Shown here piece after piece: positions 1 to 35,825 of a stretch of DNA of 35,825 nt. Both the position numbers and the translations under genes were made by a program. The stretch's first letter is position 1, and each line of letters starts with the position of its first letter. Under the pieces are notes generated by a model. It ran no database searches. It worked only from the letters and a program-made list of their open reading frames with translations, and was not told where the DNA came from. Source of the stretch: Plantactinospora endophytica (GTDB taxonomy: Bacteria > Actinomycetota > Actinomycetes > Mycobacteriales > Micromonosporaceae); assembly GCF_016862915.1 (NCBI RefSeq), contig NZ_BONW01000053.1, forward strand, positions 1-35,825, given 5' to 3'.

Positions 1-60
1 GCCCCCGATCATTCCCCCGAACCGACTCGATCATGGAGCTGTCAGGAGCACCGGGCCCGG

Positions 61-951
61 TTATCCGGTTTGGCCGACGATGGCGTCCGCAAGCGCGTCG
101 ACCACGGAGCCGCCGTTGCGAGGTCGCAGCAACTCTGTCCGGTGGACCAGGCGTGGAGCGGTCAGCGGAACGAGGGTGACGTCGGCTCCTGTCGGCACCG
201 CCGAAGCGGGCAGCACCACCAGCCCGTGACCGGCCGCGACCAGCGCCACCAAGGCGGCGAGATCGGTGCCGTCGTACCGGATCGAGGCTCGTGGGCCGTC
301 CGAGCGGGCAGCGGCCCGCAACTCCGGCAACGGTGCGGCCACGTCGTCCGCGTCGATCCATCCCGCGTCGAGAAGATCGTCCAGCGAGAACCCGGCGCGC
401 CGGGCGAGTGGATGGCGCTCCGGTAGCAGGACGGCCAACGGCTGCTCGGCGACCGGTACACCGCCGGGCGTACCGGTGTCGAGTAGGCGTAACGGGTCAC
501 TCGGCGCGACCACGCCGTCGACCAGGGCGAGGGCGTACTCTCCGGTGCCGAACCCGGCCGCGACCGCCTGCCGGCCGTCGACCCGTACGGTCACGTCGAG
601 GCCGGGCCAGGCCCGCCGTACGGCGGCGAGCGCACCCGCGAGTCGTCCGGTCGCCGCCAGCGGGGTCGCGCCGACGCCCAGGCGTCCTGCCGGGGGCGTG
701 GCGGTCTGCCGTACGTCGAGCCGGGCCGCGTCGAGCCGCAGCAGGATCGGGCCGGCGTGTTCGAGGAGCCGCTCCCCTGCCTCGGTCGGCGCGACCGGGC
801 GGCGGTGCAGCAGCGGGACACCGAGGTCGCTCTCCAGCGCGGCGATGTGCTGCGACACGGCGGACTGGGTGTAGCCGAGTTGGCGGGCGGCTGCCGAGAA
901 CGACCGGTGGTCGGCCACCACGACGAAGGTACGCAGCAGGTGCGGATCCAC
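61..951 (-). CDS. LysR-family transcriptional regulator
   Basis: This is a 296-residue LysR-type activator/repressor. Residues 1-60 form the winged helix-turn-helix (AARQLGYTQSAVSQHIAALE is the recognition region), and residues 85-290 resemble the LysR substrate-binding fold. I chose the GTG at 951 because the protein begins VDPHLLRTF, the usual LysR N-terminus. The reading frame stays open further upstream, but that extension runs through the neighbouring divergent gene. An AATACT hexamer lies 6 nt before the GTG, so the transcript may be leaderless. The gene is divergent from the amidotransferase-like gene at 1027, the classic LysR arrangement, so that gene is the first candidate target. 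The ligand is unknown. The family call is secure, the regulated pathway is not. Confidence 0.93.
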   Translation of the reverse strand: MDPHLLRTFVVVADHRSFSAAARQLGYTQSAVSQHIAALESDLGVPLLHRRPVAPTEAGERLLEHAGPILLRLDAARLDVRQTATPPAGRLGVGATPLAATGRLAGALAAVRRAWPGLDVTVRVDGRQAVAAGFGTGEYALALVDGVVAPSDPLRLLDTGTPGGVPVAEQPLAVLLPERHPLARRAGFSLDDLLDAGWIDADDVAAPLPELRAAARSDGPRASIRYDGTDLAALVALVAAGHGLVVLPASAVPTGADVTLVPLTAPRLVHRTELLRPRNGGSVVDALADAIVGQTG

Positions 952-981
952 GCCATCAGTATTGCTTATCAGGCCAGCAGT

Positions 982-1001
982 GATCATCGTTGGTGCTGAT
1001 C
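982..1001. promoter_or_regulatory. Candidate LysR operator in the divergent intergenic region
   Basis: A GATCA-N10-TGATC inverted repeat sits in the 75-bp gap between the LysR gene and the divergent amidotransferase-like gene. LysR regulators usually bind dyads of this size in such gaps. The assignment is by position and symmetry only. Confidence 0.4.
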
Positions 1002-1026
1002 GGGGTCGGCGGGCCAGGATGGTGGC

Positions 1027-1773
1027 ATGTCCGAGATCCGATCCGCCTTCGCCGCCCGGGTCGCCGCCGTCGGTGACCGTTCGCCGCACGTACGCGCCCA
1101 TGCCCGGATCCCGGTGCTGCTCGACGCGCTGCGCCGCCGTGACCGGCTCGACCTGGACCTGTACTGGGTCCCGACAGCGGAGGTGACCGACGACAGCAGC
1201 CTGGCCGGCTTCGACGGGATCTGGCTCACCCCGGGCAGCCCGTACCGGAGCGAGGCCGGCGCGCTCACCGCCGTCCGCGTCGCACGGGAGCGGGGTGTTC
1301 CGTTCCTCGGCACCTGTGGCGGGTTCCAGCATGCCCTGCTGGAGTACGCGCGGGACGTCTGCGGGCTCTCCGGTGCCGTGCACGGCGAGAACAGCCCGGA
1401 GGCGGCCGGGGAACTGCTGATCGCTCCGCTCGCCTGCTCGCTCGCCGGGCATGAGGGGGCGGTGCGGTTCACCCCCGGGTCGCTCGCCGAACGGGTGATC
1501 GGCGAGCGCCGCAGTGTCGAGCGCTACCAGTGCTCGTACGGGGTCAACCCGTCCTATCTCGACGTTCTTCGGGCGCACGGACTGCGGCTCAGCGGATTCG
1601 ACGACGCCGGTGACGTACGTGTCGCCGAACTGCCGGAGCATCCGTTCTTCCTCGGTACCCTGTTCCAACCCGAACTCGCGGGCGACGGCAGCGTCGCGCA
1701 CCCGATCGTCCGCGCCTTCGCGACGGCCGCCGCCGCGCACGCCGGCCGCCACGACCCGGCAGTCACCATTTGA
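1027..1773 (+). CDS. Class I glutamine-amidotransferase-like protein (CTP synthase C-terminal-related)
   Basis: The 248-residue protein has the class I GATase fold. It matches the family that databases call CTP synthase C-terminal region-related (seleno)protein. The nucleophile elbow is visible as GTCGGFQ with Cys97. At the position where active class I GATases carry a His-x-Glu pair (FHPE) this protein has LFQPEL, so the His is Gln214 while Glu216 remains. A second conserved-looking cysteine, Cys137, lies in PLACSL. There is no synthase domain. The loss of His argues against ordinary glutaminase activity. An AGGATGG element precedes the ATG. The gene is divergent from the LysR gene and convergent with the CHAT gene. 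Its true reaction is unknown. Confidence 0.85.
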   Translation: MSEIRSAFAARVAAVGDRSPHVRAHARIPVLLDALRRRDRLDLDLYWVPTAEVTDDSSLAGFDGIWLTPGSPYRSEAGALTAVRVARERGVPFLGTCGGFQHALLEYARDVCGLSGAVHGENSPEAAGELLIAPLACSLAGHEGAVRFTPGSLAERVIGERRSVERYQCSYGVNPSYLDVLRAHGLRLSGFDDAGDVRVAELPEHPFFLGTLFQPELAGDGSVAHPIVRAFATAAAAHAGRHDPAVTI

Positions 1774-1842
1774 CGTCTCATCAGCACCGGTGACCGGCAC
1801 GGCGCCGGAGACCGGGCACGCCGCCGCCACCGGACAACCCCG

Positions 1843-4800
1843 TCACCGTCGCGGACCGGAGGCGGTCGGCGTCGGTGGCAGCGCCCGGTTCAGGCCGACG
1901 TGGATGTATCCGGCCCACCGGGTCGGCGTCGAGGGAAACTCGTCACGCTCCGCCCGTACCGTGTCCGTGAGCGCCTGTGCCGCGGCAGCCGTCTCCGGCG
2001 GCCTCGTGCCGCCGCCGGTCAGTGTGCCGTAGAAGGCTTCGGCGATCCGGGCGCTGTCCGTGGTACGCCACATGGTGCCGATGACGCCACGGAAGCCGGC
2101 GAGTTGGAACGCCGACGCCAGGTGCAGCGGCTCGTCGGTGAAGGTCGGATGGGTCTCGGCGGTGCTGCACGCCGACAGGAAGGCCAGCTCGGGCCGGTCC
2201 AACCGGTACGACCGGACCAGGTGCGGGCTGAGCGTCGCCCCACCCAGCCGCAGGCCCCCGGCCAGCATCGCGTTGACGCTGGCGTCGGCCTCGGCGTGGC
2301 AGGCGAAGTGCGCGATCGGATGACGCCGGAGCTGTTCCTCGACGGCGTCCAGCGCCACCTCCGTCCCGGTGAGCAGAGCGGATCCGGGGATGAACCGGGC
2401 GACCTGCTCGACCTCGGCACGTACCTCGGAGAGCGCCGCCAACGGTGCCGCAGCGGGTACGCCGACGATCGTGGCGGTGGCGTCGGCCGGTGGACGGCTC
2501 CGCTCGGCCACTGCGGAGGCGAGCGCGGTGAGGGTCGGGGTGTACGACGACACGGTCCGGTCCAGCACCGTACGCGATCGGTCCGCCGCGCCGTGGTGCC
2601 CGGCCGCGTGCAGCGGCAGCCGGGCCAGCGAGCCGACCGGGCACCACCAGATCCTCGGCGCCGGCCCGTGCACCGGGGCGATCCGGTCGAGTACCGGCCC
2701 GGTGACCGCGTCCCACAGCCAGGCCAGCACGTCGAGCAGGTCCGCCTGGGCGGCGGCACGGCGGTCGAACGGTACCGTCGGCGCCGTGGCGTCGAGCACG
2801 GCCGCGTACATCCGGGTGACCTGGCGCCGGACGACGGCCTCGCGCAACTCCGGAAGCCGGACCAGTTCCACCGGCCGGTCCGGCTCGGCCGGCACCAGCA
2901 GTGCGTCGCCCCGGTCGCCGGAGGTGTTGACCACCACGACCGGAAGTCCCCGCAGCCGCTCGCGGAGCGCCGGCAGCGACGGCGGGCGGAGCAGGTCGGC
3001 GAAGCCCGGCAGCGCGCGGATCCGGGCGATCAGCAGGTCCCGCTCGGCGGCGAGTTCCCGGGTCCGGGGCAGCCAACTCGTCCGGGGATCCCACTCCCGG
3101 GTGCTCTTGCCGAGCGACTCGCCGGACGCGCTTCTCCGCTCGACCTCGATGGTGAACTTCCGGATGTGCGTGTACGCGTCCGCCTCGGCCAGTTCCCGGT
3201 CGACGCGGTCGAGTTCGGCGGCGAGCTGCGGATCGACGGTACGCAGCTCCGCCCCGCCGGTGCGGATGCCCAGCGCCTCGTTGAAGAGCAGTCCCCGGCC
3301 GCGCTCCAGCAACTCGACGGCGGCGTCCGGATCCTGCCCGGCGGCGGCGAGCGCAGCCGCCTCGGACGCCAGCCCGCCGAGCCTGCCGATGGCGTCCAGC
3401 CGGCGACGACCGGCGGTCGAGCGGCTGATCACCGACGGGATCCGCTGCACGGCACGTTCGAGTGCGGCCAGCCGGGCGACCGGATCCGCCGCCTCGTCGG
3501 CCAGCTCGGCCTGCCGGCGTTCGGCGTCGAGCCGCGCCTGCGGATCGGCCACCGGCGAGGCGGCGATCGCGGCGTAGGTGCCGATCGCCTCGGCGCGTGC
3601 GGCATCGGCGTCGGGGCCGCCGAGGTCGGCGAGTTCGGCGGCGGCCCGGGCCAGGATCAGGGCCCGGAGCGGCCACCAGTGGTGCCCGGTCGGCGTCTCG
3701 GCGAGGGCCTGCCGGGCCAGTTCGACGGCCTCGGCGAGGGCGTCGACGTCACCGCCGACCAGGAACCGCTGGTACCGGATCTCGGCGATCGAACTGCGGA
3801 TCCGGGGATGGTCGGGGTGCCCCGCCGGCAGCAGCGCGAGAGCCTGCTGGAAGATCTGCTCGGCCGCCAGCAGGTCGGCCGGATCCTTGCGCCGCAGGGC
3901 GTGCTGGGACAGGCTGCTCGCCAGGTTGTAGGTGAAGCCGACCCGGCGGGAGTCGTTCGCCGGCAGGGCCGCGAGCGCGTCCCGGTTCGCCTGCACGGCC
4001 TCGGCGAGCAGTGCGTCGTCGGGTACCAGGGCGTCGCGGTGCACGAGCATGCTGGCGAGGCTCATCAGCCGCAGCGGGTACACCGGCTGGCCGGGCGAGG
4101 TGTGCGACACCGCCTCCCGCTGGTGCCGTACCGCCTCGTCGAGGGCGCCGGGATCGCCGGCCAGCCGGCCCGCCCTGGCGTACGCGTCGGCGAGGACGCC
4201 GAGCTGGGTCGGGCGGGCCTCCGGCAGTGCCTCGGCCAGTTCCAGTGCGGCCCGGGCGGCGCTGACGGCCACCTCGACCATCTCGTCGGACCGACCGTGC
4301 AACCCGGCGTCACCAGCGGCGGCGGCCAGCAGGGTCAGCACCTCCCGGCGCAGCGGGTGGTCCGGACCTGCGGCGTCCAGGGCGGCCTGCGCCCAGGTCG
4401 CGGCCCACACCGCGCCGTCGAGTTCCCCGCCGGACTGCCAGCGGTCGAGTTCGGCCCGGCCGAGCAGCAGCAGGGCGTCCGGCCGGACCGGGTCGTACGC
4501 CGGTACGGCGGCGAACAGCACCAGGGCCGCGTCGAGCCGGTCGGCCCGGACCTGCGGCGAGGTGTCGAAGGCGACCCGGTCAGCCAGCTCCTCGGCCCGG
4601 CGGAACAGCCGGTCGAGCCCGTCCGGCTCCTGTACGGCGCCGAGGATCGTGCGTACCGGCTCGACGCCGACGGCGCCGGCCAGCAGGTTGGCGACCTCGT
4701 TGAGCTGCCGTACCCGCGCCGGCAGCTCCGGGTCGTCGGGGTCGGAGGAGGTGACCGCGTCCCGGAAGACAGCGGTCGCCTCGAGCAGGACCTCGACAGT

Positions 4801-5628
4801 CGCCTTCTCCGGGATCTCCGCCAGCCGGCACAGCGCGGCACCGAACCTGACGGCAGCGTCCAGGTCTGTCGGCCGCCGGTGCCAGCCGAGCTGCGCCGCC
4901 CGCCGGTACTGACCGACCGCCAACTCCAGCGCCTTCGGGCCGGCGCCGTTGTCGAAGTACAGCTCGAAGAGGCGGCCCCGGTGGGTGAGCCGGGACAGCC
5001 GGTGCGGATCGCGGGCGGGCGTGGCGGCAAGTGCCTTCGAAGCGGTGTCCAACGCGTCGTCGTAGCGGCGGGCGTCGGAGGCGTGCGCGGCTGCGGTGAG
5101 GAGCGCGTCGGCAAGGTCGGTCAGCAGTGCGGGCTCGATCAGGGTTCCCGGCCAGTCGCGTTGCCGAGCCGCGTACGGCAGCCACTCGCGGTAGAGGTCG
5201 ACCAGCATCCGGAGCGCCCGCCCGTCGCCGGCCCGGTGGCGCTGCCAGAGCCGGTCGACCCGGTCGGCCTGCTGCGGGCTCAGCAGGACGGTGACGAAGG
5301 CGTCCACTTCGGAGGGAGCGCCGTCCCGGCACTCGTCGCGGAGCGGCTCGGGCACCAGTTCCGGTTCCCTACGGAAGTGCCGGCGGAACAACTCGACCGC
5401 CGCGTGACGTTCCCGGAGCCCGTCCAGCCCGGGCAGCAGCAGGTAGCGGTACCAGTGCAGCCGGGCCAGGGCTCGGGCCGCCGTCCGGCCCGCGCCCCGG
5501 TCACCGACCGCCGCGCCGAGGCTCCGTTCGTGTTCGGACAGGTCGGTGTCGAGCAGCACGGCCGGCGCCCCGGTACGTTCGTACTCGTCCAGGATGGCGG
5601 TGATCCGGTGCAGGGCGCTTCTCGACAT
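1843..5628 (-). CDS. CHAT-domain protease with long TPR-like region
   Basis: This 1261-residue protein has a helical N-terminus, then degenerate tetratricopeptide-like repeats over roughly residues 150-800 (recurring ALA-A-R-L-G patterns and repeats such as AVQANRDALAALPAND), and a C-terminal CHAT domain over about 950-1245. CHAT proteins are caspase-like cysteine proteases. The catalytic dyad can be placed: His1111 in HFACHAEAD and Cys1154 in FLSACSTAE, with downstream motifs FRGVIGTMW and the closing WAGYIHVG. The family includes TPR-CHAT effectors of prokaryotic immunity and regulated cell death. No ribosome-binding site is clear upstream of the ATG. Divergent across 199 bp lie a small Cys-rich protein and a membrane protein, likely partners. 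The substrate is unknown, and no trypsin-like or NTPase sensor is fused to it. Confidence 0.9.
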   Translation of the reverse strand: MSRSALHRITAILDEYERTGAPAVLLDTDLSEHERSLGAAVGDRGAGRTAARALARLHWYRYLLLPGLDGLRERHAAVELFRRHFRREPELVPEPLRDECRDGAPSEVDAFVTVLLSPQQADRVDRLWQRHRAGDGRALRMLVDLYREWLPYAARQRDWPGTLIEPALLTDLADALLTAAAHASDARRYDDALDTASKALAATPARDPHRLSRLTHRGRLFELYFDNGAGPKALELAVGQYRRAAQLGWHRRPTDLDAAVRFGAALCRLAEIPEKATVEVLLEATAVFRDAVTSSDPDDPELPARVRQLNEVANLLAGAVGVEPVRTILGAVQEPDGLDRLFRRAEELADRVAFDTSPQVRADRLDAALVLFAAVPAYDPVRPDALLLLGRAELDRWQSGGELDGAVWAATWAQAALDAAGPDHPLRREVLTLLAAAAGDAGLHGRSDEMVEVAVSAARAALELAEALPEARPTQLGVLADAYARAGRLAGDPGALDEAVRHQREAVSHTSPGQPVYPLRLMSLASMLVHRDALVPDDALLAEAVQANRDALAALPANDSRRVGFTYNLASSLSQHALRRKDPADLLAAEQIFQQALALLPAGHPDHPRIRSSIAEIRYQRFLVGGDVDALAEAVELARQALAETPTGHHWWPLRALILARAAAELADLGGPDADAARAEAIGTYAAIAASPVADPQARLDAERRQAELADEAADPVARLAALERAVQRIPSVISRSTAGRRRLDAIGRLGGLASEAAALAAAGQDPDAAVELLERGRGLLFNEALGIRTGGAELRTVDPQLAAELDRVDRELAEADAYTHIRKFTIEVERRSASGESLGKSTREWDPRTSWLPRTRELAAERDLLIARIRALPGFADLLRPPSLPALRERLRGLPVVVVNTSGDRGDALLVPAEPDRPVELVRLPELREAVVRRQVTRMYAAVLDATAPTVPFDRRAAAQADLLDVLAWLWDAVTGPVLDRIAPVHGPAPRIWWCPVGSLARLPLHAAGHHGAADRSRTVLDRTVSSYTPTLTALASAVAERSRPPADATATIVGVPAAAPLAALSEVRAEVEQVARFIPGSALLTGTEVALDAVEEQLRRHPIAHFACHAEADASVNAMLAGGLRLGGATLSPHLVRSYRLDRPELAFLSACSTAETHPTFTDEPLHLASAFQLAGFRGVIGTMWRTTDSARIAEAFYGTLTGGGTRPPETAAAAQALTDTVRAERDEFPSTPTRWAGYIHVGLNRALPPTPTASGPRR

Positions 5629-5827
5629 TGCTGTTCAGTCCCGTCGTCCGGCCGGGGATACCGGTCTCGGCGCACGATCGCCGTCCCCGCACAGTCTCGC
5701 CGACCCCGGCCACCAGTGCGCGGTGACAGCACCGAAACAGGCCACCGGTGCGTGCAGCGCCGACCTACCCGAGTCGGGCGTTATCGTGTCAGCCGGATCC
5801 GGCCGACCGACGTACGGGGAGCGGAAG

Positions 5828-6208
5828 ATGGAACCTGTCGCGCACCGCGTCGGTCGACTGTGCAGCCAGGCCACGGCCGGGCAACTCAGGGAGTACGCCC
5901 AGCGGTTCGGTGCCGCCGAGGTGCTGGAGCGGATCGCCGACGCGGTCGGCCACGGACGGCTGGACGACCAGCTCGAGGCGGACCTCGACCGGCTCGACCG
6001 TGCCTTCGCGGGCAACGGCATCGACGGACTGACCACCGGCAGCCGTGGCTTCGAGACCTGGCGGGGTGGTGGCGGGCACCCGACCGTCACCGGCTGGACC
6101 TGTCCGAACCGGCAGGCGTGCCCCCGGGCGGTGCCGGTCGACGACGGTGACCCGCCGGTGTGCGGGCTGACCGGCGAGCCGTTCGTCGAAACCCGGATCA
6201 CCCTGTGA
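5828..6208 (+). CDS. Small Cys-containing protein of the CHAT locus
   Basis: This 126-residue protein is not assigned to a named family. Residues 1-62 are predicted helical and charged. Residues 85-120 hold Cys92, Cys98 and Cys112 in a pattern WTCP-x4-CP...VCGLTGEP, which with His84 could bind a metal. I recall similar C-terminal Cys modules beside CHAT or caspase-like genes in actinomycetes, so an adaptor role between the CHAT protease and the membrane protein is a reasonable inference. The ATG at 5828 is preceded by GGGGAGCGGAAG, a good ribosome-binding site. The stop codon overlaps the GTG start of the next gene (GTGA), so the two are translationally coupled. The protein has no signal peptide or membrane segment. 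Confidence 0.8.
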   Translation: MEPVAHRVGRLCSQATAGQLREYAQRFGAAEVLERIADAVGHGRLDDQLEADLDRLDRAFAGNGIDGLTTGSRGFETWRGGGGHPTVTGWTCPNRQACPRAVPVDDGDPPVCGLTGEPFVETRITL

Positions 6209-7158
6209 CCGCGTTCCTCGCCGAACTCGGCAAGCAACTGGTGACCCGGTGGACCGCCACCCTGATGGTGCCGGGGGCGCTGTTCGCCGGGGCGGTGGTG
6301 CTGGCGCAGGTACTCGGGCACCGGCACGCCGTCGACCGTCAGGTCCTGCAACGCTGGCTGGACACGATCGCGGCCACCCCGACCGGCGGGCGCGGCGCGA
6401 CCCTGCTGGTCGCCACCGCCGCGTTCCTGCTCGGCGCGGCGGCGGCCGGGCTGGTGGCCGGCGCGGCCGGGCTGCTGGTCGAATGGACCTGGGGGCTGAC
6501 CGGCACGGCACCGGTCGTGCGCCGGCTCGCCCGGTCCCGGCAGGCGTGCTGGGCGGCGGCGGACGCGGAGGCGGCGGAGGCGGAACGCGCGCTGCTGGCG
6601 GATCCCGCCGATCCGGCGGCCCGGGCACGTACCCGACGGGCGATCGCGCGGCGGGACGCGATCGGCCTGGTCGCGGCGGAACGGCCGACCTGGATAGGTG
6701 ACCGCCTGCACGCCGCCGACGTACGGGTGCAGCACAGGTACGCCATCGACCTGGTCGCGGTCTGGCCCCGGCTGTGGCTGGTGCTGCCGGAGGCGGTACG
6801 CGGCGAGCTGACGGCGGTGCAGGACCGGTGCGCGTCGGCCGCCCGGCTGGCCGGCTGGGGTCTGCTCTACCTCCTCCTCGGCGCGATCTGGTGGCCCGCC
6901 CTGCTCGTCGGGACGGTGGTCCTGTTCACCGCGCGGTACCGGGCCCGACTCGCTGTCGGCGTCTACACCGAGCTTGTCGAGTCCACCGTGGACGTCTACG
7001 GTCGCCGACTCGCGGCCCAGCTCGGCCTGACCTGCCCGGGACCGCTCACCGCCGAGACCGGGGCGGAGATCAGCGCGATCGTCCGCAAGGACGACGTGGT
7101 ACGCCAGCTCCGGCCGGTCCCGGCCGCCGAACCGCCGCCGCTGCCCCTGTTCCACTAG
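6205..7158 (+). CDS. Integral membrane protein of the CHAT locus
   Basis: The GTG start overlaps the previous stop (GTGA), giving 317 residues. Hydrophobic segments lie at about residues 18-38, 64-92 and 213-243. A charged, Ala/Glu/Arg-rich helical loop occupies about 105-210, containing the motif PTWIGDRLHA and then YAIDLVAVWPRLWLVLPE. I recall that last motif as common to a widespread but uncharacterised actinobacterial membrane family. The tail after residue 245 is cytoplasmic-looking and ends in a proline-rich stretch. Operon structure makes it a partner of the small Cys protein, and with the divergent CHAT protease a membrane-linked effector or sensor is possible. The function is unproven. 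Its TAG stop shares the bases CTAG with the stop of the convergent TPR gene. Confidence 0.85.
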   Translation: MTAFLAELGKQLVTRWTATLMVPGALFAGAVVLAQVLGHRHAVDRQVLQRWLDTIAATPTGGRGATLLVATAAFLLGAAAAGLVAGAAGLLVEWTWGLTGTAPVVRRLARSRQACWAAADAEAAEAERALLADPADPAARARTRRAIARRDAIGLVAAERPTWIGDRLHAADVRVQHRYAIDLVAVWPRLWLVLPEAVRGELTAVQDRCASAARLAGWGLLYLLLGAIWWPALLVGTVVLFTARYRARLAVGVYTELVESTVDVYGRRLAAQLGLTCPGPLTAETGAEISAIVRKDDVVRQLRPVPAAEPPPLPLFH

Positions 7159-8183
7159 GGTCGCCAGGACGGGTTGTGCAGGATGGCCAGATTCTGCCGC
7201 GCGGTGGACGCGAGTGGATGGTTGCCGTTGCCTTCGGAGATCGCGTCCAGCACCGCCCAGTACCCGTCGATCGCCCGTTTCCGCTGGCCGACCAGGGCGA
7301 GGGTGGCCGCGAGGTTGTTGCGCCTACCGAGCGTCTCGAGGTCCGCCGGCCCGCGCTTGCGCTCGGTGTGCCGGATGTTCTGCTCGTGCAGGTCGATGGC
7401 GTGCGGATACTGGCCGGCCTGCTGGTAGCCGACTGCGAGGTTGTTCCGGAACACCAGGGTGAGGTCGCCGTCGCTGCCGTGCAGGTGCTCGGTCACCGCC
7501 ACCAGCTCGCGCAGCACGTCCAACCCGTCGTCCAGTTCCCCGGCGGCGAGATAGGTCTGCCCGAGCACGTTGCGTACCCGCAGCGTGTCGTCGTCGGTCG
7601 GGCCGAACGTCCGGGCAGCCTCGTCGGCCAGCGGCCCGAGTACGGCGAGAGCCTCGGCGTACCCGCCGGTGAGGCGATGGTTCTCGGCCACGGCCAGCCG
7701 GTAGGCCAGGGTGTTCCGGTCGTGGAGCGGCTCCCGGCCGAGCCCCGCCGCGCGCCAGACGTCGAGGGCCAACCGCACCGCACCGAGCTGACCGGCCACC
7801 TGGCGCGGGGCGGGCGGTGGCGTGGCCGGCAGCGGACTGTCCGGGCCCGCCTCGCCGGTCACCCACGTCAGCAGCCGCGCACGCAGTTCCGCCGAGGGGA
7901 TCCCGTTGACGTGCAGCCGGCACAGCCCTCGGTCGTCCTGAAGACGCAGGGTCGCGCCGTCGGCGTCCACATCTGACAGTGGTGCCAGGACGAAGGTCAC
8001 GATGTCCGGCCGGCGGACCTCCAGACCGCGCAGGTCGAGCCAGCCGAAGCTGAGCAGGCGGCGGATCGGCCGCCGTACCACGATGCCGGAGCGGTCGAAG
8101 ACGACGGTGAGGCCGGCTGCCTGCTCCTGCTGGGCGGGATGGCCACCGAGATAGGTCACCTTGGAGAACGTCAACGCCGGCAT
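7155..8183 (-). CDS. Tetratricopeptide-repeat protein with N-terminal beta-rich domain
   Basis: The protein has 342 residues. Residues 1-108 are beta-rich (for example LTVVFDRSGIVVRR and LLSFGWLDLRGLEVRR) and look like a small barrel or PH-like domain, which I cannot name. Residues 130-342 carry about five tetratricopeptide-type repeats of the kinesin-light-chain/NB-ARC-associated style, with repeated elements such as NVLGQTYLAAGELDDGLDVL, NNLAVGYQQAGQYPHAIDLH and NNLAATLALVGQRKRAIDGY. The ATG at 8183 has GGGAGG nine bases upstream. The gene is convergent with the membrane-protein gene and shares four bases with it. TPR proteins of this type act as scaffolds, and it may belong to the CHAT locus, though nothing but position links them. 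Confidence 0.85.
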   Translation of the reverse strand: MPALTFSKVTYLGGHPAQQEQAAGLTVVFDRSGIVVRRPIRRLLSFGWLDLRGLEVRRPDIVTFVLAPLSDVDADGATLRLQDDRGLCRLHVNGIPSAELRARLLTWVTGEAGPDSPLPATPPPAPRQVAGQLGAVRLALDVWRAAGLGREPLHDRNTLAYRLAVAENHRLTGGYAEALAVLGPLADEAARTFGPTDDDTLRVRNVLGQTYLAAGELDDGLDVLRELVAVTEHLHGSDGDLTLVFRNNLAVGYQQAGQYPHAIDLHEQNIRHTERKRGPADLETLGRRNNLAATLALVGQRKRAIDGYWAVLDAISEGNGNHPLASTARQNLAILHNPSWRP

Positions 8184-8200
8184 CGCGCCATCCTCCCATC

Positions 8201-8299
8201 CGGACCGCCAACGATCGGACCGCCGACGACCGGACCGCCAACGTCGTGACTGCCCGACGTCCGGAACGCCAAAACGCCAACGACTGGACCGCTAACGTG
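8201..8299. repeat. Degenerate 15-bp tandem repeat spanning a gene end
   Basis: Three adjacent 15-bp units (8201, 8216 and 8231, consensus CGGACCGCCAACGAT on the plus strand) are followed by two decayed units. A last copy at about 8285-8299 overlaps the TAG stop of the gamma-glutamyltransferase gene. The array fills the gap between that gene and the TPR gene start. Confidence 0.75.
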
Positions 8300-10127
8300 C
8301 CGGCAGGACGACTCCGGCTGCCCCGCCGCCGCGCCGTACCGGCTCCGCCGCTGCGACTAAGCCGTGCCGGCCGGTGAACTCGACGGCCGTGGCGGCGCCC
8401 AGCTCGGCGGTGGCGACGAACGGCGGATGCCCGAGGGCGGCCAGCGCGGTGCCGTACCCGCTGACGAAGGCCGGCTCCGCCTGCGGCACGGCGCTGTTGC
8501 GCTGCGACGCCCGGGGCGCCGCCATCGCCTCCGGCAGCGACATCCCGAGATCGATCCGGTTGACCAGCATCTGCAAGACGGTGGTGATGATGGTGGCGCC
8601 ACCGGGACTGCCGAGGGCCAGAAACGGCCGGCCGTCGCCGTCGAGGACGATCGTCGGCGACATCGAACTGCGGGGGCGCTTGCCCGGCGCGGGCAGGTTC
8701 GGGTCCGGGGCCGCACCGGGCGGCTGGACGAACGTGAAGTCGGTCAGCTCGTTGTTCAGCAGGAATCCGCGTCCGGGTACCACCATCGCGTTGCCGCCGG
8801 TCTGCTCGATCGTCAACGTGTACTCGACGACGTTGCCCCACCGGTCCGCCACGGTCAGGTTGGTGGTGCTCTGCCCCGGGTTCCCCTCGGCACCGGCCAG
8901 GGCGGTCCCGCAGCCGCCGTAGCGGCCGTCGGGGTCGCCCGGTGGTACCGGCTTCGGTGCCGCGCGGGCGGGGTCGAGTCGACAGGCCCGCTCGGCCGCG
9001 TACCGGTCGTCGAGCAGTTCGGCGAGGATCCGCCGGGAGGTGCCGTCGCCGACGTACCGGTTCCGGTCGGCGTAGGCGAGGGCGCTCGCCTCGAGGTAGT
9101 GGTGCAGCGCCTCGGTCACCGTCAGCCTCGACAGGTCGAACCGCTCCAGGATGTTGAGCGCCTCGCCGACCGCGACGCCGCCGCTGGACGGCGTCGACAT
9201 GCCGTACACCTGGTAGCCCCGGTAGTCGGACCGGGTCGGTGCGGGAAAACGCAGCGCGTAGTGGGCGAGGTCGGTCCGGGTCAGCCCGCCGGCCAGGATC
9301 GGGAACTGCCACGGCGCGGTCGGGTCGGCGGCGACCGGTGGACGGCGTACCGCTGCGACGAGGTCCGCGCCGATCGGGCCGGTGTAGAAGGCGCCGATGC
9401 CCTGCCGGGCGATCTGCCGGTAGGTGTCGGCCAGGTCCCGGTTGCGCTGGACCGCACCGACCGCCGGTGGCTGCCCGTCCGGCAGGTAGAGCGACCGGGT
9501 CGCGTCGAACTGGGCGAACGCCGCCGCGTTGTCGGCCACCTGCTGCCGGAACGTCGCGTCGACCGGGAAACCCCGTTCGGCCACCTCGGCCGCCGGGGCG
9601 AGCGCCGCCGACAGCGGCCGGCTGCCCCACCTGCGCAGCGCCTCGTGCCAGGTCTTGAGCGTCCCGGGTACGCCGACCGACAGACCGCTGACCCGGGCCT
9701 GCTGGAACGGGTACGCCGTCCCGGTGGCCGGGTCGACGAAGGAGTCCTCGCGCATCGCCGCAGGCGCCGACTCCCGGCCGTCGACGGTGTGCACCTGTCG
9801 GGTACGCGCGTCGTAGTAGACGAGGAACCCGCCCCCGCCGATGCCGGCCGAGAACGGTTCGGTCACGCCGAGCGTGGCGGCTGCGGCCACCGCCGCGTCG
9901 ACCGCGTTACCGCCGCGCCGCAGTACGTCCAGGCCGATCGCCGTCGCGGTCGGGTCGACGGTGGAGACGGCACCGCCGTACCCGTGTGCGGTGGGCGTCT
10001 TCGGCGGTTCGCCGGGGCGGCCGACGGCGCCCGGCCCGGCGCTGGCCGGTGCCGGCACGGCGACCAGGGTGACGGCGACGACGGCGGCGACCACCGTCCG
10101 GGACGGTGCCCTCTGCACGAGCCTCAT
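8292..10127 (-). CDS. ggt: Gamma-glutamyltransferase (secreted)
   Basis: This is a 611-residue gamma-glutamyltransferase, which hydrolyses or transfers the gamma-glutamyl group of glutathione and related compounds outside the membrane. A signal peptide covers about residues 1-30 (hydrophobic VVAAVVAVTLVAVPAP then ASA). The N-terminal GGT signature is GLDVLRRGGNAVDAAVAAAA. The autoprocessing site is QSTTNLTVADRWGN. The first Thr of the TTN triplet (near residue 421) becomes the catalytic N-terminus of the small subunit. The oxyanion/binding element LGSPGGATIITTVLQ is present. I placed the start at the ATG at 10127 because GGAGG lies seven bases before it. A GTG four codons upstream overlaps that ribosome site. 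All hallmark residues are intact, so an active enzyme is likely. Confidence 0.95.
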   Translation of the reverse strand: MRLVQRAPSRTVVAAVVAVTLVAVPAPASAGPGAVGRPGEPPKTPTAHGYGGAVSTVDPTATAIGLDVLRRGGNAVDAAVAAAATLGVTEPFSAGIGGGGFLVYYDARTRQVHTVDGRESAPAAMREDSFVDPATGTAYPFQQARVSGLSVGVPGTLKTWHEALRRWGSRPLSAALAPAAEVAERGFPVDATFRQQVADNAAAFAQFDATRSLYLPDGQPPAVGAVQRNRDLADTYRQIARQGIGAFYTGPIGADLVAAVRRPPVAADPTAPWQFPILAGGLTRTDLAHYALRFPAPTRSDYRGYQVYGMSTPSSGGVAVGEALNILERFDLSRLTVTEALHHYLEASALAYADRNRYVGDGTSRRILAELLDDRYAAERACRLDPARAAPKPVPPGDPDGRYGGCGTALAGAEGNPGQSTTNLTVADRWGNVVEYTLTIEQTGGNAMVVPGRGFLLNNELTDFTFVQPPGAAPDPNLPAPGKRPRSSMSPTIVLDGDGRPFLALGSPGGATIITTVLQMLVNRIDLGMSLPEAMAAPRASQRNSAVPQAEPAFVSGYGTALAALGHPPFVATAELGAATAVEFTGRHGLVAAAEPVRRGGGAAGVVLPAR

Positions 10128-10541
10128 TTGCGCCTCCACGGTCCGGTTGCGTCCTTGATATGCCCTCGGCGTCGTCCGGGCAACCGGGACGGGGCGACCG
10201 GAGGCCGGTGCCGGGCCGGTGATGTGGACCGAACGTCGCCACGCCGACCTACCACGTCGAGGGTGCGGTTGTCGCCGCCGGAAGCCCTTGCCCCCGGGAC
10301 CGCCCCGGTGCCCGCTCCCCCGCCGCCCGGCGCGACGGGCTGGTCGGCCCGGTGGAAAGGATCTGGTAACCGTCTGCGGCGATCCTGCTCGGAGTCGGTA
10401 CGGGGAGGACGGTCCGGATCACCGCCGGGCCGCGACGGTCCATCGTGGACCAGAGTCGCGGCCGGCGGTGTCCTGGTCGCCGGAGACGTCGGCCGGGCGG
10501 GACCAGCTTCCCGATCGGGGGCGGTCCGTCCTTCCCGACGT

Positions 10542-10559
10542 CGACGTGCCGGCACGTCG
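10542..10559. repeat. Perfect 18-bp palindrome
   Basis: CGACGTGCCGGCACGTCG is fully self-complementary with no spacer. It lies eight bases from a second, longer palindrome. It could be a protein-binding site or part of a compound terminator. Confidence 0.6.
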
Positions 10560-10567
10560 TTGTAACG

Positions 10568-10595
10568 CGGGCGGTGTGGCCGGCCACACCGCCCG
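10568..10595 (-). terminator. Perfect 28-bp palindrome, probable terminator or operator
   Basis: Fourteen bases on each side of the centre at 10581/10582 pair without mismatch (core GTGTGGCCGGCCACAC). It lies about 90 bp beyond the stop of the minus-strand gene at 10684, so a hairpin terminator for that gene is likely. A zero-length loop and the lack of a T-run leave a dimeric-protein operator as an alternative. Confidence 0.5.
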
Positions 10596-10683
10596 TAAAG
10601 CTTCCTAGGACAATAGGTTGCGGAGGTCGCCGGCCCTCCGACGGTCCATGGTGGAGCGGGGCGGGGCCGGGTGCGGCGTGGGA

Positions 10684-11064
10684 TCAGGCGTACGGCGGCT
10701 GCCCCGGGCCGGAGACCGGCTGCGTCGACGTCGGGTACGCCGGCTGGGGCCGGACCGCCCCGGGCGGCGGAGCCATCGCGGGCGGCGCGGAGAGCGGGAT
10801 CGGCGGGACCGGCGGGACCGCCACGTTCCGGCCGACCTGGAAGCCCACCGCACCGACCATCGTCACCAGACTTCCGATCGCGGTGACGATCGCCATCGTC
10901 TTCCAGCCCTCCACCTCCAGTTGACAGGACGGGCTCGCCGCCTCGCTGCTGGTCGAGCACGCCGCCGCCATGGCGATCACGAAGAAGGTGGCGACCACCA
11001 GGCCGACGAGGGAGAAGATAAGGAAGACGGTGAACCCGGGGTGCACTCGTACACGCTGCTGCAT
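10684..11064 (-). CDS. Small two-TM protein with Pro-rich tail
   Basis: The protein has 126 residues, with membrane segments at about 12-35 (FTVFLIFSLVGLVVATFFVIAM) and 52-73, and a proline-rich cytoplasmic or external tail over 84-126 (PPVPPIPLSAPPAMAPPPG). Two cysteines, in AACSTS and SCQLE, lie in the loop between the membrane segments and could form a disulfide. I do not recognise the family. Such short membrane proteins with Pro-rich tails are common and uncharacterised in actinomycetes. I chose the ATG at 11064. No ribosome site precedes it, but TACACT lies eight bases upstream, as expected for a leaderless message. A longer reading frame upstream starts in poorly coding sequence. Confidence 0.7.
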   Translation of the reverse strand: MQQRVRVHPGFTVFLIFSLVGLVVATFFVIAMAAACSTSSEAASPSCQLEVEGWKTMAIVTAIGSLVTMVGAVGFQVGRNVAVPPVPPIPLSAPPAMAPPPGAVRPQPAYPTSTQPVSGPGQPPYA

Positions 11065-11246
11065 GCTCGCGGAGTGTAGGCGACCCGCCCGTCGGCCGTG
11101 ACCCGCCGACCGCCGACGGCGTCCCCTGTGGAGCGGTGGGTCGGTGGAGCCTCGGCCGAGCAGGCGGACCGCCAGTCTGGCCGGGATGAAGTCCATCGGG
11201 AGACGGTCAGGATCCGGCCCGTTTCGAGCCGAGGTGCGGCCGGGAT

Positions 11247-12431
11247 CTAGCCGAGTCGGCGGGCGGCCAGCTCGGCGAGCAGGGCGGCGCCGTCGGCCAG
11301 TACGCTGTCGTCGTAGACCGCCCGGGGCGAGTGGTTGCCGGGTGCCGTCACCGGGTCGTCGGTGGCGCAGGCGCCGAGGAAGACGAACGCTCCGGGAACC
11401 CGCCCGAGCACCCGGGAGAAGTCCTCCGAACCGGTCATCGGATGGCGCATGTCGGTGAACCGCTCCGCACCGAACATCTCCCGTACGGTCGTCGCGGCGA
11501 ACTCGTGCTCGACCGGGTCGTTGACGGTGACCGGATACTCCGGCTCGTACCGCACCTCGGCGCGCAGGCCGTGTGCCGCCGCGATCTGCTCGCAGAGTCG
11601 TACCGCGTGCCGACCCAGCTCGTCGTGCACCGAGGGGTCGAAGGCCCGGACGGTCGCCTCGAAGGTCGCCTCGTCCGGGATCACGTTGCGCCGGGTGCCG
11701 GCGTGGAAGGTGCCGACGGTGAGCACCACCGGCTCGAACGCGTCGAACCGTCGGGTGACCATCGTCTGTAGCGCGGTGACCATCTCGCAGGCCACCGGCA
11801 CCGGGTCCAGCGTCACGTGCGGCCGGGAGCCGTGCCCGCCCGCCCCGACGACCGTGACGAAGAGCCCGGCCGAGCCGGCCATCAACGGGCCGGGACGGGA
11901 CGAGAAGACGCCCCGGTCGAGGATGGACGAGAGCACGTGCAACCCGTACGCGGCCTCGACCGGGCGGCCGGCGGCGGCCAGTACCCCCTCGTCGATCATG
12001 TGCCCGGCGCCGTTGTAGCCCTCCTCGCCCGGCTGGAACATGAAGACCACGTCGCCGGCGAGTTCGGCGCGGCGGGCGGCGAGCAGTCGCGCCGCTCCGA
12101 CCAGCCCGGCGGTGTGCAGGTCGTGGCCGCAGGCGTGCATCACACCGTCGTGCCGCGAGCGGTAGTCGACGCCGCTGCTCTCGGTGATCGGCAGCGCGTC
12201 CATGTCGCCTCGGAGCAGCACCGCCGGCCCGGGGGCGCCGCCGCGCAGTACCGCCGTGATCGAGGAGAGGCCGGCGCCGGTGCTGATCTCCAACGGCAGG
12301 GGTTCGAGGGCGGCCAGCACCCGTTCCTGGGTACGCGGCAGGTGCAGGCCCTCCTCCGGGATCTGGTGCAACTCCCGGCGCAGCCCGGCCAGCTCGTCCT
12401 GGATCTCCGCCGCATCCTCGCGCAGGCTCAT
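11247..12431 (-). CDS. M20-family amidohydrolase (aminoacylase/IAA-amide hydrolase type)
   Basis: The 394-residue metallo-amidohydrolase belongs to the M20D group (hippurate hydrolase, indole-acetyl-amino-acid hydrolase, N-acetyl-diaminopimelate deacetylase). The metal and catalytic residues are visible: LLRGDMDALPI near 72-82, HACGHD with Cys101 and His103, QPGEEG with Glu136/137, YGLH with His164, and a C-terminal NHSPRAVYDD. The dimerisation lid falls around GAGGHGSRPH. There is no signal peptide, so it acts in the cytosol on an N-acyl or N-aryl amino acid that cannot be fixed from sequence. GGGGGAGACGG precedes the ATG at 12431. A good promoter lies further upstream (12535-12562). Confidence 0.93.
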   Translation of the reverse strand: MSLREDAAEIQDELAGLRRELHQIPEEGLHLPRTQERVLAALEPLPLEISTGAGLSSITAVLRGGAPGPAVLLRGDMDALPITESSGVDYRSRHDGVMHACGHDLHTAGLVGAARLLAARRAELAGDVVFMFQPGEEGYNGAGHMIDEGVLAAAGRPVEAAYGLHVLSSILDRGVFSSRPGPLMAGSAGLFVTVVGAGGHGSRPHVTLDPVPVACEMVTALQTMVTRRFDAFEPVVLTVGTFHAGTRRNVIPDEATFEATVRAFDPSVHDELGRHAVRLCEQIAAAHGLRAEVRYEPEYPVTVNDPVEHEFAATTVREMFGAERFTDMRHPMTGSEDFSRVLGRVPGAFVFLGACATDDPVTAPGNHSPRAVYDDSVLADGAALLAELAARRLG

Positions 12432-12802
12432 CCGTCTCCCCCGCCTGGTCGTACCGCCGTGGCCGTCCCCGCCGAGGTCCCGGCCGGCCGCCCTGTCCGG
12501 GCTGGTCCGCGCCCCGGCCTCGGGGATATCCGAGATCCTACGGAGCCGGCCCCGGCGATCAAGTGTCATGATCATGCGCCCTCGTGGGACGTGACGAACG
12601 GCACGCCGGAAACGCCCCGTCGGTGTCGCCTGCCAGGTCGGGGCGGGACCGGCGGTCGGATGGCCGGGAGGGGTCCGGTCGTCGGAGCGTGGATGGCCGG
12701 AGGATGTCGGTCGGCCGTCCGGCTGGCACGACCCGCGACCGGTCGTTATGGTGCCGACGGCGCGCCCACCCGGCGCGCCCCACCGTCTAGGAAAGGCGCG
12801 GA
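12432..12802. other. Divergent intergenic region
   Basis: The 371 bp separate the divergent M20 and phosphoesterase genes. Apart from the promoter at 12535-12576 I see no gene, RNA or strong hairpin. The plus-strand side leads into the AGGAAAGG ribosome site of the phosphoesterase gene. Confidence 0.5.
12535..12576 (-). promoter_or_regulatory. Promoter of the M20 amidohydrolase gene with adjacent palindrome
   Basis: On the minus strand TTGATC (12557-12562) and TAGGAT (12535-12540) are separated by 16 bp, a sigma-70-like pair pointing at the gene that starts at 12431. The perfect palindrome CATGATCATG (12567-12576) lies immediately upstream of the -35 and could be an operator. Confidence 0.5.
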
Positions 12803-14593
12803 ATGACCCCTCTCACCGGCCCTTCGCGACGCCAGGTGCTCGCCGTCGCCGCAGCGGCCGCAGCGGCACCGATCGTCGGGGCCGCACCGGCACAGGCACA
12901 CGGGCCGAGCAGGCCGAAGACCTACGACCTGACCGTGCTCGGCACCTCGGACACCCACGGCAACGTCTACAACTGGGACTACTACCGCGACGCGGAATAC
13001 GACGACAGCGCGCACAACGACGTCGGCGTGGCGAAGCTGGCCAGCCTGGTGAAGCAGATCCGGGCCGAGCGGCGCGGCCGGGCGACGCTGGTACTCGACG
13101 CCGGTGACACCATCCAGGGCACCTCGCTGGCGACGTACTACGCCAAGCAGGAGCCGATCACCTCCACCGGCGAGACGCACCCGATGGCCCGGGCGATGAA
13201 CATCCTCGACTACGACGCGGTGACCCTGGGCAACCACGAGTTCAACTACGGGCTCCCGCTGCTCGACAAGTGGATCCGGCAGCTCGGTTTTCCGGCGCTC
13301 GCCGCGAACGCGGTCAACGAGCGCACCGGCAAGCCGGCGTTCACGCCGTACGTCATCAAGAAGGTGTCGCTCGGGCACGGCGCCCCGACGCTGCGGGTCG
13401 GCATCCTCGGCCTGACCAACCCCGGTACCGCGATCTGGGACCGGGGGCACGTCGAGGGGAAGCTCCGCTTCGAGGACATGGTCAGCACCGCCGCGAAGTG
13501 GGTGCCGGTGATGCGCGAGCGCGGCGCCGACCTCGTGCTGATCTCGGCGCACGGCGGCGACAGCGGCACCTCCAGTTACGGGCCGGAACTGCCGAACGAG
13601 AACCCGTGCGCGCTCATCGCCGAGCAGGTGCCGGGGATCGACGCGATCCTGTTCGGGCACGCCCACGCCGAGGTGGTGGAGCGGTTCGTCACCAACACCC
13701 GGACCGGTGAGCGGGTACTGATGTCGGAGCCGTCGCGGTGGGGTCAGCGGCTGACCCGGATGGACTTCACCCTGGAGCGGGACCGCAACCGTTGGCGGAT
13801 CACCGGCAAGCGGGCGACGATGCTGAACAGCAACACCGTGCCGGAGGACCCGAAGGTGCTCGCGGCGGTACGCCGGCAGCACGCCAAGACGGTGGCGTAC
13901 GTCAACCAGGTGGTCGCCACCTCGGCGGTGGAGTTGTCGGCGGCGGAGTCCCGCTACAAGGACACCCCGATCCTCGACTACATCAACAGGGTGCAGACCG
14001 ACGTCGTCACCGCCGCGCTGGCCGGTGGCCAGTACGCCGACCTACCGGTGCTGTCGATCGCCGCCCCGTTCAGCCGTACCGCGGTCTTCCCGGCCGGCGA
14101 CGTACGGATCAAGGACGTGGCCGGACTCTACATCTACGACAACACCCTGGAGGCCGTACTCGTCAGCGGCGCCGAGCTGCGCGCCTACCTGGAGTACTCG
14201 GCGAAGTACTTCCGCACCCTCGGGCCGGGCGCGCCGGTCGACCCGGCGCAGATCAACGACCCGAGCGTGCCGGACTACAACTACGACACCATCTCCGGTG
14301 TCGACTATGACATCGACATCAGCAGGCCGGTCGGCCAGCGGATCACCAGCCTGACCCACCCGGGCGGCGGAGCGGCGGTCGCCGACACCGACCAGTTCAT
14401 GATCGCGGTGAACAACTACCGGCGCAGCGGCGGCGGCAACTTCCCCGGCATCGTGAAGCCGCAGATCTACAACGAGCAGCAGGAGATCCGCCAGTTGCTG
14501 ATCGACTGGGCGCAGGACCGGGGCAGCATCGACCCGGCCGACTTCTTCCAGCCGAACTGGCGACTGGTCCGCGAGGGCGTACCGGTCTTCTGA
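12803..14593 (+). CDS. Tat-exported CpdB/5'-nucleotidase-type phosphoesterase
   Basis: The 596-residue enzyme has a Tat signal (SRRQVLAVAAAAAAAP, cleavage after AQA near residue 32). It then has a calcineurin-like metallophosphoesterase domain over about 40-300 and a 5'-nucleotidase C-terminal domain over about 340-580. Metal ligands and catalytic motifs are SDTHGN (Asp50, His52), DAGDTIQG (Asp102), GNHEFNYG (143-150), SAHGGD and FGHAHAE. The insert NWDYYRD after the first motif is typical of 2',3'-cyclic-nucleotide 2'-phosphodiesterase/3'-nucleotidases (CpdB, YfkN), so that activity is more likely than plain 5'-nucleotidase. It would scavenge phosphate and nucleosides outside the cell. AGGAAAGG precedes the ATG. 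A strong hairpin follows the gene. Confidence 0.93.
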   Translation: MTPLTGPSRRQVLAVAAAAAAAPIVGAAPAQAHGPSRPKTYDLTVLGTSDTHGNVYNWDYYRDAEYDDSAHNDVGVAKLASLVKQIRAERRGRATLVLDAGDTIQGTSLATYYAKQEPITSTGETHPMARAMNILDYDAVTLGNHEFNYGLPLLDKWIRQLGFPALAANAVNERTGKPAFTPYVIKKVSLGHGAPTLRVGILGLTNPGTAIWDRGHVEGKLRFEDMVSTAAKWVPVMRERGADLVLISAHGGDSGTSSYGPELPNENPCALIAEQVPGIDAILFGHAHAEVVERFVTNTRTGERVLMSEPSRWGQRLTRMDFTLERDRNRWRITGKRATMLNSNTVPEDPKVLAAVRRQHAKTVAYVNQVVATSAVELSAAESRYKDTPILDYINRVQTDVVTAALAGGQYADLPVLSIAAPFSRTAVFPAGDVRIKDVAGLYIYDNTLEAVLVSGAELRAYLEYSAKYFRTLGPGAPVDPAQINDPSVPDYNYDTISGVDYDIDISRPVGQRITSLTHPGGGAAVADTDQFMIAVNNYRRSGGGNFPGIVKPQIYNEQQEIRQLLIDWAQDRGSIDPADFFQPNWRLVREGVPVF

Positions 14594-15013
14594 GCGGATG
14601 CCCGCTCCGGCCGTCCGGGGCGGGCGTCCACGGGTTCGTCGCCGACCGGGCAGGACACCGGTGGCGACCGGAGGTACGGCGAGGCGCCCGGCCGATGTCC
14701 CGGTCGGGCGCCTCCGCGTTTCCAGGTATGGGAGGACTTACTCCGCCGGCCGCCGGTCGAGGGTCTGCGCGGTCAGCGGCCGGTTACCGCTCGACGTACG
14801 ACCGGGCGGCACGAGCGGGTTTAAGCCGTCCGTGCCAAGGGGAGACAGCTTCCCCTGGCTGCGGACACGCTGCGCACCAGGAACGTGCGCCGGCCGCGTT
14901 CTGGACCAGCGACGCGCTTCGGACGTGCTCCGGGCCAGGGACGCGCTCCGGGTCGGGGTGGTGCAGCGGTGTCGGAGCGGTCGGTGGAACCGGCCGGACG
15001 AGGAGGAGTCGAG
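14594..15013. other. Long non-coding gap upstream of the H1-like gene
   Basis: Besides the terminator at 14681-14714 there is a short AGGGGA/TCCCCT hairpin at about 14836-14859 and three degenerate 12-mers of the form GACGYGCTYCGG between 14917 and 14960. No gene is supported. The H1-like gene's promoter must lie here but is not obvious. Confidence 0.5.
14681..14714 (+). terminator. Hairpin terminator after the phosphoesterase gene
   Basis: Arms 14681-14694 and 14701-14714 pair over 14 bp with a single G-T wobble and a 6-nt loop. The hairpin is about 90 bp beyond the stop. A T-run is weak, as usual in GC-rich actinomycetes. Confidence 0.75.
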
Positions 15014-15487
15014 GTGGCCGACGCACGACGAGCAGGCCCGATCCGATCCACCGTCAGCGAACCGCGCCGGCCGGCGCACGGTCGCGGGGGCAGCACGCGT
15101 ACCGCCACGCGGCCGGCCGCCGCCCGCAAGGCGACCGGCGCGAAGAAGGCTCCCGCCAAGCGGACCACGGCGGCGAAGAAGGTCGCCACCGCGACGCGGC
15201 GGGCCACCGGGGCGACGGCGGCGAAGAGCCCGACGAAGCGACCTGGTACCGCAGCGAAGGCGACGAAGAAGGCCGCCCCGGCCAAGCGGACCGCGCCGTC
15301 GAAGCGGGTACCTGCGAAGAAGGCCACGGCGACGAAGCGCACGGCGACGACTGCCACGACACGGAAGCGCACCGCGCCGAACGCCACGGCGCGGAAACGC
15401 ACCGCAGGCGGCGCCTCGGCGAGCAGGAGCACGGCAGGCAGGGGTACGGCGAAGAAGGCCGCCCGGAAGGCGACCAGGTCGCGGTAA
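15014..15487 (+). CDS. Histone H1-like Lys/Arg/Ala-rich protein
   Basis: This 157-residue protein is extremely basic. After about 30 N-terminal residues it consists of repeated KKA, AKRT and ARKRT elements (for example KKAPAKRTTAAKK, KATKKAAPAKRTAPSKR and TARKRTAGG), the composition of histone H1 C-terminal tails. Similar tails occur on actinobacterial HupB, but the HU fold itself is absent here. It probably binds DNA or RNA non-specifically, compacting the chromosome. The GTG at 15014 is chosen because AGGAGG stands ten bases upstream. The reading frame continues upstream without coding character. The low-complexity composition makes homology claims weak, and replication slippage is a likely source of length variation. 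Confidence 0.75.
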   Translation: MADARRAGPIRSTVSEPRRPAHGRGGSTRTATRPAAARKATGAKKAPAKRTTAAKKVATATRRATGATAAKSPTKRPGTAAKATKKAAPAKRTAPSKRVPAKKATATKRTATTATTRKRTAPNATARKRTAGGASASRSTAGRGTAKKAARKATRSR

Positions 15488-15521
15488 CCGGCGCCGGCCC
15501 GTCCCGGTGTTCCGGCCCGGG

Positions 15522-16463
15522 TCAGAGCTTGGGGATGACGGCGGCGATCGTCGTCGCGACGAGCGGGCCGACGATCAGCAGGCCGGACTGCAATTCGCCG
15601 ATAGTGGTGCGGTTGACGCCGAGGATCTCCTCCAGCTTGATGCGGTCCTCGGCGGCGGCGATCAGGTCCGCCTTCGCCACGTGCGCGATGTCGGAGAACT
15701 CGTCGACGTACACCTGACAGCGACGGCGCAGCAGGGTGGCCGTCGGCACGTGTACCAGCGCGATGAGGATCGAGCCGGCGGCGCCGATGACGAACGCGGT
15801 GGACTGGGGAATCTTCTCCGAACTCCCCCAGCCGACGGCGGCGGCGCTGACCAGCACCATCACCAGCAGCAGCGAGCCCATCATCTGGAGTACCCGGGCG
15901 AGCATCCGGCGCAGCCGCATCAGCGCCGCCAACTGCTCGCCGGGAGTGCCGGTGAGGCCGCGCATCGAGACGATCCGCAGACCGGCCAGCGTCGCCCCGG
16001 CCGGTAGCGCGCCGAGCACGACGAGGGAGACGAAGGCGAGGGCCCGCCAGGTGAGTCCGCTGCCCAGGATGGCGTGCGCGGTGGCGACACACCCGACCAC
16101 CAGTACCAGGAAGGCCAGCACCGACGGCACGACCCGGCGCACCGGTACCCGCTGGATCTGTTGCAGGTCGTGCCAGCGGGCCACGCCCGAGCCGACCGTC
16201 GACCCGCTGAGGGCGCCGAGCAGGCCCGCGACGGACGCCCAGAGCAGCCACTGGGTGCGGAACTGCGGCTCGTGCCGGTCCGGGTTGGAGAAGGCCACCG
16301 CGATCGCCGCCGCCGCGCCCGCCGCCATCATCAGCGTCCGGACCACCCGGGGCCAGCCGACGAGCCCCAGCGGACGCGGCGTCGTCCCGCGTTGCTGGGG
16401 CTCGGCTGCCGACTCGGCGGCGGTGGTCGTCGACGCGGTCGGCGGCGCATCCAGGGTGGTCAT
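15522..16463 (-). CDS. Seven-TM membrane protein of unknown function
   Basis: The 313-residue protein has a Thr/Ala-rich cytoplasmic start (1-35). Seven hydrophobic segments follow, near 38-57, 71-92, 110-132, 137-162, 191-212, 220-243 and 287-311. A charged amphipathic stretch between segments six and seven (YVDEFSDIAHVAKADLIAAAEDRIKLEEILGV) looks like a coiled coil. I do not recognise a family and see no transporter or enzyme motif. The gene ends 34 bp from the end of the convergent H1-like gene and lies downstream, on the same strand, of the aldo/keto reductase's neighbourhood only by position. The ATG at 16463 is the first start in the frame. Confidence 0.75.
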   Translation of the reverse strand: MTTLDAPPTASTTTAAESAAEPQQRGTTPRPLGLVGWPRVVRTLMMAAGAAAAIAVAFSNPDRHEPQFRTQWLLWASVAGLLGALSGSTVGSGVARWHDLQQIQRVPVRRVVPSVLAFLVLVVGCVATAHAILGSGLTWRALAFVSLVVLGALPAGATLAGLRIVSMRGLTGTPGEQLAALMRLRRMLARVLQMMGSLLLVMVLVSAAAVGWGSSEKIPQSTAFVIGAAGSILIALVHVPTATLLRRRCQVYVDEFSDIAHVAKADLIAAAEDRIKLEEILGVNRTTIGELQSGLLIVGPLVATTIAAVIPKL

Positions 16464-16534
16464 GGCAGCAGACTCTAGAGGCGCCGTCGCGCCGCCGGGG
16501 TGCGAGGGTCGGGCCAGGACGGACCGGTGTCCGA

Positions 16535-16615
16535 TCAGGACCGACCGGCTCCCCCGGTGAGCGGGGCAGTACCGGTCAGGGCCGACCGGCTCGCCGGTGG
16601 ACGGGTCAGTACCGG
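16535..16615. repeat. 41-bp imperfect tandem duplication overlapping a stop codon
   Basis: Copies at 16535-16575 and 16576-16615 differ by about five substitutions and one indel. The second copy contains the last codons and TGA stop of the aldo/keto reductase gene, so the gene end appears to have been duplicated into the intergenic space. Confidence 0.75.
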
Positions 16616-17685
16616 GTGCTGTCCTGGAGCAGCGGCGGGTAGACGGTCGACGGAACGCCGTCGACCGTGCTGCCGCCGAACTGGAGCATCGCGCCGGTCT
16701 GCCGGTTGAGGTCGTACGGGTAGTTCAGTCGCGGGGCCGACGCCTCGTCCAGCGCGGCGATCTGCTGGTCGCTGAGCCGGACGTCGAGTGCGGCCAGGTT
16801 CGCGTCGAGGTGTGCGAGGCGCCGGGGCCCGAGGATCGGCGCGGTGACCATGGGGCGGCTGCGCAGCCAGGCGAGAGCGACGGCGGCCGGGCTCGCCTCG
16901 ACCTCGGCGGCGACGGTGGTCAGCACGTCGATGACGGCGAACTGGGCGTCAGTGGGGCCACCGGTGATCCGGCCGCGCATCGTGTCGTGGACCTCGGCGC
17001 CGCGACTGTACTTGCCGGACAGGAATCCGCCGGCCAGCGGGCTCCACGGCGTCAGGCCCATCCCGGCGTCCCGGGCCAGCGGAACGAGCTCGCCTTCGAC
17101 GGTGCGGGCGAGCAGGGAGTACTCGACCTGGAGGGCGATCACCGGAGTCCAGGACCGGAGCACGGCCATGGTGTGTGCCTGGGCGGTGTACCAGGCGGGA
17201 GTGTTGGAGAAGCCGACGTACCGGATCTTGCCTGCGGTGACCAGCCCGTCGAGGGTACGCATGGTCTCCTCGACCGGGGTGTGCGCGTCCCAGTTGTGCA
17301 GCCAGTACACGTCGAGGTAGTCGGTCTTCATCCGGCGCAGCGTCTGGTCGAGCTGGGCGACGATCGCCTTGCGGCCCGCACCGCCGCCGTTCGGGTCGCC
17401 CGGATACAGGTTGCCGAAGAACTTGCTGGCCAGTACGACCCGGTCGCGCAGGCCCGGCCGGGCGGCGAAGAAGTCGCCGAGGATCGCCTCGGAGTGGCCG
17501 TTGGTGTAGAAGTTGGCGGTGTCGACGAAGTTGCCGCCCCGGTCCAGGTACGCCTGCAGGATCTGCTCGGACTCCTCGACGCCGCAGCCCCAGCCGCCCT
17601 CCACGCCGAAGTTCATCGCGCCGAGGGCGAAGGGGCTGACCCGCAGTCCGGAGCGGCCGAGGGTGAGGTAGGAATCGAGTGACAT
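16606..17685 (-). CDS. Aldo/keto reductase
   Basis: This is a 359-residue NADPH-dependent oxidoreductase of the aldo/keto reductase superfamily (YajO/Tas-like group). Catalytic residues are in FVDTANFYTNG (Asp and Tyr) and ASKFFGN (Lys), followed by LDVYWLHNWD (His). The cofactor end has SRPMVTAPILGPRRLAHLDANLAAL. The ATG at 17685 is supported by GGAGCAGGAAC. A GTG 21 codons upstream has no suitable ribosome site. Upstream, TTAACC-N18-TAGGAT on the minus strand is a fair promoter giving a leader of roughly 75 nt. The substrate is not predictable. The family often detoxifies aldehydes or acts in secondary metabolism. Confidence 0.95.
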   Translation of the reverse strand: MSLDSYLTLGRSGLRVSPFALGAMNFGVEGGWGCGVEESEQILQAYLDRGGNFVDTANFYTNGHSEAILGDFFAARPGLRDRVVLASKFFGNLYPGDPNGGGAGRKAIVAQLDQTLRRMKTDYLDVYWLHNWDAHTPVEETMRTLDGLVTAGKIRYVGFSNTPAWYTAQAHTMAVLRSWTPVIALQVEYSLLARTVEGELVPLARDAGMGLTPWSPLAGGFLSGKYSRGAEVHDTMRGRITGGPTDAQFAVIDVLTTVAAEVEASPAAVALAWLRSRPMVTAPILGPRRLAHLDANLAALDVRLSDQQIAALDEASAPRLNYPYDLNRQTGAMLQFGGSTVDGVPSTVYPPLLQDSTRY

Positions 17686-17810
17686 GTTCCTGCTCCCATG
17701 AGTTCTGGTCGATGCGGTGGACCACTCAACTACACCAGCTCCGACCACTGCACAGGTAGAACGATCCTCCTGATGTCTTGCACAATCCTATTTCACAGTG
17801 CCGGATCGGG

Positions 17811-19787
17811 TTAACGGTCGAGGGCGGCGGCGAAACGGTCGAGGTGCTGCGCGACCGGGCCGACGGTGAGCATGCCGCTGCCCGCTCCGGCCAGTTCGCC
17901 TACCGCCGGTTGGAGGGCGGCGTGCGCCCGCCGCAACACCGTCCGATCCGCCAGCAGCAGGGCGGCCTGGCCGGTGAGGCACCAGAGCGCCTCGGCGAGC
18001 AGGTCGGGCGGCGGCTCCGGAGTCCGGCGCAGCGCTGCCCCGGCGGCGGACCGGCGGTCCCGGGCCAGCAGCAGCAGCGGCTCCGCCCACGGGGCGTACG
18101 GGCCCCAGTCGGTGTCGTCGTCGGCGACGTGCACCGGTCGACCGTGCCACACCCGCAGGCAGAGCAGGGCCAGCGGCAGGAGTCCCCGCTCGACCCCGGG
18201 CATGCCGCTGCCGGCGAGCCGGGTCGCCGCCATCCGGTAGGCAGCCTCGGCGTCCTGCGGCGGCACCCCGGTCGCGGCCAGCCGGAGCGCGCCGTACCAC
18301 TGGGTGAAGACACCGGCCAGCGGTCGCTCGTGCCGCTCGGCGAGCAGGTCCACGGCGGCGGCGTGCCCGTCCGCCCCGGGAAAGTCCCCGAGCGCGCAGC
18401 GCGCCTGGAGCCGGACGAGGTGGCCGAGCAGTTCGAAGCTCGGCAGGCCGTGCCGGCCGGAGAGCGCGACGAGTTCCGCCCCGATCTCGTCGCGTACCGG
18501 GGCGAGGCCGGTGCGGTGGAAGGTCTGCAGGTACACGCCGTTCAGGGCGAAGGCCAGCAGGGCAGGGTCGGCCAGGTGGCGCGCGATCCGCTCCGCCTGC
18601 CGGGCGGCTTCCGGCCCGCGTGCCGCCCGGGTGCCCCGGGACTCCACCGCGATGGTGGCCAGCAGGCGGGCCCGGGTCGCCTGGGACGCGCCGGGGTGCA
18701 GCGCGGCCAGCGCACGCTCGGCCGCCGCCGCGATCCGGGCCGCCTGCGGCGGGTCGTCCGAGCGGGTCCAGATCGCGGGTACGTCGTAGCCGCCGATCAC
18801 CCGGGCGGTGAGTTCCGGGTCGCCGAGCTGTTCGGCGGCGACGATGGCCGCGAGCCGCTGTTCGCGGGCGGCTTCGAGGCCCCCTCCCCCGGCCATCGCG
18901 AGACTCCGCAGCAGTCCGACCGTCGACTCCAGCCGGGCCCGGGCACCGGCGGCCACCGTGCGGTCGTAGGCCGCCGCGGCCTCGGTCCAGACCCGGTCCG
19001 CCGCGACCGGGCCGGCGTCCAGCGGCTCGGTCTGCCGGAGGATGTCGATCTCCAGGCGGCGCAGCCGTGGCCCCGGATCGACGCCGAGCTGCTCGACGAG
19101 CAGCCCGCGAGCCCGGCGCAGTACGGCCAGAGCCTCCCCCTGCCGCTCGGTGCGGTACAGGGCCAGGGCCAGCAGCCGCCACGCCTCCTCCCGCCAGGGA
19201 TGCTCGGCCACGTGCGCGTCGAGCGCCGGTACCACCTCGGCGGCCCGCCCGAGCCCCAGCAGCGCCTCGGCACGCCGCTCGACCGCGTGCAGCCGGAGTT
19301 GTTCGAGCCGGGACCGCTCGGCGCGGGCCCACGGCTCGTCGTCGTACCCGGCGTAGGCGGGCCCCCGCCACCAGCCGAGGGCGCGGTCGAGGCCGTCGAG
19401 CGCCGCCCGGGGCGGTACCCCGGAGGTGCCGGTGACGGTCTCCTCGAACCGCCAGGCGTCGACGCTGTCCGCCGCCGCCCGGAGGGCGTACCCCGGTCCC
19501 TCGGTGACCAGCAGCCGGGCCGGCTCCCGGGCCGGCCGGGCCGGCTCCAGCGCGCGTCGCAGCGCCGCCACGAAGGTACGGACCGCGCCCACCGCGCCCG
19601 GCGGCGGTTCCGCCCACAGGTCGTCGACAAGCCGGCCGACCGGGACGACCCGGCCGCGCGCGACGACGAGCCGGGCCAGTACCGCGCGGTGTTTCGGCCC
19701 TTTCACGTCGATCGGCGCACCGGTCTCGTCCCAGACGGCGACCGGACCGAGAACTCCGAACCTGACCCGCACCGACCGATCCCCCAT
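17811..19787 (-). CDS. AfsR/SARP-family transcriptional regulator
   Basis: The 658-residue regulator has an OmpR-like winged helix (about 8-100; VLGPVAVWDE, LLARLVVARGRVVP-type helix, GPGYAL wing). It then has a bacterial transcriptional activation domain (about 108-255; VDAWRFE, HPWREEAWRLLALALYRTERQGEAL, RRLEIDIL), and a 400-residue helical, TPR-like C-terminus. No P-loop NTPase is present, so it is not a full AfsR. SARPs activate biosynthetic genes by binding direct repeats near -35. It is divergent from the dehalogenase-like hydrolase across 106 bp, so that gene is the likely target. The ATG at 19787 lacks a clear ribosome site. A GTG six codons in (VRVRFGVLG) is an alternative start with GGGGGA before it. 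Confidence 0.93.
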   Translation of the reverse strand: MGDRSVRVRFGVLGPVAVWDETGAPIDVKGPKHRAVLARLVVARGRVVPVGRLVDDLWAEPPPGAVGAVRTFVAALRRALEPARPAREPARLLVTEGPGYALRAAADSVDAWRFEETVTGTSGVPPRAALDGLDRALGWWRGPAYAGYDDEPWARAERSRLEQLRLHAVERRAEALLGLGRAAEVVPALDAHVAEHPWREEAWRLLALALYRTERQGEALAVLRRARGLLVEQLGVDPGPRLRRLEIDILRQTEPLDAGPVAADRVWTEAAAAYDRTVAAGARARLESTVGLLRSLAMAGGGGLEAAREQRLAAIVAAEQLGDPELTARVIGGYDVPAIWTRSDDPPQAARIAAAAERALAALHPGASQATRARLLATIAVESRGTRAARGPEAARQAERIARHLADPALLAFALNGVYLQTFHRTGLAPVRDEIGAELVALSGRHGLPSFELLGHLVRLQARCALGDFPGADGHAAAVDLLAERHERPLAGVFTQWYGALRLAATGVPPQDAEAAYRMAATRLAGSGMPGVERGLLPLALLCLRVWHGRPVHVADDDTDWGPYAPWAEPLLLLARDRRSAAGAALRRTPEPPPDLLAEALWCLTGQAALLLADRTVLRRAHAALQPAVGELAGAGSGMLTVGPVAQHLDRFAAALDR

Positions 19788-19893
19788 TCCGCGCCCGGGA
19801 GATCAACGTATCGTGCTCATCGCCTGCTCATCCCTGGTCGGCACGCTGGACGGGCCCGCTCGGGCGAAGACCGACCAGAAAAGGACAGCACCC

Positions 19894-20772
19894 ATGACCA
19901 CCTCCATCCCCGGTTTCGACTACCAGCGCGTTCCGGTGGACGCCGACGTGACGCTGAACGTGGCGGTGGGCGGCACCGGCAGCCCGGTCGTGCTGCTGCA
20001 CGGCTTTCCGCAGACCCACCTGATGTGGCGGCACGTCGCCGTCGACCTGGCCGCCGAGTACACCGTGATCTGCCCCGACCTGCGCGGCTACGGTGCGAGC
20101 GACAAGCCCGCCGCCCGCGACGCCGGGACGTACGCCAAGCGGACCATGGCGGCCGACATCGTCACGCTGGCCCGCACGCTCGGCCACCAGCGGTTCGCCC
20201 TCGCCGGCCACGACCGGGGCGCCCTGGTCGCCGTCCGTGCCGGCCTCGACCACCCGGCGGCGATCTCGCACCTCGCCGTGCTCGACGTACTGCCGACGCT
20301 GGACATGTGGGAGGTGCTGCACGGTGTGGACGCGGCCGTCGCCTTCCATCTCTACCTGATGGCCCAGCCGCCCGGCCTGCCGGAGCAGATGATCTCCGCG
20401 AGCCCGGACGCCTTCTTCGGCCACTTCCTGGACGGGTGGGCGCGCGACCCGCAGGCGATCCCGCCGGACGTACGTGCCGAGTACCTGCGGGCCGCCCGCG
20501 CGGCGGTCCCCTCGATCGTCGCCGACTACCGCGCGTCCGCCGGTATCGACGTCGCGCACGACCGCGCCGACCGGGCCGCCGGGCGCCGCCTGGGCATGCC
20601 GGTCACGGTCGTCCAGCAGGACTGGGGCGCGGCGCTCGGCTACGACGCCGCCGCGCTGTGGCGGGCCTGGGCCCCGGATCTGGCACACCGGACGACCTCG
20701 GCCGGACACTTCATGGCCGAGGAGGCGCCAGCCGAGGTGAGCGAGGCCCTGCGCACTCTGCTCGCCCGGTAG
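19894..20772 (+). CDS. Alpha/beta hydrolase, haloacetate-dehalogenase-like
   Basis: The 292-residue hydrolase most resembles fluoroacetate/haloacetate dehalogenases and epoxide hydrolases. The oxyanion motif is HGFPQTHLMW. The nucleophile is Asp107 in AGHDRG, with Arg108 following. The acid is Asp131 (LDVLPT) and the base His272 (SAGHFMAEEAP). By alignment with the well-studied Rhodopseudomonas enzyme, the second carboxylate-binding Arg is Leu111 here, and the halide-site His-Trp pair is His152-Leu153. The chemistry (Asp ester, His-activated water) should work, but fluoroacetate is an unlikely substrate. AAAAGGACAGC precedes the ATG. It is divergent from the SARP gene and upstream of a MarR gene. 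Confidence 0.9.
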   Translation: MTTSIPGFDYQRVPVDADVTLNVAVGGTGSPVVLLHGFPQTHLMWRHVAVDLAAEYTVICPDLRGYGASDKPAARDAGTYAKRTMAADIVTLARTLGHQRFALAGHDRGALVAVRAGLDHPAAISHLAVLDVLPTLDMWEVLHGVDAAVAFHLYLMAQPPGLPEQMISASPDAFFGHFLDGWARDPQAIPPDVRAEYLRAARAAVPSIVADYRASAGIDVAHDRADRAAGRRLGMPVTVVQQDWGAALGYDAAALWRAWAPDLAHRTTSAGHFMAEEAPAEVSEALRTLLAR

Positions 20773-20900
20773 CGCCGCACCGGGTGCCGGATGCGGTGCC
20801 GTCACGGTGGCCGGTGTGAGCTGACCGGGCTGGCGTAGCGCCGGGCAGGGTGCCGGACGCGGTGCTGTCACGGCGGCCGGTGGGAGCTGACCGGGCTGGT
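20769..20900. repeat. 66-bp tandem duplication copying the hydrolase gene end
   Basis: Copies 20769-20834 and 20835-20900 match at 58 of 66 positions with no gaps. Each begins with GTAGCGCCG, so the second copy carries a duplicate of the TAG stop of the hydrolase. The second copy ends three bases before the MarR gene's -10 hexamer. Confidence 0.9.
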
Positions 20901-20902
20901 CG

Positions 20903-20914
20903 TAAACTCGCCCG
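20903..20914 (+). promoter_or_regulatory. -10 element of a leaderless MarR gene
   Basis: TAAACT at 20903-20908 is followed by six bases and then the GTG start at 20915, the spacing expected when transcription begins at the start codon itself. There is no ribosome-binding sequence. A -35 is not evident. Confidence 0.6.
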
Positions 20915-21412
20915 GTGGCAGGTGGCGACGCGGTGGACCGGATGGTCGGCGAGTGGACGCGGCGGGACCCGGAGCTGGACGTCAGCCCGTTCGAGGTGGT
21001 CGGCCGGCTGCTGCTCTGTGCCGACCACTGCCACCGGGCGATCGCCTCGGTGCTCCGTACCCTCGGGCTGAGCTACGGCGACTTCGATGTGATCAATACA
21101 CTGCGGCGGCGCGGCGACCCCCAGGGCACCAATCCCCGGGAGTTGGCCCGGTCGTCGCTGATCACCTCGGGTGCGATGACGTCCCGCCTGGACCGGCTGG
21201 AGCAGGCCGGCCTGATCGCCCGCAGCGCGGACCCGGCCGACCGGCGAGGCGTGCTGGTACGCCTCACCGGTCAGGGGGAAAGCCTTGCCGAACAGGCCGT
21301 CCGGGCCGTCCTGGAGGTGGACGAGGCGTTCCTGGAGCCGCTCGGCCGGCGGCAACGGGACACGGTCGCCGCCGCGCTGAAACAGCTCCTCGTCCGGTAC
21401 GAGCCCGGCTGA
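20915..21412 (+). CDS. MarR-family transcriptional regulator
   Basis: This is a 165-residue MarR regulator. The winged helix spans about residues 60-125, with helix-turn-helix RELARSSLITSGAMTSRLDRLEQAGLI and the wing ADPADRRGVLVRLTGQG. The dimerising helices are at both ends. I keep the GTG at 20915 because of the leaderless promoter arrangement. An in-frame ATG at 20942 is the alternative. The gene follows the hydrolase on the same strand across a tandem duplication and is convergent with the DUF6506-type gene. It may repress either of them or itself. CTTG-N4-CAAG upstream of the DUF6506-type gene is a possible site. Confidence 0.93.
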   Translation: MAGGDAVDRMVGEWTRRDPELDVSPFEVVGRLLLCADHCHRAIASVLRTLGLSYGDFDVINTLRRRGDPQGTNPRELARSSLITSGAMTSRLDRLEQAGLIARSADPADRRGVLVRLTGQGESLAEQAVRAVLEVDEAFLEPLGRRQRDTVAAALKQLLVRYEPG

Positions 21413-21493
21413 CCTTCCGCGCGACCGCCGGCCCCGACCCCGGCTCGGCCCCGGCTCGGTCAACCGGTGCTCGCGGGTCCGACGTTGCGGTCC

Positions 21494-21540
21494 GGCCAGA
21501 TGGCGCCGCCGGGCAGATGGTGCCGCCGGCCAGATGCGGG
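21494..21540. repeat. 17-bp tandem repeat, 2.8 copies
   Basis: Units at 21494-21510 and 21511-21527 (GGCCAGATGGCGCCGCC and GGGCAGATGGTGCCGCC) are followed by a partial third to 21540. The array fills the gap between two convergent genes. Just upstream CCCCGGCTCGG is also repeated twice. Confidence 0.75.
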
Positions 21541-21558
21541 GAGCGTCGCGCGGGGCGG

Positions 21559-22170
21559 CTACGCCGTACCCGCCTGGAACGCGGCCTTGAACGCCGCCGC
21601 CCCGTCGATGGACTCGAAGGGCCAACCGACCAGGGTCACCGGCACCCGGCCGTCGACGGCTGCCCGGACCTGGGCCGCCGTGGTCAGCGGGGCGCCGCCG
21701 CAGATCTCGACGAGTTCTGCGCCGCTGTCTACGAGTTCGACGGCGACCCGGGCGACGGCCTCGTCCGGCGCGCCGACGACGGCGGTCCAGCCGCCCGTGG
21801 CGTGCTTCCGCAGCACCCGGTCGGTGCCGGGATCCGCCTCCGGGCGCTCGTAGATCGTGGCGGAGCGGCTGATCCGGGTACCGGTGGCCGGACCAGTGCC
21901 GAGGTGGCCGGCGACCCCGACCGGCGCCCGTCCGCCGACCGCCTCGATCACCTGGGCCGCCGCCGTCAGGTCGAAGCCCCGGTACAACTCGATCAGCCGG
22001 ACGCCGCCGTCCGCCAACTCGGCGGCGACACGGGCCGCCGCAGGTCCGTCCGGTGCCCAGACGAAGACGGCCCGCGAACCGCCGTTGTCGACCACCACGC
22101 GGTCCGCGTCGGGGTCCGCGCCCGGCTCCAGGAAGATGAACGTCTCGTCGAAGTTCCGGTCCTCGGTCAT
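21559..22170 (-). CDS. DUF6506-type protein with two fused copies
   Basis: The 203-residue protein consists of two homologous halves. FIFLEPGADPDADRVVV...WAPDGPAAARVAAELADGGVRLIEL...LTAAAQVIEAVGGRAPVGV (about 10-90) repeats as [16 protein letters not shown]...GAPDEAVARVAVELVDSGAELVEI...LTTAAQVRAAVDGRVPVTLVG (about 105-183). Each half matches my recollection of DUF6506, a single-domain protein of about 110 residues with unknown function, so this is a tandem fusion. GGAGGG stands eight bases before the ATG. A CTTGGCATCAAG dyad (22204-22215) lies in the promoter region. The fold looks alternating alpha/beta with no catalytic motif that I can identify. Confidence 0.8.
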   Translation of the reverse strand: MTEDRNFDETFIFLEPGADPDADRVVVDNGGSRAVFVWAPDGPAAARVAAELADGGVRLIELYRGFDLTAAAQVIEAVGGRAPVGVAGHLGTGPATGTRISRSATIYERPEADPGTDRVLRKHATGGWTAVVGAPDEAVARVAVELVDSGAELVEICGGAPLTTAAQVRAAVDGRVPVTLVGWPFESIDGAAAFKAAFQAGTA

Positions 22171-22203
22171 CTCCGACCCTCCAGATCGCTTGCCGTCGAA
22201 TAA

Positions 22204-22215
22204 CTTGATGCCAAG
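22204..22215 (-). promoter_or_regulatory. Candidate operator upstream of the DUF6506-type gene
   Basis: CTTGATGCCAAG is a CTTG-N4-CAAG dyad 34 bp upstream of the start codon. MarR and TetR regulators often use such dyads, and a MarR gene lies next door. Confidence 0.35.
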
Positions 22216-22334
22216 CTATATCGAGAACAAGCACCGGAGTCACCCGGGCATTCCGGGTACGAGGGAACGTGGCACCGCTCACCCGACGACGTCTACAGGG
22301 GACGGTCGACGTCCGGAGCGGGCACCGGGGGCGG

Positions 22335-22796
22335 TCAGCGACCGATGTCGGCGCCGTACACGTGGTCGACCGGCATCGTCATCAGCACCCGCCGGTCGGA
22401 CACCATCACCGAGCGGTACTCGTCCCAGTCCGGGTGTTCCCCGGCGGCGGCACGGTAGTAGTCGACCAGCGCCTCGACCTCGGGACCGTACGGGTCGACG
22501 CCCGGCCCGGTCAGTCTCGCCACGCCCTCGGCAGTGGCCCACCGCAGACCGTCCGGACTGGTGACCTCGAGCGTGGCCCGGGGATCCCGACGCAGGTTCG
22601 CCGTCTTGGCACGTCCCTCGGTCATCGACACGTAGAGCAGGTCGGTCCGCAGGTCGTAGTAGGGCATGACCGGGGAGAGCTGCGGCCGGCCGTCCGACTT
22701 GATCGTCGCGAGGACGCCGAGTCGACTCGCCGCGAGCAGGGCACGCGGATCGAACGGCGAGACGGTCGGCGGCCCAGCGGTGGCATCGGTGGTCAT
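22335..22796 (-). CDS. PPOX-family F420/flavin-binding protein
   Basis: The 153-residue protein has the pyridoxamine 5'-phosphate oxidase-like split barrel, in the TIGR03618-type group that often binds coenzyme F420 in actinobacteria. Typical elements are LGVLATIKSDGRPQLSPVMPYY (strands one and two), YVSMTEGRAKTANLRRDPRATLEV (cofactor phosphate contacts) and a C-terminal YRSVMVSDRRVLMTMPVDHVYG. It probably reduces a small molecule or biliverdin-like substrate with F420H2, but the substrate cannot be read from sequence. The ATG at 22796 follows GAGAAT by six bases, so the message is probably leaderless. A MerR-type operator overlaps the promoter. Confidence 0.9.
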   Translation of the reverse strand: MTTDATAGPPTVSPFDPRALLAASRLGVLATIKSDGRPQLSPVMPYYDLRTDLLYVSMTEGRAKTANLRRDPRATLEVTSPDGLRWATAEGVARLTGPGVDPYGPEVEALVDYYRAAAGEHPDWDEYRSVMVSDRRVLMTMPVDHVYGADIGR

Positions 22797-22802
22797 GGCG
22801 GC

Positions 22803-22834
22803 ATTCTCAACCTTCACACCGGTATGAAGGTCAA
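22803..22834 (-). promoter_or_regulatory. MerR-type promoter and operator of the PPOX gene
   Basis: On the minus strand TTGACC (22829-22834) and a -10 hexamer, GAGAAT (22803-22808) or the overlapping TGAGAA, are 19-20 bp apart. That gap is longer than the 17 bp of ordinary promoters. The spacer is filled by the dyad ACCTTCA-N8-TGAAGGT (22810-22831). An over-long spacer containing a dyad is the hallmark of promoters activated by MerR-family regulators. No MerR gene is in the window, so control would be in trans. Confidence 0.6.
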
Positions 22835-22937
22835 GCGGCCGGTGGGAACGCGAGATTCGGCGCGGCCCTGCATTCGAAAGCCACGAAACCCGGGGGGCCC
22901 GATGTGGCACCCGGGGAAGGCGAAGGAGTCCGACCAG

Positions 22938-22972
22938 ACGTGGGCGCTCCTCTGGTCGAGGAACGCCCACGT
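22938..22972 (-). terminator. Hairpin terminator after the secreted esterase gene
   Basis: ACGTGGGCG (22938-22946) pairs with CGCCCACGT (22964-22972), and an inner TCCTC/GAGGA stem closes a 5-nt loop, with one mismatch between the stems. It lies 25 bp beyond the stop of the minus-strand gene ending at 22997. Confidence 0.75.
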
Positions 22973-22996
22973 GGTGTTTCGGTGACGCGGGTCAGG

Positions 22997-25366
22997 TCAG
23001 TCGTCGTCCTGGACGGTCAGCAGGCCGTAGGCGTCGCCCACCGACACCCCCTGAACGGCCTTCACCGCGACGACGTACACCCGGCCGTCCCCCGGCTGGG
23101 TGTTGCCGGTCACCGCGATCGGAATGGCGATGGTGGTGCTGCCGGGCGCGACGCTCACGACGGTGGCCGTGGCGACCTGGGTTACCGGGTCGACGACGAA
23201 GACGCGTACCTGTCCGGTGCCGCTGCCGGAGACCGTCGCCGGCACCTGGTAGGTGACGGTGCCGGAGTTGCCCTCCTGGACCGTCCGCTCGCCCAGGTCG
23301 ACGCGGGGCAGCGACACCGCCTGCGGCGCCGGGGTGCCGGACCGCCAACCCCACGCGTCGATGAACCAGATCCTCGCCCAGCTCTCACCCGCACGCGGTA
23401 TCAGCACCAGGGACGAGATCGCGTTGAGGTTCAGCCCGGCCGACCACGCGTTGGTCAACGGCATCCGCACCTCCTGCGCCCAGTCGTCCGACGTCTGGGT
23501 CGGTGCCGGGAACGGTTCGAGGGTGGTGGTGCCGAGGATGGCCTGCCGGCCCGCCGAGTCGGCGATGGCGACGTCGAACCGGGTACCCGGTGAACCGTAC
23601 GGAACGGCGGCCCGCAACGCCACCGACTGCGCGTTGGACAGCGAGACCGGCGCGGGCGGCCGGAGCGTGACCGGGCTGCCCGGCGAGGTCCAGGGCACCT
23701 CGACCGCGTACCGGCCGGCCTCCGGGACCACCGGGGCGAACGGCACGAAGTGCGGCGAGTTCGAGTTGCCGCACCAGGCGGGGGTACTCGACCTGGCGAC
23801 CTGCTCGCAGAGCCGGGCACCCGGGCCGCTGACCACGGTCGAGGCGTCCGGCACGAGCAGCCGGGTCCGGTTGCCGCCGACGGCGTGACTGAGCACCGTC
23901 GCCGGGTCCGTCGAGGGCGCCCGGAACCCCGATCCGTCGAGGAGCGGGCGTACCTGGTCGTTGCCCGCGACGAAGGTGGCCGCCGCGGCGGCGACATAGG
24001 TGGCGCCCACGTTCTGCTGCTGGACCGGGGTGAGCCGGGTCGGTGCGGCCGTCCGGCAGATCGGGTCGTGCGGGCTGGGATAGTCGTCCCAGGACTTCGC
24101 CACGGAGAGCCCGGGCGTCCACTCCGTGTTGAAGTAGTTGTGGTTGGCGCCGAGGGCGAACACGACGCCGTGCAGCGCGAAGCCCCGACCCACCCCACGG
24201 GTCGCGTCCGCGTACATCTGGCCCTGGAGGTCGGACAGGTCACCGTCGCAGCTCGGCAGGATGGTCACCGACGGTACGTCGGGGGCGGGATTGTGGCTGT
24301 AGATCGACGGGGCGATCAGGGCCAGGCCACGGATCTGCCAGCTTACCGTTCCCGGGGCACCGTCCTGGGCGGCCGGTGGCCGGGTGAGGCTGTCGACGGC
24401 GGCGCGGCTGACGCCCTCGCCACCGCGCGAGTGGCCGACGAGCAGCACGTTGGACATGTTCGGCACGGGGGCCGACCGGACCACGTCCGGGGCGCCGGGC
24501 CGGCCGCTGCCCGCCCAGTCCGCCCAGCGGCCCAGGTGCAGCCGGACCAGGGAGGAGCGGGCCTGTGCACCGGCGTCCTGCGGCGGCAGTCCGCTGCCGT
24601 CCTGCGCGTTGACGGCGTTCGCCGAGATGGAGACGGTGACGTACCCCTGCGAGGCGAGCACCTGCTGGATCCGCTCGTACCCCCGATGACTCGGCAGCGG
24701 GTTCCATCCCGAGGGGCAGGGCCAGACGGTGGTCGGCTCGGCGGTGCCCTGGTAGCAGGTGGGGTGCCGGCCGTGCAGGATCAGCACCAGCGGGCGTTGT
24801 CCGGAGGTGCCCTGGGGTGCCACGACGTAGCCGCGCATCTCCACCGGTACGGCGAAGCCCGGCAACTGCACGTCGGGCAGCGCGTACTCGCCGGAGAGCG
24901 TCGAGTACGGACCCGGCACGCCCGGGTCGACCGGGTTGGCCGGCAGTTGGGCCGCCGCTCGGGCCGGCGGGGCGGTGCCCCCGCGCGAAGCGGTCGAATC
25001 CACCGCGATGTCGAGGCGCCGACCTGCGGCGCGCACCTGTAGCCCGGTCAGGTCGCGCGCGGCGACGTCGTCGATGACAAGCTGGAAACCGCGCTGGTCA
25101 GCCGTTGTCCCGGGCCGGCCGAGCAGCCGTTCACCGGCACGGAACTCGACCGCCGCGTCGCCGGTCCGCACCGGCTGGTCCGGGTGCCAGCTGAGCACGA
25201 ACCCGGACGGCGCCTCCGTCAGGTTCCAGCCGTCCGGCAACGAGGTACGGGCGACGACCGCCGCCCGACCGGTGCCGTCGGCGGGAGCCGCCCACGCGGC
25301 ACCGCCGCCCCCCAAAGAAATCGCAACCGTTAGCGACGCGGCAAGCATCGCTCTGCCGACGTGCAT
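22997..25366 (-). CDS. Large secreted alpha/beta hydrolase (esterase)
   Basis: The 789-residue exported protein has a signal peptide over about 1-27 (ending GAAWAAP), a beta-rich N-terminal part to about residue 150, and an alpha/beta-hydrolase domain over about 160-480. A Calx-beta or Ig-like strand-rich module lies at about 690-789 (TVQEGNSGTVTYQVPA, ending LTVQDDD). Catalytic residues are Ser313 in VGHSRGGEG, probably Asp375 in PSCDGDLSD, and His409 in GANHNYFN. The oxyanion region is LILHGRHPTC, with several cysteines likely in disulfides. GGGGGAGGAC precedes the ATG. A near-perfect CebR/CelR operator lies about 55 bp upstream, suggesting induction on cellulose-derived sugars and a role as an esterase on plant polymers. 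The substrate itself is inferred. Confidence 0.88.
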   Translation of the reverse strand: MHVGRAMLAASLTVAISLGGGGAAWAAPADGTGRAAVVARTSLPDGWNLTEAPSGFVLSWHPDQPVRTGDAAVEFRAGERLLGRPGTTADQRGFQLVIDDVAARDLTGLQVRAAGRRLDIAVDSTASRGGTAPPARAAAQLPANPVDPGVPGPYSTLSGEYALPDVQLPGFAVPVEMRGYVVAPQGTSGQRPLVLILHGRHPTCYQGTAEPTTVWPCPSGWNPLPSHRGYERIQQVLASQGYVTVSISANAVNAQDGSGLPPQDAGAQARSSLVRLHLGRWADWAGSGRPGAPDVVRSAPVPNMSNVLLVGHSRGGEGVSRAAVDSLTRPPAAQDGAPGTVSWQIRGLALIAPSIYSHNPAPDVPSVTILPSCDGDLSDLQGQMYADATRGVGRGFALHGVVFALGANHNYFNTEWTPGLSVAKSWDDYPSPHDPICRTAAPTRLTPVQQQNVGATYVAAAAATFVAGNDQVRPLLDGSGFRAPSTDPATVLSHAVGGNRTRLLVPDASTVVSGPGARLCEQVARSSTPAWCGNSNSPHFVPFAPVVPEAGRYAVEVPWTSPGSPVTLRPPAPVSLSNAQSVALRAAVPYGSPGTRFDVAIADSAGRQAILGTTTLEPFPAPTQTSDDWAQEVRMPLTNAWSAGLNLNAISSLVLIPRAGESWARIWFIDAWGWRSGTPAPQAVSLPRVDLGERTVQEGNSGTVTYQVPATVSGSGTGQVRVFVVDPVTQVATATVVSVAPGSTTIAIPIAVTGNTQPGDGRVYVVAVKAVQGVSVGDAYGLLTVQDDD

Positions 25367-25418
25367 AGACGTCCTCCCCCGTGGATATTCCGTTGTAGAC
25401 GTGCCCGCCCCAGCCTGT

Positions 25419-25432
25419 CGGGAGCGCTCCCA
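25419..25432 (-). promoter_or_regulatory. CebR/CelR-type operator
   Basis: On the minus strand the site reads TGGGAGCGCTCCCG, matching 13 of 14 bases of TGGGAGCGCTCCCA, the operator of the LacI-family cellulose-utilisation repressors CebR (Streptomyces) and CelR (Thermobifida). The inner 12 bp are a perfect palindrome. It lies just upstream of a candidate promoter for the secreted esterase. Confidence 0.7.
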
Positions 25433-25533
25433 CGTCTGGTGCGTTCGTCATCCTAGAGCGCTTCGGGCACCGCGATCAATGCGATCCGGGTATGTCCGCC
25501 TACTTTGGACGGTCGGGAGCCTGCTTCGAGTGG

Positions 25534-26430
25534 TCAGCCGCGCGGCGCGTACGCCTCGACCGGTTGACTGGCCGGCGGTCGGCGGATGCCCAGGGTGCTC
25601 TGCGCGGGCAGCATCCCGGACGCGACGACCGCCCGGGTGACCGGGGCGACCAGTCCGGCCAGCCGCCCGGCCGCCGGACCCGACGCCCGCCACGGAGCTG
25701 CGGCCAGCTCGTCCGTCCGCCGTTCCAGCTCGTCGCGCAGCCGGTGTCCCGCCGGGGTGGCCAGGCCGGCCGCGTCGACGAGCCCGCGCCCGGCCAGCCG
25801 GTCCCGGGCGGCGCTCCACTCCTCGTCCGTCCAGCGGCGGCTGGCGAAGACCTCGACCGGCGCGGCTCCGACAGCGGCGAACGAGACCAGCGCCTCGGTC
25901 GGGTCGAGTCCGGCGGCGAGCAGGGCGGCGACGTGCCCGTCGCCACGGTGTTCGCGCAGCACGGTGGCGGCCTGCCAGAGCACCAGGTGCGGCGCCGCCG
26001 GCCAGGGCAGGTCGGCATTTGCGGCGGCGAGCGGGCGCCCGGCGAGGTCGGCCGCCTCGGCGGCCCGGCGGGCCAGTACGGCGGCCTCGGCCACCTCGGG
26101 CGAGTCGACCCGGTCGCCGAGCAGTGCCCGTAACGCCCGGTCCACTCCGGACAGACGCGCGTCGAGCACCTTGGCCGGGTCGGCGACCGACCAGACCGCC
26201 GGCACGTACTCGGCGACCATCCGAGGGCTGAAGCTGTAGTAGGTGGCGGTTACCAGTTCGGCTCCGGCCGCCCCGAGCGGGGCCGACCGCCAGGCGAAGT
26301 AACCCGACCAACGGTCCTCGGTCGGCAGACCCAGCGCAGCGGCCTCCTCGGTCAACTCCGGCGCGTAGTAGACCAGCGCGTGCAGCGGCTCGAACAGGTG
26401 CCACATCTGCCGGACCATCGTCGGTTCCAT
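25534..26430 (-). CDS. SCO6745-family (SalK-type) protein
   Basis: The 298-residue protein belongs to the actinobacterial SCO6745 family, recognisable from the start VRQMWHLFEPLHALVYYAPE and from YFAWRSAPLGAAGAELVTATYYSFSP. The C-terminal half has a winged-helix-like segment (RRWTDEEWSAARDRLAGRGLVDAAGLATPAGHRLRDELERRTDEL) resembling MarR wings. That leaves open whether it is a DNA-binding protein or a small-molecule-binding one. The family occurs beside antibiotic and stress genes, and no reaction is established. GGGAGG precedes the ATG at 26430 by seven bases. The promoter carries two near-identical operators, so the gene is tightly regulated, perhaps by itself. Confidence 0.85.
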   Translation of the reverse strand: MEPTMVRQMWHLFEPLHALVYYAPELTEEAAALGLPTEDRWSGYFAWRSAPLGAAGAELVTATYYSFSPRMVAEYVPAVWSVADPAKVLDARLSGVDRALRALLGDRVDSPEVAEAAVLARRAAEAADLAGRPLAAANADLPWPAAPHLVLWQAATVLREHRGDGHVAALLAAGLDPTEALVSFAAVGAAPVEVFASRRWTDEEWSAARDRLAGRGLVDAAGLATPAGHRLRDELERRTDELAAAPWRASGPAAGRLAGLVAPVTRAVVASGMLPAQSTLGIRRPPASQPVEAYAPRG

Positions 26431-26456
26431 CCCAACCTCCCGGAAGCACGGTGAAT

Positions 26457-26505
26457 CTTGTCATCGTCAAGTTAGCTCGACAGCAGTCAACTTGTCAACG
26501 ACAAG
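26457..26505 (-). promoter_or_regulatory. Promoter with two operators for the SCO6745-family gene
   Basis: On the minus strand TTGACA (26493-26498) and TAACTT (26469-26474) are 18 bp apart. Two 15-bp dyads that agree at 13 positions cover them: CTTGTCGTTGACAAG (26491-26505) over the -35, and CTTGACGATGACAAG (26457-26471) over the -10 and start point. This is a textbook repressor layout. Confidence 0.7.
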
Positions 26506-26529
26506 ATCTGTCGCCCGGCGGAAGTCGGA

Positions 26530-26690
26530 CCCGGGCACCGGGCGGCGCGGCAGTCGGACCACGGGACGACCGGGCAGCCGGATCAACGGCCGGGTGGCCA
26601 GAACCGGGCGGCGGAGCAGTCGTACCACCGGGCGACAGGGCGGCCGGGTCACGGGACGGCGGGGCAATCGGATCACCGGCCGGGTGGCCA
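26530..26690. repeat. Degenerate 24-bp minisatellite
   Basis: About six units of 24 bp repeat with drift. Read on the minus strand they would give the period-8 peptide V-I/V-R-L-P-R-R-P. An open frame from a GTG at 26691 exists, but it is the by-product of the repeat and has no ribosome site, so I do not call it a gene. Confidence 0.6.
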
Positions 26691-26713
26691 CAACGCCGGA
26701 CGGCCGGGGCCGG

Positions 26714-26756
26714 AAGGCGGGACGGCCGGGTGGTCGGGGCCCGGCCGTCCCGCCTT
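26714..26756 (-). terminator. Strong hairpin terminator of the mannanase gene
   Basis: A perfect 17-bp stem (26714-26730 with 26740-26756) has a 9-nt loop and begins six bases after the mannanase stop codon. Confidence 0.88.
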
Positions 26757-26762
26757 ATCGGG

Positions 26763-28115
26763 TCAGGTCGCGGCGCAGGAGAGGGTCGGCGCGCTGTTGG
26801 TGCCGTTCCACGAGCCGAGGAAGCCGAAGGTCGCGCTCGCCCCGGCGGCGAGGTTGCCGTTGTAGCTGACGTTGCGGGCGGTCACGCCCGACCCGCTGCT
26901 GGTCACGGTCGCGCTCCACGCCTGGGTGACGCGCTGACCGTTGGCGAAGGTCCAGGTCACCGTCCACCCGCTGACCGCCGAGGCGCCGGCGGTCACTCGT
27001 ACCTCGGCCTGGAAGCCGCCGGTCCACTGGCCGGTGATCGCGTACGTGGCGGTGCAGGCCCGGTTACCGCCGGGCGGCGTACCCGTGGGGGTCACCGGCG
27101 GCCTGGTGGTCGGCGTGACCGGCGGCGTGCTGGGTGTCCCGCCACGGAAGATGCTGGCCTCCCGGGCGGTCGCCCGGACACCGTTGGTCCCGTTGAAGAT
27201 CCGCTGCCCCCAGGAGGTGAGCTGGTTCGGGTCGAAGCCGACCGACATGTCCAGGATCGGATCGGTGTTCCCGCTCCACGACCAGGCCAGGTAGCCGAGG
27301 TTGCGGGAGACCGCCTCGGCCAGCACCGTCTCGTGGTCCACGTCGCTGGAGTTGGTCCGCCAGCCGAACTCGCCGATGACCAGCGGCCAGCCGTTGGTCT
27401 GGAAGCGGTTGAGGTAGTCGGTGATGCTGGCGGCGGTGTTGAACACGGCGTACATGTGGATCGACAGGACGGTGTTCCGCTGGTTGTCGGCGTTCAGGAT
27501 CGTCTGGGCGTTGTCCCGCATGACGTACTGCCAGTCCTGACCCCAGTTCGGCGCGTCGACCATCAGCAGGTGCTGGAAGCCGTTGCTGCGCATCCTGGCG
27601 ATCGCCGCGGTGGTGGCCGCCGTCCACTGGCCGGCGTTGGTGTTGCCGATCGGCTCGTTGCCGATGTTGATGACGACGTAGTTCTCCTGGCCGACCAGGG
27701 CGCTCTTCTGGCTGATCCAGTAGTTGACCGCCTCGTCGAGGCTGGCCGCCGCCGCATCCTCGCCGTACCCGGTGGTGTCGTGCACCTCGAGTACGCAGAT
27801 CAGCCGGTTCTGCTTGCAGAGCGAGATCACGTTGCCGACGTCGGTGGACGGACCCCACCGCTTGCCACTGCCCAGTACCACGCGGACGGTGTTGGCGCCG
27901 AGAGCCTTGATGTTGGCGAACGAACTGGTCTGGTTGGTGAACCAGACGTGCGGATGGTTGACTCCGCGCATCACGAACGTCTGGCCGTTGGCCTCGACGA
28001 TGTTGCGGCCACTGATGTGCAGGCCCACGGCCGCGTCCGCCGGTCGGGCGAACAACAGCACGGAACTGGCGACCGCGAGCGTGACGGCGACGAAGGCAGC
28101 GAGTCGTCTTCTCAT
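26763..28115 (-). CDS. Secreted GH5 endo-beta-mannanase (subfamily 8 type) with CBM2
   Basis: The 450-residue exported glycanase has a signal peptide over 1-29 (cleavage after ADA), a GH5 catalytic barrel over about 30-318, a Pro/Thr linker over 326-350 and a C-terminal CBM2 over about 353-448. The acid/base is Glu154 in INIGNEPIGN and the nucleophile Glu249 in VIGEFGW. The sequence RGVNHPHVW, LEVHDTTGYGED and VDAPNWGQDW is typical of GH5 subfamily 8 mannanases rather than cellulases. The CBM2 has flanking Cys354/Cys447 and surface Trp364, Trp384 and Trp436, which bind crystalline cellulose. It would cut mannan in plant cell walls while anchored to cellulose. GAGGTAGGTC precedes the ATG. A CCCCG-GTCT-CGGGG hairpin (28136-28149) lies in the leader. 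No CebR box is seen here. Confidence 0.92.
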   Translation of the reverse strand: MRRRLAAFVAVTLAVASSVLLFARPADAAVGLHISGRNIVEANGQTFVMRGVNHPHVWFTNQTSSFANIKALGANTVRVVLGSGKRWGPSTDVGNVISLCKQNRLICVLEVHDTTGYGEDAAAASLDEAVNYWISQKSALVGQENYVVINIGNEPIGNTNAGQWTAATTAAIARMRSNGFQHLLMVDAPNWGQDWQYVMRDNAQTILNADNQRNTVLSIHMYAVFNTAASITDYLNRFQTNGWPLVIGEFGWRTNSSDVDHETVLAEAVSRNLGYLAWSWSGNTDPILDMSVGFDPNQLTSWGQRIFNGTNGVRATAREASIFRGGTPSTPPVTPTTRPPVTPTGTPPGGNRACTATYAITGQWTGGFQAEVRVTAGASAVSGWTVTWTFANGQRVTQAWSATVTSSGSGVTARNVSYNGNLAAGASATFGFLGSWNGTNSAPTLSCAAT

Positions 28116-28484
28116 GACCTACCTCGGGAGAAGGGCCCCGGTCTCGGGGCATAACGGGCTGGCCACGGCATGGGCCCCCGACGATCGCTGCCCGGCTCTC
28201 GGGGGGTGGGATGGGCACAGTCCGTTGGCACGTTACGAGTGCGAGTCCGGCTCGTGCAGGCACGGTACGCTCCGCCGCACCCCCAGCGCAATTCACACAC
28301 GTCGATGGTGAGCGGCGGCGGGGTCGGCGACGACGGCCGGGGGCCTGCGCCGCCGGACCGCACGGGCTCGACGGCCAGCCCGACGACGGCGATCGGGGCG
28401 ACGACCAGCTCACCCGGTGCATCCAGCCTGCGGTGTTGGCGACCCGGCCGTACTGGACGTCCAGCAGTTGCTCGCGGAACCGTA
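28116..28484. other. Gap upstream of the mannanase gene
   Basis: The 369 bp hold the mannanase leader with a short hairpin (28136-28149) and an inverted repeat around 28238-28262 (CGAGTGCGAGTCCGGCTCG). No gene is supported. Short frames here have no recognisable domain. Confidence 0.45.
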
Positions 28485-29147
28485 CTACGCGCCGGGTACC
28501 AGCACCGCCGTGGCGATCAGGCCGGCCGCGACGACGAACCGGCCGGAGAACGCGGCCACCGGCCGCCCGGCGACCGTCGGGCCCGGCACCAGCAGGTACG
28601 CCTCGAAGGTGCCGGCCGGGTCGAAGACGACCTCCACCTCGTCGAAGTCGAGCCACCGGCCGGTCAACGGCGACCACGCCTTGTAGACCGACTCCTTCGC
28701 ACTGAACAGCAGCCGGTCCCAGTGCACGCCGGGATGCGTGTCCCCGAGATCGCGCAGGCCGGTACGCTCCGCCGGCCGGCTCACCACGTCCAGTACGCCG
28801 TCAGGCAGCCGGTCGTGCGGCTCCGCGTCGATGCCGATCGCCGCCACATCACGGCGGTACGCGAGGACGGCGGCCCGGTAGCCGTCGCAGTGCGTCATGC
28901 TCCCCACCAGCCCGTCCGGCCAGCTCGGCGCGCCGGACGGGCCGCGCGGTATCGCGACGGGCGGCATCCCGAGCGTCGCGAGGGCCCGACGGGCGCAGTG
29001 CCGCACCGTGGCGAACTCCCGCCGACGTCGGTCGACGGCGTCCGCGACGTACGCCTCCTCGGCCGGGAAGAGGGTCGCCGCACCGACGTCGCCGAACTCC
29101 TCGGCCCTCGCCACGAACTCCGGTACGACACTGCCGATCAACGCCAC
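28485..29147 (-). CDS. 4'-Phosphopantetheinyl transferase (Sfp/EntD type)
   Basis: The 220-residue enzyme transfers phosphopantetheine from CoA to carrier proteins of polyketide, nonribosomal peptide or siderophore pathways. Motifs are GSMTHCDGYRAAVLA (P1b/P2 region), IGIDAEPHDRLP (Mg-binding Asp and Glu) and FSAKESVYKAW (P3). The size and the N-terminal FPAEEAYVADAVDRRRREF fit the EntD/Sfp group. The start is the GTG at 29147, 62 bp after the AtzH-like gene's stop. GACACT lies six bases upstream, consistent with a leaderless message. No carrier-protein gene is in the window, so it serves a distant pathway. It may simply follow the nitrogen operon on the same strand. Confidence 0.93.
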   Translation of the reverse strand: MALIGSVVPEFVARAEEFGDVGAATLFPAEEAYVADAVDRRRREFATVRHCARRALATLGMPPVAIPRGPSGAPSWPDGLVGSMTHCDGYRAAVLAYRRDVAAIGIDAEPHDRLPDGVLDVVSRPAERTGLRDLGDTHPGVHWDRLLFSAKESVYKAWSPLTGRWLDFDEVEVVFDPAGTFEAYLLVPGPTVAGRPVAAFSGRFVVAAGLIATAVLVPGA

Positions 29148-29209
29148 CCGACCAGTGTCCCGGTTGCCGGTGCCGACGGCAGCCCCGGCCGGGGACGACC
29201 GAGGACGGA

Positions 29210-29602
29210 TCAGGACCGGGTCGGCACCTGGGCGCACTCGGAGACGTGGGCACTGACGATCCGCCAGCCGGCCGGCAGGCGTACCCAGGTCTGGGTCTGC
29301 CGGCCGGTGGCGGCGCCGTCGGGATAGTCGAAGAAGGTGTTGACCACCGCCGTGTCGGTGCCGAAGGTGGTGATCAGCGTGCCGTGCAGCCGGCGGCCGA
29401 GGGGCAGCGGCGGCTGCGCCGAACGCCACCGCCGCTGCTCCTCGATCCCGATCTGGTGGTCGGCGATGCCGAACCGGACCGTCCGGGTCGACGCCCAGAA
29501 GTATCCGACGATCGCGTCCACGTTCCCGGCCACCAGCGCCGCCTCGTAGCCGGCGAACTCGGCCGCGACCTCGGCGACCACCTCGGGCCGGTCAACGTCC
29601 AC
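29210..29602 (-). CDS. AtzH-like DUF3225 (SnoaL-fold) amidohydrolase
   Basis: The 130-residue protein matches the DUF3225 family that includes HpxZ of oxalurate catabolism and AtzH of the Pseudomonas ADP cyanuric acid operon. AtzH acts on carboxylated urea intermediates to give allophanate. Residues Tyr22 and Arg46, reported as needed in AtzH, correspond here to Tyr19 (EFAGYEAAL) and Arg43 (TRTVRFG) with the same spacing of 24. Other family marks are GRRLHGTLITTFGTDTAVVN and GRQTQTWVRLPAGWRIVSAHVS. The GTG at 29602 has GGAGG upstream, and the start overlaps the permease stop by 11 bp, so expression is coupled. The usual partners AtzE and AtzG are not in the window. Confidence 0.85.
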   Translation of the reverse strand: MDVDRPEVVAEVAAEFAGYEAALVAGNVDAIVGYFWASTRTVRFGIADHQIGIEEQRRWRSAQPPLPLGRRLHGTLITTFGTDTAVVNTFFDYPDGAATGRQTQTWVRLPAGWRIVSAHVSECAQVPTRS

Positions 29603-31340
29603 CGGTGCCGGCCTCCGCCCCTGCCGTCGCCGAATCCTCCGCCTCGTCCGGCCGCCCGGCCGGAGCCGCCGACCCGGCCTGGGTAGTTGGCCCGGCCTGT
29701 GAGGTTGGCGCGGCCGGAGCGGCCTGTTCGGCCGGGGTGGGCGGTGGGGTGGACGGCGCGGCGGCCGGGGCGCCGTGCCGGCGGTCCAACTCCAGTTCCT
29801 CGGCGTCCGGTTCCCGGGGCGGGACCTTCGCCAGCGCGAACAGCCCGCAGACCACCGCGACGAAGAGATAGCCGAGCGCGACCTGCCCGTTGGCGTTCCA
29901 CTCGATCCGTTCACCATGGATGAGCCCGACGAAGGAGAGCAGCGCGCCGACCGCCGAGAAGACGGCCGCCCGGACGAACCGCTTGTCGATGACGAAGACC
30001 ACCACCGCACCGAGTACCAGACCGGCCAGGATCGCGCCCTGGCCGAGTACCAGCAGCCCGTCGTAGACGACCCCGGCACCGGCCAGCGCCGTGTCACCGA
30101 CCTCGGCCGCCGTCGTACCGGCGGCGGCGAGCGCGTTGTCCATCTGGCCGGTCGCCCAGGCGGCGATGTTGGGGATCAGCGCGGCGACCACCGCGGCGGC
30201 GTGCACCCGGGGCGTGGCCTGGAACGCCTGCGCGCCGATCAGCAGCCCGATGTACAGCAGGATCGGTACGATCGCGGCGGTCGGGAAGATCGTCGCGAGC
30301 AGGCCGAACATGCCGAGGAAGCAGAGTACGGCGATGACCACGCCGGTCGCCATCGAGTAGCCACTCCGGCCACCGGCCGCCTTCCACCCGGGATGCCCCA
30401 CGTAGACGGCCGGCGGGAACGGCGAGCCGAGCGCCGAACCGATCACCGCACCGGCCCCGTCCGCCAGCAGTACGCTGCGCAGGTTGTAACTGTCCCCGGC
30501 GGTCGCCGCGCTCTCCACGTTGGTCATGCCCTCGGTGAAGTTGTAGACGCCGAGCGGGATCGCGGTGGCGAGCAGCGGGGCCATCTCGGCGAGCCCGTCG
30601 AAGAGCAGCCCGAACTGCAACGACGGCAGCCCGAGCGCGATGTCCCCGGCCGCCGCCGAGACGTCGGGCACCGACATCGCGCCGCCGATCCAGCCGATCG
30701 CCGTACCGAGGAGCAGGGCGACCAGCCCGATCGGCAGGTTGCCGGGCAGGCGTACGTCGGTGAGCAGTCCGATCAGCAGCAACGCGAAGACCGGCAGGGC
30801 GATCCAGGCGGTCCGCCACATCTGCCCGGCCGGGTTCATCGAGATGAACGTGATGGAGATCCCGGCGAGGGTGCCGAGCAGCGCCGCCCGGGGTGCGTAC
30901 CGCCGGATGTAGGGGCCGACGAACGCCCCGAGCAGCACGATGACGCCGATGATGAACGCCCAGGCCACGCCGGCCTGCCAGGCCTGCCTCGGATCCTCGG
31001 TACGCAGGTAGATCGGCAGCATGATCACGAAGATCACGATGAACATGTGCGGCACGCTCGGCCCGTACGGCAGCGCGGTGACGTCGGTCCGGTTCTCCCG
31101 GCGGGCCAGCCGGCGGGCCAGCACCGTGTAGTAGATGTTGCCGGCGACCAGGGCGATGCCCAGGGCCGGCAGGATGGTGCCGAAGACGTCCCCGGAGGAG
31201 AGCTGGACGACGCCGAGGCAGAGTGCGGTCAGGGTCAGCACGTTGACCAGGACGTTGACGCCGAACCCGAAGAAGGCGTTGGTGTCGCCGCGTACCCACA
31301 GCGGCAGGTTCACGGTGGCATGCTCGGTGTTCTTCACCAT
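29592..31340 (-). CDS. NCS2-type (xanthine/uracil-like) permease
   Basis: The 582-residue permease has about 13 hydrophobic segments, fitting the nucleobase/ascorbate (NCS2) fold. Typical sequence includes MFIVIFVIMLP, GVYNFTEGMTNVESAATAGDSYNLRSVL (substrate and cation site region of TM8) and SPFPPAVYVGHPGW. The C-terminal 70 residues after about 510 are a Pro/Ala/Thr-rich tail that is probably cytoplasmic and disordered. GAGGAG precedes the ATG at 31340. The frame continues upstream into the previous gene but without coding character. The gene is 17 bp after the second hydrolase. In this operon the likely cargo is biuret, a related condensed urea, or a ring compound that yields it. The substrate is inferred from context only. 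Confidence 0.88.
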   Translation of the reverse strand: MVKNTEHATVNLPLWVRGDTNAFFGFGVNVLVNVLTLTALCLGVVQLSSGDVFGTILPALGIALVAGNIYYTVLARRLARRENRTDVTALPYGPSVPHMFIVIFVIMLPIYLRTEDPRQAWQAGVAWAFIIGVIVLLGAFVGPYIRRYAPRAALLGTLAGISITFISMNPAGQMWRTAWIALPVFALLLIGLLTDVRLPGNLPIGLVALLLGTAIGWIGGAMSVPDVSAAAGDIALGLPSLQFGLLFDGLAEMAPLLATAIPLGVYNFTEGMTNVESAATAGDSYNLRSVLLADGAGAVIGSALGSPFPPAVYVGHPGWKAAGGRSGYSMATGVVIAVLCFLGMFGLLATIFPTAAIVPILLYIGLLIGAQAFQATPRVHAAAVVAALIPNIAAWATGQMDNALAAAGTTAAEVGDTALAGAGVVYDGLLVLGQGAILAGLVLGAVVVFVIDKRFVRAAVFSAVGALLSFVGLIHGERIEWNANGQVALGYLFVAVVCGLFALAKVPPREPDAEELELDRRHGAPAAAPSTPPPTPAEQAAPAAPTSQAGPTTQAGSAAPAGRPDEAEDSATAGAEAGTGGR

Positions 31341-31357
31341 GGCGGTACTCCTCGCGC

Positions 31358-32149
31358 TCAGCAGGGTTGCGGCACGGACGGGGCCGGCGGGCCGGCGGGT
31401 ACCCCGGGCGAGCCCGCGGTGGTGATGGTCGGCGCCGTCGTCGGTTCGGACGACTCCGTCGTCGGCGGGGCCGGGGCGGCCCACGCGGTGCGCAGCGCGG
31501 CGATCAGGGCGGCCGAGTCGGCGACCCAGCCGAAGATGCCGCCCTGGGCGGCGATCATGTCGAGCCCGACCCGCTGGAACTCGGGAAAGTAGGAGCCGAC
31601 GCAGTCGGCCAGTACCAGGCACTCGTAGCCCCGGTCGTTCGCCTCCCGCACCGTGGTGTGCACGCACACCTCCGTGGTCACGCCGGTGACCAGCAGACTG
31701 GTGATGCCACGGTCGGCGAGCAGGGTGTCGAGCCCGGTGGCGTAGAAGGCGCCCTTGCCGGGCTTGTCGACCACCGGCTCGCCGTCGATTGGGGCCAACT
31801 CGTCGACGATGTCGTGGCCGTACTCGCCCCGGATCAGGATCCGGCCGTTCGGCCCGGGGTCGCCGATCCGCCGGCTCGGGGCGCCCCGCGCCCGCTTCGC
31901 CGGTGGGCAGTCGGAGAGGTCCGGCAGGTGCCCCTCCCGGGTGTGTACCACCGGCAACCCCGTCTCGCGCGCCGCCGTCAGCAGTGCCGCCAGTGGGTCG
32001 ATGGTCCGGCGCAGCTCGGCGACGTCGTTGCCGAGGCTCTCGCCGAACCCGCCGGGTTCGAGGAAGTCGCGCTGCATGTCGATGACCAGCAGCGCGGTCG
32101 TGGACAGCTCGAAGGTGTACGGATGGGGACGCGCGTCGACGGTCGGCAT
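31358..32149 (-). CDS. Isochorismatase-fold cysteine hydrolase, paralogue of biuret hydrolase
   Basis: This 263-residue amide hydrolase has the triad Asp24 (VIDMQRDF), Lys129 ([10 protein letters not shown]) and Cys162 ([12 protein letters not shown]). It shares with its upstream neighbour the stretches [30 protein letters not shown] and [11 protein letters not shown], so the two arose by duplication. Its substrate pocket differs and it carries a 40-residue Thr/Pro-rich tail (225-263) that other family members lack. Triuret hydrolase (TrtA) belongs to the same superfamily, and a TrtA plus BiuH pair is a plausible reading. A ureidoacrylate- or other amide-specific enzyme is the alternative. 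GAGGAC precedes the ATG. The gene is 86 bp after the biuret hydrolase gene. Confidence 0.85.
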
Positions 32150-32235
32150 GGGTCGTCCTCAGGGAGTGAAGGGGATCCGCCGGAAGGATCGGGTGCGCCC
32201 GGCAGCCGGTATCGACCGGTCGGGACGTCGCGGGT

Positions 32236-32928
32236 TCAGTCGTCGGTGATCGCGGCGAGTACGTCGTCGGAACTGGCGACGCAGCCGAACACCCCGCCCT
32301 GCATGGTGACCATGTGCAGGGCGGCGGCGTGGTTGTCCGGGTCGGTCGCGCCGGTGCAGTCGGAGAGGATCAGGCACTCGTAGCCCCGGTCGTTCGCCTC
32401 CCGCATCGTCGTGTGTACGCAGACGTCGGTGGTGATCCCGGTCAGGATCAGGTGGGTGATGCCCCGGGTACGCAGCACCAGGTCCAGGTTGGTGGCGTAG
32501 AAGGCACCCTTGCCGGGCTTGTCCACCACCACCTCGCCGGCCGCCGGGGCCACCTCGGGCACGATCTCCCAGCCGGGCTCACCCCGGACCAGGATCCGGC
32601 CGCAGGGGCCGGCCGCGCCGATCTCGGCACCGATCCGGGCCGACCGCCAGCGCTTGTTGGCCGGCAGGTCGGACAGGTCCGGGTCGTGCCCCTCCCGGGT
32701 GTGCACCACCAGGAGGCCGATCTCCCGGGCCCGGGCCAGCAGCCGGGCGGTGGCCGGCAGACCGGCCCGGGTCAGCCCGATGTCGTAGCCCATGCTGTCG
32801 ACGTAGCCACCGGGGCCGCAGAAGTCGACCTGCCAGTCGATGCAGAGCAACGCGGTACGCTCGGCGGGCGCCGAACCGTCGTACGGCCAGAGGTAGGGGT
32901 CGGCTTTGACAGGGCCGATGCGGGGCAT
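32236..32928 (-). CDS. biuH: Biuret hydrolase-like cysteine hydrolase
   Basis: The 230-residue isochorismatase-fold enzyme is predicted to convert biuret to allophanate and ammonia in the cytosol. The triad is Asp31 (CIDWQVDF), Lys137 ([11 protein letters not shown]) and Cys170 ([12 protein letters not shown]). The residue spacing (106 and 33) equals that of the characterised Rhizobium biuret hydrolase (Asp36, Lys142, Cys175). Further matches to my memory of that family are WPYDG near the start, [32 protein letters not shown] and [27 protein letters not shown]. It starts 28 bp after the allophanate hydrolase stop, which would consume its product. AAGGGAG precedes the ATG at 32928. RutB-type ureidoacrylate hydrolase is the less likely alternative. 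Confidence 0.88.
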
Positions 32929-32956
32929 GGGGGCTGCTCCCTTCGGGCGGACGTGG

Positions 32957-34840
32957 TCAACCGGTACGCGCGGCCTGCCGGTAGGCGCGCCAGCCACCGG
33001 CGGCGGTGATGTCCTCGGCCGCCGCGACCTCGGCCGCGTACGCCTCGGCGAGGAACCCGAGCACCTCCCGGCCGTCGTGCAGGCGCAGCCAGCCGAACGA
33101 GAGTGGTGCGGGTATCCCGGTCAGCAGCCCACCGATCGTGTCGACCGGCAGCCGCCACAGTTCGATCTCGATGGCCGCACCCCGGTCCGCGCCGACCCTG
33201 ACCAGGCTCGGCAGCCCGATCCCGTCGTCGGAGGGCAACCGGTACAGCCGGTAGAGCGGCGCGGTCCGGCCGATTCCGGCGAGGGTCGCGCCTCGCTCGA
33301 CGAGTTCGGCGTTGCGGGACTCGCCGCGCAGGTGGCGCCCGACGACCGCGAGCAGCACCCGCCCGTCGCCGTCCGGGTCGCCGTCCGGGACAAGGTCACC
33401 GTCCGGGACAAGGTCGCCGCCCGGAACGAGGTCACCGCCCGGAACGAGGTCACCGCCCGGCGGCGTCGGCGCCGCACCGGCGGGCCCGACGTGCTCGCCG
33501 GTCAGTGCGGCGGCGAGCCGGACCAGGGTGGTGTCGCCGAACGCCGGCCCGACCAGGGTCAGGCTCGCCGGCCGGCCCGACTCGGTGAACCCGTTCGGTA
33601 CGGTCACCGCCGCCAGGTCGAGCAGGTTGGCGAACTGGGTGTACCGGCCGAGCACGGTGTTCCGGCCGATCGGATCCTCCTCGATCTCGGCGAGCGTGAA
33701 GGTGGTGCCGATCGTCGGCACGACCAGTACGTCGATCCGCCGCCACAACCGCTCCGCCCAGGCACGCAGCTCCTGGAGCCGGTGCCGGGCCCGGAACACG
33801 TCAGCGGCGGTGTACTCGCGCCCGCCCTCCAGCACCTTCCGGGTCACCGGCAGCACGGCGTCCGGCCGGCGGCGGAGGAAGTCGTCCAGGTCGGCCAGCC
33901 GCTCCGCCACCCACGGTCCCTGGTAGAGCAGGTCACCGGCCTCGAACAGGGGTTGCAGACCGACGGGCTCGGTCGCGTCGACCAGCCCGGCGAGACGCTC
34001 CTGCCCGGCGGCGAACCGGTCGCGCTGGCCGAGGTCCCCGAAGAAGTCCAGATCCTCCGTCCGGGGTACGCCCAGTCGCAGTGTCGACGGTGCCCGACCG
34101 ACGGTCCGCTCGACCGGTAGTGCGCGGCTCCAGGGGTCGTCCGGGTGCACCGCAGCGGCGACCTGGAACACCGTCGCCGCGTCGTCGACGGTGCGGGTGA
34201 AGATCGAGACACAGTCGAGGGAGCGGCAGGCGGGCACCACGCCGGCCACGCTGAGCAGTCCCCGGGTCGGCTTCAGGCCGACGATCCCGTTGTAGGCCGC
34301 CGGTACCCGACCGGAGCCGGCGGTGTCGGTACCCAGCGCGAACGACACCAGACCGGCGGCCACCGCCACCGCCGACCCGGAGCTGGACCCGCCCGCGACC
34401 AGGCCGCCGCCGAAGACGCTCTCGACGGCACCGTACGGCGAGCGGGCGCCGGTCAGTCCGGTGGCGAACTGGTCGAGATTGGTCTTGCCGACCAGCATCG
34501 CTCCGGCGTCGAGCAGCCGGGACACCACCGGAGCCGTCCGCTCCGGCAGGTACGCGAACTCCGGGCAGCCCGCGGTGGTCGGCAGTCCGGCGAAGTCGAT
34601 GTTGTCCTTGACCGCGAACGGCACCCCGTAGAGCGGCAGCGCGGCCAGCTCGGTCCGGCGCCGGTGCAGCTCGGCGGCCCGGGCCCGGAGGTGCTCGGCC
34701 GGAACGGTGCTGATCCAGACCGCGTCCCCGGCCCGCCCGGCGAGCCCGGCGAGGACCTGATCGGCCACCTCCACCGTGGTCAGCTCCCCGGTCGAGTATC
34801 CGGTCCGGAGGGCCGAGGCGGTGCCGATCGACGCTGGCAT
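32957..34840 (-). CDS. atzF: Allophanate hydrolase (AtzF type)
   Basis: The 627-residue enzyme splits allophanate into ammonia and CO2. The amidase-signature domain (about 1-450) has the triad Lys78 (FAVKDN), Ser152 (GGSSSGSA) and Ser176 ([12 protein letters not shown]). The spacing, 74 and 24, is the same as in Pseudomonas AtzF (Lys91, Ser165, Ser189). The C-terminal domain (about 494-625; [55 protein letters not shown]) is the allophanate-hydrolase-specific second catalytic domain. The linker between them carries five tandem GGDLVP-like hexapeptides (462-491). There is no biotin-dependent urea carboxylase in the window, so allophanate must come from biuret-type substrates or from elsewhere. 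The ATG at 34840 has no ribosome site but is the only start near the conserved beginning. Confidence 0.95.
33368..33457. repeat. 18-bp coding minisatellite in the allophanate hydrolase linker
   Basis: Five 18-bp units encode GGDLVP three times, then DGDLVP and a decayed DGDPDG. They lie exactly between the amidase domain and the C-terminal domain. Unit length is a multiple of three, so copy-number change would keep the frame. Confidence 0.9.
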
Positions 34841-34980
34841 ACAAACGATTGTCGACCGTTCTGTTTCGACCGATCGCCAGCAAGGTAACGACGATGTGTC
34901 ACGGGGTCAGCGCCGGCAGGCGGCAGCCGCCCCGGCGGTGACCCCGCCGAGGGTACGCAGCAGCCGGTCGGGGTGGTCGG
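34841..34980 (-). promoter_or_regulatory. Promoter region of the biuret/allophanate operon
   Basis: Between the GntR stop and the atzF start lie a candidate promoter CTGACC-N17-TACCTT on the minus strand, two direct copies of TCGACCG 14 bp apart (34852-34858 and 34866-34872), and an ACAA-N4-TTGT dyad touching the start codon (34841-34852). These are candidate GntR-regulator sites. The exact start point is unclear. Confidence 0.4.
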
Positions 34981-35730
34981 TCAGCCGAGATAGGACCGCG
35001 CGCCGTGCGAGGCGAGTACCGCGATCACCGCGTCCGGGTCGCCCTCCGCGACCGCCGCCAGCAGCCGCTCGTGCCGGTGCAGACCGTCGCCGGGCTGCGC
35101 CACCTCCGCCTCCCGGCGCAGGTTCAACGCCATGTAGAGCTGCGACTTCAGCAGGATCGCCTCGTAGACGGCGGAGAGCTGCCGGTTGCCGGCCAGGGCC
35201 ACCAACTCGACGTGGAAGGCACGGTGCGCCTCGGCGACCCCGAGCCGGTCGCCGGCCTCGATCGCCTCCCGCATCCCGCCCAGCGCCGCCCGGAGCCCGG
35301 CCAGCTCAGCAGACGACCGGACCGGCAGGGCGGTGCGCACGGCGTGGTGCTCCAGCACGTCGCGTACCGCGTACAGCTCCTGGACGTCCCGGTCGGAGAG
35401 CGTCGCCACCCGGGCACCGCGCCGGGGTACGTGCTCGACCAGTCCCTGCTGGGCCAGCAGCCGCAACGCCTCCCGCAGCGGGGCACGGCTGATGCCCAGC
35501 CGCCGGGTGAGCTGCTCCTCGACCAACCGCTCCCCCGGCTGCGTCTTGCCGCTCAGGATTTCGCGGCGCAGCCGGTGCACGGCGAGTTCGACCAGACTGG
35601 CGCTCTCCAACTCGCCGTCCGTCGCCGGTCCGGCACCTCTCTGGTACGGCGAACCCGGCCCGCGTTGCCCGTACAGGCCACGAACGGCATCATCGCCGAG
35701 ACTGACGGTCCGCTCGGTTGGCTCGGTCAC
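34981..35730 (-). CDS. GntR-family (FCD subgroup) transcriptional regulator
   Basis: The 249-residue regulator has a GntR winged helix at about 44-112 (SLVELAVHRLRREILSGKTQPGERL, then LTRRLGISRAPLREALRLLAQQGLVEHVPRRGARV). An FCD ligand-binding domain spans about 115-240, with its metal/ligand His in HRAFHVELVALAGN and a C-terminal HRHERLLAAVAEGD. It lies 140 bp upstream of the allophanate hydrolase gene on the same strand, so it probably controls the operon in response to a pathway intermediate. The start is a GTG at 35730. The first 40 residues are poorly conserved-looking, so a later start is possible, though no better one is seen. Confidence 0.93.
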   Translation of the reverse strand: MTEPTERTVSLGDDAVRGLYGQRGPGSPYQRGAGPATDGELESASLVELAVHRLRREILSGKTQPGERLVEEQLTRRLGISRAPLREALRLLAQQGLVEHVPRRGARVATLSDRDVQELYAVRDVLEHHAVRTALPVRSSAELAGLRAALGGMREAIEAGDRLGVAEAHRAFHVELVALAGNRQLSAVYEAILLKSQLYMALNLRREAEVAQPGDGLHRHERLLAAVAEGDPDAVIAVLASHGARSYLG

Positions 35731-35765
35731 GCCGATGAGTGTGCCATCTGTCCCGTCGAAGACGC

Positions 35766-35803
35766 CGCTGGCCGGGTCCCCTGTGGTGGGGACCCGGCCA
35801 GCG
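35766..35803. terminator. Strong hairpin at the window edge
   Basis: A perfect 16-bp stem (35766-35781 with 35788-35803) and a 6-nt loop lie upstream of the GntR gene. A TAA on the minus strand (35817-35819) could be the stop of a gene beyond the window, whose terminator this would be. On the plus side it is followed by a T-rich stretch. Confidence 0.8.
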
Positions 35804-35825
35804 TCAGCCGTTCTGTTTAGCTGTT

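What the first reader, a model, noticed from the sequence alone, without database searches (positions are those of the whole stretch)
29210..35730. Compact actinobacterial operon for biuret-type condensed ureas: GntR - atzF - biuH - second hydrolase - NCS2 permease - atzH-like
Seen: six minus-strand genes with short gaps or overlaps, with catalytic residues placeable in all four enzymes (AtzF Lys78/Ser152/Ser176; BiuH Asp31/Lys137/Cys170; paralogue Asp24/Lys129/Cys162; AtzH-like Tyr19/Arg43). Known: BiuH makes allophanate, AtzF destroys it, AtzH handles carboxylated ureas. Inference: a self-contained uptake and degradation route for biuret or a larger oligourea. This combination, with a dedicated permease and no cyanuric acid hydrolase, is not one I know as described.
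Basis: partly seen in the sequence, partly recalled or inferred. Interest (0 to 1): 0.78.

Follow-up and report, generated by a model that had tools for sequence, protein, structure and literature searches.

The report
Actinobacterial triuret and biuret uptake operon
A six-gene bacterial operon that very probably takes up triuret and biuret (condensed forms of urea) and breaks them down to ammonia; the main enzymes belong to a known pathway, while its transporter and a small decarboxylase-like partner look new and can be tested.

Summary
In detail: six minus-strand genes, GntR - atzF - biuH - second hydrolase - permease - atzH-like, at 29210-35730. Its closest solved structure is TrtA, aligned without gaps, and all 14 catalytic and specificity residues are TrtA's. 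TrtA-BiuH-AtzF operons were described in 2020 (PMC7948467), so the pathway is known. New here: (1) the permease matches no Pfam or NCBIfam model, is modelled with a UraA/SLC26-type fold, and sits behind trtA in 78 of 80 related loci; (2) AtzH-like is in 45 of 45 loci with BiuH and 0 of 35 without; (3) 51 of 51 BiuH-linked AtzH proteins lack a pocket arginine (Arg66) that 11 of 11 AtzE-linked ones keep, as expected if the substrate is 1-carboxybiuret rather than 1,3-dicarboxyurea; (4) a 17-bp palindrome precedes the operon in 59 of 60 loci with GntR upstream. Independent evolutionary events behind (2) and (3) are few. Proposed route: triuret, 1-carboxybiuret, biuret, allophanate, ammonia. The role of AtzH-like, the permease's substrate and the regulation are inferred; no bench test was done. 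New variant of a known kind.

The parts
34981..35730 (-). GntR-family regulator with FCD ligand domain, probable repressor of the operon (role inferred)
   Evidence: PF00392 57.4 bits and PF07729 78.7 bits, both above cut-off
34842..34858 (-). Putative GntR operator, 4 mismatches from CTGTCGACAATCGACAG, touching the atzF start codon
   Evidence: consensus with up to 3 mismatches in 59 of 60 loci with GntR upstream and 3 of 16 without
32957..34840 (-). atzF, allophanate hydrolase (amidase + AH_C)
   Evidence: NF006043 710 bits against cut-off 487, TIGR02713 677 against 511; Lys78/Ser152/Ser176; PDB allophanate hydrolase 4gyr E 5.7e-142
32236..32928 (-). biuH, biuret hydrolase
   Evidence: NF050097 419 bits against cut-off 370; best solved match 6xjm, the Rhodococcus biuret hydrolase, E 4.8e-120; BiuH-type specificity residues
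31358..32149 (-). trtA, triuret hydrolase, with a Pro/Thr-rich C-terminal tail beyond the aligned part
   Evidence: best solved match 6xix TrtA, E 8.7e-87, residues 3-217 without a gap; all 14 TrtA residues
29592..31340 (-). Permease of a family without Pfam or NCBIfam match; predicted UraA/SLC26-type fold; presumed triuret/biuret importer
   Evidence: behind trtA in 78 of 80 loci
29210..29602 (-). AtzH-like NTF2-fold protein, proposed 1-carboxybiuret decarboxylase
   Evidence: PF11533 138.8 bits against 27; Tyr19/Arg43 kept; Gln63 and Tyr93 where strain ADP AtzH has Arg66 and Arg96 in the paper's numbering
35766..35803 (-). Hairpin with a 16-bp perfect stem upstream of GntR, perhaps the terminator of a gene beyond the contig end (no T run)
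   Evidence: read from the sequence

Best explanation
The operon is a nitrogen-scavenging route for triuret and biuret. The permease imports one or both (inferred). TrtA takes one ammonia from triuret and leaves 1-carboxybiuret (shown for the Herbaspirillum enzyme, by homology here). The AtzH-like protein takes CO2 from 1-carboxybiuret and gives biuret, ahead of the slow spontaneous reaction (inferred). BiuH turns biuret into allophanate and ammonia, and AtzF turns allophanate into ammonia and CO2 (shown for homologues). GntR probably represses the operon from a palindrome at its start until a substrate or intermediate binds its FCD domain (inferred). Cyanuric acid is not the likely source.
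For: TrtA signature of 14 residues complete, BiuH signature complete but for the tolerant position 134 (residues from PMC7948467). BiuH and AtzF above curated cut-offs. TrtA upstream of the permease in 78 of 80 loci and also in four alphaproteobacterial plasmids (L003, L004, L005; L094). AtzH-like in 45 of 45 loci with BiuH and 0 of 35 without. Position Arg66 lost in 51 of 51 BiuH-linked AtzH proteins, kept in 11 of 11 AtzE-linked. No cyanuric acid hydrolase in the own genome or in 15 of 15 BiuH-operon relatives searched. Palindrome with GntR.
Against: No activity was measured. In the AtzH paper (PMC6219798) the Arg66 and Arg96 variants were not among the five impaired ones. The AtzH pattern rests on few independent events: 3 changes each of BiuH and AtzH on the TrtA tree, 2 on the AtzH tree, too few for a test. 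The window BiuH is closest to the Rhodococcus enzyme that also cuts triuret slowly (PMC7948467), so it may be a generalist. Operons with TrtA and permease but no BiuH exist, and 23 of 33 such genomes have no BiuH over cut-off anywhere, so the pathway as written is not obligatory. Distant permease relatives lie in a xanthine cluster. The window palindrome is the poorest kind (4 mismatches).
Confidence: 0.85

Rival explanations
1. The AtzH-like protein acts on 1,3-dicarboxyurea as in strain ADP: BiuH deaminates 1-carboxybiuret directly and AtzH decarboxylates the product to allophanate, so free biuret is bypassed.
For: AtzH of strain ADP has that proposed role (PMC6219798); AtzH-like and BiuH co-occur 45 of 45, which fits this rival as well as mine.
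Against: The pocket of BiuH-linked AtzH lacks Arg66 in 51 of 51. No BiuH is reported, in the parts I read, to take carboxybiuret; TrtA's product decays to biuret by itself with a half-life of about 20 min (PMC7948467).
Confidence: 0.2
2. The AtzH-like protein has no catalytic role here, or another one; carboxybiuret decarboxylates by itself.
For: 33 of 78 trtA-permease loci do without it; comammox clusters lack trtB (PMC12625717, passages); the half-life of carboxybiuret is short.
Against: Kept in 45 of 45 BiuH loci, with the catalytic Tyr in 50 of 51 BiuH-linked proteins and Arg46 in all.
Confidence: 0.2
3. The second hydrolase is a second biuret hydrolase or one for another ureide (guanylurea, ureidoacrylate), and the operon serves biuret only.
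For: It still scores 271 bits with the BiuH model.
Against: Below the BiuH cut-off of 370 and far below the RutB cut-off (117 against 378); every position that separates TrtA from BiuH is TrtA's. No guanylurea hydrolase sequence was compared.
Confidence: 0.05
4. The permease carries a purine, xanthine or urate, and the operon clears oxidation products made inside the cell.
For: Relatives at 36-39% identity are annotated xanthine permeases, one in a xanthine/guanine cluster; triuret can arise from urate (PMC7948467).
Against: The 48-95% identical permeases stand beside trtA and no purine gene was found with the probes used; a general scan of those neighbourhoods for purine genes was not made.
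Confidence: 0.2

Closest known systems
Triuret pathway of Herbaspirillum sp. BH-1 and Rhizobium leguminosarum 3841 (TrtA, BiuH, AtzF, with TrtB in some genomes)
   Same: Same three hydrolases in one operon, same specificity residues, no cyanuric acid hydrolase needed (PMC7948467).
   Different: Here with a dedicated permease and an AtzH-like gene in the operon; the paper, in the parts read and the terms searched, names no triuret transporter. Whether TrtB is AtzH-like could not be read.
bmpA-nupABC type clusters (Cupriavidus L006, Ideonella L106, Pseudomonas L101 and L110; nitrifiers of PMC12625717)
   Same: biuH, trtA, an AtzH-like gene and GntR together; atzF too in L006 and L106.
   Different: An ABC transporter instead of the permease; L101 and L110 show a formamidase and no atzF in the stretch fetched.
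Cyanuric acid operon atzDGEHF of Pseudomonas sp. ADP
   Same: AtzH and AtzF families.
   Different: There AtzD and AtzEG feed AtzH with 1,3-dicarboxyurea; here TrtA and BiuH, no AtzD or AtzE, and an AtzH pocket without Arg66.
Alphaproteobacterial trtA-permease-atzGE-atzH clusters (L005, L094)
   Same: TrtA signature and permease relatives of about 50% identity next to trtA.
   Different: AtzEG instead of BiuH, and AtzH with Arg66.
UraA/UapA (NCS2) and SLC26/SLC4 transporters
   Different: Not recognised by PF00860; SLC26, SLC4 and BOR1 chains score 19-21, so the fold does not single out NCS2; best Foldseek hit is BicA, E 1.6e-5.

Membership tests
Triuret hydrolase TrtA | Catalytic Asp24, Lys129, Cys162 | tested here: met
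Triuret hydrolase TrtA | Phe35, Asn41, Glu160, Tyr187, Gln202, Ile205 against BiuH Tyr, Tyr, Asp, Thr, Gln, Val | tested here: met
   DFFNEKKATECYQI at the 14 positions; position list from PMC7948467
Triuret hydrolase TrtA | Specific hydrolysis of triuret | not testable with these tools
   needs the purified enzyme
Biuret hydrolase BiuH | NF050097 equivalog cut-off | tested here: met
   419 against 370 bits
Biuret hydrolase BiuH | BiuH-type specificity residues | tested here: met
   DFYYEKKATDCTQV; Ala instead of the consensus Ser at 134, a change TrtA tolerates
Allophanate hydrolase AtzF | Curated family cut-offs, Ser-Ser-Lys residues and AH_C domain | tested here: met
AtzH as in strain ADP (1,3-dicarboxyurea) | AtzH-like domain with Tyr22 and Arg46 | tested here: met
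AtzH as in strain ADP (1,3-dicarboxyurea) | Arginine pocket including Arg66 and Arg96 | tested here: not met
   Gln and Tyr in the window; seven of the nine pocket residues kept
AtzH as in strain ADP (1,3-dicarboxyurea) | AtzE partner that makes 1,3-dicarboxyurea | tested here: not met
   no AtzE in the window operon, AtzF apart; AtzE probe in 1 of 80 loci, L064, which has no AtzH. The own genome was not searched for AtzE
HpxZ (NF033625) | Equivalog cut-off 135 bits | tested here: inconclusive
   135.0 against 135; the same model also takes the BiuH-linked proteins of L006, L101 and L106, so it does not separate functions
Carboxybiuret decarboxylase TrtB | Sequence kinship with Herbaspirillum TrtB | not testable with these tools
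   defining paper not held; kinship inferred from gene content only
NCS2 permeases | Match to PF00860 | tested here: not met
   no match at E up to 10; genome search lists only another gene
UraA/UapA fold | 14-helix transporter fold like UraA/UapA | tested here: met
GntR, FCD subfamily | GntR and FCD domains above cut-off | tested here: met

The most novel reading that the evidence does not exclude
The triuret pathway has two interchangeable branches after TrtA, BiuH or AtzEG, and one small protein serves both through a change in its pocket: beside BiuH AtzH has lost Arg66 and is a 1-carboxybiuret decarboxylase, beside AtzEG it keeps the arginine for 1,3-dicarboxyurea. The trtA-linked permeases form an undescribed transporter family for condensed ureas and would be the first triuret importers.
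Probability: 0.45. Interest if true: 0.65.

Novelty: new variant of a known kind. Interest (0 to 1): 0.52.

Why it matters
Triuret and biuret reach soils as impurities of urea fertiliser, and triuret may also form from uric acid (PMC7948467). I found no described triuret importer in the papers searched. The operon makes the uptake step, the decarboxylation step and the regulator testable, and suggests a one-residue mark that may separate two AtzH functions now both annotated as HpxZ. The permease, and so probably the route, is common in the host's family: 55 of 200 genomes drawn.

Tried and rejected
Cyanuric acid as source: PF09663 absent from the own genome and from 46 of 50 relatives; the 4 with it all have BiuH-less permease loci. 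Single-sequence model of the permease: pLDDT 43.5, of no use; replaced by one from 55 aligned rows. My first neighbourhood table hid AtzH genes in L021, L035, L047 and L059 because they overlapped the permease match; corrected. A link between loss of the AtzF AH_C domain and loss of BiuH was dropped: 8 of 32 BiuH loci with an amidase also showed no AH_C, and AH_C occurs somewhere in 47 of 50 genomes. A regulon from the palindrome in the own genome could not be read: at up to 3 mismatches 142 and 157 matches against 26 and 31 for the reversed control, listing capped; the window's own copy is too poor to be listed. Rfam gave nothing at gathering scores. Independent-pair tests found 2 and 1 pairs, too few.

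Rows set aside: in the AtzH tree L113 (gapped) and L114 (divergent) were left out and 46 actinobacterial rows thinned to 13, and the Arg66 states were entered by hand, where they coincide with the partner label, so the equal counts of changes are by construction. In the TrtA tree L073 and L074 were too short. The operator table leaves out L074, L075, L080 and L081. Whole-genome searches covered 50 of the 80 genomes, chosen by me to hold all 35 without BiuH in the locus and 15 with it. In one search, 2 of 82 TrtA rows differ at one position each; of 47 BiuH rows one has Ser at 134 and one is incomplete.
Full report
What is there. Six minus-strand genes fill 29210-35730: GntR, atzF, biuH, a second isochorismatase-like hydrolase, a permease and an AtzH-like gene, with gaps of 140, 28, 86 and 17 nt and a last overlap of 11 nt. 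The contig ends at 35825. Downstream lies a 4'-phosphopantetheinyl transferase gene.

The second hydrolase is TrtA. Its best match among solved structures is Herbaspirillum triuret hydrolase (6xix, E 8.7e-87, residues 3-217 without a gap), ahead of two biuret hydrolases, and the window numbering equals the TrtA numbering. The TrtA paper (PMC7948467; parts 1-4 of 6 read) gives the catalytic residues and the positions that separate TrtA from BiuH. The window protein has all 14 TrtA residues; its neighbour has the BiuH set except Ala for Ser at 134, where the exchange left TrtA active. In one search, 80 of 82 TrtA rows carry the same 14 letters, with or without BiuH nearby. BiuH and AtzF exceed curated cut-offs. 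The window BiuH is closest to the Rhodococcus enzyme, which the paper calls a generalist with slow triuret activity. The paper reports TrtA, BiuH and AtzF in one operon in two genera and that biuret metabolism is mostly independent of cyanuric acid; the own genome has no match to the cyanuric acid hydrolase model.

How common. Of these 80, 78 have TrtA upstream of the permease; 45 of the 78 have BiuH and AtzH too, 33 have neither; the other 2 loci show none of the probes. Amidase position varies: in L034 and L040 atzF lies behind AtzH. In the host's family the permease is in 55 of 200 genomes drawn, and in 4 of 7 listed genomes of its genus (the list was cut). Alphaproteobacterial plasmids hold the same trtA-permease pair: L003; L004 with AtzH, AtzF and AtzE; L005 with AtzF and AtzG-AtzE-AtzH; L094 with AtzG-AtzE and AtzH.

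BiuH and AtzH go together. AtzH lies in the locus in 45 of 45 loci with BiuH and 0 of 35 without. Genome-wide, in 50 of the 80 genomes, AtzH at E below 1e-20 is in 15 of 15 genomes whose locus has BiuH, and in 2 of 35 others, both with a BiuH elsewhere; a third has a weak match (7.7e-6). In turn 10 of the 35 have a BiuH over cut-off elsewhere, 8 of them without a strong AtzH, so the link holds for the operon, not for every BiuH. The loci are related: on a quick TrtA tree each trait needs only 3 changes among the actinobacterial rows, and 2 independent pairs on well-supported branches are too few for a test.

The AtzH pocket. The AtzH paper (PMC6219798; parts 1-3 of 5 read) names nine pocket residues. 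Its numbering is three above the native protein: with that shift all nine letters fit strain ADP AtzH. The window keeps seven; Arg66 is Gln and Arg96 is Tyr. Position 66 is Gln 47, Cys 3, Thr 1 in 51 of 51 BiuH-linked proteins (46 of them actinobacterial and close kin) and Arg in 11 of 11 AtzE-linked ones. The pattern was found on 49 and 8 of these; L109 and L110 on one side and L098, L103 and L111 on the other were not used to find it (in L111 AtzE is 3.8 kb away). Of 8 proteins in other or unseen contexts 7 have Arg and one, divergent, Asn. Position 96 is Arg in 10 of 11 AtzE-linked but also in L106 and L109, so it is the weaker mark. L109 (BiuH-linked) groups with AtzE-linked proteins on the tree (90/92), so the arginine seems to have been lost there apart from the main BiuH-linked group; that is two events. 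Reading: 1,3-dicarboxyurea has two carboxylates, 1-carboxybiuret one, and TrtA makes 1-carboxybiuret, so a pocket with fewer arginines fits. Against it: the Arg66 and Arg96 variants were not among the five impaired ones in the paper.

TrtB. Two papers mention a carboxybiuret decarboxylase TrtB beside trtA. Its defining paper is not held. In Cupriavidus L006 (my reading of the frames) and Ideonella L106 the genes are atzF, ABC genes, biuH, trtA, an AtzH-like gene and GntR; Pseudomonas L101 and L110 are similar but show no atzF in the stretch. In nitrifiers that gene set is reported with trtB (PMC12625717), so I infer that TrtB is of the AtzH family. If so, the decarboxylation step is already known in kind.

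The operator. Before the first gene lies CTGTCGACAATCGACAG, a 7-bp inverted repeat around CAA. With up to 3 mismatches it is in 59 of 60 loci with GntR upstream and in 3 of 16 without, exact in 23 of 76. Base-shuffled copies of 40 loci gave one match at 3 mismatches in 688,512 bases, against 33 matches at up to 3 in the real ones. The window copy (34842-34858) has 4 mismatches, the same as its nearest relative L008. It touches the atzF start codon, which hints at a leaderless transcript and repression at the promoter (inference).

Verdict. The finding is real and its gist right. What is new is the permease, the two AtzH kinds and the operator; I found none of them in the papers searched, an open-licence library that lacks most subscription journals.

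Noticed in passing
L039, L051, L052, L055-L058, L060-L074, L076-L079, L081-L087: TrtA-permease loci without BiuH or AtzH (33 loci, many Mycobacteriales); 23 of the 33 genomes have no BiuH over cut-off anywhere, so the fate of carboxybiuret and biuret there is unexplained. In 25 the linked AtzF-like amidase shows no AH_C domain.
   Followed up: partly
L007:8995-16205: An E. coli IncK2/Z plasmid carries a TrtA with all 14 diagnostic residues beside DUF2877, fdrA, DUF1116 and arcC genes, a stand-alone AH_C domain protein of 129 aa and a cytosine permease. Of 292 plasmid records with a match to the window TrtA, 78 are E. coli; only this one was examined for it.
   Followed up: partly
L095:3694-12456: Peptoclostridium plasmid: a TrtA-like hydrolase (His for Glu160, Phe for Tyr187) between two xanthine-permease-like genes, followed by DUF2877, fdrA, DUF1116 and arcC.
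   Followed up: partly
L096:2094-8519: E. coli IncF plasmid with DUF2877, fdrA, DUF1116, a distant permease relative (36%) and a carbamate kinase gene.
   Followed up: no
L078 genome (handle G027), contig 63:26-4099: A cyanuric acid hydrolase, a BiuH and an AH_C match lie close together, apart from the TrtA-permease locus of the same genome.
   Followed up: no
window 33360-33460: The linker between the amidase and AH_C domains of AtzF holds GGDLVP-type repeats.
   Followed up: no
window 26763-28115: Cellulase (GH5) with a CBM2 domain.
   Followed up: no
window 22997-25366: A 789-aa protein with a secretion-signal-like start and a GHSRGG motif (both by eye) but no Pfam match.
   Followed up: no
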